This document shows positions 1 to 64,000 of a stretch of 64,000 nt of DNA, piece after piece. The first letter of the stretch is position 1. Each line of letters starts with the position of its first letter. The position numbers and the translations under genes are program-made. The notes below the pieces were generated by a model that did no database searches, was not told where the DNA came from, and saw nothing but the letters and a program-made list of their open reading frames with translations. Source of the stretch: Burkholderia seminalis DSM 23518 (GTDB taxonomy: Bacteria; Pseudomonadota; Gammaproteobacteria; Burkholderiales; Burkholderiaceae); assembly GCF_902832885.1 (NCBI RefSeq), contig NZ_CADFDK010000018.1, forward strand, positions 1-64,000. The letters run 5' to 3'.

Positions 1-924
1 AACGGGCTGGTGCTCGGCAGTGTCTACGCCATCATCGCGTTGGGCTACACGATGGTGTACGGCATTCTCGGCATCATCAACTTCGCGCACGGCGACGTGC
101 TGATGATCGGCGCGATGGTCGCGCTGTCGGCCATCACCGTGCTGCAGAACCATTTTCCCGGACTCGGCAACGTCGCGACGCTGACGATCGGCCTGGGCAT
201 CGCCGCGGTCGTCTGCGCGTTCGTCGGCTTCACGATCGAGCGCGTCGCGTACCGGCCGCTGCGCCGCGCGCCGCGCCTCGCGCCGCTGATCACCGCGATC
301 GGCGTGTCGATCCTGCTGCAGACGGCGGCGATGATCATCTGGTCGCGCAACCCGTTGCCGTTCCCGCAATTGCTGCCGACCGATCCGATCAACGTGATCA
401 AGGCCACCGACACGACGCCGGGCGCCGTGATATCCGTGACTGAAATCGTGATCATCGCGGTCGCGTTCATCGTGATGGGCGGCCTGCTGCTGCTCGTGCA
501 CAAGACCAAGCTCGGCCGCGCGATGCGCGCGATCGCCGAAAGCCCGAATACGGCCAGCCTGATGGGCGTGAACCCGAACTTCGTGATCTCCGCGACGTTC
601 ATGATCGGCTCCGCGCTCGCCGCGCTGGCCGGCGTGATGATCGCCTCCGAATACGGCAACGTGCACTTCTACATGGGTTTCATTCCCGGCATGAAGGCGT
701 TCACCGCCGCGGTGCTCGGCGGGATCGGCAACCTCGGCGGCGCGATGGTCGGCGGCGTGCTGCTCGGCCTGATCGAGCAGCTCGGGGCCGGCTACATCGG
801 CAACCTCACGGGCGGCGTATTCGGCAGCAACTACCAGGACGTGTTCGCCTTCGTCGTGCTGATCATCGTGCTGGTGTTCCGTCCGTCGGGCCTGCTGGGC
901 GAACGGGTCGCGGATCGCGCGTAA
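1..924 (+). CDS. livH: Branched-chain amino acid ABC transporter permease LivH (5' partial)
   Basis: Inner-membrane permease of the high-affinity Leu/Ile/Val ABC importer. The frame is open to base 1 and the LivH fold is already under way (NGLVLGSVYAIIALGYTMVYG), so the start codon lies upstream of the window and only about ten residues are missing. Several hydrophobic helices are visible, with the family segment GILGIINFAHGDVLM near the N-terminus and a Gly-rich stretch (AVLGGIGNLGGAMVGG) near the C-terminus. It is followed after 18 bases by livM and then by two ATPases, the standard livHMGF order. No periplasmic binding protein is seen next to this end; it may lie upstream. Substrate assignment rests on family membership; some members take amides or urea. 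Confidence 0.95.
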   Translation, partial: NGLVLGSVYAIIALGYTMVYGILGIINFAHGDVLMIGAMVALSAITVLQNHFPGLGNVATLTIGLGIAAVVCAFVGFTIERVAYRPLRRAPRLAPLITAIGVSILLQTAAMIIWSRNPLPFPQLLPTDPINVIKATDTTPGAVISVTEIVIIAVAFIVMGGLLLLVHKTKLGRAMRAIAESPNTASLMGVNPNFVISATFMIGSALAALAGVMIASEYGNVHFYMGFIPGMKAFTAAVLGGIGNLGGAMVGGVLLGLIEQLGAGYIGNLTGGVFGSNYQDVFAFVVLIIVLVFRPSGLLGERVADRA

Positions 925-942
925 CGGAAGGGAGCAAACAAC

Positions 943-2112
<1,170 letters not shown>

Positions 2113-2136
2113 TCGACGGACACAGGGGATATACAC

Positions 2137-2912
2137 ATGAGCGACAAGCAAATCCGACTGTCCGTGCAGGGCGTGAACAAACGCTTCGGCGGCCTGCAGG
2201 CACTGTCAGACGTCGGCCTGCAGATCAAGGAAGGCGAGATCTACGGCCTGATCGGCCCGAACGGCGCCGGCAAGACGACGTTCTTCAACGTGATCACGGG
2301 CCTCTACACGCCAGATTCCGGCGACTTCAAGCTGGACGGCCAGAACTACACGCCGACGGCCGTGCACCAGGTGGCCAAGGCCGGCATCGCGCGCACGTTC
2401 CAGAACATCCGCCTGTTCGGCGGGATGACGGCGCTCGAGAACGTGATGGTGGGCCGCCACGTGCGCACCAAGCACGGGCTGCTCGGCGCGGTGTTCCAGA
2501 CGCCGGCCGAGCGCCAGGAAGAGCGCGAGATCAAGGAACGCGCGATCGAGCTGCTCGAGTACGTCGGCGTGCTGCAGTACGCGGACTACACGTCGCGCAA
2601 CCTGTCGTACGGCCACCAGCGCCGTCTCGAGATCGCGCGCGCGCTGGCCACCGATCCGAAGCTGCTCGCGCTCGACGAGCCGGCGGCCGGGATGAACGCG
2701 ACCGAGAAGGTCGAACTCACGCGCCTGCTCGACAAGATCCGCTCGGACGGCCGCACGATCCTGCTGATCGAGCACGACGTGAAGCTCGTGATGGGGCTGT
2801 GCAACCGGATGACGGTGCTCGATTACGGCAAGGTGATCGCCGAGGGTCTGCCGCAGGACGTGCAGAAGAATCCGAAGGTGATTGAGGCATATCTCGGCGC
2901 AGGGGTGCACTG

Positions 2913-2913
<1 letters not shown>
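2137..2913 (+). CDS. livG: Branched-chain amino acid ABC transporter ATP-binding protein LivG
   Basis: Cytoplasmic ATPase that powers the Liv importer, 258 residues, normal for the family. Walker A is GPNGAGKTT at about residues 42-50. The signature is the LivG-type LSYGHQRR rather than LSGGQ, and Walker B is LLALDEPAAGMN followed by the H-loop (LIEHDVKLV). The ribosome-binding site AGGGGA lies just upstream of the ATG. Its TGA shares a base with the livF ATG (TGATG), so the two ATPases are probably translationally coupled and form the heterodimeric motor. Confidence 0.95.
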
Positions 2914-3629
<716 letters not shown>

Positions 3630-3698
3630 GCGAGAGAAGGCGCAGGCCCGGTGACGCGCGGCGGCAGATGCCGCGTGCGTTGTGCCAGGGCTGTCGAA

Positions 3699-3732
3699 AG
3701 GCTGTCACGGGATGCCGTGACAGCCTTTTTTT
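3699..3732 (+). terminator. Intrinsic terminator of the liv operon
   Basis: A perfect 12-bp stem (AGGCTGTCACGG / CCGTGACAGCCT) with a GATG loop is followed directly by six or more T. It lies 70 bases after livF. The remaining intergenic DNA up to the DUF2278 gene (about 170 bases) holds a tandem CGGTCGCCCGCAG direct repeat near 3826-3851 and nothing else I recognise. Confidence 0.93.
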
Positions 3733-3906
3733 CGTGTTGTGCGATTCGTGCCGAACTGTGTGCGCGGACGCGACTCCATTCGACGGGTGCGGTGCGCATG
3801 CGGCGCGGGCATGATGGAGCGCAGCCGGTCGCCCGCAGCCGGTCGCCCGCAAACCGACACACGGGCCGCGTAGCATCGACGGTCCATCCGAACACGGAGA
3901 GCACGC

Positions 3907-4578
3907 ATGAGTCTGGACTACGGTTTCGTGAAGGCGAAGGTGACATCGGTGGCGAAGCTGAAGGGCTCGCCGCACGGCAGCGAGATCCAGTATCACATCC
4001 ACATGACGCTGGCGCTGCCGTCGGGCGACTGGGATGTCGCGATCAACGTCGGCACCAGCGATGCGGACGACCTGTTGAACTACAAGCTCGTCTACGATTT
4101 CCACCATCCCGTCACCGAGACGCTCGCGGCCGCGGCCGAAGGCTACACCGACCTCACGGGGCAGGCCGCGCTGCCGGCACTGGACTACCTGCGCAGCGAC
4201 ATCCTGAACGAGACGGGTGCGTGGCGCGCGAGTGCGGTGATGGACGGCACCGAGAATCCGGAGCCGATTCCGTCGCTGCTGCGGCTCGTGAACGCCGCGC
4301 AGTCACAGGGCCTCGACGTCGTCGTGTTCGGCCGTACCTATAAGGAAGGCAACGGCATTCATGACACGCACATGAACCAGGGCTCGACGGGCTCGAACTA
4401 TCTGCATCGCGCGGGCGACGACCATAACGACCACAACGACGTGTGGCAGGACGGCGCACTGATCGTGCGCGTGAGCGCGTCGCAGTGGGCCGCGTATTTC
4501 GCGGCGTTCGAGCAGCAGGCCGTGCCGACCGACGCGCTCGGCAATCCGCTGCCGGGCGCGGGGCCGATCACGCGTTGA
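3907..4578 (+). CDS. DUF2278 (YukJ-like) family protein
   Basis: Soluble protein of 223 residues with no signal peptide. It matches the DUF2278/YukJ family, whose biochemical function is unknown. Diagnostic segments are the N-terminal LDYGFVKAKV (residues 3-12), GIHDTHMNQGS at about 150-160 and NDVWQDGALIV at about 177-187. The last two are rich in His, Asp and Asn (DDHNDHND just before) and resemble a metal or active site, which is inference. It stands alone between the liv terminator and a convergent GNAT gene, so context gives no pathway. Confidence 0.8.
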   Translation: MSLDYGFVKAKVTSVAKLKGSPHGSEIQYHIHMTLALPSGDWDVAINVGTSDADDLLNYKLVYDFHHPVTETLAAAAEGYTDLTGQAALPALDYLRSDILNETGAWRASAVMDGTENPEPIPSLLRLVNAAQSQGLDVVVFGRTYKEGNGIHDTHMNQGSTGSNYLHRAGDDHNDHNDVWQDGALIVRVSASQWAAYFAAFEQQAVPTDALGNPLPGAGPITR

Positions 4579-4599
4579 GAGGGGCCGCTGCCGCCGGCA

Positions 4600-5055
4600 T
4601 CACGCCGCCGGCAGCGTCTTGCCGAACGAGATGCGCTCCTCGACGCGATAACCGAGCGCCGCATAGAAGCGGCACGCGTCGTCGTTGCCGGGCAGTACCT
4701 GCAGGTTGATCTTCAGGCAGCCGCGCGCGGCGAGCGCGCGTTCCGCATGCGCGATCAGCGCGCGGCCGACGCCGAGCCGGCGCACGTCGTTCGCGACGCC
4801 GAACGAGTAGAGCCAGCCGCGATGTCCGTCGAAACCCGCCATCAGCGTGCCGACGACGCGCGCGCCGCTGGTCGCGACGAAGAACAGCTCCGGCTGCGTC
4901 GCGAGCTTCAGCGCGATCGATCGCAGCGGATCGCGGTGCGGCGGCGCATCGGCTTCGTCGTATTGCGGGAACGCGTCGCGCCATACCGCGAGCACGGCAT
5001 CGGTATCGGCGCGGTCGAACGGGCGGATTGCGACAGCATCGGCGGCGGCATCCAT
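4600..5055 (-). CDS. GNAT family N-acetyltransferase (YpeA-like)
   Basis: Acetyltransferase of 151 residues spanning one GNAT domain. The acetyl-CoA pyrophosphate loop RRLGVGRAL is at about residues 89-97. The segment LMAGFDGHRGWLYSFGV and the C-terminal FYAALGY closely resemble E. coli YpeA. The ATG is preceded by AAGGAG. It begins 13 bases after the stop of the upstream aminotransferase on the same strand, so the two are probably one transcript. The substrate is unknown. The position behind an acetylornithine-type aminotransferase makes a role in amino-acid or polyamine acetylation possible, but nothing in the sequence proves it. Confidence 0.85.
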   Translation of the reverse strand: MDAAADAVAIRPFDRADTDAVLAVWRDAFPQYDEADAPPHRDPLRSIALKLATQPELFFVATSGARVVGTLMAGFDGHRGWLYSFGVANDVRRLGVGRALIAHAERALAARGCLKINLQVLPGNDDACRFYAALGYRVEERISFGKTLPAA

Positions 5056-5068
5056 CGCGGCGGTCTCC

Positions 5069-6253
5069 TTAGAGCGTATCGAGGATCGACCGCAGCATCG
5101 CCATCATCTGGTCGATTTCGTCGGTCGTCACGTTCAGGGCGGGCATGAAGCGCAGCAGGTTCGGCCGCGCGGCGTTCAGCAGCAGGCCGTCGGGCTGCAT
5201 GTCGCGCGCCTTCTCGACGATCTGCGGGCCGATGTCCTTGCCGAGCAGCAGCGCGCGCAGCAGGCCTTCGCCGCGTTCGCCTTCGAAGCCGCGCTCCTCC
5301 GACAGCTCGAGCAGCTTGCGCTTCAGGTATTCGCCGCGGGCGCGCACGCCTTCGAGGAAGCCGGGCGCGACGAGCTGCGAGATCACCGAGTAGCCGGCCG
5401 CCGTCATCAGCGGGTTGCCGTTGTAGGTGCCGCCCTGGTCGCCGGCCTCGAACACCGCGACATCGGCCTTCGACAGCAGCGCCGCGAGCGGCACGCCGCT
5501 GCCGATGCCCTTGCCGAGCGTCATGATGTCCGGTTCGATGCCGGCGAGTTCGTACGCGAACAGCGTGCCCGCACGGCCGCAGCCGCTTTGCACTTCGTCG
5601 ACGATCAGCAGCAGGTTGTGCTGCTTCGTCAGCGCACGCAGCGCCTGCATGAATTCGCGCGTCGCCGGAATCACGCCGCCTTCGCCCTGGATCGGTTCGA
5701 GCATCACGGCGACGGTCTTGTCGGTGATCAGCTTCTCGACCGAGTTGATGTTGTTCAGCTCGGCCTTCGGGAAACCCGGCACCTGCGGCGCGTAGATCGT
5801 GTCCCAGCCGGGCTTGCCGCTGGCCGACATCGTCGCGAGCGTGCGGCCGTGGAAGCTGTGGTCGAACGTGATGATCTCGTACGCGCCGTTGCGGAACTTG
5901 CGGCCCCACTTGCGCGCGAGCTTGATCGCGCCTTCGTTCGCTTCCGCGCCGCTGTTCGTGAAGAACACCTTGTCGAACACGCTGTGCTGCGTGAGCAGGC
6001 CCGCGAGCTTCGCCATCGGTTCGTTGTAGAACGCCGGCGACGGGTTCAGCAGTTTTTCGGCCTGCGTCTTCAGCGCTTCGACGACACCGTCGTTGCAGTG
6101 GCCGAGGCTGTTGACGGCCCAGCCCTGGATGAAGTCCAGATAGCGCTTGCCCGTGTGATCGTAGAGCCACGAACCCTTGCCGTGGGTAAACACGATGTCG
6201 GGGCGGTTCGTGATGTACATCAGCGAGTCGATCGGAAAATCGTTCAGGGGCAT
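5069..6253 (-). CDS. argD: Acetylornithine transaminase-family aminotransferase (ArgD-like)
   Basis: PLP-dependent class-III aminotransferase, 394 residues from the start chosen here. It has NSGAEANE at about 100-107, the DEVQSG metal/PLP motif at about 219-224 and the Schiff-base lysine Lys248 in [10 protein letters not shown]. Length and motifs match acetylornithine/succinylornithine transaminases of arginine metabolism. A related omega-amino-acid substrate such as GABA cannot be excluded. The frame stays open 75 codons upstream, but [10 protein letters not shown] is the first point of family homology and has GGAG before it. The upstream extension overlaps a promoter, mini-ORF and terminator described separately. 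The GNAT gene follows in the same transcript. Confidence 0.88.
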
Positions 6254-6293
6254 GGCAGCAGACTCCAGCGGACGTTGAAAGGGAAACGGGCAA

Positions 6294-6319
6294 TAAAAAA
6301 GCCACGGAAGGCCGTGGCT
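6294..6319 (-). terminator. Intrinsic terminator just upstream of argD (candidate attenuator)
   Basis: On the minus strand AGCCACGG / CCGTGGCT forms an 8-bp stem with a CCTT loop followed by seven T. It ends about 40 bases before the argD start codon. The 40 bases between terminator and ATG hold a GGAG ribosome site but no recognisable promoter. A good sigma-70 promoter lies about 135 bases upstream of the hairpin. The hairpin may therefore act as a conditional terminator inside the argD leader rather than only ending the upstream reductase transcript. Confidence 0.85.
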
Positions 6320-6363
6320 GGTGGGTTCGAACAGCTTGTGCGTAACCGGTGAAGCGGTGTGGG

Positions 6364-6447
6364 TTACGCGCGAGTCCGTGACGAGCCGGCGGCATCCGGG
6401 CGGAGCGGCGAGCGGCGACGTCGAAGGGTGGACAGGAAACAGTTCAT
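6364..6447 (-). CDS. Arginine-rich leader mini-ORF upstream of argD (putative leader peptide)
   Basis: A 27-codon [23 protein letters not shown] followed by GSSRTRA, lies between the candidate promoter and the terminator before argD. Codons 9-12 are four consecutive arginine codons (CGA CGT CGC CGC), and seven of 27 codons are arginine. Its TAA stop lies in an 8-bp inverted repeat (GCGTAACC at 6362-6369 pairing with GGTTACGC at 6340-6347). There is no clear ribosome site, and the predicted transcript start is within a few bases of the ATG, so translation would have to be nearly leaderless. Arg-rich ORFs arise easily in GC-rich DNA, so this is a hypothesis supported by position. Confidence 0.4.
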
Positions 6448-6454
6448 GTGCGCA

Positions 6455-6484
6455 AGCATAAGGCATCCCGCGCCTCACTGTAAA
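6455..6484 (-). promoter_or_regulatory. Candidate sigma-70 promoter of the argD transcript
   Basis: The minus strand shows TTTACA at 6484-6479, an 18-base spacer and TATGCT at 6460-6455, a pattern close to the E. coli lac promoter. It is the only good match in the 294 bases between the reductase gene and argD. The predicted start at about 6448 would give a leader of about 195 bases containing the mini-ORF and the terminator. Confidence 0.55.
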
Positions 6485-6547
6485 CCGCCGCGATGCCGCG
6501 AATGTGACATCGCGGCGTGCGGCGCGGGACGCGGGCGGGCCCGCCGC

Positions 6548-7579
6548 TCAGACCGGATGCGCGAGGTCGGCGGCGCTCGTGAACGAGTCCGCGTAGAACT
6601 CGTCGGCCGGCAGCGCGTGGTGCTGCGTGAAGTCGCGCTGCGCGGATTCGACCATGACCGGCGCTCCGCACGCATACACCTGGTAGCCCGACAGATCGGG
6701 CAGGTCCTCGATCACCGCGCGATGGACGAAGCCCGTGCGGCCGGTCCATTGATCGCCGGCGTCCGGCTCGGAGAGCACCGGCACGTACTTGAAGTTCGGG
6801 ATCTCGCGTGCCCACTGCTCGGCGAGTTCGTCGAGGTAGATGTCCTTCTTGCGGCGGGCACCCCAGTAGAGCGTCATCGGGCGCGTGATGCCCGAGTGCT
6901 TCACATGCTCGATGATCGCCTTGATCGGCGCGAAGCCCGTGCCCGACGCGAGCAGCACGATCGGCTTGTCGGAGTCCTCGCGCAGGAAGAACGTGCCGAG
7001 CGGGCCTTCGAAGCGCAGGATGTCGCGCTCCTTCATCGCGCCGAACACGTGGTCGGTGAACTTGCCGCCCGGCATGTGGCGGATGTGCAGCTCGATCGGG
7101 CCTTCCTCGTGCGGCGCGTTCGCCATCGAGTAGCTGCGGCGCGAGCCGTCCTTCAGGATGAACTCGACGTACTGGCCCGCGAGGTACTGGAGGCGCTCGT
7201 TGGCGGGCAGCTGCAGCTTCACGACCATCACGTCGTCGGCCTTGCGTTCGAGCGCGGCGATCCGGCACGGCAGCTTCTTGACCTGCACGCCGTCGACGCC
7301 GGCGATTTCACGCACGTCGATTTCGAGATCGCACTGGGCCTTCGAGCAGCACAGCAGCGCGAGGCCGCGCGTGCGTTCGTCGTTCGACAGCGCCGATGCG
7401 GCGTGCGGGCCCTGTTCGATCTGGCCCGACACGATCTGGCCCTTGCAGGAGCCGCATGCGCCGTTCTTGCAGCCGTACGGCAGATGGACGTTCTGGCGCA
7501 GCGCGGCAGCCAGCACGGTTTCGTCCGACTCGACCTGGAATTGCCGGCCGCTTTGCTTGAGAGTGACGTTGAATGCCAT
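6548..7579 (-). CDS. 2Fe-2S ferredoxin/flavin reductase (CDP-6-deoxy-delta-3,4-glucoseen reductase-like)
   Basis: Electron-transfer protein of 343 residues with three domains in order. An N-terminal plant-type 2Fe-2S domain has Cys37, Cys42, Cys45 and Cys77/78. An FAD-binding domain has RSYSMANA at 148-155. A C-terminal NAD(P)H-binding domain has ASGTGFAPI at 211-219. This layout matches AscD/phenol hydroxylase-type reductases, and such proteins are usually named CDP-6-deoxyglucoseen reductase in Burkholderia. No deoxysugar genes are nearby, so that substrate name is doubtful; it may pass NAD(P)H electrons to an unlinked oxygenase or other partner. The gene is divergent from the SDR at 7687. 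Confidence 0.85.
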   Translation of the reverse strand: MAFNVTLKQSGRQFQVESDETVLAAALRQNVHLPYGCKNGACGSCKGQIVSGQIEQGPHAASALSNDERTRGLALLCCSKAQCDLEIDVREIAGVDGVQVKKLPCRIAALERKADDVMVVKLQLPANERLQYLAGQYVEFILKDGSRRSYSMANAPHEEGPIELHIRHMPGGKFTDHVFGAMKERDILRFEGPLGTFFLREDSDKPIVLLASGTGFAPIKAIIEHVKHSGITRPMTLYWGARRKKDIYLDELAEQWAREIPNFKYVPVLSEPDAGDQWTGRTGFVHRAVIEDLPDLSGYQVYACGAPVMVESAQRDFTQHHALPADEFYADSFTSAADLAHPV

Positions 7580-7630
7580 AGAACCAAACTAGAACAAAAT
7601 GGGGGGACCGTGCATGTCGCGCACGGCAGC

Positions 7631-7663
7631 TACAATGCAAGACCGTTGCGCGTCGCGCAACGG
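7631..7663 (+). promoter_or_regulatory. Candidate -10 element and palindrome before the SDR gene
   Basis: TACAAT at 7631-7636 is a good -10 hexamer about 50 bases before the SDR start. It is followed at 7643-7663 by the inverted repeat CCGTTGCGC-GTC-GCGCAACGG, which would be in the 5' untranslated RNA. It may be an operator or an RNA hairpin. No -35 match is convincing. Confidence 0.4.
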
Positions 7664-7686
7664 CCGCTACTGATTTCGCAACCAAC

Positions 7687-8724
7687 ATGATCGCGACACG
7701 AATCCTGCGCCGGCCGCGCGCACTGATCGTCGGCTGCGGCGACGTCGGCATGCGCTGCGTCGCGCAATGGCGCGATACGCGCCGCAACCTGCGGATCTTC
7801 GCGCTGACGAGCCACCCGGCCCGCCGCGACGAACTGCGGGCCGCGGGCGCGACGCCGATCGTCGGCGACCTCGATCGCCGGGCGACGCTCGGCCGCCTCG
7901 CGGGTCTCGCTCGCACGATCCTGCATCTCGCACCGCCGCAGGCCGACGGCCGTGACGACCGGCGCACGCGTGCGCTGATCGCCGCAACGTCCATGCCCGC
8001 GCGTCGGCCAGCGACCCCGCCGGCACCGGCGGTCGGCCGGCTCCGAACGCTGCGCACCGCTGCACGGCAGGCCGGCGCACCCGTTCGGGGAGCGCGTATT
8101 GTACCCGACGGCCTTCGCGCGCCGAGGCTCGTCTACGCGAGCACGACGGGCGTATACGGCGACTGCGGCGGCGCGCGCATCGACGAAACGCGGCCGTTGC
8201 GCCCCGCGAATCCGCGCGCGTTCCGACGCGTGTCGGCCGAGCGACAACTGCGTGCGGCGACGGTGCGCGGCGTGCTGTCCGCGCGCATCGTGCGCATTCC
8301 CGGCATCTACGCGGCGAACCGCCTGCCGGTCGCGCGGCTCGAGCGCGGCACGCCGGCGCTCGAGCCGGCCGACGACGTCTACACGAACCACATCCACGCG
8401 GATGATCTCGCGGCGATCCTGCGCCGCGCGGCCGAGCGCGGCAGGCCGGCGCGCGCCGTGCACGCGTCGGACGACAGCGAACTGCGGATGGGGGAGTATT
8501 TCGACCGGGTCGCGCGGGTGCTCGGCCTGCCGAGGCCGCCGCGCGTCAGCCGCGCGGACGCCGAACGCCAGCTCGAACCGACGCTGCTGTCGTTCATGCG
8601 GGAGTCGCGACGCCTGTCCAACGCACGGCTCAAGGCCGAATTGTGCGTGACGTTGCGCTATCCGACCGTAGACGATTTCCTTCAAACGCTCGCGCCGGGC
8701 AGCGCCTCAGGTCAGCGCCGGTAA
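7687..8724 (+). CDS. NAD-dependent epimerase/SDR family protein (YeeZ-like)
   Basis: Extended-SDR-like protein of 345 residues. The nucleotide-binding motif GCGDVG is at residues 16-21 and the catalytic-site region YASTTGVYGD at 150-159. The usual Tyr-x3-Lys is not evident: the equivalent area reads RRVSAERQL, as in YeeZ-type proteins, so classical dehydrogenase chemistry is uncertain. Residues about 100-146 form an Ala/Pro/Arg-rich stretch that looks like an insertion between the Rossmann half and the YASTTG motif. The last 18 bases overlap the convergent small membrane-protein gene. The substrate is unknown. Confidence 0.75.
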   Translation: MIATRILRRPRALIVGCGDVGMRCVAQWRDTRRNLRIFALTSHPARRDELRAAGATPIVGDLDRRATLGRLAGLARTILHLAPPQADGRDDRRTRALIAATSMPARRPATPPAPAVGRLRTLRTAARQAGAPVRGARIVPDGLRAPRLVYASTTGVYGDCGGARIDETRPLRPANPRAFRRVSAERQLRAATVRGVLSARIVRIPGIYAANRLPVARLERGTPALEPADDVYTNHIHADDLAAILRRAAERGRPARAVHASDDSELRMGEYFDRVARVLGLPRPPRVSRADAERQLEPTLLSFMRESRRLSNARLKAELCVTLRYPTVDDFLQTLAPGSASGQRR

Positions 8725-8895
8725 CGCCTCGATCAGCAGGAAGCACAGCAGCGCCCCGATCAGCGCGCCAATCAGGTTCGGATGATATTTGTGCTTCATG
8801 TGCATCATGGCCAGCAGGCCGCCGATCACGATGACACCGATGACCGCGAACGCGATCATCACCGACGACAGTTCGAAAGAATGGTTGAGGTTCAT
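8707..8895 (-). CDS. Small two-helix membrane protein, unknown function
   Basis: Protein of 62 residues with two hydrophobic segments: about 12-30 (VMIAFAVIGVIVIGGLLAM) and about 41-60 (LIGALIGALLCFLLIEAL). They are joined by a short loop with His, Lys and Met (HMKHKYHPN). The start is supported by GGGGAG upstream and by a TATACT -10 element at 8938-8943. Its 3' end overlaps the SDR gene by 18 bases on the opposite strand. I do not recognise a family. The Met/His-rich loop could bind a metal, which is speculation. Confidence 0.65.
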   Translation of the reverse strand: MNLNHSFELSSVMIAFAVIGVIVIGGLLAMMHMKHKYHPNLIGALIGALLCFLLIEALPALT

Positions 8896-9000
8896 GATGT
8901 CTCCCCTGCATCGCTGCTCGTGCAGCTTGTGATTTCAGTATAGCGGGGGAACCTGCGGCCCAGACGCGGCCGGGCACCGAACGGTCGTGCGGATTTTCCC

Positions 9001-9717
9001 TTACAGGGTTTTGACGGGATTGCGCAGCGCTGAAAGGTCGGCGTCGTCGAGCCACCGCCACGCGCCCGGCGCGAGATCGTCCGGCAGCGTGAAGCCGCCG
9101 ATGCTTTCGCGGTGCAGCAATTCGACGCGATTGCTCGCCGCCGCCACCATGCGCTTGACCTGGTGGTATTTGCCTTCGAGGACGGTCAGCGCGAGCGCGT
9201 GCGTGTCGCGCGCGTCGGCGGCGACGGCCGCGATCGGCTTCGGCTCGCCGTGCAGCTGCACGCCGCCGCGCAGCGCGTTCAACTGCGCGTCGTCGAGCGG
9301 GTGGCGCACGGTCGCGACGTAGGTCTTCGGCACCTTGCGCTTCGGCGACGTGTACGCATGCACGAACTGGCCGTCGTCGGACAGCAGCAGCAGGCCGGTC
9401 GTGTCCTGGTCGAGGCGGCCGACGCACTGCACGCCGCGCGCGACGAGCGGCGCGGGCAGCAGGCTGAACACGCTCGCGTGGTGCTGCGGATCGCGCGAGC
9501 ATTCGTAGCCGGCCGGCTTGTTGAGCGCGAGATACGCGCGTTCGTGGAACGGCCACGCCGTATCGTCGACCTCGAATACGAGGCCGTCGGTATCGAAGGT
9601 GGCGTCCGGATCGGTCGCGGCCATGCCCGCGACGGCGACGCGGCCCGCTTCGATCAGGCCGCGGCACTGGCGGCGCGAGCCGAAGCCCTGGGTGTAGAGA
9701 ATGCTTTCGAGATCCAT
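9001..9717 (-). CDS. rsuA: Ribosomal small-subunit pseudouridine synthase RsuA
   Basis: Makes pseudouridine 516 in 16S rRNA. The 238-residue protein has an N-terminal S4 RNA-binding domain (SILYTQGFGSRRQCRGLI at about 5-22) and a catalytic domain with GRLDQDTTG at 100-108. Asp103 is the expected catalytic aspartate. The later segment KYHQVKRMVAAASNRVELLH is the conserved RsuA/RluB family box, and the length is normal. It is monocistronic, with neighbours that are unrelated. RsuA is preferred over RluB/RluE because the S4 domain is present and the protein is short. Confidence 0.9.
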   Translation of the reverse strand: MDLESILYTQGFGSRRQCRGLIEAGRVAVAGMAATDPDATFDTDGLVFEVDDTAWPFHERAYLALNKPAGYECSRDPQHHASVFSLLPAPLVARGVQCVGRLDQDTTGLLLLSDDGQFVHAYTSPKRKVPKTYVATVRHPLDDAQLNALRGGVQLHGEPKPIAAVAADARDTHALALTVLEGKYHQVKRMVAAASNRVELLHRESIGGFTLPDDLAPGAWRWLDDADLSALRNPVKTL

Positions 9718-9831
9718 AGCGCGCGCATTCTATCAAGCGGCGGCGGATGACCGGCATGAGCGCGCCTGCGCTGGTAAGCTGCCGGAACGCCGCGCGGGGT
9801 GCGGCACCCGTTCATGCTTCACGGAAAGTCC

Positions 9832-10206
9832 ATGCGTTTCGATTCATTCCCGTTCGGTCGCCAGGCGGCCGCCGTCATCGTTGCCGCCACCGTCTCGTCG
9901 GCTGCTTTCGCGCACGCGCATCTCGCGAAGAGCGATCCGGCGGCGGGCGCGGCGGTGGCCACCGCGCCGGCTGCCGTCACGATCGACTTCACCGAGCCGC
10001 TGGAGCCGGCATTCAGCTCGATCGTCGTCGTCGACGGCGGCGGCAAGACGGTGTCGGACGGCCGTGCGCGCATCGACGCGTCGAACCGCAAGCGGATGAC
10101 GGTGCCGCTCGCGGCAGTCGGCGCCGGTGCCTATACGGTGAAATGGGTGGCCGTCGCGACCGACGGGCACCGCACGCAGGGCGCGTACGGCTTCAGCGTG
10201 AAGTGA
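9832..10206 (+). CDS. CopC-like periplasmic copper-binding protein
   Basis: Small periplasmic protein of 124 residues with a signal peptide ending near AAFA-HAHL, so the mature protein would begin with His. The CopC fold is shown by HAHLAKSDPAAG at the mature N-terminus, the TIDFTEPLEPAFSSIVV core and a terminal DGHRTQGAYGF. The N-terminal His plus the Asp-x-His pair are the Cu(II) ligands known in CopC. The start at 9832 is preferred over one 11 codons upstream because GGAAAG precedes it. No CopD membrane partner is adjacent; the next gene encodes a DinB-fold protein. Confidence 0.85.
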   Translation: MRFDSFPFGRQAAAVIVAATVSSAAFAHAHLAKSDPAAGAAVATAPAAVTIDFTEPLEPAFSSIVVVDGGGKTVSDGRARIDASNRKRMTVPLAAVGAGAYTVKWVAVATDGHRTQGAYGFSVK

Positions 10207-10271
10207 CGCAACGGCGGCGGCAGGCCCGTGCCAGGGTTGTCGTCGCCCTTATCCGACAGGGAGTTTTCCGC

Positions 10272-10772
10272 ATGAATCCGACGACGCTCGATGCACTCGC
10301 CGATTTCCCCCGTCAACTCGAAGCGCATTTCGCGGCCGTGCCCGACGGCTATGCGCGCTGGACACCCGACGACTGGGCCGGGATTCCGAGCGAGCATTTC
10401 TCGCCGCTCGGGCAGCTCTGCCACGTGCGCGACATCGAGATCGACGGCTATCAGGTGCGGTTGCGGCGGATGCTCGACGAAGACCGGCCGCTGCTCGTGT
10501 CGCTCGACGGCGACGCGCTCGCGATCGAGCGCCGCTACACCGATGCGTACGCGTCGGACGTGCTCGCGGCGATCCGCGACGCGCGACGCGAAACGCTGGA
10601 GCTGCTGTCGCGCCTCACGCCCGAGCAGTTCGAGCGCACCGGCGAGTTCGAAGGCTACGGTCCGTTGACCGTGCGCGGGCTCGTCCACTACCTGTGCAGC
10701 CACGACCAGCAGCATCTGGCCGGCATGCAGTGGCTGCTCGGCAAGATCGACGCGGCGCTTTACGCGCGCTGA
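10272..10772 (+). CDS. DinB-superfamily (DinB_2-like) putative metalloenzyme
   Basis: Four-helix-bundle protein of 166 residues. Putative metal-binding histidines are His51 (QLCHVRDIEIDGY), His144 and His148 (CSHDQQH), the DinB/YfiT three-His pattern. GGGAG precedes the ATG. Family members include thiol-dependent transferases, but many are uncharacterised, so no reaction is assigned. It lies 65 bases after the CopC-like gene on the same strand. Confidence 0.78.
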   Translation: MNPTTLDALADFPRQLEAHFAAVPDGYARWTPDDWAGIPSEHFSPLGQLCHVRDIEIDGYQVRLRRMLDEDRPLLVSLDGDALAIERRYTDAYASDVLAAIRDARRETLELLSRLTPEQFERTGEFEGYGPLTVRGLVHYLCSHDQQHLAGMQWLLGKIDAALYAR

Positions 10773-10853
10773 AGCGCCGGCCTTCGCAAGCATGATCCGG
10801 TGCCGCCGTCGGTACGGCAGACCACGGATTTGCGTCCGGATTGGATCGGTTTT

Positions 10854-10870
10854 CTGGATAATCCATCCAG
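10854..10870. promoter_or_regulatory. Inverted repeat upstream of the SDR gene (candidate operator)
   Basis: CTGGAT-AATCC-ATCCAG is a perfect 6-bp inverted repeat about 70 bases before the SDR start at 10942, beside a TTGGAT-N-GGTTTTCTGGAT context. Position and spacing fit a repressor or LysR-type operator; the LysR gene at 11883 is a candidate binder. Confidence 0.35.
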
Positions 10871-10941
10871 CCGCGACCGGCTGACCCGCGCGTGGCGCGT
10901 GCCTACACTCCTAGCTTCGCTCAACGAAAAAGGAGTCAACC

Positions 10942-11715
10942 GTGGCAACTCATACGCTCGCAGACAAGGTCGTCCTGATCGCAGGCGGCGCGAAGAATCT
11001 CGGCGGCCTGATCGCCCGGGATCTGGCCGGCCACGGCGCGAAGGCGGTGGCGATTCACTACAACAGCGCGGCGTCGCAGGCCCAGGCCGAGGAAACGGCC
11101 GCCGCCGTGCGCGCGGCCGGCGCGGAAGCCGCGACGTTCCAGGGCGACCTGACGACGGCCGCCGCGGTCGAGAAGCTGTTCGACGACGCGAAGCAGCGCT
11201 TCGGCAAGATCGACATCGCGATCAACACGGTCGGCAAGGTGCTGAAGAAGCCGTTCACCGAGATCAGCGAGGCCGAGTACGACGAGATGTTCGCGGTCAA
11301 CAGCAAGTCCGCGTTCTTCTTCATCAAGGAAGCCGGGCGGCATCTCGAGGATCACGGCAAGCTCGTCACGCTCGTGACGTCGCTGCTCGGCGCGTTCACG
11401 CCGTTCTATGCGGCGTACGAAGGGTCGAAGGCGCCGGTCGAGCACTTCACGCGCGCGGCGTCGAAGGAATACGGCGCCCGCGGGATCTCGGTGACGGCCG
11501 TCGGGCCGGGCCCGATGGATACGCCGTTCTTCTATCCGGCCGAGGGCGCCGACGCGGTCGCGTATCACAAGACGGCGGCCGCGCTGTCGCCGTTCAGCAA
11601 GACCGGCCTGACCGACATCGAGGACGTCGTGCCGTTCATCCGCCATCTCGTCACCGACGGCTGGTGGATCACGGGCCAGACGATCCTGATCAACGGCGGG
11701 TACACCACGAAGTAA
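10942..11715 (+). CDS. SDR family oxidoreductase
   Basis: Classical short-chain dehydrogenase/reductase, 257 residues. The cofactor motif GGAKNLGG is at 15-22, the structural Asn is Asn120, catalytic Ser147, and YEGSK contains Tyr159 and Lys163. The C-terminal ITGQTILINGG is typical. It starts with GTG preceded by a strong AAAGGAG, which fixes the start. A LysR regulator follows 167 bases downstream on the same strand with a possible terminator between. The substrate is unknown; NAD(P)-dependent alcohol or ketone oxidoreduction is the family reaction. Confidence 0.88.
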   Translation: MATHTLADKVVLIAGGAKNLGGLIARDLAGHGAKAVAIHYNSAASQAQAEETAAAVRAAGAEAATFQGDLTTAAAVEKLFDDAKQRFGKIDIAINTVGKVLKKPFTEISEAEYDEMFAVNSKSAFFFIKEAGRHLEDHGKLVTLVTSLLGAFTPFYAAYEGSKAPVEHFTRAASKEYGARGISVTAVGPGPMDTPFFYPAEGADAVAYHKTAAALSPFSKTGLTDIEDVVPFIRHLVTDGWWITGQTILINGGYTTK

Positions 11716-11771
11716 CCGGGCCGTTCACGCGCCGCGCGGCGCACCGCAATGGCGCGTTTGCGTGGACAATG

Positions 11772-11807
11772 AACGGGCGTGCAGCCGCGAGGCCGCGCGC
11801 CCGTTTT
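11772..11807 (+). terminator. Possible intrinsic terminator after the SDR gene
   Basis: AACGGGCG and CGCCCGTT can pair across a GC-rich loop, and a short TTTTCGTT tract follows. The stem is good but the T-tract is weak. Confidence 0.5.
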
Positions 11808-11882
11808 CGTTGTGCCGCCGGACCGTGCCGCGATGGGCGGCGGCTGGCGGCGACCGCCGTCCGAACCTACGTTCCCCCGCCG

Positions 11883-12818
11883 ATGGACAAGCTGGATCAG
11901 GTCAGAATCTTCCTGCAGGTTGCCGAAATGGGCAGCTTCATCAAGGCCGCGCACGCGCTCGACGTGCCGCGCGCAACCGTGTCGGCGGCCGTCCAGCAGC
12001 TCGAGACGGGGCTCGGCACGCGCCTCCTGCATCGCACGACGCGCCAGGTGCAGCTCACCGCCGACGGCGCGCTGCTGCTCGAGCGCGGCCGGCGCCTGCT
12101 CGCGGAGGCCGACGAACTCGACCGCCTGTTCCGCCGCCGCGATCGCGACGTCGTCGGACGGCTGAACGTCGACGTGCCGAGCCGGATCGCGCGCCGCGTC
12201 GTGGCGCCCGCGCTGCCGTCGCTGTTCCGCCGCTACCCGAAGCTGCAACTGTCGCTCGGCTCGACCGACCGCTCGATCGACCTCGTGCAGGAGGGCGTCG
12301 ACTGCGCGATCCGCGTCGGGCGGCTCGCGGACAGCAGCCTCGTCGTGCGGCCGCTCGGGCAGTTCACGCTGATCAACTGCGCGAGTCCCGACTACCTGCG
12401 CGAATGCGGCGTGCCCGAGCATCCGAATGCGCTCGCGCACGGGCACTGGGCGATCGGTTATGCGTCGCCGACGACGGGGCGCGAGCTCGGATGGGAGTAC
12501 TGCGTCGACGGGCAGACGCACATGCTGACGCTGCCGAGCCGCGTGATCGTCAACAATGCGGAAACCTACATCGCCGGCTGCATTGCCGGCATGGGGCTGA
12601 TCCAGATTCCGCGGTTCGACGTCGAGCATCTGCTGGAAAGCGGCGCGCTCGTCGACGTGATGCCCGGCCACCGCGCCGCGCCGATGGACGTGTCGGCCGT
12701 GTATCCGCATCGCCGGCATCGGTCGCGCCGGCTCAATGCGTTCGTCGAGTGGTTCGGCGAGTTGATGACGGATGCGCTGACGGGGACGGCGGTGGGGCCG
12801 GGCACGGAAGGCGACTGA
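11883..12818 (+). CDS. LysR-family transcriptional regulator
   Basis: LTTR of 311 residues. The N-terminal winged HTH covers about 1-60 (FIKAAHALDVPRATVSAAVQ is the recognition region), followed by a linker helix and a periplasmic-binding-like effector domain. The C-terminal layout with INCASPDYL and VNNAETYIAGCIAGMGLIQ is typical of the CrgA-like clade. It is the same strand as the SDR upstream, which is unusual for an LTTR, and convergent with the next LysR gene. The likely target is the SDR gene, by proximity. Confidence 0.88.
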   Translation: MDKLDQVRIFLQVAEMGSFIKAAHALDVPRATVSAAVQQLETGLGTRLLHRTTRQVQLTADGALLLERGRRLLAEADELDRLFRRRDRDVVGRLNVDVPSRIARRVVAPALPSLFRRYPKLQLSLGSTDRSIDLVQEGVDCAIRVGRLADSSLVVRPLGQFTLINCASPDYLRECGVPEHPNALAHGHWAIGYASPTTGRELGWEYCVDGQTHMLTLPSRVIVNNAETYIAGCIAGMGLIQIPRFDVEHLLESGALVDVMPGHRAAPMDVSAVYPHRRHRSRRLNAFVEWFGELMTDALTGTAVGPGTEGD

Positions 12819-12854
12819 CGGCAGCCGGGTGGCGCGGCCGCCGTCGCGCATGTT

Positions 12855-13787
12855 TCAGCCGTCCGGTGCCGCGAATCGCCTGTCGCGCCCGGCATCCCGC
12901 ACCGCGTCGATCAATGCCGCGCCTGGGCCGTCGGGCTTCGCGGCAAACGCATAGAAGCGCGCGGCCGGCAGCGCGGGCAGCCCGTCCCGCGGCCCGCATT
13001 CGCGCAGGCCGTCGCGCAGCTGGCTGCGTGCAAGCGCGGTGACCGCGAAGCCGGCGAGCGCGGCCGACACGCAGCCGGCCATGCTGCTGCTCTCGAACCG
13101 TACGCGGAACGGCCGCAGCGCGGCGGCGAGCGCCGCGACGGCCGCTTCGCGATAGACGCACGGCTGCGGAAACAGCGCGAGCGGCACTTCGCCGTCCGCG
13201 TCGAGCGCGCGATCCGACGCGTAGGCCCACACGAGCGGTTCTTCCCACAGCAGTTCGCCCGGTGTATCGACCTGCCGGCACTGCTTGCCGAATACGACGT
13301 CGAGCCGGCCGAGCGTCTGTTCGCGCAGCAGCGACGCGGTGATCCCGACCTTCAGCTCGATCGACGTGCGCGGGTAGCGGTCGCGGAACGCGCGCAGCAC
13401 CTGCGGCAGCCACGCCCCGGCAAAGTCCTCCGACGCGCCGATGCGCAGCGGCCCGTGCGCCGGCGCGCCGCGCAGCCGGGCGCGCACTTCGCGCTCCATG
13501 TCGACGATGTTGCGCGCGTAGGCGTACAGCGTGTCGCCGGCCGGCGTGAGCGCGACGCGCCGCGTCGTGCGCGCCAGCAGCACGGTGCCGGCCGCCTGTT
13601 CGAGCCGCTTGATGTGGCCGCTGACGGCCGACGGAGTGAGCGCGAGGCGGTCGGCGGCCGGTGCGAACCCGCGGCTGTCGACGACTTCGAGGAAGGTGCG
13701 CAGCAGCGTGATGTCGAGCGCGGTCGATGCGGGATCGGTCAGCGGTTCCATCGATCGATTCAACGTGAAATTCAAGGAATGAATCAT
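12855..13787 (-). CDS. LysR-family transcriptional regulator
   Basis: LTTR of 310 residues with HTH region FAPAADRLALTPSAVSGHIKRLEQ at about 41-64 and a C-terminal effector domain. The first ATG is kept because GGAG precedes it, although a second Met at codon 13 (MEPLTD) is nearer the usual LTTR start. It is divergent from the alpha/beta hydrolase gene with only 70 bases between them, the classic arrangement for a LysR regulator and its target. The shared gap contains paired TGAATCaTGAT / TGAATCgTGAT motifs near 13782-13807. Confidence 0.87.
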   Translation of the reverse strand: MIHSLNFTLNRSMEPLTDPASTALDITLLRTFLEVVDSRGFAPAADRLALTPSAVSGHIKRLEQAAGTVLLARTTRRVALTPAGDTLYAYARNIVDMEREVRARLRGAPAHGPLRIGASEDFAGAWLPQVLRAFRDRYPRTSIELKVGITASLLREQTLGRLDVVFGKQCRQVDTPGELLWEEPLVWAYASDRALDADGEVPLALFPQPCVYREAAVAALAAALRPFRVRFESSSMAGCVSAALAGFAVTALARSQLRDGLRECGPRDGLPALPAARFYAFAAKPDGPGAALIDAVRDAGRDRRFAAPDG

Positions 13788-13810
13788 GATACTCCGTGAA
13801 TCGTGATGAA
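13780..13810. promoter_or_regulatory. Direct repeat in the LysR/hydrolase divergent gap
   Basis: Two near-identical copies of TGAATC(A/G)TGAT lie about 18 bases apart between the divergent LysR and hydrolase genes, the first covering the LysR start codon. They are candidate regulator sites; binding is inferred from position only. Confidence 0.35.
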
Positions 13811-13857
13811 ATGCCGGCCTACCATCGTGCGCTCAGGCTGGCCCAACGGAGTACACG

Positions 13858-14748
13858 ATGACGACCTATATGCATGCGACGACCGCGTCGCTCGATATTG
13901 CCTATCTCGAATGGAATCCGCGCGGCGAGCGCGTGGCCGTGCTGCTGCACGGCTGGCCGGACAGCCCCGTCGGCTGGGCCGCGGTGGCCGAGACGCTTGC
14001 CGCGCGCGGCTACCGCGTGCTGGCACCCGCGCTGCGCGGCTTCGCGCCGACGCGCTTTCGCGACGCATCCGTGCCGCGCAGCGGCCAGCTCGCGGCGCTC
14101 GGGCGCGACCTGCTCGAATTCGTCGATGCCCTCGGCGTCGCGCGGCCCGTGCTGGTCGGGCACGACTGGGGCGCACGCGCGGTCGCGAACGCGTGCGGGC
14201 TGCGCGACGGCGCCGCGTCGCATCTGGTGATGCTGTCGGTCGGGTACGGCACCAACGATCCACGCCAGCCGCTGTCGCTGCAGCAGGCGCGCAACTACTG
14301 GTATCACTGGTTCATGGCGACGCCGCGCGGCGAGCAGGCGCTGCGCGACGATCGCCGCGCGTTTGCCCGCCTGATGTGGGACACGTGGTCGCCGGCCGGC
14401 TGGTATCGCGACGGCGATTTCGAGGCGGCGGCGGCCGCGTTCGACGGTCCCGACTGGATCGACGTCGTGCTGCATTCGTACCGGCATTGCTGGGGCTTCG
14501 CGCCGGGCACGCCGGCTTATGCCGACGACGATGCGAGGCTGAACCCGGCGCCCGTGCTGTCGCTGCCGGCCCTCGTGTTGCACGGCGGCGCGGACACCTG
14601 CAACCATCCGGACAGCTCAGCCGGGCGCGAACGGTTCTTCGCCGGCCGCTACGAGCGGCAGATCCTGGACTCGGTCGGACACTTTCCGCAGCGCGAGGCG
14701 CCGGCGGCCGTCGCGGACGCGATCCTGCGGTTCTGCGAGCGCGATTGA
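13858..14748 (+). CDS. Alpha/beta hydrolase (epoxide hydrolase / haloalkane dehalogenase-like)
   Basis: Soluble hydrolase of 296 residues. The oxyanion-hole motif HGWP is at 31-34. The nucleophile elbow GHDWGA has Asp103 rather than Ser, and a C-terminal GHFPQREAP carries the catalytic His275. An Asp nucleophile and the HGWP motif favour epoxide hydrolase or dehalogenase chemistry over esterase. The acid residue may be the Asp in HGGAD. It is divergent from a LysR gene that probably controls it. Its stop codon directly abuts the remnant of an SDR gene on the other strand. Confidence 0.87.
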   Translation: MTTYMHATTASLDIAYLEWNPRGERVAVLLHGWPDSPVGWAAVAETLAARGYRVLAPALRGFAPTRFRDASVPRSGQLAALGRDLLEFVDALGVARPVLVGHDWGARAVANACGLRDGAASHLVMLSVGYGTNDPRQPLSLQQARNYWYHWFMATPRGEQALRDDRRAFARLMWDTWSPAGWYRDGDFEAAAAAFDGPDWIDVVLHSYRHCWGFAPGTPAYADDDARLNPAPVLSLPALVLHGGADTCNHPDSSAGRERFFAGRYERQILDSVGHFPQREAPAAVADAILRFCERD

Positions 14749-14805
14749 CGCGCTGAGCAGGCCGAAGCCGCTGGACGCACCGGTGACGAGGACAACTTGC
14801 TTCAT
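14749..14805 (-). pseudogene. 5' remnant of an SDR gene
   Basis: The minus strand carries an intact ribosome site (AGGAG) and ATG followed by MKQVVLVTGASSGFGLL, the start of a short-chain dehydrogenase with its TGxxxGxG cofactor motif. Similarity stops after 17 codons at about 14755, where the sequence runs into the 3' end of the alpha/beta hydrolase gene. The rest of the SDR is missing. It sits 44 bases behind the complete SDR gene at 14850 on the same strand, so the two were probably neighbours in one transcript before a deletion or insertion. Confidence 0.7.
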
Positions 14806-14849
14806 GGTCGATCTCCTGGCGGAAAGATGAGGCGGCTCCGAGCGGTTCG

Positions 14850-15587
14850 TCAGCACATGCCGCCGTTGGCGCGCAGGATCTGGCCGTTGATCCACGCGCC
14901 CTCCGGGCCGGCGAGGAACGCGACGACGCGCGCGATGTCGTCAGGCTGGCCGAGCCGCTCGAGCGGGTTCAGCTTCGCGAGCCGATCGACCAGTTCGGGG
15001 CTCTTGCCCTGCAGGAACAGTTCGGTCGCCACCGGCCCCGGCGCGACGGCATTCACACGGATGCCGCGCCCGCGCATTTCCTGCGCGAGCACCTGCGTGA
15101 GGCTTTCGACCGCCGCCTTGCTGGCGACGTACACGCCGTAAGTCGGCATGCGCATGCCGATCACGCTGGTCGACAGGTTGATGATGGAGCCACCGTCGCG
15201 CACGCGTCTTGCCGCTTCGCGGCATACGTTGAACGTGCCTTTCACGTTGATGGCCATCGTTTCGTCGAAGAGCGCGTCGTCGCAGTCGGCGATCGCCGCC
15301 AGCTTCATCACGCCCGCGGAATTGACCACCACGTCGAGGCCGCCGAATACCTCGCGGGCGGCGTCGAACAGTGCGGCCACGGCCGCCGGGTCGGCGACGT
15401 TCGCCTGCACCGCGATGGCCTGGCCACCGTCGGCGACGATCGCGTCGACCACTTCGCGGGCCGGCCCGGCGCTGCCGGCATAGTTGACGACGACCCGGAA
15501 GCCGTCTCGCGCGAGTGCGCGGGCGATTTCAGCACCGATGCCACGCGACGAACCCGTGACGAGGGCGACCTGTTCCGATGTGCTCAT
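14850..15587 (-). CDS. SDR family oxidoreductase (3-oxoacyl-ACP reductase-like)
   Basis: Classical SDR of 245 residues with TGSSRGIG at 11-18, NSAG at 89-92, Asn114, Ser141, and Tyr153/Lys157 in YVASK. The segment PGPVATELF and the C-terminal INGQILRANGG are typical of FabG-like enzymes. It is divergent from the LysR gene at 15708 across an AT-rich gap with inverted repeats, which points to LysR control. The FabG of fatty-acid synthesis is normally beside fab genes, so this is more likely a secondary-metabolism or detoxification SDR. Confidence 0.88.
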   Translation of the reverse strand: MSTSEQVALVTGSSRGIGAEIARALARDGFRVVVNYAGSAGPAREVVDAIVADGGQAIAVQANVADPAAVAALFDAAREVFGGLDVVVNSAGVMKLAAIADCDDALFDETMAINVKGTFNVCREAARRVRDGGSIINLSTSVIGMRMPTYGVYVASKAAVESLTQVLAQEMRGRGIRVNAVAPGPVATELFLQGKSPELVDRLAKLNPLERLGQPDDIARVVAFLAGPEGAWINGQILRANGGMC

Positions 15588-15654
15588 GTCCTGCTCCTGA
15601 TGAGGGTGGAATGCCGTTCGATCCGGCGACAGGATTGACTGTAGGCTTCCTCGA

Positions 15655-15700
15655 TCAATAAAAATAATGAATAATGATCAGTCAATAAATGACTAAAAGT
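15655..15700. promoter_or_regulatory. AT-rich divergent promoter/operator with AGTCA-ATAAA-TGACT palindrome
   Basis: Between the divergent SDR and LysR genes an AT-rich island contains the inverted repeat AGTCA-ATAAA-TGACT at 15680-15694, preceded by repeated AATAATGA units. The 15-bp dyad with its AT-rich centre resembles a LysR-type binding site. Confidence 0.5.
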
Positions 15701-15707
15701 ATGTCTG

Positions 15708-16610
15708 ATGAGATTCGACAGCAGGCTGCTCAGCGGTATCGGCGTGCTCTCCGCGGTGATCGAGGCCGGCACCTTCGCGCGGGCGGGCGAGGCGATGGGG
15801 CTGACGCAACCGGCGGTGAGTCGTGCGGTCGCCCGGCTGGAAGAACGGGTCGGCATCCGGATCTTCAACCGGACGGCACGCGCGATCACGTTGACCGACG
15901 AAGGGCGACGCTTTTACGAGGCGGTCGCGCCGCTGCTGGCCGGCATCGAGGAGGCGGCGCTCGACGCCGGCCAGTCGAAGGCGCGCGTGAAGGGGCGGCT
16001 GCGCGTGAACGTGGACGGCACGTTCGGCCACTACGTGCTCGCGCCGCGGATGGCGGCATTCCTCGACCGCTTTCCCGACCTCGAGGTCGAGATCAGCGCG
16101 CGGGACCGAATGGGCGACCTCGTCGCCGACGGCTTCGATGTGGCAGTGCGCTTCGGCATCCCGGAGCCGTCGTCATATCGTGCGCGACTGCTGCTCGAGA
16201 CGCGCGTGTTGACCTGCGCGTCGGCCGCATACGTCGCGCGGCATGGCGAACCGCGGCACCCTCGCGATCTCGCGGACGGTCACCAGTGCGTGCTGATCCG
16301 CGATCCGGTGACGGGGCGACCGTACGAATGGGAATTTCATCGAGGCAAGGAAGTCGTGCCGGTCGACGCCGCCGGCCGGCTGACGGTGAACGATACCGGC
16401 GGGCTGCTCGGCGCGTGCCTGGGCGGCGTCGGCATCGCGCAACTGCTCGAACTCTATGCGCGCGACGTCCTTGCCGAAGGGCGATTGGTCCAGTTGCTGC
16501 CGGAATGGGCGGACGAGACGTTCCCGCTTTATGCGTATCACCATGCGTCGAACCTGGTCGCCGCGAAAGTGCGGGTGTTTCTCGATTTCGTCCGCGAATT
16601 GATGGCCTGA
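15708..16610 (+). CDS. LysR-family transcriptional regulator
   Basis: LTTR of 300 residues. The HTH region FARAGEAMGLTQPAVSRAVARLE is at about 23-45, and the effector domain contains VDGTFGHYVLAPRMAAFL and DVAVRFG. It is divergent from the SDR at 14850 and probably controls it. This is the third LysR gene in 5 kb, each beside a different small oxidoreductase or hydrolase. Confidence 0.88.
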   Translation: MRFDSRLLSGIGVLSAVIEAGTFARAGEAMGLTQPAVSRAVARLEERVGIRIFNRTARAITLTDEGRRFYEAVAPLLAGIEEAALDAGQSKARVKGRLRVNVDGTFGHYVLAPRMAAFLDRFPDLEVEISARDRMGDLVADGFDVAVRFGIPEPSSYRARLLLETRVLTCASAAYVARHGEPRHPRDLADGHQCVLIRDPVTGRPYEWEFHRGKEVVPVDAAGRLTVNDTGGLLGACLGGVGIAQLLELYARDVLAEGRLVQLLPEWADETFPLYAYHHASNLVAAKVRVFLDFVRELMA

Positions 16611-16638
16611 GCACGTCGGGCGGCAGGACGCCATCGGT

Positions 16639-16806
16639 TCATTCGGTGCGATGCGGAATGTCGTCCGGGAACGGGTAGGGCGCATGCGGCCCCGGCCAGT
16701 CGGGCACCGGCGGTTCGCGAAGCAGGTTGCATCCGCCCAGCATGATCGACAGCAGGGCGACGAGCACGCCGACGCGGGTCGGGCGTGAAATCACACGCTT
16801 GGACAT
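16639..16806 (-). CDS. Small Pro-rich lipoprotein
   Basis: Protein of 55 residues with a type-II signal peptide: basic start (MSKRVISRPTR), a hydrophobic segment and lipobox LGGC with Cys26. The mature part is only 30 residues and rich in proline and aromatic residues (PPVPDWPGPHAPYPFPDD), so it is probably unstructured and tethered to the envelope. No family is recognised. It lies downstream of tRNA-Leu on the same strand, separated by the tRNA terminator. Confidence 0.65.
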   Translation of the reverse strand: MSKRVISRPTRVGVLVALLSIMLGGCNLLREPPVPDWPGPHAPYPFPDDIPHRTE

Positions 16807-16885
16807 GGCTTGCCTCCGTGCCGCGTTCCCTGATGCTTGGACTGCCGGGGGCGGGGGCGCGTTGCGGCGCGCATCGCATGCGGAC

Positions 16886-16925
16886 AAAAACAAAAAACCC
16901 GCGAAGCGGCGAGCTTGCGCGGGTT
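16886..16925 (-). terminator. Intrinsic terminator downstream of tRNA-Leu
   Basis: On the minus strand AACCCGCG / CGCGGGTT pair across a 14-base loop, followed by TTTTTTGTTTTTG. It lies 33 bases after the tRNA 3' end. Confidence 0.85.
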
Positions 16926-16957
16926 TCGAGTGCGCAGCGCATGACGCTGCGAAAGAC

Positions 16958-17042
16958 TGGTGCCCAGGGCCGGAATCGAACCGGCACGCCTTGCGGCGGG
17001 GGATTTTGAGTCCCCTGCGTCTACCAATTTCACCACCTGGGC
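16958..17042 (-). tRNA. tRNA-Leu (CAA)
   Basis: An 85-base class-II tRNA read on the minus strand: acceptor GCCCAGG pairs with CCTGGGC, followed by A and an encoded CCA. The anticodon loop CTCAAAA between GGGGA and TCCCC gives anticodon CAA (codon UUG). The T-arm GGTTCGATTCC is intact and a long variable arm (CCGCCGCAAGGCG) is present, as expected for leucine. Confidence 0.96.
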
Positions 17043-17135
17043 TTGTTCGTGGCCGCGCAGGCGAGTGCGCGGCGAAACGCGGATTATGGCGGAAATCCGG
17101 ATGCCGGGCAAGCCACCCCGGCATCCGGGCGCCAG

Positions 17136-18293
17136 TCACTGGCTCAGGTAGACGAACCGGCCTTGCTTCACGATCCCCATCACGCTCGCGCGCTGATCGA
17201 GCCCCACGTGATCCTTGTCGCTCGTGTTGACGACGCCGTTCGGCACGACGAGTTCGTGCGCGCGTTCGAGCTCGTGCCGCAGCGCGGCGCGGAACGCGGG
17301 CGTGCCGGGTTGCGCCGCCTTCAGCGCGCGGCCGACCGCGTCGGCGAGGCGCGGGTAGACGCCCGCCGCGTCGCCCGCGAACTGCGTGACCGTGCCGGCG
17401 CCGTACTTCGCCTCGTACGCGTCGACGAACGCGAGCGCGGCCTTGCGGGCCGGATGGTCGGCCGGCAGCGTGCGCGCGACGACCACCGGCTGGGTCGGGA
17501 ACAGCGTGCCGTCGACGTCCTTGCCGCCGAGCTTGATGAATTCCGGCGTCGCGATCCCGTGCGTCTGGTAAATCGGGCCCTTGTAGCCGCGCTCGATCAG
17601 CGTGCGCTGCGGCAGCACGGCCGGCGTGCCCGAGCCCGCGATCAGGATCGCGTCGGGTTTCGCCGCGATCAGCTTCAGCGCCTGGCCGGTGACGCTCGCG
17701 TCGGTGCGGTTGAAGCGCTCGGTCGCGACGACGCGGATCTTGCGGAGATCGGCGAAGCGCGTGAACTCGTTCAGCCAGCTGTCGCCATAGCTGTCCGCGA
17801 AGCCGATGAAGCCGACCGTCTTCACGCCGTGGTTCGCCATGTAGCGCGTCATCACGTCGGCCATCGCCCGGTCGCCTTGGGCCATCTTGAACGCCCAGGT
17901 GCGCGCGCCTTCCTGCGGCTCGACGATCGCGCCGGAGCCGACCAGCGTGATCATCGGCGTCTGCGCGGTCGCGACCGCGTCGAGCGCCGCGAGCGCGGCC
18001 GGCGTGATGTTCGGCCCGACCACGACGTCGACGTGATCCTCGTCGACCAGCTTGCGGATGTTGCGCACCGCGGCGCCCGGATCGGATGCGTCGTCGAGCA
18101 CCGTCACCTGCACCGGCTGGCCGGCGATCGTCTTCGGCCACATCAGGATCGCGTTCTTGCTGGTGATGCCGATCGCGGCGGCCGGGCCGGTCGACGACAG
18201 GTCGACGCCGACCTTCAGGTCGGCATGCGCGGCCGCGCATGCCAGGACGAGGGCGGCGCCGGCGGCGCGGCGCAACAGGGCGGGAAGCGTCAT
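17136..18293 (-). CDS. Branched-chain amino acid-type ABC transporter substrate-binding protein
   Basis: Periplasmic binding protein of 385 residues with a signal peptide cleaved near AAAHA-DLKVG. The Peripla_BP_6 fold is shown by GVDLSSTGPAAAIG, the hinge VVVGPNITPAALAA and NRTDASVTGQALKL. The start at MTLPALL is preferred over an upstream TTG because GGAG precedes it. No permease or ATPase gene is next to it, so it is an orphan component. It could feed another Liv-type importer such as the one at the window start, which lacks a binding protein here; ligand unknown. Confidence 0.87.
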   Translation of the reverse strand: MTLPALLRRAAGAALVLACAAAHADLKVGVDLSSTGPAAAIGITSKNAILMWPKTIAGQPVQVTVLDDASDPGAAVRNIRKLVDEDHVDVVVGPNITPAALAALDAVATAQTPMITLVGSGAIVEPQEGARTWAFKMAQGDRAMADVMTRYMANHGVKTVGFIGFADSYGDSWLNEFTRFADLRKIRVVATERFNRTDASVTGQALKLIAAKPDAILIAGSGTPAVLPQRTLIERGYKGPIYQTHGIATPEFIKLGGKDVDGTLFPTQPVVVARTLPADHPARKAALAFVDAYEAKYGAGTVTQFAGDAAGVYPRLADAVGRALKAAQPGTPAFRAALRHELERAHELVVPNGVVNTSDKDHVGLDQRASVMGIVKQGRFVYLSQ

Positions 18294-18315
18294 GCGGGAA
18301 TCTCCGTCGGGCAGC

Positions 18316-18339
18316 AAAAAGGGGCGCGATATGCGCCCC
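18316..18339 (-). terminator. Intrinsic terminator of cysB
   Basis: On the minus strand GGGGCGC-ATATC-GCGCCCC is followed by TTTTT, 19 bases after the cysB stop. Confidence 0.88.
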
Positions 18340-18357
18340 GCTGTTTATACACACCGG

Positions 18358-19299
18358 TCAAAGCTCGTACGATTCGGATTCGCCCTTGAGTGCCTGCTCG
18401 ATCAGCTTGCGGTTCAGGGTCGGCGACAGCAGTTCGACGAGCGTATACACATAGCTGCGCAGGTAGGCGCCCTGCTTGAGCGCGACACGCGTCACGTTGC
18501 TGCCGAACAGGTGGCCGACCGGAATCAGCCGCAGGTTGCGGTCGCGCTCCGGGTTGAACGCGATGTCGGCCATGATGCCGACGCCGAGGCCGAGTTCGAC
18601 GTAGGTCTTGATCACGTCGGCGTCGATCGCCTCCAGCACGATGTCCGGCGACAGCCCGCGCAACGCGAACGCGTGATTGATCTTCTTGCGGCCCGCGAAC
18701 GCGTCGTCATAGGTGATCAGCGGGTACTGCGCGAGATCGTCGAGCGTCGGCGGCTTGCGTTCGAGCAGCGGATGGTCGGCCGGCACGACGGCCGCATGGT
18801 GCCACTGGAAGCAGGGCAGCGACACGAGCTCCTTGTAGTCGGAGATCGCCTCGGTCGCGATCGCGAGATCGGCCTGGTCGTGGATCACCATCTCGGCCAC
18901 CTGCGTCGGGCTGCCTTGCAGGATCGACAGGTGCACCTTCGGGAAGCGTTTCTTGAATTCGGCGATCGCGGCCGGCAGCGAGTAGCGGGCCTGCGTGTGG
19001 GTCGCGGCGATGGTCAGGTTGCCCTGGTCCTGTGCGGCATAATCCTTCCCGACCCTTTTAAGGCTTTCAACCTCCTGGAGGATCCGCTCGACCGACGCGA
19101 GGATGATCCTGCCCGGCTCGGTGAGCGAGCGCACGCGCTTGCCATGCCGCGTGAAGATCTCCACGCCGAGCTCGTCCTCGAGCTCGATGATCGCCTTGGA
19201 TACCCCCGGTTGGGACGTGTAGAGCGCCTTCGCGGCCTCGGTGAGGTTGAAATTCTGCCGGACGGCCTCGCGCACGAAGCGAAATTGGTGCAGGTTCAT
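18358..19299 (-). CDS. cysB: Sulfur-regulon LysR-type activator CysB
   Basis: Master activator of sulfate assimilation that senses acetylserine and sulfide-type signals in enteric bacteria. The 313-residue protein begins MNLHQFRFVREAVRQNFNLT as in CysB, with HTH LTEAAKALYTSQPGVSKAI at 19-37. The effector domain contains TTHTQARYSLP-like ATHTQARYSLPAAI, GSPTQVAEM and DADVIKTYVELGLGVGI. It is divergent from the cysI operon, which it would be expected to activate. It ends at its own terminator. Confidence 0.95.
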   Translation of the reverse strand: MNLHQFRFVREAVRQNFNLTEAAKALYTSQPGVSKAIIELEDELGVEIFTRHGKRVRSLTEPGRIILASVERILQEVESLKRVGKDYAAQDQGNLTIAATHTQARYSLPAAIAEFKKRFPKVHLSILQGSPTQVAEMVIHDQADLAIATEAISDYKELVSLPCFQWHHAAVVPADHPLLERKPPTLDDLAQYPLITYDDAFAGRKKINHAFALRGLSPDIVLEAIDADVIKTYVELGLGVGIMADIAFNPERDRNLRLIPVGHLFGSNVTRVALKQGAYLRSYVYTLVELLSPTLNRKLIEQALKGESESYEL

Positions 19300-19513
19300 T
19301 TATAACCCTTCCGCATATCAACAGAATTTTTTAGTCGTTTGAAATATAAGGCGAGTTTATTACGATTCACCCGAGTTTTTCAAATATGGATATCTGTTTT
19401 CGTCATTAGCAATCCACCCGGTAGCGGATGGGGGCGATGACGGCGGAACGGAGATTCGGGCGCGACGTGGCTAGGACGTCGCGCGGTCACCACGAAAACC
19501 CTGGGGTCCCCGA
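19300..19513. promoter_or_regulatory. cysB/cysI divergent control region
   Basis: The 214-base gap has an AT-rich core at about 19310-19420, rare in this GC-rich window, with runs such as AGAATTTTTTAG, TTTGAAATATAAGG and TTTTTCAAATATGGATATC. It probably holds both promoters and CysB sites. I could not define a single convincing -35/-10 pair or CysB half-site. The last 80 bases before cysI are GC-rich leader. Confidence 0.5.
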
Positions 19514-21193
19514 ATGTATCAGTACGACCAATACGACCAGACGATCGTCGACGAGCGTGTCGCGCAGTACCGCGATCAGGTGCGCCGCCGGCTGTCGGGC
19601 GAGTTGAGCGAGGAAGAATTCCGTCCGCTGCGCCTGCAGAACGGCCTGTACATGCAGCGTCACGCGTACATGCACCGCATCGCGATTCCGTACGGCAACC
19701 TGCGCAGCGACCAGCTCCGGATGCTGGCGCGCATCGCCCGCGAACACGACCGCGGCTACGGTCACTTCTCGACCCGCTCGAACATCCAGTTCAACTGGAT
19801 CGAGCTGGAAGACACGCCCGAGATCCTCGCGAAGCTCGCGTCGGTGCAGATGCACGGCATCCAGACGTCGGGCAACTGCATCCGCAACATCACGGCCGAC
19901 CAGTTCGCCGGCGTCGCGCAGGACGAGGAGATCGATCCGCGCCCGTGGGCCGAGATCCTGCGCCAGTGGTCGACGTTCCATCCCGAATTCGCGTGGCTGC
20001 CGCGCAAGTTCAAGATCGCGGTGTCGGGCTCGAAGGACGACCGCGCGGCCGTGCAGATCCACGACCTCGGCGTGTACCTGAAGAAGAACGCGCAGGGCGA
20101 GGTGGTCGCGAGCATCCTCGCGGGCGGCGGCCTCGGCCGTACGCCGATCATCGGCGCGGTGATCAAGGAAGATCTGCCGTGGCAGCACCTGCTGACCTAC
20201 TGCGAAGCCGTGCTGCGCGTATACAACCGTTACGGCCGGCGCGACAACCTGTACAAGGCGCGCATCAAGATCCTCGTGAAGGCGCTGTCGCCCGCGAAGT
20301 TCGCGCAACAGGTCGAGGAAGAGTGGCAGCACCTGAAGGACGGCCCGTCGACGCTCACGCAGGCCGAGCTCGACCGCGTGTCGCAGTATTTCGCGCCGCC
20401 CGTCTACGAGAAGCTGGCCGACACCGACGCATCGTTCGAGCAGCACCTGCTCGAGAACAAGGCGTTCGCGCGCTGGGTCGAGCGTAACGTCGCGCCGCAC
20501 AAGGTGGCCGGTTATGCGGCCGTCACGCTGTCGCTGAAGGATCACCGCGTGGCGCCGGGAGACGCGACCGACGCGCAGATGGAACTGGTGGCCGACTGGG
20601 CCGACGCTTACTCGTTCGGCGAGCTGCGCGTGTCGCACGAGCAGAACCTGATTCTCGCGAACGTGAAGAAGCGCGACCTGTTCGCGTTGTGGGAAAAGGC
20701 GAAGGCGGCCGGTTTCGCGACGCCGAACATCGGCCTCCTGACCGACGTCATCGCGTGCCCGGGCGGCGATTTCTGCTCGCTCGCGAACGCGAAGTCGATC
20801 CCGATCGCGCTGGCGATCCAGCAGCGTTTCGACGATCTCGACTATGTGCACGACCTCGGCGACCTGTCGCTGAACATTTCCGGTTGCATGAACTCGTGCG
20901 GCCACCACCACGTCGGCAACATCGGCATCCTCGGCGTCGACAAGGACGGCGCCGAGTGGTACCAGGTGTCGCTCGGCGGCGAGCAGGGCACGGGCCGGAA
21001 CGGCGCGCGCCTCGGCCGCGTGATCGGGCCGTCGTTCTCGGCGGAAGAAGTGCCGGGCGTCATCGCGAAGCTGATCGACACGTTCGTCGAGGCGCGCATC
21101 GACGGCGAGCGCTTCGTCGACACGTACGACCGCATCGGCCTCGCGCCGTTCAAGGAGCGCGTGTATGCGGCGCGCCAGGCAGTGAACGCGTAA
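19514..21193 (+). CDS. cysI: Sulfite reductase hemoprotein (CysI/NirA-type nitrite/sulfite reductase)
   Basis: Reduces sulfite to sulfide in six electrons with siroheme and a 4Fe-4S cluster. The 559-residue protein has the duplicated nitrite/sulfite reductase architecture. Cluster ligands are Cys415 and Cys421 (ACPGGDFC) and Cys458 and Cys462 (GCMNSC), followed by GHHHVGNIG. No CysJ flavoprotein gene is nearby, so electrons may come from ferredoxin or another partner. It heads cysI-DUF934-cysH-cysD-cysN-cobA, opposite cysB, so the substrate is sulfite rather than nitrite. Start ATG follows a weak GGGG site. Confidence 0.93.
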   Translation: MYQYDQYDQTIVDERVAQYRDQVRRRLSGELSEEEFRPLRLQNGLYMQRHAYMHRIAIPYGNLRSDQLRMLARIAREHDRGYGHFSTRSNIQFNWIELEDTPEILAKLASVQMHGIQTSGNCIRNITADQFAGVAQDEEIDPRPWAEILRQWSTFHPEFAWLPRKFKIAVSGSKDDRAAVQIHDLGVYLKKNAQGEVVASILAGGGLGRTPIIGAVIKEDLPWQHLLTYCEAVLRVYNRYGRRDNLYKARIKILVKALSPAKFAQQVEEEWQHLKDGPSTLTQAELDRVSQYFAPPVYEKLADTDASFEQHLLENKAFARWVERNVAPHKVAGYAAVTLSLKDHRVAPGDATDAQMELVADWADAYSFGELRVSHEQNLILANVKKRDLFALWEKAKAAGFATPNIGLLTDVIACPGGDFCSLANAKSIPIALAIQQRFDDLDYVHDLGDLSLNISGCMNSCGHHHVGNIGILGVDKDGAEWYQVSLGGEQGTGRNGARLGRVIGPSFSAEEVPGVIAKLIDTFVEARIDGERFVDTYDRIGLAPFKERVYAARQAVNA

Positions 21194-21218
21194 CCCACCG
21201 GCTACAAGGAATTTGCAG

Positions 21219-21770
21219 ATGGCTTCGATTATCAAGAACCGCGCAGTGATCGACGACGCATGGCAGGTCGTGCGCGCGGCGGAAGACGGTGCGCTGCCCG
21301 CGGTCGACGCATTGCCGGCCGGCAAGGTGCTGGTGCCGTTCGCGTTGTGGCAGGCCGAGCGCGCGGCGCTCGTCGCCGCGAAGACGAAGGACGAACTCGG
21401 CGTGTGGCTCGCGCCGGACAGCGAGCCGGCCGATCTCGCGGCGGATTTCGGCGCGATTTCGCTGATCGCCGTCGATTTCCCGCGCTTCGCGGACGGCCGC
21501 GGTTACAGCATCGCGCGCCTGTTGCGCGAGCGTCACGGCTGGACGGGCGAGCTGCGCGCGATTGGCGACGTGCTGCGCGACCAGCTGCTGTACCTGTCGC
21601 GTTGCGGTTTCGACGCATTCGCGGTGCGCGCCGACAAGGACATCCACGACGCGCTGAACGCGTTCGCGGAATTCACGCAGCGTTACCAGGGCGCGTTCGA
21701 CGAGCCGGCGCCGCTGTTCCGCCGCCGCGCGGCCGACGTAGCGACGCCCGACGCGAAGGTGAGCGCATGA
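21219..21770 (+). CDS. DUF934 protein of the sulfite-reduction operon
   Basis: Soluble protein of 183 residues of the DUF934 family, found almost always beside cysI in proteobacteria; its biochemical role is not established. Recognisable segments are VLVPFALWQAER, VDFPRFADGRGYSIARLLRER and GELRAIGDVLRDQLLYLSRCGFDAF. A conserved Cys sits in the last. The start is ATG at 21219 with AAGGA upstream, two codons inside a TTG-initiated frame. The gene follows cysI by 25 bases and overlaps cysH by four. Operon position suggests electron supply to CysI or complex assembly; this is inference. Confidence 0.88.
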   Translation: MASIIKNRAVIDDAWQVVRAAEDGALPAVDALPAGKVLVPFALWQAERAALVAAKTKDELGVWLAPDSEPADLAADFGAISLIAVDFPRFADGRGYSIARLLRERHGWTGELRAIGDVLRDQLLYLSRCGFDAFAVRADKDIHDALNAFAEFTQRYQGAFDEPAPLFRRRAADVATPDAKVSA

Positions 21771-22510
21771 GCACCGCCACCGCGCTGACGCCGGAACTCG
21801 CCGCGAAGGTCGAGCGCCTCGACGCGCTGCTCGCGCGGATCGGCGCCCGTCACGACAAGGTGAAGTTCGCGAGCAGCCTTGCGGCGGAAGACATGCTGCT
21901 CACGCACGCGATCCTGTCGAAGGGCGTGTCGATCGGCATCTTCTCGCTGAATACGGGCCGCCTGCACGCGGAAACGCTCGGCATGATCGACCGCGTGCGC
22001 GAGCGCTACGGCTACGAGATCGAGCAGTTCCACCCGCGCCAGGACGCGGTCGACCAGTATGTCGCGGAGCACGGCCTGAACGCGTTCTACGAGAGCGTCG
22101 AGCTGCGCAAGTCGTGCTGCCACATCCGCAAGGTCGAGCCGCTGAACCGCGCGCTGGCCGACGTCGGCGCGTGGGTCACCGGCCAGCGCCGCGAGCAGTC
22201 GGTCACGCGGGCCGAGCTGCACGAGGAAGAACAGGACGAAGCGCGCGGGATCGCGAAGTACAACCCGCTGGCCGACTGGACGGAAGCCGACGTATGGGCG
22301 TACCTCGACGCGTTTGACGTGCCGGTCAACCCGCTGCATGCTCGCGGCTACCCGAGCATCGGCTGCGAGCCGTGCACGCGGGCGATCCGTCCCGGCGAGG
22401 ACAGCCGGGCGGGCCGCTGGTGGTGGGAATCGCGCGATACGAAGGAATGCGGCCTGCACATCTCGATCACGCCGATTCCCGCGGCGGCCGATGCTGGCGC
22501 CGCGCACTGA
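21767..22510 (+). CDS. cysH: Assimilatory adenylylsulfate (APS) reductase CysH
   Basis: Reduces adenylylsulfate to sulfite. The 247-residue protein has the 4Fe-4S ligand pairs Cys117/Cys118 (SCCHIRK) and Cys200/Cys203 (CEPC), which mark the bacterial APS-type rather than PAPS-type enzyme, and the catalytic Cys228 in KECGLH. SSLAAEDMLLTH is the P-loop-like region. Its ATGA overlaps the DUF934 stop, so translation is coupled. The APS specificity fits the absence of an APS kinase gene in this operon and the short CysN. Confidence 0.94.
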   Translation: MSTATALTPELAAKVERLDALLARIGARHDKVKFASSLAAEDMLLTHAILSKGVSIGIFSLNTGRLHAETLGMIDRVRERYGYEIEQFHPRQDAVDQYVAEHGLNAFYESVELRKSCCHIRKVEPLNRALADVGAWVTGQRREQSVTRAELHEEEQDEARGIAKYNPLADWTEADVWAYLDAFDVPVNPLHARGYPSIGCEPCTRAIRPGEDSRAGRWWWESRDTKECGLHISITPIPAAADAGAAH

Positions 22511-22528
22511 ACGCCTACAAGAAACTGA

Positions 22529-22559
22529 CTATTGCGCCGCCCGCGACAGCGGGCGGCAC
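22529..22559 (+). repeat. Intercistronic hairpin between cysH and cysD
   Basis: GCCGCCCGC and GCGGGCGGC form a 9-bp stem around a GACA loop between cysH and cysD. With no T-run it is more likely an mRNA stability or processing element than a terminator. Confidence 0.5.
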
Positions 22560-22585
22560 GAACCCAGAAGAGAAGGACTGAAATC

Positions 22586-23548
22586 ATGAGCACGACGCTC
22601 GAGCAATCCGCCTTTGCCCCGGCCTCCGGCGCGGACAGCCGCATGGGCCACCTCGACTGGCTCGAAGCCGAGTCGATCCACATCCTGCGCGAGCTGGTTG
22701 CCGAGTGCAGCAAGCCGGCGCTGCTGTTCTCGGGCGGCAAGGATTCGGTCGTCGTGCTGCATCTGGCCCTGAAAGCGTTCGGCCTCGGCGCGAACCGCAA
22801 GACGACGCTGCCGTTCCCGCTCGTGCACATCGACACGGGCCACAACTACGAGGAAGTGATCGACTTCCGCGACCGCCGCGCGCAGGAACTGGGCGCCGAG
22901 CTCGTCGTCGGGCACGTCGAGGATTCGATCAAGCGCGGTACGGTCGTGCTGCGCCGCGAGACCGATTCGCGCAACGCCGCGCAGGCCGTCACGCTGCTCG
23001 AGACGATCGAGGCGCACGGCTACACCGCGCTGATCGGCGGCGCGCGCCGCGACGAAGAGAAGGCGCGTGCGAAGGAACGCATCTTCTCGTTCCGCGACGA
23101 ATTCGGCCAGTGGGATCCGAAGGCGCAGCGCCCGGAACTGTGGAGCCTGTACAACGCCCGCCTGCACAAGGGCGAGCACCTGCGCGTGTTCCCGATCTCG
23201 AACTGGACCGAGCTCGACGTGTGGCAGTACATCGCGCGCGAGAACCTCGAACTGCCGTCGATCTACTACGCGCATCAGCGCGAGATCGTGCGCCGCAACG
23301 GGCTGCTCGTGCCCGTAACGCCGCTCACGCCGATGCGTGAAGGCGAGTCGAGCGAGTTCGCGCAGGTGCGCTTCCGCACGGTCGGCGACATCAGCTGCAC
23401 GTGCCCGGTCGAGAGCGATGCGGACGACGTCGAGAAGATCATCGCCGAGACGGCAGTGACCGAGATCACCGAGCGCGGCGCGACCCGGATGGACGACCAG
23501 GCCTCCGAAGCCGCGATGGAACAGCGCAAGAAGCAAGGTTATTTCTGA
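22586..23548 (+). CDS. cysD: Sulfate adenylyltransferase subunit 2 CysD
   Basis: Small subunit of ATP sulfurylase, which makes APS from sulfate and ATP. It is 320 residues from the ATG at 22586. The PP-loop motif is FSGGKDS at about 48-54, with HIDTGHNYEEVI, GGARRDEEKARAKER and the C-terminal FRTVGDISCTCP all typical of CysD. The 75-base gap after cysH contains a CGCCGCCCGC-GACA-GCGGGCGGC hairpin without a T-run. It pairs with CysN, the next gene. Confidence 0.95.
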   Translation: MSTTLEQSAFAPASGADSRMGHLDWLEAESIHILRELVAECSKPALLFSGGKDSVVVLHLALKAFGLGANRKTTLPFPLVHIDTGHNYEEVIDFRDRRAQELGAELVVGHVEDSIKRGTVVLRRETDSRNAAQAVTLLETIEAHGYTALIGGARRDEEKARAKERIFSFRDEFGQWDPKAQRPELWSLYNARLHKGEHLRVFPISNWTELDVWQYIARENLELPSIYYAHQREIVRRNGLLVPVTPLTPMREGESSEFAQVRFRTVGDISCTCPVESDADDVEKIIAETAVTEITERGATRMDDQASEAAMEQRKKQGYF

Positions 23549-23570
23549 AGCACACGAGGACATTCACATC

Positions 23571-24887
23571 ATGAGCATCATCGAGAACACCGAAGACCTC
23601 GGCGTGCTGCGCTTCATCACCGCAGGCAGCGTCGACGACGGCAAGAGCACGCTGATCGGCCGCCTGCTGTACGACAGCAAGGCCGTGCTGTCCGACCAGC
23701 TGTCCGCGCTGTCGCGTGCGAAGAACAAGCGCACCGTCGGCGACGAGCTCGACCTCGCGCTGCTGACCGACGGGCTGGAAGCCGAGCGCGAGCAGGGCAT
23801 CACGATCGACGTCGCGTACCGCTATTTCGCGACCGCGAAGCGCAAGTTCATCATCGCCGACACGCCGGGCCACGAGCAGTACACGCGCAACATGGTGACC
23901 GGCGCGTCGACCGCGCACGCGGCGATCATCCTGATCGACGCGACGCGCGTGACGATCGAGAACGGCGTCGCGGAACTGCTGCCGCAGACCAAGCGCCACA
24001 GCGCGATCGTCAAGCTGCTGGGGCTGCAGCACGTGATCGTCGCGATCAACAAGATGGACCTCGTCGACCACAGCGAGGCGCGCTTCAACGAGATCCGCGA
24101 TGCGTACGTCGCGCTCGCGAAGCAGCTCGGCCTGACCGACGTGCGCTTCGTGCCGGTGTCGGCGCTGAAGGGCGACAACATCGTCGGCGCGAGCGAGCGC
24201 ATGCCGTGGTACGCGGGCGAGCCGCTCCTCGACGTGCTCGAGTCGCTGCCGGTCGAGACGCAGGCGCATGACGCGCTGCGCTTCCCGGTGCAGTGGGTCG
24301 CGCGCCAGGACGGCAGCTCGGCCGACGACTTCCGCGGCTACATGGGCCGGATCGAGTCGGGCGAAGTGAAGGTGGGCGACGAGATCGTCGTGCTGCCGTC
24401 GAACCGCACGGCAACGATCGCCGAGATCGTCGCGCCGGTGCCGGGCGGCACCGCGTCGGTCGCGCACGCGTTCGCGGGCCAGACGGTGACGATCCGCCTC
24501 GAGGAAGATGTCGACGTGTCGCGCGGCGACATGTTCGTCACGACCGCCGAGCCGGTCGAGCCGGCGAAGAAGCTCGAGGCCGACCTGTGCTGGTTCGACG
24601 AAGCGCCGCTGTCGCCGCAGCGCAAGTACCTGCTGAAGCAGACCACGAGCACGGTGTTCGCGAAGATCGGCGCGGTCAAGCAGGTGCTCGACGTGCATAC
24701 GCTGTCGCACGCGACCGACCGTCAGGACCTGAAGATGAACGACATCGGCCGCGTCGCGCTGACGCTGCAGAAGCCGATCGTCTGCGACACGTACGATGCG
24801 CACCCGGGCACCGGCGCGTTCGTGCTGATCGACGAGGCGACGCACCACACGGTCGCCGCCGGCATGATCCGGGCGTTCTCGGCGTAA
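23571..24887 (+). CDS. cysN: Sulfate adenylyltransferase subunit 1 CysN (GTPase)
   Basis: GTPase subunit of ATP sulfurylase that drives APS formation. The 438-residue protein has the G1 motif GSVDDGKST near 18-26, G3 DTPGHEQY and G4 NKMD, followed by beta-barrel domains. The length matches a stand-alone CysN; there is no C-terminal CysC kinase fusion. That agrees with the APS-type CysH, since PAPS is not needed for reduction. It is 22 bases after cysD. Confidence 0.95.
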   Translation: MSIIENTEDLGVLRFITAGSVDDGKSTLIGRLLYDSKAVLSDQLSALSRAKNKRTVGDELDLALLTDGLEAEREQGITIDVAYRYFATAKRKFIIADTPGHEQYTRNMVTGASTAHAAIILIDATRVTIENGVAELLPQTKRHSAIVKLLGLQHVIVAINKMDLVDHSEARFNEIRDAYVALAKQLGLTDVRFVPVSALKGDNIVGASERMPWYAGEPLLDVLESLPVETQAHDALRFPVQWVARQDGSSADDFRGYMGRIESGEVKVGDEIVVLPSNRTATIAEIVAPVPGGTASVAHAFAGQTVTIRLEEDVDVSRGDMFVTTAEPVEPAKKLEADLCWFDEAPLSPQRKYLLKQTTSTVFAKIGAVKQVLDVHTLSHATDRQDLKMNDIGRVALTLQKPIVCDTYDAHPGTGAFVLIDEATHHTVAAGMIRAFSA

Positions 24888-24973
24888 TCGTCAATCTGCG
24901 CGGCGAACCGCGCCGCCGCACGGCGGCGCGGGCCGCCCGCAAACGTCCGCAAGGACGAAGCGAAGCGACTAAC

Positions 24974-25723
24974 ATGGGCAAGGTGTATCTGATCGGAGCA
25001 GGGCCGGGCGCGGCCGACCTCATCACGGTGCGCGGCATGCGGCTGCTCGAGCAAGCCGACGTCGTGCTGCACGACGCGCTCGTCGAGCCGGCGATGCTCG
25101 GCTACGCGCCGAACGCGCGAAAGATCGCGGTCGGCAAGCGCTGCGGGCAGCGCTCGACCGCGCAGCATTTCATCAACAAGCAGATCGTCGATGCGGCGCG
25201 CGAACACGCGTGCGTCGTGCGGCTGAAGGGCGGCGATCCGATGCTGTTCGGCCGCGCCGAAGAGGAAATGCGTGCGCTCGAGGCGGCCGGCATCGACTAC
25301 GAGGTCGTGCCGGGCATCACCGCGGCGCTGGCCGGCGCCGCGACGCTGAAGCGATCGCTGACGTTGCGCGGTGTGTCGCGCAGCGTCGCGTTCGCGACGC
25401 ACAGTCGCGCGCCGGGCAGCGACGAGATTCGCGAAGCCGCGCGCGCCGATTCGATCGTCTACTACATGGGCCGCGACAGCGCGCCCGGCATCGCGCAGGA
25501 GCTGATCGACGCCGGCCGGGCGCCGGCGACACCCGTCGCGATCGTTGAGGCGTGCAGCACCGTGCGCGAGCGCTCGCTAACGCTGACGCTCGCGCAGATG
25601 GCGGCGGGCGACGCGCAGGCGTGGCTCGATCCCGCCGAACCGAGCCTGCTGATGATCGGCGATGCATTCGCCGAGCGCGTGCGGCTCGCAAAAGACGGCG
25701 ACGCGTTGCGCAGTGCCGCTTGA
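24974..25723 (+). CDS. cobA: Uroporphyrinogen-III C-methyltransferase (SUMT)
   Basis: Methylates uroporphyrinogen III twice with SAM to give precorrin-2, the branch point for siroheme and cobalamin. The 249-residue protein is a single SUMT domain: VYLIGAGPGAADLITVRG at 4-21, VVRLKGGDPMLFGRAEEE, VVPGITAALAGAA and YYMG. It lacks the CysG N-terminal dehydrogenase/ferrochelatase domain. As last gene of the sulfite operon it most likely serves siroheme for CysI. The 86-base gap from cysN contains a CGCCGCCG-CACGGCGGCG hairpin. Confidence 0.93.
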   Translation: MGKVYLIGAGPGAADLITVRGMRLLEQADVVLHDALVEPAMLGYAPNARKIAVGKRCGQRSTAQHFINKQIVDAAREHACVVRLKGGDPMLFGRAEEEMRALEAAGIDYEVVPGITAALAGAATLKRSLTLRGVSRSVAFATHSRAPGSDEIREAARADSIVYYMGRDSAPGIAQELIDAGRAPATPVAIVEACSTVRERSLTLTLAQMAAGDAQAWLDPAEPSLLMIGDAFAERVRLAKDGDALRSAA

Positions 25724-25790
25724 GTCGAGCGCGCGGCGCGGCCAAGCGAGGTAGCGATTGCTGCCGGATTGCCGCCGGTTCGCGGGCGTA

Positions 25791-25830
25791 AAAAAAGCGC
25801 CGGCTTTCGAAGCCGGCGCTTTTTTGTTTG
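25791..25830. terminator. Bidirectional terminator between cobA and cbiX
   Basis: AAGCGCCGGCTT-TCG-AAGCCGGCGCTT is flanked by A6 on the left and T6 on the right, so it can end both the cys operon (plus) and the lptF-lptG-cbiX transcript (minus). Confidence 0.93.
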
Positions 25831-25845
25831 GGGCGGCGGATTCGC

Positions 25846-26229
25846 TCAGGCGTCGTCGCCGAGCTGGCCGAGACAGTAGCGTGCGATCGCGTCGAGCACG
25901 CCGTCGTCTTCGCCGACGGCCGTCGCGCAGCGGATCTCGACCGCCGGATGCGCGGTGCGGCAGGCATCGACGAGCTGCGGCAGGTCGCGGCGGACATGGC
26001 CGCCCTGGCCGAAGAACACGGGCACCACGGTGATGCGCGTGCAGCCGGCGGCGACTTGCGCGGCAACGGCGTCGGCGAGCGACGGCGTCATCAGCTCGAG
26101 GAACGCGAGCGACACGCGCGGGGCAGCGGAGCCTGCGCCGCGCAGCCGCGCGGCGAGCCGCTCGAACGGCTCGGCCCAGCGCGGATCGCGGGCGCCGTGG
26201 CCGAACAGGACGATGCCGTGCGAACTCAT
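25846..26229 (-). CDS. cbiX: CbiX/SirB-type sirohydrochlorin chelatase
   Basis: Small single-domain chelatase of 127 residues that inserts metal into sirohydrochlorin. It has GIVLFGHGARDPRW near the N-terminus with the catalytic His, and VVPVFFGQGGHVRRDL with the second His. Next to cobA and cysI, iron insertion for siroheme is the likely role; cobalt insertion is an alternative because cobalamin genes are also present further right. The ATG with GGAGG is chosen nine codons inside the longest frame. It is the third gene behind lptF-lptG, 27 bases after lptG. Confidence 0.88.
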   Translation of the reverse strand: MSSHGIVLFGHGARDPRWAEPFERLAARLRGAGSAAPRVSLAFLELMTPSLADAVAAQVAAGCTRITVVPVFFGQGGHVRRDLPQLVDACRTAHPAVEIRCATAVGEDDGVLDAIARYCLGQLGDDA

Positions 26230-26256
26230 GTCGATGCCTCCGTCGTCATGCGGCAC

Positions 26257-27405
26257 TCAGTGCCGGTCGACCCACTTGAGCGCGAACAGGCCGAGCGCGA
26301 GATAGATCAGACCCGGGGTCGCCGCGGTGAGCGGCGCGGGCCACGTGTTCAGCGTGCCGATGTGCGAGAACAGCGTGTTGAGCAGCTGGAAGCTCATGCC
26401 GAGCATGATGCCGCCGAACACCTTCACGCCGACCACACCCGCGCGCGTGTGCAGGTACGCGAACGGCAGCGACAGCACGAGCATCACGAACACCGCGAAC
26501 GGATACAGCAGCTTGCGCCACAGCGCGATGTCGTAGCGCTGGGTGTCCTGCTGATTCTCGCGCAAGTGCTGGATGTAGCGGAACAGGTTGATGAGCGACA
26601 TGCGCTCCGGCGACACGAGAAGCACCGACAGGATCTGCGGCGTCAGGTCCGAGCGCAGCCGGTATTCGGGCAGCGACACCTGCTGCGACCGGTACACGGG
26701 GTTCAGCGCGTCGGCCGGCTGGCCGCTGACCGGCTTGATCGGCGTGAGCTCCGTCTCGGTGACGCCCTTCAGCAGCCAGTGGCCGGGCGGCTCGTAGCGG
26801 CCCGTCTGCGCGATCCGGACGTTCTGCAGCTGGAACTTCGAGTCGAATTCGTAGATGCGCACGTTGCTGATCGTCGAGTCGGGCGACAGGCTGCCGACGT
26901 TGACGAAGCGCGTGACCTGCTCGCCGTTTTCGCGGGCCGCGAGCGTGTCCTTCACCCACACGCCCGACTGGAAGTTCGACGACACCGATGCGCCGAGCGC
27001 CTGCAGCCGCACGCGTTCGGACAGCTGGTCGGCGTACGGGCCGACGAATTCGCCGATCAGGTAGGTGACGATCACGAGCGGCACGCCGATTTTCAGCAGC
27101 GAGCGCAGCGCCTGGTTGGTCGCGAGGCCCGACACGCGGAAGATCGTGAATTCCGAGTTCGCGGCCATCTGCGCGAACACGTAGATCGCGCTGATCAGCG
27201 CGGCGACCGGGATGATCTCGTAGAAGCGCGACGGCGTCTGCAGCGCGACGCGCAGCACCGCGTAGCCGAACTTGTAGTTCCCGTGCCCGACCGAGTTCAG
27301 TTCGCTGATCAGGTCGAAGAAGAAGAACAGGCCCGAGAACGCGAACAGGATGAAGATGAACGTGACGTAGATCTGTCGCGCGAAGTACTTTTCATAGAGC
27401 CGCAT
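26257..27405 (-). CDS. lptG: LPS export permease LptG
   Basis: Inner-membrane permease of the LptB2FG complex that extracts LPS and passes it to LptC. The 382-residue protein has three N-terminal helices, a periplasmic beta-jellyroll domain (about 135-270) and three C-terminal helices. The N-terminus MRLYEKYFARQIYVTF and the motif AANSEFTIFRVSGLA (coupling region for LptB) are typical. It starts three bases after lptF. LptA, B and C are not in this window. Confidence 0.93.
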   Translation of the reverse strand: MRLYEKYFARQIYVTFIFILFAFSGLFFFFDLISELNSVGHGNYKFGYAVLRVALQTPSRFYEIIPVAALISAIYVFAQMAANSEFTIFRVSGLATNQALRSLLKIGVPLVIVTYLIGEFVGPYADQLSERVRLQALGASVSSNFQSGVWVKDTLAARENGEQVTRFVNVGSLSPDSTISNVRIYEFDSKFQLQNVRIAQTGRYEPPGHWLLKGVTETELTPIKPVSGQPADALNPVYRSQQVSLPEYRLRSDLTPQILSVLLVSPERMSLINLFRYIQHLRENQQDTQRYDIALWRKLLYPFAVFVMLVLSLPFAYLHTRAGVVGVKVFGGIMLGMSFQLLNTLFSHIGTLNTWPAPLTAATPGLIYLALGLFALKWVDRH

Positions 27406-27408
27406 CGA

Positions 27409-28500
27409 TCATGCTCCCGAGCGGCCGAACAGCGCGCGTGTCAATAACGGACGATTGCGCACGCGCAACCAGAAGATGAACGCGACGATCGCCGCGACGA
27501 CCAGGTGCAGGCCGACGAGGCCCACGCCGAACGACATCTTGCCCTGCTCGATCTGCGCCTGCACGACGTTCAGCAGGTTCGAGTACGTGAGGTAGATCAG
27601 CACGGCCATCACGAGGTTGATCGTGCGGCTGCGGCGCGGGTTCTGGTACGACAGCGGAATGCCGAGCACCATCAGGTTGATCGCGATCAGCGGCAGCCCC
27701 GCGCGCCACGCGAATTCCGCGAGGTTGTCGCGCGTCGGGTTGCGCAGCAGGTCGGGCGTCGGCGTGCTGTTGGTGGTCGGCACGTTGGTGACCGGGGTGC
27801 TGGTGATCTTCACGCCGTAGCGCTCGAACTCCATGATCTTGAAGTTCGGCTGGCCGGGCGTGCCGTCGTAGCGGCGGCCGTCTTCCAGGACGACGAAACG
27901 GCTGCCGTCGCGCGTCTCCGTATGACCCGTCTGCGACACGACCACGTTGACCTTGCCGTTCTCGGTCGACGTGACGAACACGTTCTGCACCTTGCTCTGG
28001 TCGGGCGTCATCTTCTCGATGAAGAACACGCGGTGGTTCGCGGCCGACTCGCGGAACTGGCCCGGCGCGAGCAGCGAGATCTCGTCGCGCTGCTGGAAGC
28101 GTGCCTTGATCATCTTGCTCTGCTGGTTCGACCACGGCCAGCCGACGAACGCGAAGAAGGCGATCAGCAGGACGATCGGCGTGGCGAACACGCCGATCGG
28201 CTTGATGAGGCGCGTGAGGCTCACGCCCGACGCGAGCCACACCACCATTTCGGAGTCCCGGTACCACCGGGTCAGCACGAACAGGATCGACACGAACAGC
28301 GTGACGACGAGCATCACGGCGAGATAGCCGATCACGGTCAGGCCGATCAGCACGAGCACGTCCCGCGGATCGATTTCACCGGACGCGGCGTAGCCGACGA
28401 TGCGGATCATCATCGTCGTGAGCATGATCGTGAGCAGCACCATGAACACGGCGCCAGCCGTATACGCAAGCTCGCGCTGGAGGGAGCGTTCGAAGATCAT
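27409..28500 (-). CDS. lptF: LPS export permease LptF
   Basis: Partner of LptG in the LPS exporter, 363 residues from MIFERSLQREL. It shows the same plan: helices near 15-120 with RDSEMVVWLASGVSL as the coupling motif, a periplasmic domain with FRESAANHRVFFIEK, and helices at the C-terminus. The frame continues 39 codons upstream, but family similarity starts at this Met. It is divergent from pepA across 122 bases, where a GATAAT -10-like element at 28572-28577 faces pepA. Confidence 0.93.
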   Translation of the reverse strand: MIFERSLQRELAYTAGAVFMVLLTIMLTTMMIRIVGYAASGEIDPRDVLVLIGLTVIGYLAVMLVVTLFVSILFVLTRWYRDSEMVVWLASGVSLTRLIKPIGVFATPIVLLIAFFAFVGWPWSNQQSKMIKARFQQRDEISLLAPGQFRESAANHRVFFIEKMTPDQSKVQNVFVTSTENGKVNVVVSQTGHTETRDGSRFVVLEDGRRYDGTPGQPNFKIMEFERYGVKITSTPVTNVPTTNSTPTPDLLRNPTRDNLAEFAWRAGLPLIAINLMVLGIPLSYQNPRRSRTINLVMAVLIYLTYSNLLNVVQAQIEQGKMSFGVGLVGLHLVVAAIVAFIFWLRVRNRPLLTRALFGRSGA

Positions 28501-28622
28501 TCTTGATGAGAAGAGGGCGGGAGGCGGCGCACGCGTGGTGGAGCGCTCGCGCCGCCACGGGAAAAATAGCGGATAATTGCGGCTTTCATCCTTAGCCCAG
28601 ATTTTATCCGAGGACAAGCGCG

Positions 28623-30134
28623 ATGGACTTTAGCATAAAAGGCTGTGATTGGAGCAAAGGCGAGGCCAAGGGGTTCCTGACCGGGAAGTCCGACTGCATC
28701 GTGCTCGGCATCTTCGAGGCGCAGACGCTTTCGGGCGCGGCGCTCGACATCGACACGGCCACCAAGGGGCTGATTTCGCGCATGGTGAAGGCCGGCGACA
28801 TGGACGGCAAGCGCGGCAAGACGCTGTTCCTGCACGAAGTGTCGGGCATCGGCGCGTCGCGCGTGCTGCTCGTCGGCCTCGGCAAACAGGATGCTTTCAA
28901 TCAGAAAGCCTATAACGACGCGGTGACGGCCGCGTGGCGCGCGCTGCTGGCGACCAAGGTTGTCCAGGTCACGTTCTCGCTCGCGCAACTGCCGGTCGAC
29001 GAGCGCAGCTCCGACTGGGGCGTGCGTGCGGCGATTCTCGCGCTGCGCAACGAGACCTACCGCTTCACGCAGATGAAGAGCAAGCCGGAACCGGCGTCGC
29101 ACACGCTCAAGCGCGTCGTGTTCAGCGTCGACCCGGCCGACGAGAAGGCCGCGAAGGTCGCGGTCAAGCAGGCCGTCGCGCTCGCGAACGGGATGGATCT
29201 GACCCGCGACCTCGGCAACCTGCCCGGCAACGTCTGCACGCCGACCTACCTCGGCAACACCGCGAAGAAGATCGCGAAGGATTGGGGCCTGAAGGCCGAA
29301 GTCCTCGGGCTCAAGCAGATCCAGGCGCTGAAGATGGGCTCGTTCCTGTCGGTCGCGCGTGCGTCGGTCGAGCCGCCCCAGTTCATCGTGCTGCACTACC
29401 AGGGCGCCGCCGCGAAGGCCGCGCCGGTCGTGCTGGTCGGCAAGGGCATCACGTTCGACACGGGCGGCATCTCGCTGAAGCCGGGCGAGGGCATGGACGA
29501 GATGAAGTACGACATGTGCGGCGCCGGTTCCGTGCTCGGCACGATGCGCGCGGTCGCCGAGATGGGGCTGAAGATCAACGTCGTCGCGATCGTGCCGACC
29601 TGCGAGAACATGCCGGGCGGCAACGCGACGAAGCCGGGCGACATCGTCACCAGCATGAAGGGCCTGACGATCGAAGTGCTGAACACCGACGCCGAAGGCC
29701 GCCTGATCCTGTGCGATGCGCTCACGTATGCCGAGCGCTTCAAGCCGGCGGCGGTGATCGACGTCGCGACGCTGACGGGCGCGTGCGTGATCGCGCTGGG
29801 CGGCCACAACAGCGGCCTGTTCTCGACCGACGACGCGCTCGCGGGCGAACTGCTCGACGCGTCGCGCGAGGCGAACGATCCGGCGTGGCGCATGCCGCTC
29901 GACGACGAGTACCAGGACCAGCTGAAGTCGAACTTCGCGGATCTCGCGAACATCGGCGGCCGTCCGGCCGGCGCGGTGACGGCCGCGTGTTTCCTGTCGC
30001 GCTTCACCGACAGCTACCCGTGGGCCCACCTCGACATCGCGGGCACCGCGTGGAAGGGCGGCGCGGCAAAGGGGGCGACGGGCCGTCCGGTGCCGTTGCT
30101 CGCGCAGTTCCTGATCGACCGCGCCGGCCAGTGA
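28623..30134 (+). CDS. pepA: Leucyl aminopeptidase PepA
   Basis: M17 dizinc aminopeptidase of 503 residues that removes N-terminal amino acids; in E. coli PepA also binds DNA at cer sites and carAB. The N-terminal macro-like domain is about 1-165. The catalytic domain carries [18 protein letters not shown], the signature [10 protein letters not shown] and the bicarbonate/Zn residues around it. The length is normal. HolC follows 34 bases downstream, the same order as in many proteobacteria (pepA-holC). Confidence 0.95.
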
Positions 30135-30168
30135 TGGCGGTGCAGACGACGATGCGGGTACGCGGGCA

Positions 30169-30585
30169 ATGACGCGGATCGATTTCCACTCGAACGTCGG
30201 CGATTCGCTCGCGTACGCGTGCCGGCTGCTGCGCAAGGCCTACCAGGCCGGGCAGCCGGTCGTCGTGCTCGCCGAGCCCGCGCGCCTGCGCGCGCTCGAC
30301 GAGCGGCTCTGGACGTTCTCGCCGCTCGATTTCATCCCGCATTGCGGCGTCGACAGCGAGCACGCAGCCGGCACGCCGATCGTGCTGGCGGCCGATCTCG
30401 ACCGCGCGCCGCATCACCACGTGCTGCTGAACCTCGGCGCGGCCGTGCCCGCGCAGTTCGCCCGCTTCGAGCGTCTGCTCGAAGTGGTCGGCAATGCGCC
30501 GGACGAGCTGGCCGCGGGCCGCGACCGCTACCGGTTCTACCGCGACCGCGGATACGCGCTGAACAACTACAAGCAGGGCAGCTAG
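30169..30585 (+). CDS. holC: DNA polymerase III chi subunit HolC
   Basis: Clamp-loader accessory subunit that binds SSB, 138 residues. Family features are TRIDFHSNVGDSLAYACRLLRKAY at the N-terminus, the VVLAEPARLRALDERLWTFSPLDFIPH core and the C-terminal YRFYRDRGYALNNYK. It is read with pepA and followed after 25 bases by the DUF2486 gene. Confidence 0.93.
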   Translation: MTRIDFHSNVGDSLAYACRLLRKAYQAGQPVVVLAEPARLRALDERLWTFSPLDFIPHCGVDSEHAAGTPIVLAADLDRAPHHHVLLNLGAAVPAQFARFERLLEVVGNAPDELAAGRDRYRFYRDRGYALNNYKQGS

Positions 30586-30610
30586 CCGAAACCGTCGACG
30601 GAGTGTTGCC

Positions 30611-31318
30611 GTGACACAAGCCGATTCAACCTCGATCCCGATGCTGACCGACGTGCTGGTGCCGGGCAAGCCGGTGCGGGCGCGCGCGTCCGCGCCCGGC
30701 GCGCCGCAGCCGCACGAGCGCACGGCGATTCCGGTGCTCACCGACGTGATCGCACCGGGCGATGCCATGAAAACCGGGGCCGACCCCGAAGCCGTCGTGG
30801 TCGAGCCGGTGCCGACGCCGCACGTGCCGGCGATCGCGTTGCCGGGCGACGTGGCAACGGCCGAGGCGGCCGCGATGGGCGAAACCGATGCGCCGGCCGA
30901 AACCGGCGCCACGGAGCATGTGGTCGCCGAAGACACGGCGGCGATGAATGCACCGCTGCGGTCGTCGCTGGCCGACGACACCGTGCCGCGGCACGCGCTC
31001 GCCGCGATGGCGCATGAAGCGGCCGGGCCGGCGCCTGAAACGGCGATGTCGGATGCCGCCGCGGCAGCAGGGCTGACGCCGGAGGATGCGCAGCACATCG
31101 CCGAGCGCCTGCGCAATCGGCTGACGAACTATCTGACCGGAGCGGGCCGCGACGCGATCGAGGAACGCTGTCGCGACGCGCTGCATGAGCATTCGGCCTG
31201 GCTCGTCGGGCAGGTCACGCGCGAGGTGGCGCTCGCGCTGGAGACCGAGGTCATGGACTGGGTCCGCGACGCGGTCGATGAAGAGATCGCACGCCGCCGC
31301 GCCGGCCATTCCGGCTGA
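30611..31318 (+). CDS. DUF2486 family protein
   Basis: Burkholderia-type hypothetical protein of 235 residues, GTG start, no signal peptide. The N-terminus holds two copies of a short motif, SIPMLTDVLVPG at 8-19 and AIPVLTDVIAPG at 39-50. A low-complexity Ala/Glu/Pro/Thr linker follows, and a more ordered C-terminal helical part runs from about 155 (TPEDAQHIAERLRNRLTNYL to the end). The repeated IPxLTDVxxPG peptides look like linear binding motifs. Its neighbour HolC binds SSB and replisome parts; any link is inference. Function unknown. Confidence 0.75.
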   Translation: MTQADSTSIPMLTDVLVPGKPVRARASAPGAPQPHERTAIPVLTDVIAPGDAMKTGADPEAVVVEPVPTPHVPAIALPGDVATAEAAAMGETDAPAETGATEHVVAEDTAAMNAPLRSSLADDTVPRHALAAMAHEAAGPAPETAMSDAAAAAGLTPEDAQHIAERLRNRLTNYLTGAGRDAIEERCRDALHEHSAWLVGQVTREVALALETEVMDWVRDAVDEEIARRRAGHSG

Positions 31319-31461
31319 ACGCGCGGTCGCTCCGCGGCGGGAAAGAGGGCGCGGTCCCGGCAAGTGCCGGTAAGGTGGCCGTCAAGGCACCGGCCGGCCG
31401 GTGCAGGGCCGCCTGACGGCAACGCGCGGCACAACGGCGACCGGTGTCCGGGGCATCCGGA

Positions 31462-31788
31462 TCAGCGCACCGACAGCACCCATTGCGCGAGCGTATGGGC
31501 TTCGGTATTCGTCAGTTGCGTATTGGCGGGCATCGGCACGCTGCCCCATACGCCGACGCTGCCTTTCACGATCGATTGGGCCAGGTAGTCGACGGCGTCG
31601 CCGCGTGCCGCGTACTTGCCGGCGATATCGTGGAACGACGGGCCCATCAGCGGCTTGCTCACCGCGTGGCAGGCCATGCAGTTCTTGCGCTGCGCCAGCG
31701 CGAGCCCGTCGGCCTGGTCGGCACGCGCGGCGGCCGCGCCGCCGGCCAGCAGCGTCACGAGCAGCGCGCGCAATATCGTCTGTTTCAT
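31462..31788 (-). CDS. Class I c-type cytochrome (c551/c552-like)
   Basis: Periplasmic monohaem cytochrome, 108 residues with a signal peptide ending near ARA-DQADG. The haem site is CMACH at 37-41 and the axial methionine is Met86 in SVPMPAN. Size and motifs fit the c551/c552 electron carriers that feed terminal oxidases or reductases. The gene stands alone between DUF2486 and ilvD, so the redox partner is unknown. Confidence 0.9.
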   Translation of the reverse strand: MKQTILRALLVTLLAGGAAAARADQADGLALAQRKNCMACHAVSKPLMGPSFHDIAGKYAARGDAVDYLAQSIVKGSVGVWGSVPMPANTQLTNTEAHTLAQWVLSVR

Positions 31789-31914
31789 GCGGTTCTCCGC
31801 CGGCGGGGACAGCCGGCTTCATGGTCCGCGCATTATAGAAGCAAAGGGAAGGCGCGTTTTGCGCGTTCCCCGGCGGCCGTGCCTGTTGGGGCCGCATGCC
31901 GCGACGCGCTCACG

Positions 31915-33588
31915 TCACCCCGTAACGGCCCCCTGGTTCGCCGGCCGGGCGAGCGCCGCGAATTTCGCGAGCACGCCGCGCGTATAGCGGGGCGCCGGCT
32001 GGCGCCACGCGGCGCGGCGGCGTGCGAGCTCCGCGTCGTCCACATTCAGCTGCAGCAGCAGCCGGTGCGCGTCGATCGTGATCGAGTCGCCTTCCTGCAC
32101 GAGCGCGATCGTGCCGCCGACGAACGCCTCCGGCGCGACGTGGCCGACCACCATGCCCCAGGTGCCGCCCGAGAAGCGGCCGTCCGTGATGAAGCCGACC
32201 GATTCGCCGAGCCCCTTGCCGATGATCGCGGAGGTCGGCGCGAGCATTTCCGGCATGCCGGGGCCGCCCTGCGGGCCGAGATAGCGCAGCACGAGGATGT
32301 CGCCCGCGCGGATCCGGTCGCCGAGGATCGCATCCATCGCGCTCTGTTCGTCGTCGAACACGCGGGCCGGGCCGGTGATCACCGGGTTCTTCAGGCCGGT
32401 GATCTTCGCGACCGCGCCGTCTTCCGCGAGATTGCCCTTCAGGATCGCCAGATGGCCTTCCTGGTACAGCGCGCGGTCGATCGGGAAGATCACGTCCTGG
32501 TCGGCGCGCGGCACGCTCGGCACGTCCTTCAGTTCGTCGGCGATCGTGCGGCCGGTGATCGTCATGCAGTCGCCGTGCAGCAGCCCCGCGTCGAGCAGGA
32601 TCTTCAGCACCTGCGGAATCCCGCCGGCGCGGTGCAGGTCGGTCGCCACATACTTCCCTGACGGCTTCAGGTCGCAGATCACGGGCACGCGCTTGCGGAT
32701 GCGCTCGAAATCGTCGATCGTCCAGTCGACCTCGGCCGCGTGCGCGATCGCGAGATAGTGCAGCACCGCATTGGTCGAGCCGCCCGTGGCCATGATCACC
32801 GACACGGCGTTCTCGATCGCTTCCTTCGTGATGATGTCGCGCGGCTTCAGGTCGCGCTTCACGGCCTCGACGAGCACCCGCGCCGAGTCGGCGGACGAAT
32901 CGACCTTCTCCTGGTCGGGGTTCGCCATCGTCGACGAATACAGCAGCGACATGCCGAGCGCCTCGAACGACGAGCTCATCGTGTTCGCGGTGTACATGCC
33001 GCCGCACGAGCCCGACGTCGGGCACGCGTTCTTCTCGACCCCTTCGAAGTCCTCCTGCGACATCCGGCCCGCGGTGAATTCGCCGACGGCCTCGAACGAC
33101 GACACGATCGTCAGGTCGCGGCCCTTCCAGTTGCCCGGGCGGATCGTGCCGCCGTACACGTAGATGCCCGGCACGTTCAGGCGCGCGAGCGCGATCATGC
33201 CGCCCGGCATGTTCTTGTCGCAGCCGCCGACCACCACCACGCCGTCCATCCATTGGCCCTGCACGCAGGTCTCGATGCAGTCGGCGATCACCTCGCGCGA
33301 CACGAGCGAGTACTTCATCCCCTCGGTGCCCATCGACATGCCGTCCGAAATCGTCGGCGTGCCGAAGATCTGCGGATTCGCGCCGGACGCCTTCACGGCC
33401 TCGACGGCCGCGTCCGACAGGCGCTGCAGGCCGGAATTGCATGGCGTGATCGTCGAATGGCCGTTCGCGATGCCGATCATCGGCTTGTCGAAATCGTCCT
33501 TCTGGTAGCCGAGGGCGTAATACATCGAGCGGTTCGGCGAACGGGCCACGCCTTGCGTGATGTGCTTCGAGCGACGGTTGTACGACAT
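31915..33588 (-). CDS. ilvD: Dihydroxy-acid dehydratase IlvD
   Basis: Third step of valine/isoleucine (and leucine, pantothenate) synthesis. The 557-residue protein has the three cluster cysteines Cys50 (TITPCN), Cys123 ([10 protein letters not shown]) and Cys195 ([14 protein letters not shown]) and the C-terminal [14 protein letters not shown] motif. The start [10 protein letters not shown] has GGAG seven bases before it; longer upstream frames lack homology. It is divergent from a LysR gene across 134 bases. The short-type length (about 557 against about 610 for E. coli) suggests the 2Fe-2S plant/bacterial subgroup. Confidence 0.95.
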
Positions 33589-33722
33589 GGGGGGCTCCAT
33601 CGTTGTGTGGGCGTCGCTCGTGAGGGCGCGCCGGTTTGGGTCAATCAAGAATGGAGTTTCCGGATTGTGATGTCCAATATATTATTTGTCGCCTATTAAG
33701 TCTTTTTTCGAATGAGTCAAGC

Positions 33723-34637
33723 ATGGCCGATCCGACACCCGACTTGCGCCAGTGGCGTTATTTCGCGACCGTGGCCGACGAACGCCATTTCGGCCGCGCG
33801 GCCGAGCGCCTGTCGATGACGCAGCCGCCGCTGTCGCAGGCGATCCGCGCGCTCGAGGACGCGCTGGGCGTCGCGTTGTTCGTGCGCACCAAGCGTTCGG
33901 TGGCGCTGACGGCGGTCGGCGCGGCGCTGTTGCCCGACGTGCGCCGGCTGCTGGCATCGGCCGATGCGCTGCCGCCGCTCGCGCGGCGGCTCGCGCGCGG
34001 CGAGGCCGGCTCGCTGTCGCTCGCGTTCGTGTCGACCGCGGATTACGGGCTGCTGCCGTCGCTGCTGCGCGCGTTCGGCGCACGCTATCCGCAGGTGCGC
34101 CTGCAGCTCGCGGAGGCGACGAGCGACGTGCAGATCGATGAACTCGTCGCCGGGCGCATCGACGCGGGGCTCGTCATTCCACCGGTGCCGCCGCGCCACG
34201 CAGCCGGCTTGTCGTACCTGCCCGTGGTGCGCGAGCCGCTGGTGGTCGCGATGCCCGCCGCGGCATCCGATGCGGCCGAAGACGTGCCCGTGCACCTCGC
34301 CGAAGTGGCCACGCTGCCGCTCGTGATCTTTCCGCGCCGTTTGGCGCCCGGCTTTTATGACATCATTACGGGCTGCTACGGCGCGGCGGGGGAAACCCCG
34401 CGCATCGGCCAGGAGGCGATCCAGATGCAGACGATCGTCAGCCTCGTGTCGGCCGGCATGGGCGTCGCACTGGTGCCGCAATCGCTGCGTAACCTGCGGC
34501 GCACCGGTGTGGTCTACCGGCCGCTTGCCGGGCACGCGCCGGTCGTCGAGACCGGCCTCGTGTGGCGCACGGGCGACGTGAGTCCCGTGCTGGCCGGCTT
34601 CATCGACGTCGTGCGCGCGCACGGCCCCGCCGCGTGA
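33723..34637 (+). CDS. LysR-family transcriptional regulator divergent from ilvD
   Basis: LTTR of 304 residues. The HTH region HFGRAAERLSMTQPPLSQAIRALE covers about 24-47, and the effector domain has VRLQLAEATSDVQIDEL and MQTIVSLVSAGMGVALVPQSL. It most resembles the catabolite-type (BenM/CatR-like) LTTRs in the HTH. Divergence from ilvD with an AT-rich shared gap (ATATATTATTTG at about 33677) suggests it controls ilvD or itself. No start-site ribosome motif is clear; ATG at 33723 is chosen by LTTR homology. Confidence 0.87.
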   Translation: MADPTPDLRQWRYFATVADERHFGRAAERLSMTQPPLSQAIRALEDALGVALFVRTKRSVALTAVGAALLPDVRRLLASADALPPLARRLARGEAGSLSLAFVSTADYGLLPSLLRAFGARYPQVRLQLAEATSDVQIDELVAGRIDAGLVIPPVPPRHAAGLSYLPVVREPLVVAMPAAASDAAEDVPVHLAEVATLPLVIFPRRLAPGFYDIITGCYGAAGETPRIGQEAIQMQTIVSLVSAGMGVALVPQSLRNLRRTGVVYRPLAGHAPVVETGLVWRTGDVSPVLAGFIDVVRAHGPAA

Positions 34638-34735
34638 CGTGAACGATGGCGCGCCGGTGCCGTCCAATGCGCGGTGCCGCGTAGTGCTGCGCAGCGCGAC
34701 TGCCGTACCGCATTCGAAAACTTCTTCGCTAACCC

Positions 34736-35626
34736 ATGATCATTCACCCGAATTTCGACCCCGTTGCGATCCATCTCGGGCCGCTGGCCGTGCGCTGGTA
34801 TGGCCTCATGTATCTCGTCGGCTTCATCGCGGCGATCGTCGTCGGCCGGATCCGCCTGAAGCTGCCGCATGTCGCCGCGCAGGGCTGGACCGCGAAGGAC
34901 ATCGACGACATGATGTTCTACGGCGTGCTCGGCACCGTGCTCGGCGGCCGGCTCGGTTATGTGTTGTTCTACAAGGCCGATTTCTATTTCTCGCATCCGC
35001 TCGACGTGTTCAAGGTGTGGGAGGGCGGCATGTCGTTTCACGGCGGCTTCCTCGGCGTCACGCTCGCGATGATGCTGTTCGCGTGGCAGCGCAAGCGCCC
35101 GTGGCTGCAGGTCACCGACTTCGTCGCGCCGATGGTGCCGACGGGGCTCGCGGCCGGGCGCCTCGGCAACTTCATCAACGGCGAGCTGTGGGGCCGCGTG
35201 ACCGACCCCGCCGCACCGTGGGCGATGCTGTTCCCGGGCGCGATGCGCGACGACGCGGCCTGGCTGCCGAAGCATCCGGCGCTCGTCGAGCAGTGGCATC
35301 TCGCCGACGTGTTCATGCAATACCAGATGCTGCCGCGCCATCCTTCGCAGCTCTATGAAATCGCGCTCGAAGGCATCGCGCTGTTCTTCGCGTTGTTCTT
35401 CTTCGCGCGCAAGCCGCGGCCGATGGGCGCCGTGTCCGCGCTGTTCCTGATCGGCTACGGCCTCGCCCGTTTCACGGTCGAGTTCGCGCGCGAGCCCGAC
35501 GACTTCCTCGGCCTGCTTGCACTGGGTCTGTCGATGGGGCAGTGGCTGTCGCTGCCGATGATCCTCGCGGGCGTCGCGCTGATGGCCTGGGCGTATCGCC
35601 GCCGTGCGGCGAACGCCGCCGCGTAA
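34736..35626 (+). CDS. lgt: Prolipoprotein diacylglyceryl transferase Lgt
   Basis: Inner-membrane enzyme that transfers diacylglycerol from phosphatidylglycerol to the lipobox cysteine of prolipoproteins. The 296-residue protein has seven predicted helices, the essential His102 in FHGG and the Lgt signature [10 protein letters not shown] at 141-150. A C-terminal [15 protein letters not shown] motif is also typical. Lipoproteins in this window that would be its substrates include those at 16639, 60999 and 63220. Confidence 0.95.
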
Positions 35627-35680
35627 TGTGAAATCGATGCGCGCGCAACCGTCGCGCGCATCGGCAATCTGCAGGCGCAT

Positions 35681-35712
35681 AAAAAACGCCGGCCTTCGGG
35701 CCGGCGTTTTTC
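35681..35712. terminator. Bidirectional terminator between lgt and the SIMPL gene
   Basis: AAAAACGCCGGCC-TTCG-GGCCGGCGTTTTT: long stem with UUCG tetraloop, A-run on the left and T-run on the right, between convergent genes. Confidence 0.93.
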
Positions 35713-35734
35713 GTTTCCGACAACGCGTGGCGCG

Positions 35735-36475
35735 TTACTTCATCTGCACCGAGCCGTTGACGGTGACCGACACGGTCGCCTTGCCGCCTTCGACCGCGAT
35801 CGGCGCGCTCATCTTCGCGCTGTCCATCGGCGCCGCGGCCATCGCCATCATGCGCGGGTACGGCTGCACGTTGCGGCCGCTGCCGACGTTCACGTCGCGA
35901 ATCGTGTAGCTGCTGTAGCCGAATGCCTTCGCGGCTTCGTCCGCGCGTGCGCGGAACGACTTGATCGCCTCGGTCGTGAGCTTCTGCTCGGCCGTGCGCT
36001 GCGCTTCAGGCGACAGCGAGAACTCGACGTTCGCGACCTGCATCAGGTTCGACAACTGGCCCGCGAGCTTCGACGCCGCGGCGAAATCGCGCGATTCGAG
36101 CGCCACCTCGGTACGGCCGCGCCACGCGGAAATCTTGCCGTCGCGATCGGTGCTCGGATACACGGAGAATGCACCCGTGTGTGCGGTGACGCCCGACACG
36201 CCCTTTGCCTGCGACAGCGCCGCGTCGGCGCGCTGGTTCAGCTGCGCCGTCAGGCTGCCCGGATCCTTGGCCTGCTGCTCGTAGAACAGCGTGATGTGGA
36301 TGATGTCCTGCGGCACGTCGGCGCTGGCTTGCGACGACAGCGACAGCACGCCTGCCGGCTCGGGGAAATGCGGGTTGGCGGTTTGCGCGTGCGCGGCCGG
36401 CGACGCGAGCGTCAGCGCGACGGGAACGGCGGCGGCGAGGGCGAGCGACAGCGCGAGAGCGGATTTCTTGGTCAT
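35735..36475 (-). CDS. SIMPL-domain (DUF541) periplasmic protein
   Basis: Exported protein of 246 residues: signal peptide cleaved near AHA-QTANP and one SIMPL/DUF541 domain from about 43 to the end. Family segments are LSLSSQASADVPQD, YSVYPSTDRDGKI-like FSVYPSTDRDGKISAWRG and ARADEAAKAFGYSSYTIRDVNVG. Members such as E. coli YggE protect against oxidative stress by an unknown mechanism. It is single and ends at the shared terminator. Confidence 0.88.
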   Translation of the reverse strand: MTKKSALALSLALAAAVPVALTLASPAAHAQTANPHFPEPAGVLSLSSQASADVPQDIIHITLFYEQQAKDPGSLTAQLNQRADAALSQAKGVSGVTAHTGAFSVYPSTDRDGKISAWRGRTEVALESRDFAAASKLAGQLSNLMQVANVEFSLSPEAQRTAEQKLTTEAIKSFRARADEAAKAFGYSSYTIRDVNVGSGRNVQPYPRMMAMAAAPMDSAKMSAPIAVEGGKATVSVTVNGSVQMK

Positions 36476-36656
36476 TGTTGGACTCCTTGTGCGAGGGCGC
36501 GCACGCGGATCACGCGTGCACGACGCGGGCGTACCGCGCGACGAAATGAACGACGGCCGGCCCGATCGGCCGACAGCGGTTGCTTAGGCTGCGCAAAAGT
36601 GCCGCGAGTTCCGTGCCGGCCGCGCGTGCTGACCAGATTTGACCTTTGGCGCGCGC

Positions 36657-37118
36657 CTACTTCATCAGCTTTTCGGTGATGAAGCGCCATTCGGCGCGCG
36701 TCACGGGTGTGATCGACAACCGGTTGCCCCGGGCCAGCACGCGCATGTCGGCGAGTTCGTCGTGTTCGCGCAGTGCGGCAAGCGGCACGAGCGGCGACTT
36801 CTTCACGTAGCGCACGTCGACGAGCAGCCAGCGCGGCGCTTCCTGCGTCGATTTCGGGTCGTAGTAGGGGCTTTTCGGATCGAACTGCGTGGGATCGGGG
36901 TAGGGTGTCGACGACACTTCGGCGAGGCCCGCGATGCCCGGCTCGGGGCAGCTCGAGTGATAGAACAGCACGCCGTCGCCGATCTTCATCGTGTCGCGCA
37001 TGAAATTGCGCGCCTGATAATTGCGCACGCCGGTCCACGGCAGCGAGCGCTGCGGAGCGTTGGCGAGATCGTCGATGCTTGCTTCGTCCGGTTCGGACTT
37101 CATCAGCCAGTATTGCAT
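36657..37118 (-). CDS. EVE-domain protein (thymocyte nuclear protein 1-like)
   Basis: Soluble protein of 153 residues made of one EVE (PUA-like) domain. MQYWLMKSEPDEASIDDLAN, the WTGVRNYQARNFMRD segment and GDGVLFYHSSCPEPGIAGLAEV are near-invariant in this family. EVE domains bind modified bases in DNA or RNA; the target of this housekeeping member is unknown. It is downstream of 6S RNA on the same strand, an arrangement seen in other beta-proteobacteria. Confidence 0.9.
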   Translation of the reverse strand: MQYWLMKSEPDEASIDDLANAPQRSLPWTGVRNYQARNFMRDTMKIGDGVLFYHSSCPEPGIAGLAEVSSTPYPDPTQFDPKSPYYDPKSTQEAPRWLLVDVRYVKKSPLVPLAALREHDELADMRVLARGNRLSITPVTRAEWRFITEKLMK

Positions 37119-37149
37119 GGATCGTGATCGACGCAGAAAGGGCTGCTAC

Positions 37150-37187
37150 AAAAGAAAACGGCACCGGGACTCGCCCGATGCCGTTGG
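37150..37187 (-). terminator. Intrinsic terminator of 6S RNA
   Basis: On the minus strand AACGGCATCGGGCG and the partly complementary TCCCGGTGCCGTT form a stem followed by TTTCTTTTG. It lies directly behind the 6S RNA 3' end. Confidence 0.8.
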
Positions 37188-37192
37188 ATAGG

Positions 37193-37375
37193 CCCCCGCC
37201 TTGGCCGCTAGGCCGGCATCCTGAACCTGGGGTTCAGAATTGGTCGCAGTTAGCAGCACTTCGGGTACATCAGACAGAGTGACGCGCGCGCCCGTGCTAC
37301 AAATTTCCGCAACCGTGCACATGGCATTGGTTCAAGGAATATATGACCTTGGCGAACCAGGCAGGGAAGCTGACT
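37193..37375 (-). ncRNA. ssrS: 6S RNA
   Basis: The only long gap between zapA and the EVE gene carries a structured RNA on the minus strand. The 5' part reads CCCTGCCTGGTTCGCC, followed by TCCTTGAACC. The 3' part reads CTGAACCCCAGGTTCAGG followed by GCCGGCC, whose complementary arms form the long closing stem with an internal bubble typical of 6S RNA. Location directly downstream of zapA, length of about 180 bases and the following terminator all agree with 6S. It sequesters sigma-70 RNA polymerase in stationary phase by mimicking an open promoter. Ends are approximate. Confidence 0.85.
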
Positions 37376-37451
37376 GAACTGTGATTCGATGCGCCAATTT
37401 GACCACCGTTGACCGCCGAGATCAAGGGGAATCGACGCATCGTTTGAAACG

Positions 37452-37766
37452 TTACTGCGTCTCGTGCTGTGCGAGCACCGCGCCGAGCTGTTCGTTCATC
37501 TGGTGCATTGTACGACGGATTTCCTCCGCCGGAAATGCTTCACCGTGCCGCACGCTCGTTTGCAGCCGCAGCAATTCCGATGCGAGCGACAGCGCCGCCA
37601 TCACCGCAATGCGATCGGTGCCGCGTACCGAACTGTTCGAGCGGATTTTCGACATTTCGGCGTCGACGCGCGCGACGGCCTCGAGCAGTGCCGCTTCGGT
37701 CTCGGCCGAACAGGCGAGCCGATAGGCCTGACCGAGAATCGAGACTTCGATCTGCTTGGTGCTCAT
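37452..37766 (-). CDS. zapA: Cell division protein ZapA
   Basis: FtsZ-ring stabiliser of 104 residues: an N-terminal globular part (STKQIEVSILGQAYRLAC) and a C-terminal coiled coil for dimer/tetramer formation. EALLEAVARVDAEMSKIR-type and GTDRIAVMAALSLASELL segments match ZapA. Its ATG overlaps the stop of the upstream coiled-coil gene by four bases. Confidence 0.93.
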   Translation of the reverse strand: MSTKQIEVSILGQAYRLACSAETEAALLEAVARVDAEMSKIRSNSSVRGTDRIAVMAALSLASELLRLQTSVRHGEAFPAEEIRRTMHQMNEQLGAVLAQHETQ

Positions 37767-38113
37767 GCATGTTCTCCGTGGCTGGCCGCGTCATCGCCAT
37801 CCGGGCGTGCCTGCGCATCCAGCAGGTCGAGCTGGTTGTCGGCTTGCTCCGCGCTTTTCGAGCGCGGCAGCTTTTCGAGAATCGCGTTCAGTTTCACCTG
37901 GGCGTCGTCGATCTTTGCCGACAGCGTGTCGCGCTCGGCCGCGAGCGCATTGCGTTCGTCGCGCAGTGCCGCGAGTTCCGCGCGGACCGTGTCCGCTTCC
38001 GCGCGCAATTGCGCGACCTGCTCCTCGAGCGCGAGCCGTTCCGCGTGATAGCGCTTGTTCAGCGAAATCAGACGGCCAATATTTTGAGATAAGGTTTCGA
38101 GTTCGTTGAGCAT
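37763..38113 (-). CDS. ZapB-like coiled-coil division protein
   Basis: Protein of 116 residues whose first 80 residues are one continuous coiled coil (LSQNIGRLISLNKRYHAERLAL, then EEQVAQLRAEADTVRAEL and so on), with an acidic tail DLLDAQARPDGDDAASHGEHA. It matches the TIGR02449-type proteins coded next to zapA. The four-base overlap with zapA indicates coupled translation and a role in the same division complex. A TAAAAT -10 element lies about 35 bases before the ATG. Confidence 0.8.
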   Translation of the reverse strand: MLNELETLSQNIGRLISLNKRYHAERLALEEQVAQLRAEADTVRAELAALRDERNALAAERDTLSAKIDDAQVKLNAILEKLPRSKSAEQADNQLDLLDAQARPDGDDAASHGEHA

Positions 38114-38279
38114 TTGCTGCGTCCTCTAAAGACCCAGCATTTTAGCGCGGAATAACGCGCAATCCGACATCTGTAACGTTTCCAGTCGTAACACCCCGGC
38201 TTCTTGCCGCGAATCGGTGCTTCCCGTGCGTGTCCGGATGCTTCCTTGACGCTCGCGCGACCGGCTCCTAAACTGGCGC

Positions 38280-38506
38280 CGCCTCGGTGCTCGCGCGTGG
38301 CACGCGCGGTTAAACGGGAAGCAGGGCGTGCGCTCCGGGAGCGTGCCAACCTGCGCTGCCCCCGCAACGGTAAGCGGCCGCGTCCGTCGACGCAGGCCGG
38401 CTCGGGCGCGTTTTGCGTGCAGGTGTCGCACGCGGGCGCGGGCCACTGCGCGTGAAACGCGCGGGAAGGCGAGCCGGACCGCCGCCAGCCCGGATACCGG
38501 CCGAGA
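38280..38506 (+). ncRNA. Cobalamin (adenosylcobalamin) riboswitch
   Basis: Conserved blocks appear in order: GGTTAAACGGGAAGCAGGG at 38308-38326, GCTGCCCCCGCAACGGTAAG near 38355-38374, CACTGCG and GGGAAGGCGA near 38444-38472, and the B12 box GCCAGCCCGGATACCGGCC near 38484-38502. Together these define the class-I cobalamin riboswitch core. It precedes the FecCD permease, ATPase, cobT, cobS, cobC run and would shut it off at high B12. There is no T-run after the last hairpin, so translation control is more likely than termination. Confidence 0.95.
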
Positions 38507-38573
38507 CGGGAAGCCCGCACGGGTTTCATGACGCGCGGCCTGCGGGGAGGCGGGGCGCGCAACGCTTCACGGA

Positions 38574-39677
38574 ATGTTCTTCGATGCTGACCCCAATCGT
38601 CCGCGCGGCGTCCCCGTCATGTCCGGCGGGCCATCTCGAGCGGATGCGCCGCGCATCATGCGCGCGGCCGTGCACGGCATGAGCGCCGCGCGCGCCGCCG
38701 CGATCTGGGCCGCGCTGGCCGCCGCGGTCGCGCTGCTGTTCGTCGCGTCGCTGTCGATCGGCAGCGTGCCGATGTCGCCGTGGCAGGCGCTCGCGTCGCT
38801 CGTCCCGCATGGCGGCGACGCGCTGTTCGCCGAGATCGTCCGCACGCTGCGTCTGCCGCGCGCGCTCGCCGGCTTCGCGTGCGGCGCGCTGCTCGCGCTG
38901 GCCGGCGCACTGTTGCAGGTGCTGCTGCGCAACCCGCTTGCGGAACCGTACGTGCTCGGCGTGTCCGGCGGCGCGGCCGGCTTCGCGCTCGTCGCGATGA
39001 TTGCCGGCGGCGCATGGTGGCTCGTCGACGCGTCGGCATTCGCCGGTTCGCTCGTCTCGGTCGCGCTCGTGCTCGGTCTCGCGCGCCGCGCGTTGTGGCG
39101 CGGCGATTCGCGCGACGCGTCGCCGCGCCTGCTGCTCACCGGCGTCGTGATCGCGGCCGGGTGGGGCGCGCTCGTCACGCTGTTGCTGTCGCTCGCTCCC
39201 GATGCGCGGCTGCGCGGCATCATCTTCTGGCTCACGGGCGACCTGAACGGCGTGACGGCGCCCTGGTTCGCATGGGGGGCGCTGTTGCTGGCCGCATGCG
39301 TCGCGCTGCCGGCCGCGCCGCAACTGAACGTGCTGCTGCGCGGCGACGCGACCGCGCAGGCGCTCGGCGTGCCCGTCGCGCGCCTGCGCGTGCGGATCTA
39401 TCTCGTCGCGTCGCTGGCGGCCGCTGCCGCGGTGACGACGGCCGGCACGATCGGCTTCGTCGGCCTCGTCGTGCCGCATGCGCTGCGGCTCGCGTTCGGC
39501 AACGACCAGCGGATGCTGCTGCCGGCCGCGATGCTCGCGGGCGGCGGCGGCGTGATGGCGGCCGACCTGCTCGCGCGCACCGCGATCGCGCCCGCGCAGT
39601 TGCCGGTCGGCGTGATGACCGCGTTGATCGGCGTGCCGGTGTTCCTGTGGATGTTGTTGAGGAGGCCGATGCGATGA
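38574..39677 (+). CDS. btuC: FecCD-family ABC permease, cobalamin uptake (BtuC-like)
   Basis: Inner-membrane permease of 367 residues with about ten helices. Typical BtuC/FecCD stretches are SIGSVPMSPWQAL, TLRLPRALAGFACGALLALAG, NPLAEPYVLGVSGGA and GTIGFVGLVVPHALR. The riboswitch upstream and cob genes downstream fix the corrinoid role. The true start is uncertain: the first ATG (38574) has only GGA before it, while Met codons at 38619, 38658 and 38679 are nearer the family N-terminus. The ATGA overlap with the ATPase implies coupling. Confidence 0.9.
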   Translation: MFFDADPNRPRGVPVMSGGPSRADAPRIMRAAVHGMSAARAAAIWAALAAAVALLFVASLSIGSVPMSPWQALASLVPHGGDALFAEIVRTLRLPRALAGFACGALLALAGALLQVLLRNPLAEPYVLGVSGGAAGFALVAMIAGGAWWLVDASAFAGSLVSVALVLGLARRALWRGDSRDASPRLLLTGVVIAAGWGALVTLLLSLAPDARLRGIIFWLTGDLNGVTAPWFAWGALLLAACVALPAAPQLNVLLRGDATAQALGVPVARLRVRIYLVASLAAAAAVTTAGTIGFVGLVVPHALRLAFGNDQRMLLPAAMLAGGGGVMAADLLARTAIAPAQLPVGVMTALIGVPVFLWMLLRRPMR

Positions 39678-40489
39678 CGGATGCCGCACTGCACGCGGGC
39701 GGCGGCGAGCTGCGCTGCATGGCCGTCGACCTGACGCTGAAGGCCGGCGCGCGCACGTTGCTCGACGGGTTCACGCAGGCGTTTCGGCCTGGCGAGATCT
39801 GGTGCGTCGCGGGGCCGAACGGCGCCGGCAAGACGACGCTGCTCGCGACGCTCGCGGGGTTGCAGCCGCCGGCCGGCGGACAGGTCGAGATCGACGGCCG
39901 GCCGCTGGTCGCGTGGCCGCCCGGGCCCCTCGCGCAGCGTCGCGCGCTGATGCCGCAGCAGCTGCACGACGCGTTCAGCGCGACGGTGCTCGACACGGTG
40001 CTGCTTCACCGCTATCCGTATCTCGGCGGCTGGGGCTGGGAGCGCGACGGCGATCGCGCGGCCGCGTACGACGCACTCGCGACGTTCGATCTGACCGCAC
40101 TCGCGTCGCGCGATGTATTGTCGCTGTCGGGCGGCGAGCGGCAGCGGGTCGCGCTGGCCGCGACGCTGTGCCAGGATGCGCCGCTGATGCTGCTCGACGA
40201 ACCGCTCGCGCATCTCGACCTGCATCACCAGATCGACTGCCTGACCGCGCTGGGCGCATGGCTCGACCGGGGCCCGCGCACGGTGCTGTTTTCGTGCCAC
40301 GACCTGAATCTCGCGCGGCGTTTCGCGACGCACGCGTTGCTGCTCGACGGCCGCGGCCGCGCGTCGGCCGGCCCCGTGCACGACGTGCTGACGCCCGAAC
40401 GCGCGAGCGACGCGTTCGGCTATCCGCTCGTGCTGATCCGCGAGAACGGCCGCGATGCGTTGCTGCCGGCATGGCCTGCGCGACCATGA
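39674..40489 (+). CDS. btuD: Cobalamin ABC transporter ATP-binding protein (BtuD-like)
   Basis: ATPase of 271 residues with Walker A GPNGAGKTT near 47-55, signature LSGGERQR, Walker B LMLLDEPLAHLD and H-loop FSCHDLNLARR. It overlaps the permease stop by four bases. The Walker/Signature spacing and the helical region YPYLGGWGWERDGD fit the FepC/BtuD clade. The binding protein partner BtuF is coded about 2.5 kb away on the other strand. Confidence 0.9.
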   Translation: MTDAALHAGGGELRCMAVDLTLKAGARTLLDGFTQAFRPGEIWCVAGPNGAGKTTLLATLAGLQPPAGGQVEIDGRPLVAWPPGPLAQRRALMPQQLHDAFSATVLDTVLLHRYPYLGGWGWERDGDRAAAYDALATFDLTALASRDVLSLSGGERQRVALAATLCQDAPLMLLDEPLAHLDLHHQIDCLTALGAWLDRGPRTVLFSCHDLNLARRFATHALLLDGRGRASAGPVHDVLTPERASDAFGYPLVLIRENGRDALLPAWPARP

Positions 40490-40550
40490 CCTTTCCTTTT
40501 CCGATTCCTTCGATGCGCGGCGCGTGCCGCGCCAACGACACGGCTTCCCG

Positions 40551-41606
40551 ATGACGACTTCGACCCCCTTCCCGCCCGCGATCGCGCCGCTCGACGACGC
40601 GCTGCGCACGCGCCTGCAGCATGTGATCGACCACAAGACCAAGCCGCCGGGCAGCCTTGGCCAGCTCGAGGCGCTCGCGCTGCAGATCGGCCTGATCCAG
40701 CATACCGAGCGACCGGTCGTGCAGCGCCCCGTGACGATCGTGTTCGCCGGCGATCACGGGATCGCCGCCGAGGGTGTCAGCCCTTATCCGCAGGCGGTGA
40801 CCGCGCAGATGGTCGCGAATTTCCTGGCCGGCGGCGCGGCGATCAACGCGTTCTCGGGCGTCGCGCAGAGCGCGCTCGAGATCGTCGATGCGGGCGTCGC
40901 GTCGCCGTTGCCGCTGTCGGACCGGCTGGTGTCGCTGCCGGTCGCGCGCGGCACGCGCAACTTCGCGGCGGAGCCGGCGATGTCGCGCGACGAGGCGATG
41001 ACGGCGCTCTCCGCCGGCGCGGCGCGCGTGCGCCTGCATGCATCGCTCGGCACGAACGTGATCGGCTTCGGCGAGATGGGGATCGCGAACACGTCGTCGG
41101 CCGCGTGCCTGATGAGCCGCCTCCTCGACGTGCCGGTCGACGCATGCGTCGGACGCGGCACGGGCCTCGACGACCAGGGGCTCGCGCACAAGCGCGCGGT
41201 GCTCGGCCGCGCGCTCGTCAAGCATTCGCATGCGATCGCGCCGCTCGACGTGCTCGCGACGTTCGGCGGTTTCGAGATCGCGATGATGACGGGCGCGTAT
41301 CTCGCGGCCGCGAGCGAGCGGATGACGATTCTCGTCGACGGCTTCATCGCGACGGCCGCGCTGCTCGTCGCCGAACGCATCGTGCCCGGCGTGCGCGACT
41401 ACTGCGTGTTCTCGCATACGTCGCACGAGGCCGGCCACCGGCGCATGCTCGAGCATTTCGGCGCGAAGCCGCTGCTCGCGCTCGACCTGCGGCTCGGCGA
41501 AGGCACGGGGGCGGCGCTCGCGCTGCCGCTCGTGCGCGCGGCGGCGGCCTTCCTCAGCGAGATGGCGAGCTTCGAGTCGGCCGGCGTCGACAATCGTGAC
41601 GCCTGA
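40551..41606 (+). CDS. cobT: Nicotinate-nucleotide:dimethylbenzimidazole phosphoribosyltransferase CobT
   Basis: Activates the lower ligand DMB to alpha-ribazole phosphate. The 351-residue protein ends with the catalytic Glu317 in LGEGTGAAL, at the same number as in Salmonella CobT. KPPGSLGQLEALA, VFAGDHGIAAEGVS and FGEMGIANTSSAAC are diagnostic. The ATG at 40551 is chosen 32 codons inside the frame by homology. Overlaps cobS by 11 bases. Confidence 0.95.
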   Translation: MTTSTPFPPAIAPLDDALRTRLQHVIDHKTKPPGSLGQLEALALQIGLIQHTERPVVQRPVTIVFAGDHGIAAEGVSPYPQAVTAQMVANFLAGGAAINAFSGVAQSALEIVDAGVASPLPLSDRLVSLPVARGTRNFAAEPAMSRDEAMTALSAGAARVRLHASLGTNVIGFGEMGIANTSSAACLMSRLLDVPVDACVGRGTGLDDQGLAHKRAVLGRALVKHSHAIAPLDVLATFGGFEIAMMTGAYLAAASERMTILVDGFIATAALLVAERIVPGVRDYCVFSHTSHEAGHRRMLEHFGAKPLLALDLRLGEGTGAALALPLVRAAAAFLSEMASFESAGVDNRDA

Positions 41607-42372
41607 TCGCGTGCGCGGCGTGCGGGCCGAACTGCGCTACTTCTTCGTCGCGCTCGGTTATTTCACGCGCGTGCCGGTGCCGCGTTCGATCGGCTACGCG
41701 GCCGGCGATCTCGACCAGGCCGCGCGTTATTTCCCGCTCGTCGGCGCGTGCGTCGGCGCGTGGGGCGCGCTCGTCTATCTCGCCGCGCTGCGGGTGCTGC
41801 CCCCGTCGATCGCGGTCGGGCTGTCGATGGCGGCAACCCTGCTTGCGACCGGCGCGTTCCACGAGGACGGCCTCGCCGACAGTTGCGATGCGTTCGGCGG
41901 CGGCTATACGCGCGACGACGTGCTGCGCATCATGCACGACTCGCGGATCGGCACGTTCGGCGCGGTCGCGCTCGTGATCACGCTCGGCCTGAAATGGCAG
42001 GCGCTTGCGTCGATGCTGCCGCTGCGCGCCGCATGGACGATGATCGCCGCGCATGCGGCGAGCCGCGCGGCGGCCGTGAGCCTGCTGATGACGCTCGACT
42101 ACGTGCGGCCCGAAGGCAAGGCGAAGCCGGTCGCGCAGCGGATGGGCGGTCGCGCGGCGTGCGTCGCGGCGGTATTCGGATTGCCCTGGCTGTTCTGGCC
42201 CGACTGGCGCATGGGCGTTGCCGTGTGCGCGGCGCTCGTGCTCGTGCGCGCATGGGCAGCCCGCTATTTCGTGAAGCGGATCGGCGGTTATACGGGCGAC
42301 TGTCTCGGCTTCGCGCAGCAACTGTGCGAACTGGCGATCTATCTCGTGGTGCTCGGATGGACGTCGTCCTGA
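41596..42372 (+). CDS. cobS: Adenosylcobinamide-GDP ribazoletransferase CobS
   Basis: Membrane enzyme that joins adenosylcobinamide-GDP to alpha-ribazole (phosphate) to complete the nucleotide loop. The 258-residue protein begins with a GTG inside the cobT end. FFVALGYFTRVPVP at the N-terminus, the metal motif HEDGLADSCDAFGGGYTRDDVLRIMHDSRIGTFG in the middle (given in part) and several hydrophobic helices are typical. The C-terminus has GGYTGDCLGFAQQL. It overlaps the following phosphatase by 16 bases. Confidence 0.95.
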   Translation: MTPDRVRGVRAELRYFFVALGYFTRVPVPRSIGYAAGDLDQAARYFPLVGACVGAWGALVYLAALRVLPPSIAVGLSMAATLLATGAFHEDGLADSCDAFGGGYTRDDVLRIMHDSRIGTFGAVALVITLGLKWQALASMLPLRAAWTMIAAHAASRAAAVSLLMTLDYVRPEGKAKPVAQRMGGRAACVAAVFGLPWLFWPDWRMGVAVCAALVLVRAWAARYFVKRIGGYTGDCLGFAQQLCELAIYLVVLGWTSS

Positions 42373-42941
42373 TCCGTCATCCGGCCGTCGATATCGAGCC
42401 GGGCATCTGCTACGGGCGCAGCGACGTGCCGCTCGCCGCGCCTGCCGACGCCGGCGCGCGGGCCGTGCGTGCGCATCTGTCGGCGCTCGGCGCGCCGTTG
42501 CCCCGACAGGTCTGGACGAGCCCGTTGACGCGCTGCGTATCGGTTGCCGAGCGGCTCGCGCAGGTGTTCGACGTGCCGCTGCGGTGCGATGCCGACTGGC
42601 AGGAGATGGATTTCGGCGCGTGGGAAATGCAGCGCTGGGACGATATCGATCGCGCGGCGCTCGATGCATGGGCGGCCGACCTGATGCATGCGTGTGCGCA
42701 CGGCGGCGAAAGTGTCGCGCGGCTCGTCGAACGGGTGGCACGGCGGGCCGATGCGCTTGCGCGGTTCGACGAACCGCAATGGGTCGTCACGCATGCGGGC
42801 GTGATCCGCGCGTTCGCGTCTCACGTATTGCGGGTCCCCCTCGAGACGCTGCTGTCGCGGCCGGTGCCGACGGGCGGAGGTGTCTGGCTGCGGGCGGACC
42901 ACGGCGCGCGAGCATGGGAAGTCATGCACTGGAGCGCATAG
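42357..42941 (+). CDS. cobC: Alpha-ribazole phosphatase-type histidine phosphatase CobC
   Basis: Removes the 5'-phosphate in the last step of nucleotide-loop assembly. The 194-residue protein has the phosphohistidine motif LIRHPA with Arg7/His8, Glu83 in WQEMDFGAWE and the second His146 in VVTHAGVIR. Sequence alone cannot separate CobC from other small histidine phosphatases; the overlapping position behind cobS makes the assignment. It is convergent with the btuF gene, with only 27 bases between. Confidence 0.88.
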   Translation: MDVVLIRHPAVDIEPGICYGRSDVPLAAPADAGARAVRAHLSALGAPLPRQVWTSPLTRCVSVAERLAQVFDVPLRCDADWQEMDFGAWEMQRWDDIDRAALDAWAADLMHACAHGGESVARLVERVARRADALARFDEPQWVVTHAGVIRAFASHVLRVPLETLLSRPVPTGGGVWLRADHGARAWEVMHWSA

Positions 42942-42968
42942 GCGCGCAATGCGCCGGCGGCGCGTGAC

Positions 42969-43886
42969 TCAGCGCGCCGGCCGCCGCGCCCGCGCGGCAT
43001 CGAGATCCTCGCACAGCGCGGCCGCGCCCTGTGCGATCCGCGGCGACGGCCGCGTCAGCAGATCGCCGTCGATCGCGAACAGGTTGTTGCGCGTCACGGC
43101 CGTCAGCGCGGGCCACGCGCGCCAGCGCGCCAGGCTCGGCAGCGGTTCGTTCGAACGGGTCGCGCCGGCGCTCGTCGTCACGATCGCTTCCGGATTGGCC
43201 GCGAGCACGGCCTCGTCGGTGACGGTCGGTGCGAGCGGCTTGAGCGACGCGAACACGTTGCGGCCGCCGCATAGCTCGATCACCTCGTTGATCAGGTGTG
43301 TGCCGTTGAGCGTCGTCAGCGGCCGGTCCCAGACCTGGAAGAACATCGTGACGGGCGCGCGCGCCGCGTAGCGTGTGCGCAGTGCCGCGATGTCGCGCGT
43401 ATAGGCGGCCGCGGCGACATCGGCCGCCGGCTGCGTGCCGAGCAGCGTGCCGAGCCTGCGCAGCGACGACGACACGTCGTCGAGATGTTTCGGTTCACTG
43501 AAGAACAGCGGGATATGCAGCGCACGCAGCGCGTCGGTCTGCCGCTCGGCGTTGCCGTGCCGCCAGACGACGATCAGGTCGGGTTTGAGCGCGGCGATCC
43601 GTTCGAGGTCGAGCGCCTTGTTGTCGCCGACGCGCGGCACCGCCTGCGCGGCGGGCGGATAGTCGCTGTACGTGACGGTGCCGACGAGCTTCGCCCCGCC
43701 GCCGGCTGCGTAGACGAGTTCGGTCGCGTGCGGCGCGAGGCTGATCACGCGTTGCGCGGCGGCCGGCAGCGTCACGGTGTTGCCGGCATCGTCGCGTGTG
43801 GAGACATCGGCGCGGACGAGCGGCGCGTGCGCAAGCGCGGCCAGCATCGCGACCGGCGCCCATCGGCGACATTTGCGCGGACTCAT
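42969..43886 (-). CDS. btuF: Cobalamin-binding periplasmic protein (BtuF-like)
   Basis: Periplasmic binding protein of 305 residues with a signal peptide ending near VRA-DVSTR. PQRVISLAPHATELVYAAGG-type text (QRVISLAPHATELVYAAGGG), VGTVTYSDYPPAAQAVPRVGD, LDLERIAALKPDLIVVW and VWDRPLTTLNGTHLINEV define the helical-backbone (class III) fold of BtuF. It is the last gene of cobU-cbiB-cobD-btuF on the minus strand and overlaps cobD by four bases. It would deliver corrinoid to the BtuCD-like pair on the other strand. Confidence 0.9.
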   Translation of the reverse strand: MSPRKCRRWAPVAMLAALAHAPLVRADVSTRDDAGNTVTLPAAAQRVISLAPHATELVYAAGGGAKLVGTVTYSDYPPAAQAVPRVGDNKALDLERIAALKPDLIVVWRHGNAERQTDALRALHIPLFFSEPKHLDDVSSSLRRLGTLLGTQPAADVAAAAYTRDIAALRTRYAARAPVTMFFQVWDRPLTTLNGTHLINEVIELCGGRNVFASLKPLAPTVTDEAVLAANPEAIVTTSAGATRSNEPLPSLARWRAWPALTAVTRNNLFAIDGDLLTRPSPRIAQGAAALCEDLDAARARRPAR

Positions 43887-44902
43887 GCGGAGGCCTGTTG
43901 CAGCAGCGGCACGCAGTGCGCGAGCGCGTCGCCGAGGCGCCGCCATTCGGCTTCGCTGCCCGGCAGGCCGACGCGTAGGCTCGACGGTGCCGGGAAGTGC
44001 CGCGTCCAGATGCCATGCGCCGCGAGCGCCGCGTGCAGTGCCGCGGCGCGCGGGTCGTCGGTCCAGCTGAAGAGCGGCGTTGCACGAACCGCGAAGCCGT
44101 GTGCGCGCAGCAGCGCGGCCAGTCGTTCGCCGTCGGCCGCGAGCCGTTCGCGGGCGGCAGCCTGCCACGCGCGATCGTCGAACGCCGCGGTCACGGCATG
44201 ACGTGCAGGACCGCCGACCGTCCACGCGCCGAGCATGTCGCGCAGCGCGGCGATCCGTTCCGGGCTCGCGAGCACGAAGCCCGCGCGGATGCCGGCGAGC
44301 CCGTAGAACTTGCCGACCGAGCGCAGCACGACGAGCCCCGGGCGATCGACCTGCGGCGCGAGCGATTGCGACGCACCCGTATCGGCGAACGCCTCGTCGA
44401 CGATCAGCGTGCCGCCGCGTGCCGCCAGTTGCGCATGCCAGCCGAGCAGGCGCTCCGCCGGCACGAATTCGGCGGTCGGATTGTTCGGATTCCCGATCAT
44501 GACGTGGCGCAGCGTTGCCGGCAGCGTATCGGTGCCGATGTCGAGCGGCACGACGCGATGGCCGTGCCGCGCGAAGGCAGGCGCGTATTCGCCGTACGCG
44601 AGCGCCGCGACACCGGCGTCGCCGGCCGGCAGCAACGCGGGCAACGCGCGGATCGCGGCCTGGCTGCCGGCGACCGGCAGCACGTGTGCGGGATCGGGCG
44701 CGCGGTAGTACCGCGCGGCGCAAGCCGCGAGGCCGTCGCCGTCGTCGGGCAGCCGCCGCCATGCGTCGGCCGGAACCGGCGGCACCGGATAGCCGACCGG
44801 ATTGATGCCGGTCGACAGGTCGAGCCAGGCGTCGTACGGAATGCCGTGACGGCGGGCGGCTTCATGCAGGTTGCCGCCGTGCGCGATGGGGGTATCAGAC
44901 AT
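43883..44902 (-). CDS. cobD: Threonine-phosphate decarboxylase CobD
   Basis: PLP enzyme that makes (R)-1-aminopropan-2-ol phosphate from threonine phosphate for the corrin side chain. The 339-residue protein belongs to the aminotransferase I/II fold: GNPNNPT at 137-143, DEAF at 169-172 and Schiff-base Lys198 in SVGKFYGLAGIR. The N-terminal HGGNLHEAARRHG is specific to CobD/CobC-type decarboxylases. The ATG at 44902 overlaps the cbiB stop by eight bases. In alpha-proteobacterial nomenclature the same gene is called cobC. Confidence 0.9.
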   Translation of the reverse strand: MSDTPIAHGGNLHEAARRHGIPYDAWLDLSTGINPVGYPVPPVPADAWRRLPDDGDGLAACAARYYRAPDPAHVLPVAGSQAAIRALPALLPAGDAGVAALAYGEYAPAFARHGHRVVPLDIGTDTLPATLRHVMIGNPNNPTAEFVPAERLLGWHAQLAARGGTLIVDEAFADTGASQSLAPQVDRPGLVVLRSVGKFYGLAGIRAGFVLASPERIAALRDMLGAWTVGGPARHAVTAAFDDRAWQAAARERLAADGERLAALLRAHGFAVRATPLFSWTDDPRAAALHAALAAHGIWTRHFPAPSSLRVGLPGSEAEWRRLGDALAHCVPLLQQASA

Positions 44903-45839
44903 GATGGGTGGCCATGGCGAGTGCGCCGCTCGCGACCAGCAGCGCGAGCCACAGGGCAAGCGTGCGCGTGACGAGCGACTGCGCGGCGACGATGTGAAGG
45001 GCGGTGGCCGAGGCGCCCGTGCCGAGCGCCGGGCGATCCTCGATCTCGCCGTGATAGACGGCCGGACCGCCGAGCTGCACGTTCAGGCTGCCGGCGCCCG
45101 CTGCCATCACGGGGCCCGCGTTCGGGCTGTCCCAGTGACGCGCCTGCGTGCGCCAGCAGTGCCATGCGGCGGCCGTGTCGCCGAGCAGTGCGTAGCTCGC
45201 GGCCGTGAGGCGGGCGGGCAGCCAGTTCAGCGCGTCGTCGAGACGCGCGGCGGCCCAGCCGAAGGTCAGGAAGCGCGGCGTGCGGTAGCCCCACATCGCG
45301 TCGAGCGTGTTCGCGAGCCGGAACAGCAGCGCGCCGGGACCGCCCGCGACGACGAACCAGAAGAGCGCGCCGAAGATCGCGTCGTTGCCGTTCTCGAGCG
45401 CCGATTCGACGGCCGCGCGCGACAGCGCGCCTTCGTCCGCGTCGCTCGTGTCGCGCGACACGATGCGGGCGGTCAGCGTGCGGGCGGCGGCGAGGTCGTG
45501 CCGCAGCAGCGCGGCGGCGATCGGCGCGACATGGTCGGCGAGGCTCTTCGCGCCGAGCGCGAACCACAACAGCGCGACGTGCAGCGCGGCCGCGAACGGC
45601 CACGGCAGCACGGTGACGAGCCATGCCGCGACGGCCACCGGCGGCACGACGGCCGCGATCCACGCGGCGACGCCGACCATGCGGCCGCGCCGGCCCGTGT
45701 TCAGCGCGCCTTCGAGGCGTGCGGCGAGGCGGCCGAACGCGACGAGCGGATGCCAGCCGGCCGGCTCGCCGAGTGCGCGGTCGACGATCGCGGCCGCGAC
45801 CGCGAGCATCGCGACGACGGGCAGCGACAGCATCAGCAT
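44895..45839 (-). CDS. cbiB: Adenosylcobinamide-phosphate synthase CbiB
   Basis: Membrane enzyme that attaches aminopropanol (phosphate) to adenosylcobyric acid. The 314-residue protein has LGEPAGWHPLVAFGRLA near the N-terminus, SRDTSDADEGALSRAAVES and NGNDAIFGALFWF in the middle and four or five hydrophobic helices. Two in-frame ATGs (45839 and 45833) are possible; the first overlaps the cobU stop by seven bases. The pathway partner CobD is directly downstream. Confidence 0.92.
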   Translation of the reverse strand: MLMLSLPVVAMLAVAAAIVDRALGEPAGWHPLVAFGRLAARLEGALNTGRRGRMVGVAAWIAAVVPPVAVAAWLVTVLPWPFAAALHVALLWFALGAKSLADHVAPIAAALLRHDLAAARTLTARIVSRDTSDADEGALSRAAVESALENGNDAIFGALFWFVVAGGPGALLFRLANTLDAMWGYRTPRFLTFGWAAARLDDALNWLPARLTAASYALLGDTAAAWHCWRTQARHWDSPNAGPVMAAGAGSLNVQLGGPAVYHGEIEDRPALGTGASATALHIVAAQSLVTRTLALWLALLVASGALAMATHHV

Positions 45840-46387
45840 GACGATGCTCCGGCCTTCAGGTCGAGCGGCAACCCGGCGACGAGCAGCGTCACGCGCGTCG
45901 CGAGCGCGGCAACGCGCTGGTTCAGGCGCCCGAGTTCGTCGACGTAGCGGCGCGTGACCGACCCGAGCGGCACGACGCCGAGCCCGATCTCGTTGCTGAC
46001 GACGATCACCTTCGCGCGTGCGCCGCGCAATGCGTGCTCGAGACGGTCGGCCTGGGCCGCGTACTGCGCATCGTCGAGCGGTGCGCCGTCGGCCGGGCAC
46101 AGCAGGTTCGTGAGCCACAGCGTCAGGCAGTCGACGAGCAGGCACGCGTGCGGATCGTCGAGCCGCGCGAGGGTGCCCGCGAGATCGACGGGGGCATCGG
46201 CGAAGCCCCAGTCGGCCGGCCGGCGCGCGCGGTGATGCGCGATGCGCTGCGCGAATTCGGCATCGGCGGCGATCGCGGTCGCGATGTAGGTGACGGGGCG
46301 GCCGCTGTCGGCGGCGAGCCGCTCGGCATGGGCGCTCTTGCCCGAGCGCGCGCCGCCGAGGACGAAGGTGAGGTCGTGCGGAATCAT
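45833..46387 (-). CDS. cobU: Adenosylcobinamide kinase/guanylyltransferase CobU
   Basis: Bifunctional enzyme that phosphorylates adenosylcobinamide and then transfers GMP. The 184-residue protein has the P-loop GGARSGKS at 11-18, the histidine pair in [10 protein letters not shown] (His51/52, one of which is guanylylated in CobU) and [10 protein letters not shown]. It is first of the minus-strand four-gene cluster and divergent from cobQ across 74 bases, where no riboswitch is visible. Confidence 0.94.
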
Positions 46388-46461
46388 CGCGTGATTGTAA
46401 CGGCGCGCGCGACCCGTCGCGGGCGATAATGCGGCCTTTGCTTAGCGACGACCTTGACACG

Positions 46462-47964
<1,503 letters not shown>

Positions 47965-48016
47965 CGCGCGGGCGGCCGGCTCTCGCTTTTTCCGCCCGAT
48001 CGCGTACAACAGAGGA

Positions 48017-48032
48017 GGGCGGAGGTCCGCCC
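48017..48032 (+). promoter_or_regulatory. Hairpin directly before the ribosome site of the small secreted peptide
   Basis: GGGCGGA-GG-TCCGCCC is a perfect 7-bp inverted repeat ending just before the GGAGG ribosome site of the 48047 gene. In the mRNA it would stand next to the translation start region and could affect initiation. Confidence 0.4.
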
Positions 48033-48046
48033 GGAGGTGTGCGACG

Positions 48047-48184
48047 ATGAAGGCTCGATGGTGGTGGAGCGTGCTGCTCGCGGCGCTGCTGGGCGTGTCG
48101 GCGGTGGCGCACGCATGCGATTCGCCGGCGCCCGGCGGCCCGTCCGGCTCGGGCGACGCGACTCAAGGCAAGCGCGGCTACTGA
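48047..48184 (+). CDS. Small secreted peptide, unknown
   Basis: A 45-residue ORF with a clear ribosome site (GGAGG, nine bases before ATG). The first 23 residues are a signal peptide: MKARWWWSVLLAALLGVSAV followed by AHA. The mature peptide would start near CDSPAPGGPSGSGDATQGKR and have only about 22 residues, Gly/Ser/Pro-rich, with one Cys at the predicted N-terminus. The cleavage region (AHAC) is not a standard lipobox, so lipidation is possible but doubtful. The gene is followed by its own terminator, which supports a real transcript. No family recognised. Confidence 0.6.
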   Translation: MKARWWWSVLLAALLGVSAVAHACDSPAPGGPSGSGDATQGKRGY

Positions 48185-48195
48185 CGTATCGCAAC

Positions 48196-48222
48196 GGGCA
48201 TGATCGGTCATGCCCTTTTTTA
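48196..48222 (+). terminator. Intrinsic terminator after the small secreted peptide gene
   Basis: GGGCATGA-TCGG-TCATGCCC followed by TTTTTT, 12 bases after the stop codon. Confidence 0.92.
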
Positions 48223-48332
48223 ATCCGATTCGTTCCTGTTTGGAGATAGTTAAAGCGAATTGGCGTGTTTATCGGTCGAAATGATTCGAATAGAGTGCGA
48301 TCCATTCTCATCCACTCATGAAGGAATCCGCC

Positions 48333-48746
48333 ATGAACGCCAATCGCCTGAACGATTTCGCCGCGACACTGTTGCGAGTCACGCTCGGTGTGCTGTACCT
48401 CGCGCACGTCGCGCAGAAGGTGTTCGTCTTCACGCTGCCCGGCACCGCGCAGTTTTTCGCGTCGATCGGCCTGCCGGGCTGGCTCGCCTACCTGACGACG
48501 TTCGTCGAGCTGGCGGGCGGCCTCGCGCTGCTCGCGGGCGTGCGCGTGCGCGTCGCCGCGCTCGTGCTGCTGCCGTTCATGCTCGGCGCGACCGCCGCCC
48601 ATCTGCCGAACGGCTGGAGCTTCGCGTCGCCGCACGGCGGCTGGGAATATCCGGCGTTCTGGGCCGTCACGCTGGCCGTGCAGGCGCTGCTGGGCGGCGG
48701 CGCGTTCGCGATCGGCGCGCCGGAGGCCGCGGTCCGGCGCGCGTAA
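48333..48746 (+). CDS. DoxX family membrane protein
   Basis: Membrane protein of 137 residues with four helices: FAATLLRVTLGVLYLAHVAQK, WLAYLTTFVELAGGLALLAG, VAALVLLPFMLGATAAH and FWAVTLAVQALLGGGAFAI. It matches the DoxX/DoxD family, whose members are linked to thiosulfate:quinone oxidoreduction or redox stress, though most are uncharacterised. The second ATG (48333) is chosen because AAGGA precedes it by seven bases; the first ATG lies within that leader. The 5' gap (48223-48332) is relatively AT-rich. Confidence 0.85.
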   Translation: MNANRLNDFAATLLRVTLGVLYLAHVAQKVFVFTLPGTAQFFASIGLPGWLAYLTTFVELAGGLALLAGVRVRVAALVLLPFMLGATAAHLPNGWSFASPHGGWEYPAFWAVTLAVQALLGGGAFAIGAPEAAVRRA

Positions 48747-48883
48747 GTCGGACGAAAGTGGTGCGCGGATCGGCGCAACCCGTTCCGGTGACACCCCGTT
48801 TGCCGATATCATCGCTCCCTGTATCCGCAATCGAGCGGCGCCAGCCATGCGGCCGGCGCCGCGTGGCTTCTTCGGGGGAATTC

Positions 48884-49552
48884 ATGACGGTGATCGTGGT
48901 GGCGAATCCGAAGGGCGGCGTGGGCAAGAGCACGCTGTCCACCAATCTTGCCGGTTATTTCGCGGCGCAGGGCGCATGGGTCGCGCTCGCCGACCTGGAC
49001 CGGCAGCAGTCCGCGCATGCGTGGCTCGACCTGCGGCCGGCCGGCCTGCCGCCGATCGAGGCGTGGGATCTCGACCCGGACGCGCCGTCGAAGCCGCCGC
49101 GCGGCCTCGAATATGCGGTGATCGACACGCCGGCGGGCCTGCACGGCACCCGCCTCAACCTCGCGCTGCAACTGGCCGACAAGGTGATCGTGCCGCTGCA
49201 GCCGTCGATGTTCGATATTCTCGCGACCCAGCAGTTTCTGGAGCGCCTGGCCGGCGAGAAGGCCGTGCGCAAGGGCAGCGTCGAGGTCGGGATCGTCGGG
49301 ATGCGGGTCGACGCGCGCACGCGCTCGTCCGACCAGCTGCACCGCTTCGTCGAAGGGCTCGGCCTGCCGGTGCTCGGCTACGTGCGCGACACGCAGAACT
49401 ACGTGCAGATCGCCGCGCACGGCCTGACGCTGTGGGACGTCGCGAAGAGCCGCGTCGAGAAGGATCTCGAACAGTGGCGGCCGATCGTCGAATGGGCCGA
49501 GCGCCGGCCGCCGAAGGCGGAAAAGGCCGAGAAGGTCGCCAAGGCCTCCTGA
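48884..49552 (+). CDS. Orphan ParA-family ATPase
   Basis: Deviant Walker-A ATPase of 222 residues. The motif is NPKGGVGKST at 8-17, Walker A' region LADLDRQQSAHAWL, and Walker B EYAVIDTPAGLHG. The C-terminus ends in a Lys/Glu/Ala repeat (PPKAEKAEKVAKAS). No ParB gene or parS-like array follows, so it is not the chromosome partitioning ParA. Small ParA proteins of this size position other cargo such as chemoreceptors or storage granules; which one is unknown. It ends at a strong bidirectional-looking terminator. Confidence 0.82.
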   Translation: MTVIVVANPKGGVGKSTLSTNLAGYFAAQGAWVALADLDRQQSAHAWLDLRPAGLPPIEAWDLDPDAPSKPPRGLEYAVIDTPAGLHGTRLNLALQLADKVIVPLQPSMFDILATQQFLERLAGEKAVRKGSVEVGIVGMRVDARTRSSDQLHRFVEGLGLPVLGYVRDTQNYVQIAAHGLTLWDVAKSRVEKDLEQWRPIVEWAERRPPKAEKAEKVAKAS

Positions 49553-49585
49553 GCGCGCAGCCGCCGCGCGCGCACGACGAAACGA

Positions 49586-49625
49586 AAAGGGCCGGATCCC
49601 GTGCAGTACGGGATCCGGCCCTTTG
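49586..49625. terminator. Terminator between the ParA gene and panD
   Basis: AGGGCCGGATCCCGT and ACGGGATCCGGCCCT form a 15-bp stem around a GCAGT loop, followed by TTTG on the plus strand and TTTTCG on the minus strand. It lies between convergent genes. Confidence 0.88.
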
Positions 49626-49644
49626 TCCGTGGGCGGCAGCCGGG

Positions 49645-50031
49645 TTACGTCCAGTTCTGCGTCGGCACGTGATCGCGGTGGCCCTTGATCTTGTTGCCGT
49701 CGTCGATGAACACGAGCTTCGGCTTCCAGCCGGCCTGCAGTTCGGCTTCGTCGACCATCGCGAACGCTGCAATGATCACGAGGTCGCCGAGCTGCGCGCG
49801 GCGCGCGGCCGAGCCGTTCAGCGAGATCATCCCGCTGCCGCGCTCGCCCTTGATCGCGTACGTCGAGAAGCGCTCGCCGTTGTTGATGTTCCAGATGTCG
49901 ATTCGTTCGTTTTCGACGATGTTCGAGGCTTCGAGCAGGTCTTCGTCGATCGCGCACGAACCTTCGTAGTGCAGTTCGCAGTGCGTGACCGCCGCACGGT
50001 GGATCTTCGATTTGAGCATGTGGCGCTGCAT
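49645..50031 (-). CDS. panD: Aspartate 1-decarboxylase PanD (proenzyme)
   Basis: Pyruvoyl enzyme that makes beta-alanine for pantothenate. The 128-residue proenzyme has the self-cleavage site Gly24-Ser25 in HYEGSCAID, which yields the pyruvoyl group at the new N-terminus. KIHRAAVT at the N-terminus with the catalytic Lys and the later [16 protein letters not shown] are typical. It follows panC by 45 bases on the minus strand, so both pantothenate genes are cotranscribed. Confidence 0.95.
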
Positions 50032-50075
50032 GGTGTCTCCGTGATGCGATATGAGAGGCGCGGGCGGGCCGCCCG

Positions 50076-52052
<1,977 letters not shown>

Positions 52053-52241
52053 TCAGAAGTTCTGGTAGTAGACGTACGACGTTTGCTTCACGCGCGATTC
52101 CTGCTGCTCGGCGCGCTCTTCGAGATCGATCGGCTGCTTGTCCCACAGCAGGGAACGGCCCTTGCGCTGCTCTTCTTCGAGCGTCGGCTTCTGCTGCTTG
52201 AGCTGGTTCAGGAATTGCGTGACGTCGGACTGGTACGGCAT
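52053..52241 (-). CDS. DUF3460 family small protein
   Basis: Soluble protein of 62 residues, MPYQSDVTQFLNQLKQQKP at the start and SRVKQTSYVYYQNF at the end, both invariant in DUF3460. It is Gln/Glu/Lys-rich and probably helical. The family is confined to beta-proteobacteria and sits upstream of scpA and panC; its function is unknown. It is four bases from scpA, so cotranscription is almost certain. Confidence 0.88.
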   Translation of the reverse strand: MPYQSDVTQFLNQLKQQKPTLEEEQRKGRSLLWDKQPIDLEERAEQQESRVKQTSYVYYQNF

Positions 52242-52489
52242 GGCTGGATCTTCCGTTTCGGGCGGCGCACGATGCGCCGGATTCGCGATGGCGGGATTTT
52301 ACCGCATCGCGGGGAACAGCCGGCGCCAATCGCGCGTCGAATCCGCGGGTCGGCCGCCGGCGTGCGGGGTTCGGCGGTCGTGCCGGACCCTGCACTCTTT
52401 CACAATCGTTTGGCTTTGGCGCCCGCGCCCTGTGGTCAAATACAGGGTTTTCCACGAAACCGTAACAATCCAGGACGGCGAGGTCATAT

Positions 52490-54304
52490 TTGGCGGGGCA
52501 GTCGAACCAGCAAGCACCTACGGTGCATCACGCGGGTCCGCGCGTGGCGCGCGGTCGCGCCGGCGCCGCGGCCGGCATCGCGCGGGCGGCCCTCGCCGGG
52601 TGCCTCGCCGCGTGCTTCGCGCTGCCGGCCCACGCGAAGTACGACGTCGACATCGACGCGCCGCGCTCGATCCGCAAGCTCCTCAAGTCGCATCTCGATA
52701 TCGCGCGCTTCGCGAAGCGCGACGACATCAGCGACGACCAGTTCGACTTCCTCGTGACCGCCACGCCGCAGCAGGTGCGCGACCTGACCGCGACGGCCGG
52801 CTATTTCTCGCCGGTCGTGCGGACCGACGTGCGCACGCGCGACGGCAAGCGCGACGTGCGCATCGCGGTCGATCCGGGGAAGCAGACCGTCGTGTCGACG
52901 GTCGACCTGACGTTCAAGGGGCCCGTCGACACCGAGGATCCGAAGCAGGAGGCCGCGACCCGTTTCGCGTTCTCGCTGAAGCCGGGCGACCCGTTCACGC
53001 AGTCCGACTGGGACGGCGCGAAGGACGCGGCGCTCAGGCAGCTGCAGTCGCGCCGTTATCTCGGCGCGAAGATCGCGTCGTCCGAGGCACGCATCGATCC
53101 GCGCACGCAGCGCGCGACGCTCGCGGTCACGTTCGACAGCGGCCCGACGTTCACGATCGGCAAGGTCGACGTGGACGGCGTGCGCCGCTATCCGGAGAAG
53201 ATCGTCACGAACGTCAATCCGCTGTCGGAAGGCGAGATCTACGACGTGCGGCGGATCACCGAACTGCAGCGGCAGTTGCAGAACACGCCGTACTACGCGA
53301 GCGTCGCGATCGACGTCGGCGACGATACGTCGAAGCCCGAGCGCACGCCCGTGCACGTGAAGGTCAGCGAGTTCCCGTACAACAACATCCGCGGCGGCGT
53401 CGGCTTCGCCACCGATACCGGGCCGCACGTACAGGGCTCCTACACGTATCTCGACACGTTCGGCGCCGCGTGGCCGCTGACGGTGTCGGGCCGGCTCGAC
53501 CAGATCCAGCAGTACGGGCAGGTCCAGCTGTCGATGCCGCCGGGCGAGAAGGGTTGGACCAACAGCCTGCTCGCGTCCTATACGAATACCAACGTGTCGG
53601 ACACGCGCATCTACAGTGCGCGGGTCGGCGCGCAGCGCACGCGCACCGGCCAGTTCATCGACTATTCGTATTCGCTGATGTTCTACCAGGACCGGCTCGA
53701 CCAGAACAGCGCGGGGCCGACCACGAGCCGCGCGCTGGTGCCGCAATGGGCATGGACGCGCCGCAACGTCGACGATCCGCTGTTCCCGCGTTCGGGGAAC
53801 CTGATCCACGCGGAGGCCGGCTTCGCGGTGAAGGGCGTGCTGACCGACCAGAGCTTCATCCGCGGCTACGCGCGTGGGCAGCAGTACCTGCCGGTCGGCA
53901 AGCGTGACCTGTTCGTGTTCCGCGCGGAGCTCGGCGGCGTCTTCACGAGCGGCAGCTCGACCGGCGTGCCGGCGTCGCTGCTGTTCCGCGCGGGCGGCTC
54001 GAACTCGGTGCGCGGCTACGGTTACCAGAGCATCGGCAACAGCGTGGGCGGCTCCGTGCTGCCCACCAAGTACCTGATGACGGGCACCGCCGAATACCAG
54101 CACTGGTTCAACCGCGACTGGGGCGCCGCGACCTTCTTCGACATCGGCACCGCGACCGATGCGTGGGGCGAGCGCGTGTTCTACCCGGGTGTTGGCGTCG
54201 GCGCGCGCTGGCGCAGCCCCGTCGGCCCGATCAACGTCGACGTCGCGTACGGGCTGCGCAACCATAGCGTGCGCCCGTACCTGACGCTCGGCATCGCTTT
54301 CTGA
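52490..54304 (+). CDS. tamA: Outer-membrane assembly protein TamA
   Basis: Omp85-family protein of 604 residues that with TamB moves lipids or assembles autotransporters at the outer membrane. It has a signal region (ALAGCLAACFALPAHA, about 34-49), three POTRA domains (about 50-300) and a 16-strand barrel. The C-terminal part contains the Omp85 signature (FRAGGSNSVRGYGYQS) and ends in LTLGIAF with the required aromatic last residue. The start is TTG at 52490 with GAGG upstream; a GTG at codon 12 is an alternative. It is 28 bases from tamB. Confidence 0.92.
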   Translation: MAGQSNQQAPTVHHAGPRVARGRAGAAAGIARAALAGCLAACFALPAHAKYDVDIDAPRSIRKLLKSHLDIARFAKRDDISDDQFDFLVTATPQQVRDLTATAGYFSPVVRTDVRTRDGKRDVRIAVDPGKQTVVSTVDLTFKGPVDTEDPKQEAATRFAFSLKPGDPFTQSDWDGAKDAALRQLQSRRYLGAKIASSEARIDPRTQRATLAVTFDSGPTFTIGKVDVDGVRRYPEKIVTNVNPLSEGEIYDVRRITELQRQLQNTPYYASVAIDVGDDTSKPERTPVHVKVSEFPYNNIRGGVGFATDTGPHVQGSYTYLDTFGAAWPLTVSGRLDQIQQYGQVQLSMPPGEKGWTNSLLASYTNTNVSDTRIYSARVGAQRTRTGQFIDYSYSLMFYQDRLDQNSAGPTTSRALVPQWAWTRRNVDDPLFPRSGNLIHAEAGFAVKGVLTDQSFIRGYARGQQYLPVGKRDLFVFRAELGGVFTSGSSTGVPASLLFRAGGSNSVRGYGYQSIGNSVGGSVLPTKYLMTGTAEYQHWFNRDWGAATFFDIGTATDAWGERVFYPGVGVGARWRSPVGPINVDVAYGLRNHSVRPYLTLGIAF

Positions 54305-54332
54305 CCGTACCGCTTCATCGACGACGAACCGC

Positions 54333-57300
54333 ATGACGAAGGACCCGAACGACACGCCGCCGCCTCACGATCCGGACTCGCCCGACGGCGCGCCCGACAC
54401 GCCGCCGCGCGCGCCGCGCCGCGGCCGGGTGGTGCGCATCGCCGCATGGACGTTCGCGACGGTCGTGCTGCTCGTCGTGCTGGCGCTGGGGCTCGTGCTG
54501 GGCGCGGTGACGACCGAGCGCGGCACGCGGCTCGCGTGGCAGGTGGCCGGGTACGTGCTCGGCGCCCGGCTTGCGGGGACGCTGGAAGGCGGCTCGCTCG
54601 CGACCGGCGTGCGGCTGCGCGGCTTCGCGTGGACGAGCCCCGACGGGTCGGGCACCGAGGTTCGGATCGACCGGCTCGACGGCCGCTGGGCGCTCACGCG
54701 TGCGCCGTGGCGGCTGTCGATCGCCTATCTGCGCGCCGGCACGATCGACGTGCGGATCGCGCCGGGGCCGTCGACGCCGGGCACGACGCCGCAGGACCTG
54801 AGCCTGCCGCTGCAGTTGCGGATCGATGACCTGCGCGTCGATCACCTCGCGATCCACGACGGCGGCTCGACGACGCAGCTCGATCACCTCGCGCTGAGCG
54901 GCCGCAGCGACGGGCGCCACCACGAACTCGTGCTCGACGGCGTCGATACGCCGTACGGCGCGCTGACCGCGCGCGCGAAGCTCGACGGCGTGAAGCCGTT
55001 CGCGCTGAGCGGCGAGGCGACCTACGCCGGCAAGCTGTCGGACGAGCCGGTCGACGCGCGGGCCCGCGTGTCGGGCTCGCTCGAAGCACTCGTCGCCGAC
55101 GTCGACGCGAGCGGGATGAAGCTGAACGGGCGTGCGCACGTCGAAGCGGCGCCGTTCGGCGACGTGCCGCTCACGCGCGCATCGCTCGCATTCGATCACG
55201 TGAACCCGCAGGCGCTTTCGCCCGGCGCGCCGGCAGCCGATCTCGCGGTACGCGCGGCACTCGCACCGGTGACCGCGCCGGCCGGCGCGGCGCCCGTGAA
55301 GGGGTTCGCGGTGACGGGCCCCGTGTCGATCGTCAACGCGAAACCGGGCACGCTCGGCGACCATCTGCTGCCGGTGATCGATGCGCATGCGAACGTGCAT
55401 CTCGACGCGCACGCGCAGCGGATCGACGATCTCGCGCTGAAACTGATCCGCGACGGCAGCGTGACGGGCAACGGCACGCTGAAGGGCGGCAAGGGCCGCT
55501 TCGACCTGAAGGTCGCGAACCTCGACCTGAACGCGTTCGTCGCCGAGCTGCGGCCGATGCGTCTCGGCGGCCCGCTCGGCGTGACGCTCGCGGGCGACGC
55601 GACGACCGTCGACTTCAACCTGAACGACCCGAGGCTCGCGCTCGGCGCGCGCGCGAAAGTCGCGCTGACGCCGCAGCAGACCGTGCTGACCGATGCGCGC
55701 GTGACGGCCGGCAAGGGGCGTATCGACCTGACGGGCGTGTTCCGCCACGACGCGCATTCGAGCTACGACGCGAAGGCGACGCTGACGGCGTTCGATCCGC
55801 TGCTGCTCGCCGCGATGAGCGCCCCGCAGGCCGGCGGCGGCAAGGCGCCCGCCAAGGCGGCCAAGGCGCCGACCAAGCACGGCGAGACGCGCGTGTCGGG
55901 CACGCTGACGGCGTCGGGCGCGTTCGCGCCGCAGGTCTCGACGAAGGCGACCTTCAAGCTCGGCGACAGCCTGTACGACGGCGTGCCGCTGACCGGCGCC
56001 GGCGTCGTGCAGCTCGCCGGTTCGCGGATCCTGCCGAGCAACGCGAACCTGTCGATCGCGGGCAACCACGTCGACCTGCGCGGCAGCTTCGGCGCGCCCG
56101 GCGACCGGCTGCGCTTCGTCGTCGACGCGCCGCAGCTCGACCGGCTCGGTTTCGGCATCGAAGGGCTCGTGCAGGCGCAGGGCGACCTGACGGGCAGCTT
56201 CGCGCATCCGAACGTGACGGCCACCTACAAGGCCGAGCGCGTCGTCGTCGGTTCGAACCGGATCGGCGCCGCGCAAGGCCGCGCGGACATCCGCGACGGC
56301 GCGCACGGCGCACTCGTGTTCACGGCCGACGCGACCGACATCGCGCTCGGGTCGTTCAAGCTGAAATCGCTGCGCGCGAACCTCGACGGCACGCGCGCGA
56401 AACATACGCTCGACGCGTCGGCGCTCGGGATGGCCGACGGCCGCATGATCGACCTGACGCTCGCGGCGAATGGCGGCGTGGTCGAGAATCGCGACGGGAT
56501 GCGCTGGGACGGCACCGTCACGCGTCTGGCCAATCGCGGTACGCCGGCCGTCGCGCTGCAGGCGCCGCTGACGGTGTCGGCCGGCGCCGGCCGCGTGACG
56601 CTCGGCGCGACGCGGCTCACGCTCGAAGGCGCGGCGATCGACCTGAAGTCGTTCGTGTTCGATCACGGCCAGATGCGCTCGGCCGGTTCGGTGAGCGGCG
56701 TGTCGGTCGCGCGGTTCCTCGAGGTTCGCCAGGAACTGACCGGCCAGCGGCCGCCGGTGCGGACCGACGTCGTGCTCGACGCCGACTGGGATTTCTCGCT
56801 CGGCGCGAACGCGACGGGCCACGTGCAGGTGAAGCGCCGCGGCGGCGACGTGACGATCGAGAGCGGGCGCGGCATCGCGTCGCTCGGGCTCACCGACCTG
56901 TCCGCGCGCGCGAGCTTCACGCCCGGCAACCGGCTCAACGTGACGGCGCTCGCGAAGGCGAGCCGGATCGGCACGCTCGATGCGAACGTCACGGTGCCGT
57001 TCGCGCTGCGCGACGGCGTGTTCGGGGTCGTCAACGACGGGCCGCTGTCGGGCCGCATCGACGCCGACATTCCGGCGCTGAAGACGACCGGCAACCTGTT
57101 CGGGCCGAGCTATCTGCTGGGCGGGCGCGCGGCGCTGAAGCTGACGGTCGCCGGCACGCCCGCGAAGCCGAACCTGTCGGGGATGCTGACGGGCGACGAT
57201 TTGTCCGCGACGCTGATCGACCAGGGCGTGCAGCTGAAGGACGGCATCGTGCGCGTGAAGCTGTCGGACAACCTCGTCGAATTCCAGCAGGTCGAGTTCC

Positions 57301-58406
57301 ACGGCGGCGACGGCACGCTGCGCGCGCTCGGCCGCGTGCGCCTCGACGGCGAGGCGCCCGACCTGACCGCGAGCATCGTCGCGGACAAGCTCGAACTGTT
57401 CGCGGCGCCGGACCGCAAGCTGTCGCTGTCGGGCAAGGCGACCGTCGCGAACGACGGGCCGCGCGGCGCGCTGTCGATCGACGGCAAGTTCGTGGTCGAC
57501 CGCGCGCTGTTCGACCTGCCCGAGGAATCGGCGCCACACCTGTCCGACGACGTCGTGATCGTGCAGCCGGACGGCACGGTGCGCGGCGAGACGCCCACCG
57601 GCACCGCGGCCGCGAAGCCGAAGCCGGCCGGGGACAAGCCGGCGCCGTCGCTGGCGCCGCGCGCGAACATCGACATCGGCCTCGGCAACAACTTCCGCTT
57701 CAAGGGCCACGGCGCCGATCTCGGGCTGCGCGGCACGATCACCGTGATGAGCGCGCCGGGCGTGCCGTTGCGCGCGGTCGGCAACGTGCGCGTGACCGAA
57801 GGCTCGACGTACACGTCGTTCGGCCGCAAGCTCGCGATCGAGAACGGCTTCTTCACGTTCAACGGCCCGGTGTCGAACCCGGGCGTCAACATCCTCGCGA
57901 TGCGGCGCAACCAGGAGGTCGAGGCCGGCGTGCAGGTGACGGGCACGATCCAGTCGCTGACGGTCAAGCTCGTGTCGGAGCCGAACGTCACGGACAACGA
58001 AAAGCTGTCGTGGCTGCTGTTCGGGCACGGCACCGACCAGGGCAACAACGTCGGCCAGCAGGGTGCGATGACGGCGGCGCTCGGGCTGCTCGGCAGCGTG
58101 ACCGGCAAGCGCGTCGCGCAGACCTTCGGCCTCGACGAGGTCTCGGTCGGCCGCAGCGAAGTTGGCCTGACCGATCCGCAGGTCGTGCTGGTGTCGAAGG
58201 CGATCAACGAGCGGTTCGTGCTCGGCTTCGAGCAGGGGCTGCAGTCGGCGAGCAACGCGTTCAAGGCGACGATCAACCTGACGCGCTTCTGGTCGGTGTC
58301 CGCGTACGGCGGCACGTTCCAGGGCGTCGACCTGAACTACACGCGTCGTTTCGACCGGTGGTTCGGCAGCGACGCCGCGCGCACGCGGCGTTCCGAGCAG
58401 CCATGA
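54333..58406 (+). CDS. tamB: Translocation and assembly module inner-membrane protein TamB
   Basis: Large AsmA/TamB (DUF490) protein of 1357 residues anchored by one helix at about 33-58 after a Pro/Asp-rich cytoplasmic N-terminus. The rest is a long periplasmic beta-taco with repeating short strands. The C-terminal TamB domain holds VRVTEGSTYTSFGRKLAIENG, NPGVNILAMRRNQEVEAGVQV and PNVTDNEKLSWLLFGHGTDQ. An internal Ala/Lys-rich linker (GGGKAPAKAAKAPTKHGE) lies near 500. Partner TamA is directly upstream, so the pair is one operon. Such proteins are now thought to carry phospholipids. Confidence 0.94.
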   Translation: MTKDPNDTPPPHDPDSPDGAPDTPPRAPRRGRVVRIAAWTFATVVLLVVLALGLVLGAVTTERGTRLAWQVAGYVLGARLAGTLEGGSLATGVRLRGFAWTSPDGSGTEVRIDRLDGRWALTRAPWRLSIAYLRAGTIDVRIAPGPSTPGTTPQDLSLPLQLRIDDLRVDHLAIHDGGSTTQLDHLALSGRSDGRHHELVLDGVDTPYGALTARAKLDGVKPFALSGEATYAGKLSDEPVDARARVSGSLEALVADVDASGMKLNGRAHVEAAPFGDVPLTRASLAFDHVNPQALSPGAPAADLAVRAALAPVTAPAGAAPVKGFAVTGPVSIVNAKPGTLGDHLLPVIDAHANVHLDAHAQRIDDLALKLIRDGSVTGNGTLKGGKGRFDLKVANLDLNAFVAELRPMRLGGPLGVTLAGDATTVDFNLNDPRLALGARAKVALTPQQTVLTDARVTAGKGRIDLTGVFRHDAHSSYDAKATLTAFDPLLLAAMSAPQAGGGKAPAKAAKAPTKHGETRVSGTLTASGAFAPQVSTKATFKLGDSLYDGVPLTGAGVVQLAGSRILPSNANLSIAGNHVDLRGSFGAPGDRLRFVVDAPQLDRLGFGIEGLVQAQGDLTGSFAHPNVTATYKAERVVVGSNRIGAAQGRADIRDGAHGALVFTADATDIALGSFKLKSLRANLDGTRAKHTLDASALGMADGRMIDLTLAANGGVVENRDGMRWDGTVTRLANRGTPAVALQAPLTVSAGAGRVTLGATRLTLEGAAIDLKSFVFDHGQMRSAGSVSGVSVARFLEVRQELTGQRPPVRTDVVLDADWDFSLGANATGHVQVKRRGGDVTIESGRGIASLGLTDLSARASFTPGNRLNVTALAKASRIGTLDANVTVPFALRDGVFGVVNDGPLSGRIDADIPALKTTGNLFGPSYLLGGRAALKLTVAGTPAKPNLSGMLTGDDLSATLIDQGVQLKDGIVRVKLSDNLVEFQQVEFHGGDGTLRALGRVRLDGEAPDLTASIVADKLELFAAPDRKLSLSGKATVANDGPRGALSIDGKFVVDRALFDLPEESAPHLSDDVVIVQPDGTVRGETPTGTAAAKPKPAGDKPAPSLAPRANIDIGLGNNFRFKGHGADLGLRGTITVMSAPGVPLRAVGNVRVTEGSTYTSFGRKLAIENGFFTFNGPVSNPGVNILAMRRNQEVEAGVQVTGTIQSLTVKLVSEPNVTDNEKLSWLLFGHGTDQGNNVGQQGAMTAALGLLGSVTGKRVAQTFGLDEVSVGRSEVGLTDPQVVLVSKAINERFVLGFEQGLQSASNAFKATINLTRFWSVSAYGGTFQGVDLNYTRRFDRWFGSDAARTRRSEQP

Positions 58407-58438
58407 AAAAAACCCCGCACGATGCGTGCGGGGTTTTT
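58406..58438. terminator. Bidirectional terminator between tamB and metG
   Basis: AACCCCGCAC and GTGCGGGGTT pair around a short loop; A7 precedes and T5 follows, so both convergent genes can be terminated. Confidence 0.93.
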
Positions 58439-58466
58439 CTCTTGCGCCAGCGGCGGCGCGTGCGGC

Positions 58467-60623
58467 TTACTTCACGCGCATGCCGGGCTTCGCGCCGCTG
58501 TGCGGCTCGAGGATGTAGAGGCCCGGCTCCGCCTTCTCGTCGGTGGCCGACGCGGCGAGCACCATCCCTTCGGACAGGCCGAACTTCATCTTGCGCGGCG
58601 CGAGGTTCGCGACCATCACCGTCAGCTTGCCGACGAGCTGCTCGGGCTGGTAGGCGGACTTGATGCCCGAGAACACGTTGCGGGTCTTTTCCTCGCCGAC
58701 GTCGAGCGTGAGCTGCAGCAGCTTGTCCGAGCCTTCGACCGCCTGGCACGCGACGATCTTCGCGATGCGCAGGTCGATCTTCGCGAAATCGTCGATCGAG
58801 ATCGGTGCGTCGTCGGCGCCGTTCACGGCCGCCTGCTTCGCGTTCGCCTTGGCATTGTTCTTCGCGTCCTTCGCGGCGTTGGCGCCTGCGGCGGCCGCGC
58901 CGGTGGCCTCGGCCTGCAGCGAATCGCGGTTCGCGGCGAGCAGCGCCTCGATCTGCTTCGCGTCGACGCGCGTCATCAGGTGCTGGTACGCCTTGATCGG
59001 CTGCGCCGACGACAGCGGCTTCGCGGCATCGGCCCACGCGAGCGGCGCGATGCCGAAGAATGCCTCGACGGCTTCGGCGACGCGCGGCATCACCGGCTTC
59101 AGCGCGAGCGACAGCAGGCGGAACGACTCGAGGCTCACGCTGCAGGTTTCATGCAGCGCGACCGCGTTGGCCGGATCCTTCGCGAGATCCCACGGCTTCG
59201 CGCCGTCGACGTACGCGTTCACTTCGTCCGCGAGCTCCATCGTGTGGCGCAGCGCGCGGCCGTATTCGCGTGCTTCGTAGTGCGCGGCGATCTGCGGAAT
59301 CGCGTCGCGCAGCTTCGCGACGAGCGGGTGGTTCATCGCGCTGTCCTGCACGCGGCCGTCGAAACGCTTGATCAGGAAGCCGGCCGCGCGGCTCGCGATG
59401 TTTACGTACTTGCCGACGAGGTCGCTGTTCACGCGCGCCTGGAAGTCGTCGAGGTTCAGGTCGATGTCTTCCATCGTCGCGTTCAGCTTCGCGGCGAAGT
59501 AGTAGCGCAGCCATTCGGGGTTCAGGCCCGTGTCGATGTAGCTCTGCGCGATGATGAACGTGCCGCGCGACTTCGACATCTTCGCGCCGTCGACCGTCAG
59601 GAAGCCGTGCGCGAACACGTTGGTCGGCGTGCGGTGGCCCGAGAACTCGAGCATGGCCGGCCAGAACAGCGTATGGAAGTACAGGATGTCCTTGCCGATG
59701 AAGTGGTACTGCTCGGCCTTCGAGCCCGGACGAATCCATGCGTCGAAGTCGACGCCGTTGCGATCGCACAGGTTCTTGAAGCTCGCGTAGTAACCGACCG
59801 GCGCGTCGAGCCACACGTAGAAATACTTGCCGGGCGCGCCCGGGATCTCGAAGCCGAAATACGGCGCGTCGCGCGAGATGTCCCAGTCGGCGAGCTTGGA
59901 CTCGCCGGCGTCGCCGAGCCATTCGCGCATCTTGTTGGTCGCTTCGGGTTGCGCGAGGCCGCTCACCCATTCGCGCAGGAACGACTCGCAGCGCGGGTCG
60001 GACAGGCGGAAGAAGTAGTGCTTCGACGTCTTGCGCACCGGCGTCGCGCCCGATACGACCGAATACGGGTTCAGCAGTTCGGTGGGCAGGTAGGTCGAAC
60101 CGCACACTTCGCAGCTGTCGCCGTACTGATCCTTCGCATGGCACTTCGGGCATTCGCCCTTGATGAAGCGGTCCGGCAGGAACATTTCCTTGACCGGGTC
60201 GTACGCCTGCTCGATCTCGCGCTCGGCGATCAGGCCGGCTTCCTGCAGCGCCAGATAGATCTTCTCGCTCAGCACGCGGTTCTCGTCCGAATCGGTCGAG
60301 TAGAAGTTGTCGAACGACACGCCGAAGCTGTCGAAGTCGCGCTTGTGTTCGGTCCACACGCGCTCGATCAGCTGCTTCGGGGTCAGGCCTTCCTTCTCCG
60401 CGCGCAGCATGATGGGCGTGCCGTGCGTGTCGTCGGCGCCGATGTAGTAGACCTCATGGCCATGCATTCGCAGCGTCCGCACCCAGATGTCGGTCTGGAT
60501 GTACTCGACCAGGTGGCCGATGTGGATCTGCCCGTTGGCATAGGGCAGTGCGGACGTGACGAGGATCTGGCGGCTGCCTTGCGGCGCCGCAGCCTGCACG
60601 GAAGTGAGGTCGGATGCGGACAT
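58467..60623 (-). CDS. metG: Methionyl-tRNA synthetase MetG
   Basis: Charges tRNA-Met. The 718-residue protein has HIGH at 34-37, two zinc knuckles in [21 protein letters not shown]-type sequence (CPKC and CEVC), KMSKS (AKMSKSRGT, about 345-350) and an anticodon-binding helical domain. After an Ala/Asn/Lys-rich linker (about 575-610) the C-terminal OB-fold tRNA-binding domain ([20 protein letters not shown]) makes the dimer. Length is normal for two-domain bacterial MetG. Confidence 0.96.
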
Positions 60624-60665
60624 AGGGTCTGTAGAGGAACAGCGGAAAAACGACGGGAAAGTGCG

Positions 60666-60675
60666 ATTCTAGCAG
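60666..60675 (-). promoter_or_regulatory. Extended -10 promoter element of metG
   Basis: TGCTAGAAT on the minus strand is an extended -10 (TGN-TAGAAT) about 43 bases before the metG ATG. No good -35 is present, as is usual for extended -10 promoters. Confidence 0.55.
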
Positions 60676-60786
60676 GGGCGCGCATCGGCGCGGCGGGCGG
60701 GCGCCGCGGACCGCGCGCCGGAGGCGGCGGAGCAGCGCAAGCGGCGTGCCCGGTGGTGTTGTGCTGCAATGCAGCATGAATTCTGC

Positions 60787-60822
60787 GGGCAAAAAAACCG
60801 GGGCGGATACGGCCCCGGAGCA
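60787..60822 (-). terminator. Intrinsic terminator facing metG (minus strand)
   Basis: CCGGGGC-CGTATCC-GCCCCGG followed by TTTTTTT on the minus strand, about 180 bases behind the OmpA-like lipoprotein gene and upstream of the metG promoter. Confidence 0.92.
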
Positions 60823-60998
60823 ACAACGACAAGAGGAGAATGGTGACGCGCCGGCAACACCAGCCGCGTACCGTAAATACTGACCACGGCCTGCGACAGA
60901 AGTTCGAAAATTTTTTCGATTTGTTACCGGGTCCGCCGGAAGGCTTGTCCGGCGGGGCTGCGCGGGCGGTCTGCCCGCGCCTTCTCCTTGTCGCGTGC

Positions 60999-61643
60999 TT
61001 ACTGCGCCTGCGCTGCGCGCAGGTAGATTTCGACGCGGCGGTTCTGTGCGCGGCCGGCTTCGGTCGCGTTGTCCGCGATCGGGTTCGATGCGCCCATGCC
61101 TTGCGCCGACAGGCGGCCGGCGTTCACGCCGCGCTGCGCGAGCGCGTTCACGACGCTTTGCGCGCGGTTCTGCGACAGCGTCTGGTTCAGCTGGGCCGAA
61201 CCCGTGCTGTCGGTGTAGCCGACGATCGAGGCCGTCACTTGCGGGTTCTGGTTCAGCGTCGTGGCCAGGTCGTTCAGCAGCGGCGTGAAGGCCGGCGTGA
61301 TCGCGTACTGGTTCGTCGCGAACGTGACCGCGCTCGGCGCGTTCAGCTTCAGCGAGCCGTCCGGCTGCTCGGTGACCTGCGTGCCCGTCTTCGCTGCCGA
61401 CGGTGCGAGCTTGTTCTTGATCGCCTGCCAGTTGTAGCCCGTCACGCCGCCGACCAGCGCGCCGACGCCTGCGCCGATCGCCGCGCCCTTGCCGCCGCCC
61501 GCCAGCGCGCCGATGCCCGCGCCCAGCGCCGCACCCGTGCCGGTACCGACGGCCGTGTTGTTGCCTTGCTGCGTGGCGCAGCCTGCCAGCAGTGCGCCGG
61601 CCAATGCGAAGACGGACAAGCGGGTCGCGATTTTCATGTTCAT
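60999..61643 (-). CDS. OmpA-family glycine-zipper lipoprotein (YiaD-like)
   Basis: Outer-membrane lipoprotein of 214 residues: signal peptide with lipobox LLAGC (Cys22), then a glycine-zipper segment rich in GxGxGxG (GTGTGAALGAGIGALAGGGK and continuing to about 68). A C-terminal OmpA-like peptidoglycan-binding domain (about 105-210) has VGYTDSTGSAQLNQTLSQNRA and GASNPIADNATEAGRAQNRR. It likely links outer membrane and murein. It is abundant-protein-like: a good ribosome site and its own terminator. Confidence 0.93.
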   Translation of the reverse strand: MNMKIATRLSVFALAGALLAGCATQQGNNTAVGTGTGAALGAGIGALAGGGKGAAIGAGVGALVGGVTGYNWQAIKNKLAPSAAKTGTQVTEQPDGSLKLNAPSAVTFATNQYAITPAFTPLLNDLATTLNQNPQVTASIVGYTDSTGSAQLNQTLSQNRAQSVVNALAQRGVNAGRLSAQGMGASNPIADNATEAGRAQNRRVEIYLRAAQAQ

Positions 61644-61994
61644 CTTGGATTCCTCTCTTGGTTGAACGAGTCGACAACGACGACAACAACAGTTACGGCT
61701 CCCTGCGCGGGCCGCCCGAAAAAGGAGGGCAGGCCTGCGCTCGCGGCAGCCGCCGAGGCGGCCGCATGCCCTGTCCGCCAGCGTGGCTGTTCGGACAGCG
61801 CGACGCGTCAGCCTCTACAATATAGGCGGTGAGTGGCCGATTTGGCCCTATAGCGTGCCGCACGCGAAGAGTGCGCCGGGTTGCGCGTTCGCGCAATGGC
61901 ATGCAACAGATTCTTTCACTTTTCCCGATTTTCGCAGCGTAATTTGATATTTTTTGACGTTTGCGCGCGAGAAAAACGTTTTCATGGAGTTTCG
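61644..61994. other. 351-base divergent region between the OmpA-like lipoprotein gene and Mrp gene
   Basis: No gene is supported. A TATATT -10-like element on the minus strand at 61819-61824 could serve the lipoprotein gene, giving an untranslated leader of about 170 bases. On the plus side an AT-rich tract (GCGTAATTTGATATTTTTTGACG at about 61937-61959, given here only as a location) probably holds the Mrp promoter. A GTTGCGCG-TTCG-CGCAA hairpin-like sequence lies at 61872-61889. Confidence 0.45.
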
Positions 61995-63086
61995 ATGAGC
62001 ATTGACCGGGCACAAGTCGACGCCGCACTGGCGGCAGTCGTCGACCCCAATACCGGCCGCCCGTATGCGGCGAACAAGGGCGTGCGCAACGTCGCGATCG
62101 ACGGCGATGTCGTGACGCTCGACGTGGTGCTCGGTTACCCCGCGCGCAGCCAGCACGACGACGTGCGCGCACGCGTCGCCGCGGCGCTGCAGGCCGTGCC
62201 GGGCGTGCGCGACGCGCGCGTCGCCGTGTCGCAGGAGATCGTCGCGCACACGGTGCAGCGCGGCGTGAAGCTGTTGCCGAACGTGAAGAACATCGTCGCG
62301 GTCGCGTCGGGCAAGGGCGGCGTCGGCAAGAGCACGACGGCCGTGAACCTCGCGCTCGCGCTCGCGGCGGAAGGCGCGTCGGTCGGGATCCTCGATGCCG
62401 ACATCTACGGTCCGTCGCTGCCGACGATGCTCGGCATCCACGGCCAGCGCCCCGAGTCGCCGGACAACCAGTCGATGAACCCGCTCGTCGGCCACGGGCT
62501 TCAGGCGAACTCGATCGGCTTCCTGATCGAGGAAGACAACCCGATGGTGTGGCGCGGCCCGATGGCGACCTCCGCGCTCGAACAGCTGCTGCGCCAGACC
62601 AACTGGCGCGAACTCGACTACCTGATCGTCGACATGCCGCCCGGCACCGGCGACATCCAGCTCACGCTCGCGCAGCGCGTGCCCGTCACCGGCGCGGTGA
62701 TCGTCACGACGCCGCAGGACATCGCGCTGCTCGACGCGAAGAAGGGGCTGAAGATGTTCGAGAAGGTCGGGATTCCGATCCTCGGCATCGTCGAGAACAT
62801 GAGCATCCACATCTGCTCGAACTGCGGCCACGAAGAGCACATCTTCGGCGCCGGCGGCGCCGAGCGGATGGCGAAGGACTACGACGTGAACGTGCTCGGC
62901 AGCCTGCCGCTCGACATCGCGATCCGGGAGCGCGCCGACAGCGGCACGCCGACGGTGGCGGCCGATCCGGACGGCGCGCTGGCGCGCCGCTACCGCGATA
63001 TCGCGCGCGGCGTCGCGCTGGCGATTGCCGAGCGATCGCGCGACATGACGTCGAAGTTCCCGTCGATCGTTGTTCAAAATACGTAA
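61995..63086 (+). CDS. apbC: Iron-sulfur cluster carrier protein Mrp/ApbC
   Basis: P-loop NTPase that delivers Fe-S clusters, 363 residues. An N-terminal MIP18-like domain (about 1-85, DAALAAVVDPNTGRPYAANK) is followed by the deviant Walker A SGKGGVGKST near 107-116, DADIYGPSLPTMLGI, DMPPGTGDIQLTL and the C-terminal CSNCGHEEHIFG whose CxxC binds the cluster. The ATG at 61995 has GGAG upstream. It is divergent from the OmpA-like gene and followed by the SodC-like gene. Confidence 0.94.
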   Translation: MSIDRAQVDAALAAVVDPNTGRPYAANKGVRNVAIDGDVVTLDVVLGYPARSQHDDVRARVAAALQAVPGVRDARVAVSQEIVAHTVQRGVKLLPNVKNIVAVASGKGGVGKSTTAVNLALALAAEGASVGILDADIYGPSLPTMLGIHGQRPESPDNQSMNPLVGHGLQANSIGFLIEEDNPMVWRGPMATSALEQLLRQTNWRELDYLIVDMPPGTGDIQLTLAQRVPVTGAVIVTTPQDIALLDAKKGLKMFEKVGIPILGIVENMSIHICSNCGHEEHIFGAGGAERMAKDYDVNVLGSLPLDIAIRERADSGTPTVAADPDGALARRYRDIARGVALAIAERSRDMTSKFPSIVVQNT

Positions 63087-63114
63087 AACCCTTGCGGGGC
63101 GGGGCCTTACGCTG

Positions 63115-63142
63115 TTTACGGCGCCGCGAGGCGCGGTATCAT
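63115..63142 (+). promoter_or_regulatory. Candidate promoter of the SodC-like gene
   Basis: TTTACG at 63115-63120, a 16-base spacer with a GCGCC-GCGA-GGCGC dyad and TATCAT at 63137-63142. The predicted start is about 70 bases before the ATG. Confidence 0.5.
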
Positions 63143-63219
63143 GGCGACTTTTCCCGGGTCCCTTTACCCGCCCGGCGCGGCCGTCGTATCAAACGGCCGC
63201 CAGCCGGCATGAGGATCGA

Positions 63220-63756
63220 ATGAAACAACGACATCACGGCGTGCGCGCCGGCCGCGCGCAGCGCGCGCTGCTGGCCGCCGCCGCGCTGGGCCTGCTGGCC
63301 GGCTGTACCTCCTTTTCCTCGTCGTACGAAAAACGGGCCGACGCACAACTGCAGCCGACGGTCGGCGCGCAGGCGCGCGGCGCGGTGACGTTCGTCGAGC
63401 GCCCGGACGGCGTCCAGGTCACCTACAACCTGGCCGGCCTGCCGCCGAACAGCGATCATGCGCTGCAGGTGCACGAACGCGGCGACTGCAACGCGGGCGA
63501 CGGCTCGAGCGCCGGCCAGGTGTTCGCGCCGGCCGCCGATCGCCTGCGCGCGGGCGCCCGCGTCGCCGGTGATCTCGGCAACATCCATGCGGACGCGAAC
63601 GGCGTCGCGGCCGGCTTCATCGTCGCGCCCGATCTGGCCCTCGACGGCGTGCGCTCGGCGATGAACCGCGCGGCGCTGGTGCACCGCGACCCGAGCGATC
63701 CCGCGTTTCCGCAGCATGGCGCGGGGCCCGCGCTGGCCTGCGGCGTGATCCGTTGA
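63220..63756 (+). CDS. SodC-like lipoprotein with degenerate metal site
   Basis: Lipoprotein of 178 residues (lipobox LAGC, Cys29) with the Cu/Zn superoxide dismutase fold: QARGAVTFVERPDG, DHALQVHERGDC at 79-90, VAGDLGNIHADANGVA at 115-130, VHRDPSD at 154-160 and ACGVIR at the end. The disulfide cysteines (Cys90, Cys174) and fold glycines are kept. Against bovine enzyme the first copper His is Gln83, the bridging His and two zinc His are absent, and only His85, Asp118 and His155 remain. It is therefore unlikely to dismutate superoxide in the usual way. GAGG precedes the ATG. Confidence 0.85.
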   Translation: MKQRHHGVRAGRAQRALLAAAALGLLAGCTSFSSSYEKRADAQLQPTVGAQARGAVTFVERPDGVQVTYNLAGLPPNSDHALQVHERGDCNAGDGSSAGQVFAPAADRLRAGARVAGDLGNIHADANGVAAGFIVAPDLALDGVRSAMNRAALVHRDPSDPAFPQHGAGPALACGVIR

Positions 63757-63787
63757 CGGCCGCCGCGTGCGGGCGCCGATGATCGCG

Positions 63788-63793
63788 TAAAAT
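63788..63793 (+). promoter_or_regulatory. Candidate -10 element of dcd
   Basis: TAAAAT about 75 bases before the dcd ATG; no clear -35 partner. Confidence 0.4.
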
Positions 63794-63867
63794 ATGCGCC
63801 TTTCCCGGCCGCCGCCTTGCGCGCGCGGCCCTTCCTGACTGTCACGCAGCGTTTCCTGGCGCCCCCT

Positions 63868-64000
63868 ATGAGCATCAAGTCCGACAAGTGGATTCGGCGC
63901 ATGGCCGAAGAGCACAAGATGATCGAGCCGTTCGTGCCCGATCAGGTTCGCGCGTCCGAGGACGGCCGCCGGATCGTCAGCTACGGCACGTCGAGCTACG
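63868..64000 (+). CDS. dcd: dCTP deaminase Dcd (3' partial)
   Basis: Start of the enzyme that converts dCTP to dUTP for thymidylate synthesis. The 44 visible residues, [20 protein letters not shown] and [24 protein letters not shown], match the Dcd N-terminus, including the conserved WIRRMAEE and ISYGTSSYGYD-type region. The gene runs off the right edge, so the catalytic Glu is not seen. Confidence 0.93.

Follow-up and report, generated by a model that had tools for sequence, protein, structure and literature searches.

Probable Ribosome-Mediated Attenuation of argD by Arginine through a Leaderless Leader Peptide in Burkholderiales

Architecture of the argD leader in Burkholderia seminalis

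The window analyzed here, a stretch of 64,000 nucleotides (nt) from Burkholderia seminalis DSM 23518 (contig NZ_CADFDK010000018.1), carries on its minus strand a gene for an acetylornithine transaminase of the PRK03715 type (argD; 5069 to 6253). Its product matches the equivalog family NF002985 with 818 bits against a cutoff of 568, in agreement with a preliminary description of this DNA that had called the gene an acetylornithine-type aminotransferase, and this places an arginine biosynthesis gene downstream of the leader considered below; upstream of the leader lies a ferredoxin-reductase-type gene. The whole element occupies positions 6484 to 6295 of the minus strand, its terminator ending 41 nt ahead of the ATG (6253) of argD, the gene that it presumably regulates.

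Read in the direction of transcription, the element opens with a promoter recovered in a promoter scan, TTTACA-18-TATGCT (6455 to 6484, with TTTACA at 6484 to 6479 and TATGCT at 6460 to 6455), followed by a leader peptide ORF of 27 codons plus the stop codon (6364 to 6447) that has no Shine-Dalgarno sequence and contains seven Arg codons. Four of these are consecutive at codons 9 to 12 (CGA CGT CGC CGC; 6412 to 6423), a run that we propose as the sensor and that also contributes to the 5' strand of a potential stem, 1:2. Region 2, GCCGCCGGCU (6384 to 6393), can pair with the 5' arm of the terminator to give an antiterminator (2:3), and its GGCU together with the CGUC that follows (to 6380) can instead pair with the Arg-codon strand (1:2). 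The element is closed by an intrinsic terminator stem-loop (3:4; 6300 to 6319, with region 3 at 6319 to 6311) and a tract of five T residues (6295 to 6299). The promoter, the mini-ORF with its Arg run, and a terminator about 40 bases ahead of the gene had all been reported in the preliminary description and are present at these positions, whereas the antiterminator partner that it had missed is supplied by region 2. It had also noted a perfect 8-bp stem, GCGTAACC (6369 to 6362) paired with GGTTACGC (6347 to 6340), as a device trapping the stop codon, which the resulting hairpin (6340 to 6369) does contain; the stem is real, but a hairpin enclosed within the antiterminator fold modeled for the stalled state is the better reading of it.

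A scan of positions 4000 to 8500 of the window returned a single promoter-like and a single terminator-like site, where shuffles predict 0.4 and 2.5, respectively; both sites are the leader's own, and, as previously claimed, no promoter-like site was found between the terminator and argD. Taken alone, these promoter and terminator scores are near chance, so that the case depends on conservation. They would suit a trivial explanation, namely, that the Arg codons reflect GC-rich DNA and the terminator is merely the boundary of the upstream gene; the leader's own promoter, which separates it from that gene, and the controls of the arginine-blind scan described below argue against this, and we regard it as vanishingly improbable. 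Exact-pattern searches of the organism's own genome found TTTACA-N17/18-TANNNT-N6/7-ATG only once, at the argD leader, and the same promoter-ATG geometry with TTGACA at four other sites.

The leader matches a cataloged small RNA

Only one Rfam family, RF02884 (BcKCsr7), reaches its gathering score in the leader, the whole model being matched on the minus strand (6295 to 6461; 158.1 bits against a gathering score of 59). No Rfam match to a T-box or amino acid riboswitch was obtained in the leader, and extending the search to an E value of ≤1 adds three sRNA families, all far below their cutoffs. Elsewhere in the window, there are a cobalamin riboswitch (RF00174; 38268 to 38519, plus strand; 46.4 bits), a 6S RNA (37189 to 37370, minus strand), and the Burkholderia sRNA ncS16, or Bc_KC_sr1 (60789 to 60871, minus strand).

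According to the accessible portion of a review of Burkholderia sRNAs, the counterpart in Burkholderia cenocepacia J2315 is RIT34, equivalent to nc5U30, Bc_KC_sr7, and IG1_2967543; it is marked as expressed, and its transcript is placed on the plus strand of chromosome 1 at 2,967,641 to 2,967,787 (147 nt) (PMC10987360). That same portion gives it no function and connects it with neither a leader peptide, attenuation, nor arginine (PMC10987360). The distance from the ATG to the end of the terminator stem in the window leader is 148 nt; the length of the J2315 transcript fits, without proving, a start near the ATG. We take the nc5U prefix to mean the "short 5'UTRs" class of Sass et al. 2017, whose members are ascribed, in the part of that paper accessible to us, to processing or attenuation (PMC5688073). 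The main text of the latter contains none of the terms argD, aminotransferase, acetylornithine, and leader peptide; likewise, RIT34 does not appear in the main text of PMC10175445, and argD is absent from those of PMC4603805 and PMC7563307. A literature search for nc5U30 turned up only the above-mentioned review, and no arginine attenuator for argD is described in the literature searched, a body of partly accessible texts with subscription papers and preprints mostly outside its scope. Since 72 genes of B. cenocepacia are reported, in the available part of one study, to start exactly at the start codon (PMC4603805), leaderless transcripts are usual in that species; they are likewise described as usual in Cupriavidus metallidurans in the available part of another (PMC7563307).

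Conservation among close relatives

We collected 122 leaders, one per genome, from genomes retrieved through similarity at the DNA level or to RF02884, a set thus chosen by likeness to the leader. The preliminary description had held that its proposal would fail if close relatives lost the Arg codons or the reading frame while keeping the terminator. Four consecutive arginines (RRRR) are in frame in 117 of these leaders, and there is RRR in one (L093) and RRRC in three (L111, L116, and L130, the last including masked letters). The remaining leader, L136, has lost the start and frame and kept the terminator; its genome is a 4.2-Mb assembly in about 300 contigs. The rest of the peptide and the position of the stop codon vary among the 122 leaders, while the four-codon Arg run stays in those 117. 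The promoter pattern missed 11 leaders of group g49, the ORFs of which are conserved nonetheless (g1, g44, and g34 are Burkholderia, Paraburkholderia, and Caballeronia, respectively, and Trinickia is among the members of g37 and g49). Leaders of Burkholderia and Paraburkholderia also share a GTTCGAA block 5' of the terminator (6332 to 6326, minus strand), for which the switch discussed below offers no explanation.

A second set, chosen by the ArgD protein rather than by the leader, comprised the best 80 loci kept from a search of named genomes. Among these best 80, RRRR is found in 75 and RRR in two (L218 and L219); L155 and L216 fail the leader scan, and their apparent counterparts in the first set, L066 and L095, have RRRR. 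The last locus, L220 from Candidatus Burkholderia pumila, lacks the leader with mini-ORF and terminator, and argD follows immediately on its retained promoter; the attenuator seems to have been lost naturally here.

An arginine-blind search in distant relatives

To look beyond leaders selected for similarity, 126 regions upstream of argD were picked by the argD family NF002985 alone, the window's own match and one broken partial match having been excluded (from 65 matches listed). A hit was defined as a −10 element ending 4 to 10 nt before the ATG of an ORF of 7 to 50 codons with a score of ≥9 and no rule concerning arginine. Such promoter-abutting mini-ORFs occur in 89 of the 126 regions, and in 85 of these 89 there is a run of at least two arginines in frame with the promoter-proximal ATG (three or more in 66). 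By comparison, the reverse complements of the 126 regions yielded no hits and five dinucleotide shuffles yielded 1, 1, 1, 2, and 2, counts that are hard to reconcile with an Arg run arising as a mere product of GC-rich sequence, a weakness conceded in the preliminary description. Its characterization of the mini-ORF as nearly leaderless also holds more widely, as the geometry recurs, with the −10 element ending 6 to 8 nt before the ATG in most of these hits. The run is preceded by 6 to 21 codons in peptides of 15 to 39 codons, and leaders differ in placing the stop codon before or after region 2. Typical peptides are MNQALHLRRRRTLLPPGSRAAVC (group g48), MNTAIIRRRARTLLPTGVPRG (g27), MNMIRTLLRRRSPLPLPGKPCA (f8), MNTKFNDALRRRITTSGMRSCGRRQP (f24), and MHCTNSLRRRDPAREARARR (f3). 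In the more distant genera, the leaders tested with RF02884 score below its cutoff.

At this threshold, 37 of the 126 regions have no mini-ORF, including all of those of groups g36 (6), f21 (7), f30 (4), and f19 (1); group f4 gave one hit in 11 regions, which is not Arg rich. The single regions of f15 and f35 do have Arg-run mini-ORFs, missed by the promoter rule. Without that rule, the regions lacking an Arg leader yielded RRR mini-ORFs similar to the others in L277 and L281, together with ones indistinguishable from chance in L270, L280, L284, L287, and L288. A scan of all long loci (240 hits) mostly finds the leaders themselves again and is hence no control. In the wider class, 7 of 369 other genomes match the argD family at an E value of ≤1e−130, six of the seven over the cutoff. 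One of the seven, from another order of the class (L388; argD under the NF002985 cutoff at 514.7 bits), has an RRRR-containing mini-ORF, MTIQPCTHASRRRRPPLRVVASPCACRERYIRGLG, just after a promoter and a hairpin with a T run before argD; a second, L387, has an Arg-rich but interrupted mini-ORF (RMRFMLRLR), and no Arg leader was found in the remaining five.

These comparisons bear on the possibility that BcKCsr7 is mainly a trans-acting sRNA, transcribed from its own promoter to its own terminator, and stands before argD by coincidence. Its classification as an sRNA both in Rfam and in the accessible part of the review of Burkholderia sRNAs (PMC10987360) is in keeping with such a role, as is the conserved GTTCGAA block; however, the Arg run is kept in frame over distances at which other sequence diverges, all 122 leaders examined precede argD (second RF02884 matches in some genomes lie outside this count), no other promoter-like site lies ahead of argD, and L220 keeps the promoter for argD itself after losing the leader. 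We therefore consider this account very unlikely, while noting that the stub released by termination may have a trans role besides attenuation.

Codon signature of the Arg run

The codons of the run were tabulated in 143 distinct ORFs, with identical ORFs counted once and L118 and L133 dropped, an internal ATG having been picked in these. The longest Arg runs are made up of 250 CGC, 149 CGA, and 96 CGT codons and are free of CGG, AGA, and AGG, with CGA as the first codon in 138 of the 143. The first 1,150 nt of 69 argD genes, for comparison, contain 1,123 Arg codons, of which 853 are CGC, 124 are CGT, 80 are CGG, 35 are CGA, 29 are AGG, and 2 are AGA, the sequences in both sets being related so that statistics on them are not independent. 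The Arg codons make up strand 1, so some bases of the run are possibly fixed by pairing, and RNA pairing may account for part of the codon bias. CGA, CGC, and CGU are decoded by one inosine-bearing tRNA, and CGA is the codon worst decoded by this tRNA-Arg(ICG). The choice of codons, CGA first and CGG never, points to decoding rather than to the peptide.

This bears directly on a second alternative, in which a polyarginine nascent peptide with arginine or ornithine as the ligand, rather than uncharged tRNA, arrests the ribosome. Fungal arginine attenuator peptides provide a precedent, conservation of the peptide resides in its Arg run, and speF is preceded by an arginine-responsive leader ORF, according to the accessible text of the study concerned (PMC6386406). 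Against it stand the constraint on the codons themselves, the fact that, apart from the initiator, no other residue was seen to be conserved across all of the clades, and a fold model (see below) that requires the stall to be on the run itself. Arrest by the peptide is, in our assessment, unlikely.

A predicted antiterminator and fold switch

The folding of the leader was computed with a ribosome modeled as hiding the RNA up to 12 nt past the first base of the A-site codon. For the window leader, the calculated probability of the terminator is 1.0 without a ribosome and 1.0 with a ribosome at codons 14 to 28, the stop codon included; it falls to 0.08, 0.03, and 0.03 at codons 10, 11, and 12, is 0.84 at codon 9 and 0.97 at codon 13, and is at least 0.84 elsewhere. 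Covering 9 or 15 nt instead shifts this trough by one codon (computed for codons 9 to 12). Across 44 distinct Burkholderia leaders, the probability is predicted to be below 0.5 in 37, 37, and 38 with the ribosome at codons 10, 11, and 12, respectively, compared to 4, 10, 6, and 1 at codons 8, 9, 13, and 14 and none at codons 2 to 7 and 15 to 28. Computationally, then, the antiterminator is predicted to form only upon a stall on the run in the window leader and in most Burkholderia leaders. Shuffling the stretch from the run to the terminator gave values as low in 4 of 200 cases for the window and 2 of 200 for another Burkholderia leader (L251), whereas six leaders from other groups gave counts of 40, 20, 13, 7, 17, and 64 in 200; as modeled, this control of the fold switch is good only for Burkholderia.

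Outside Burkholderia, the terminator is still favored at equilibrium under stalling (group means, 0.63 to 1.00). However, when the terminator 5' arm is considered before the 3' arm exists, it is more paired with a ribosome on the run than with one at the stop codon in 16 of 16 groups, and more than in ribosome-free RNA in all 16 except f24 (0.69 versus 0.76). Beyond Burkholderia, the predicted switch is accordingly only kinetic, with f24 partly contrary. With the 3' arm still absent, 15 of the 16 clade examples inspected visually (all but L301) have a minimum-energy fold in which the 5' arm is bound by the segment that follows the Arg run.

The complementarity of region 2 to the terminator arm was also compared across clades. 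In 22 representatives, predicted region 2 begins 11 to 33 nt past the Arg run, and its pairing energy with the terminator arm averages −15.6 kcal/mol for cognate combinations versus −14.1 kcal/mol for re-dealt ones; 10 of 20,000 permutations were as low as the cognate mean (30 and 29 with 40- and 60-nt windows). A 36-genus set, 17 genera of which belong to f8, shows a smaller cognate difference (40 of 10,000 permutations). Relative to shuffles, the antiterminator energy has a z score below −1 in 14 of the 36 genus representatives and in 2 of the 17 of f8, that of the Burkholderia representative being −0.37. In an alignment of 43 leaders, the antiterminator helix has 79.7% of its cells paired, versus 21 to 53% when slid, and the terminator has 99.7%; one antiterminator pair is altered on both sides, and covariation within the family is weak. 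RNAalifold applied to the leader alignment yields the terminator only, and fold z scores of the middle hairpin are mixed (group means, −2.7 to +1.0).

Proposed mechanism and regulatory context

Very probably, argD transcription is controlled by ribosome-mediated attenuation specific for arginine, through a leader peptide translated from a leaderless start, and this arrangement is widespread in Burkholderiales. The computations establish conservation of the run, frame, promoter geometry, and terminator; complementarity of the antiterminator across clades; and a fold switch in Burkholderia. The preliminary proposal that argD is controlled by ribosome stalling at Arg codons thus draws support from conservation, the codon signature, and the predicted switch, to which the present analysis adds membership in a known Rfam family, an antiterminator, and a run that is CGA first and CGG free.

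From this we infer the following sequence of events in the cell, including stalling, leaderless initiation, and a response to arginine. Transcription would start at the AUG or within a few bases upstream of it, and a ribosome would load directly on the 5' end without the help of a Shine-Dalgarno sequence. With charged tRNA-Arg plentiful, it would reach the stop codon and cover region 2, allowing the terminator to form and releasing a stub of about 150 nt that would be BcKCsr7. When arginine is short, the ribosome would stall on the CGA-led run, and the freed region 2 would pair with the terminator 5' arm (2:3), letting polymerase continue into argD. In the absence of translation, the Arg-codon strand would capture region 2 (1:2), and the terminator would likewise form.

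The ArgR repressor family (PF01316) has no match in the organism's own genome and is above the cutoff in none of 150 genomes of the order, with one match below it; the same model is above the cutoff in 8 of 14 control genomes. In the accessible part of a comparative study, ArgR is described as conserved in gammaproteobacterial groups and absent from other classes (PMC5343134). We lean modestly toward a broader reading, in which this is an order-wide, ArgR-independent leaderless attenuator that senses the charging of tRNA-Arg(ICG) through its CGA-first run and reaches beyond Burkholderiales. An arginine attenuator, if real, would partly answer how the ArgR-free Burkholderiales regulate arginine synthesis and would supply a function for an RNA cataloged as an sRNA. 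Arginine would also join the amino acids to which a biosynthetic gene responds by classical attenuation, in this case with translation initiated on a leaderless ORF. A run that starts with CGA and lacks CGG allows sensing through one tRNA to be tested directly, and leaders varying in length and stop position form a ready comparative series.

Comparison with known systems

The trp, his, leu, and ilv attenuators of enterobacteria combine a leader ORF rich in codons of the pathway, mutually exclusive 1:2, 2:3, and 3:4 pairings, an intrinsic terminator, and a biosynthetic gene. The argD leader resembles them in having a codon run, three exclusive pairings, a terminator, and a biosynthetic gene, and differs in its use of arginine, its want of a Shine-Dalgarno sequence, and a run confined to CGA, CGC, and CGT with CGA first. 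The leader peptide of the Sinorhizobium trpL attenuator is translated from a leaderless start, a trait proposed for the argD leader as well, while trpL is concerned with tryptophan and belongs to Alphaproteobacteria. As described in the accessible text on the Salmonella speF leader, consecutive Arg codons in orf34 sense arginine, as would those of the argD leader; orf34, however, has only two such codons and a Shine-Dalgarno sequence, precedes an ornithine decarboxylase gene, and acts via Rho, RNase G, and access to the speF ribosome-binding site (PMC6386406). Pseudomonas aeruginosa carA likewise has a leader peptide before a gene of arginine and pyrimidine synthesis, with attenuation suggested, but in the available part of that study, the attenuation is linked to pyrimidines, whereas the effect of arginine is at the level of transcription (PMC4997734). 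Finally, RF02884, under its names BcKCsr7, nc5U30, RIT34, and Bc_KC_sr7, is the same RNA as the argD leader, though filed as an sRNA.
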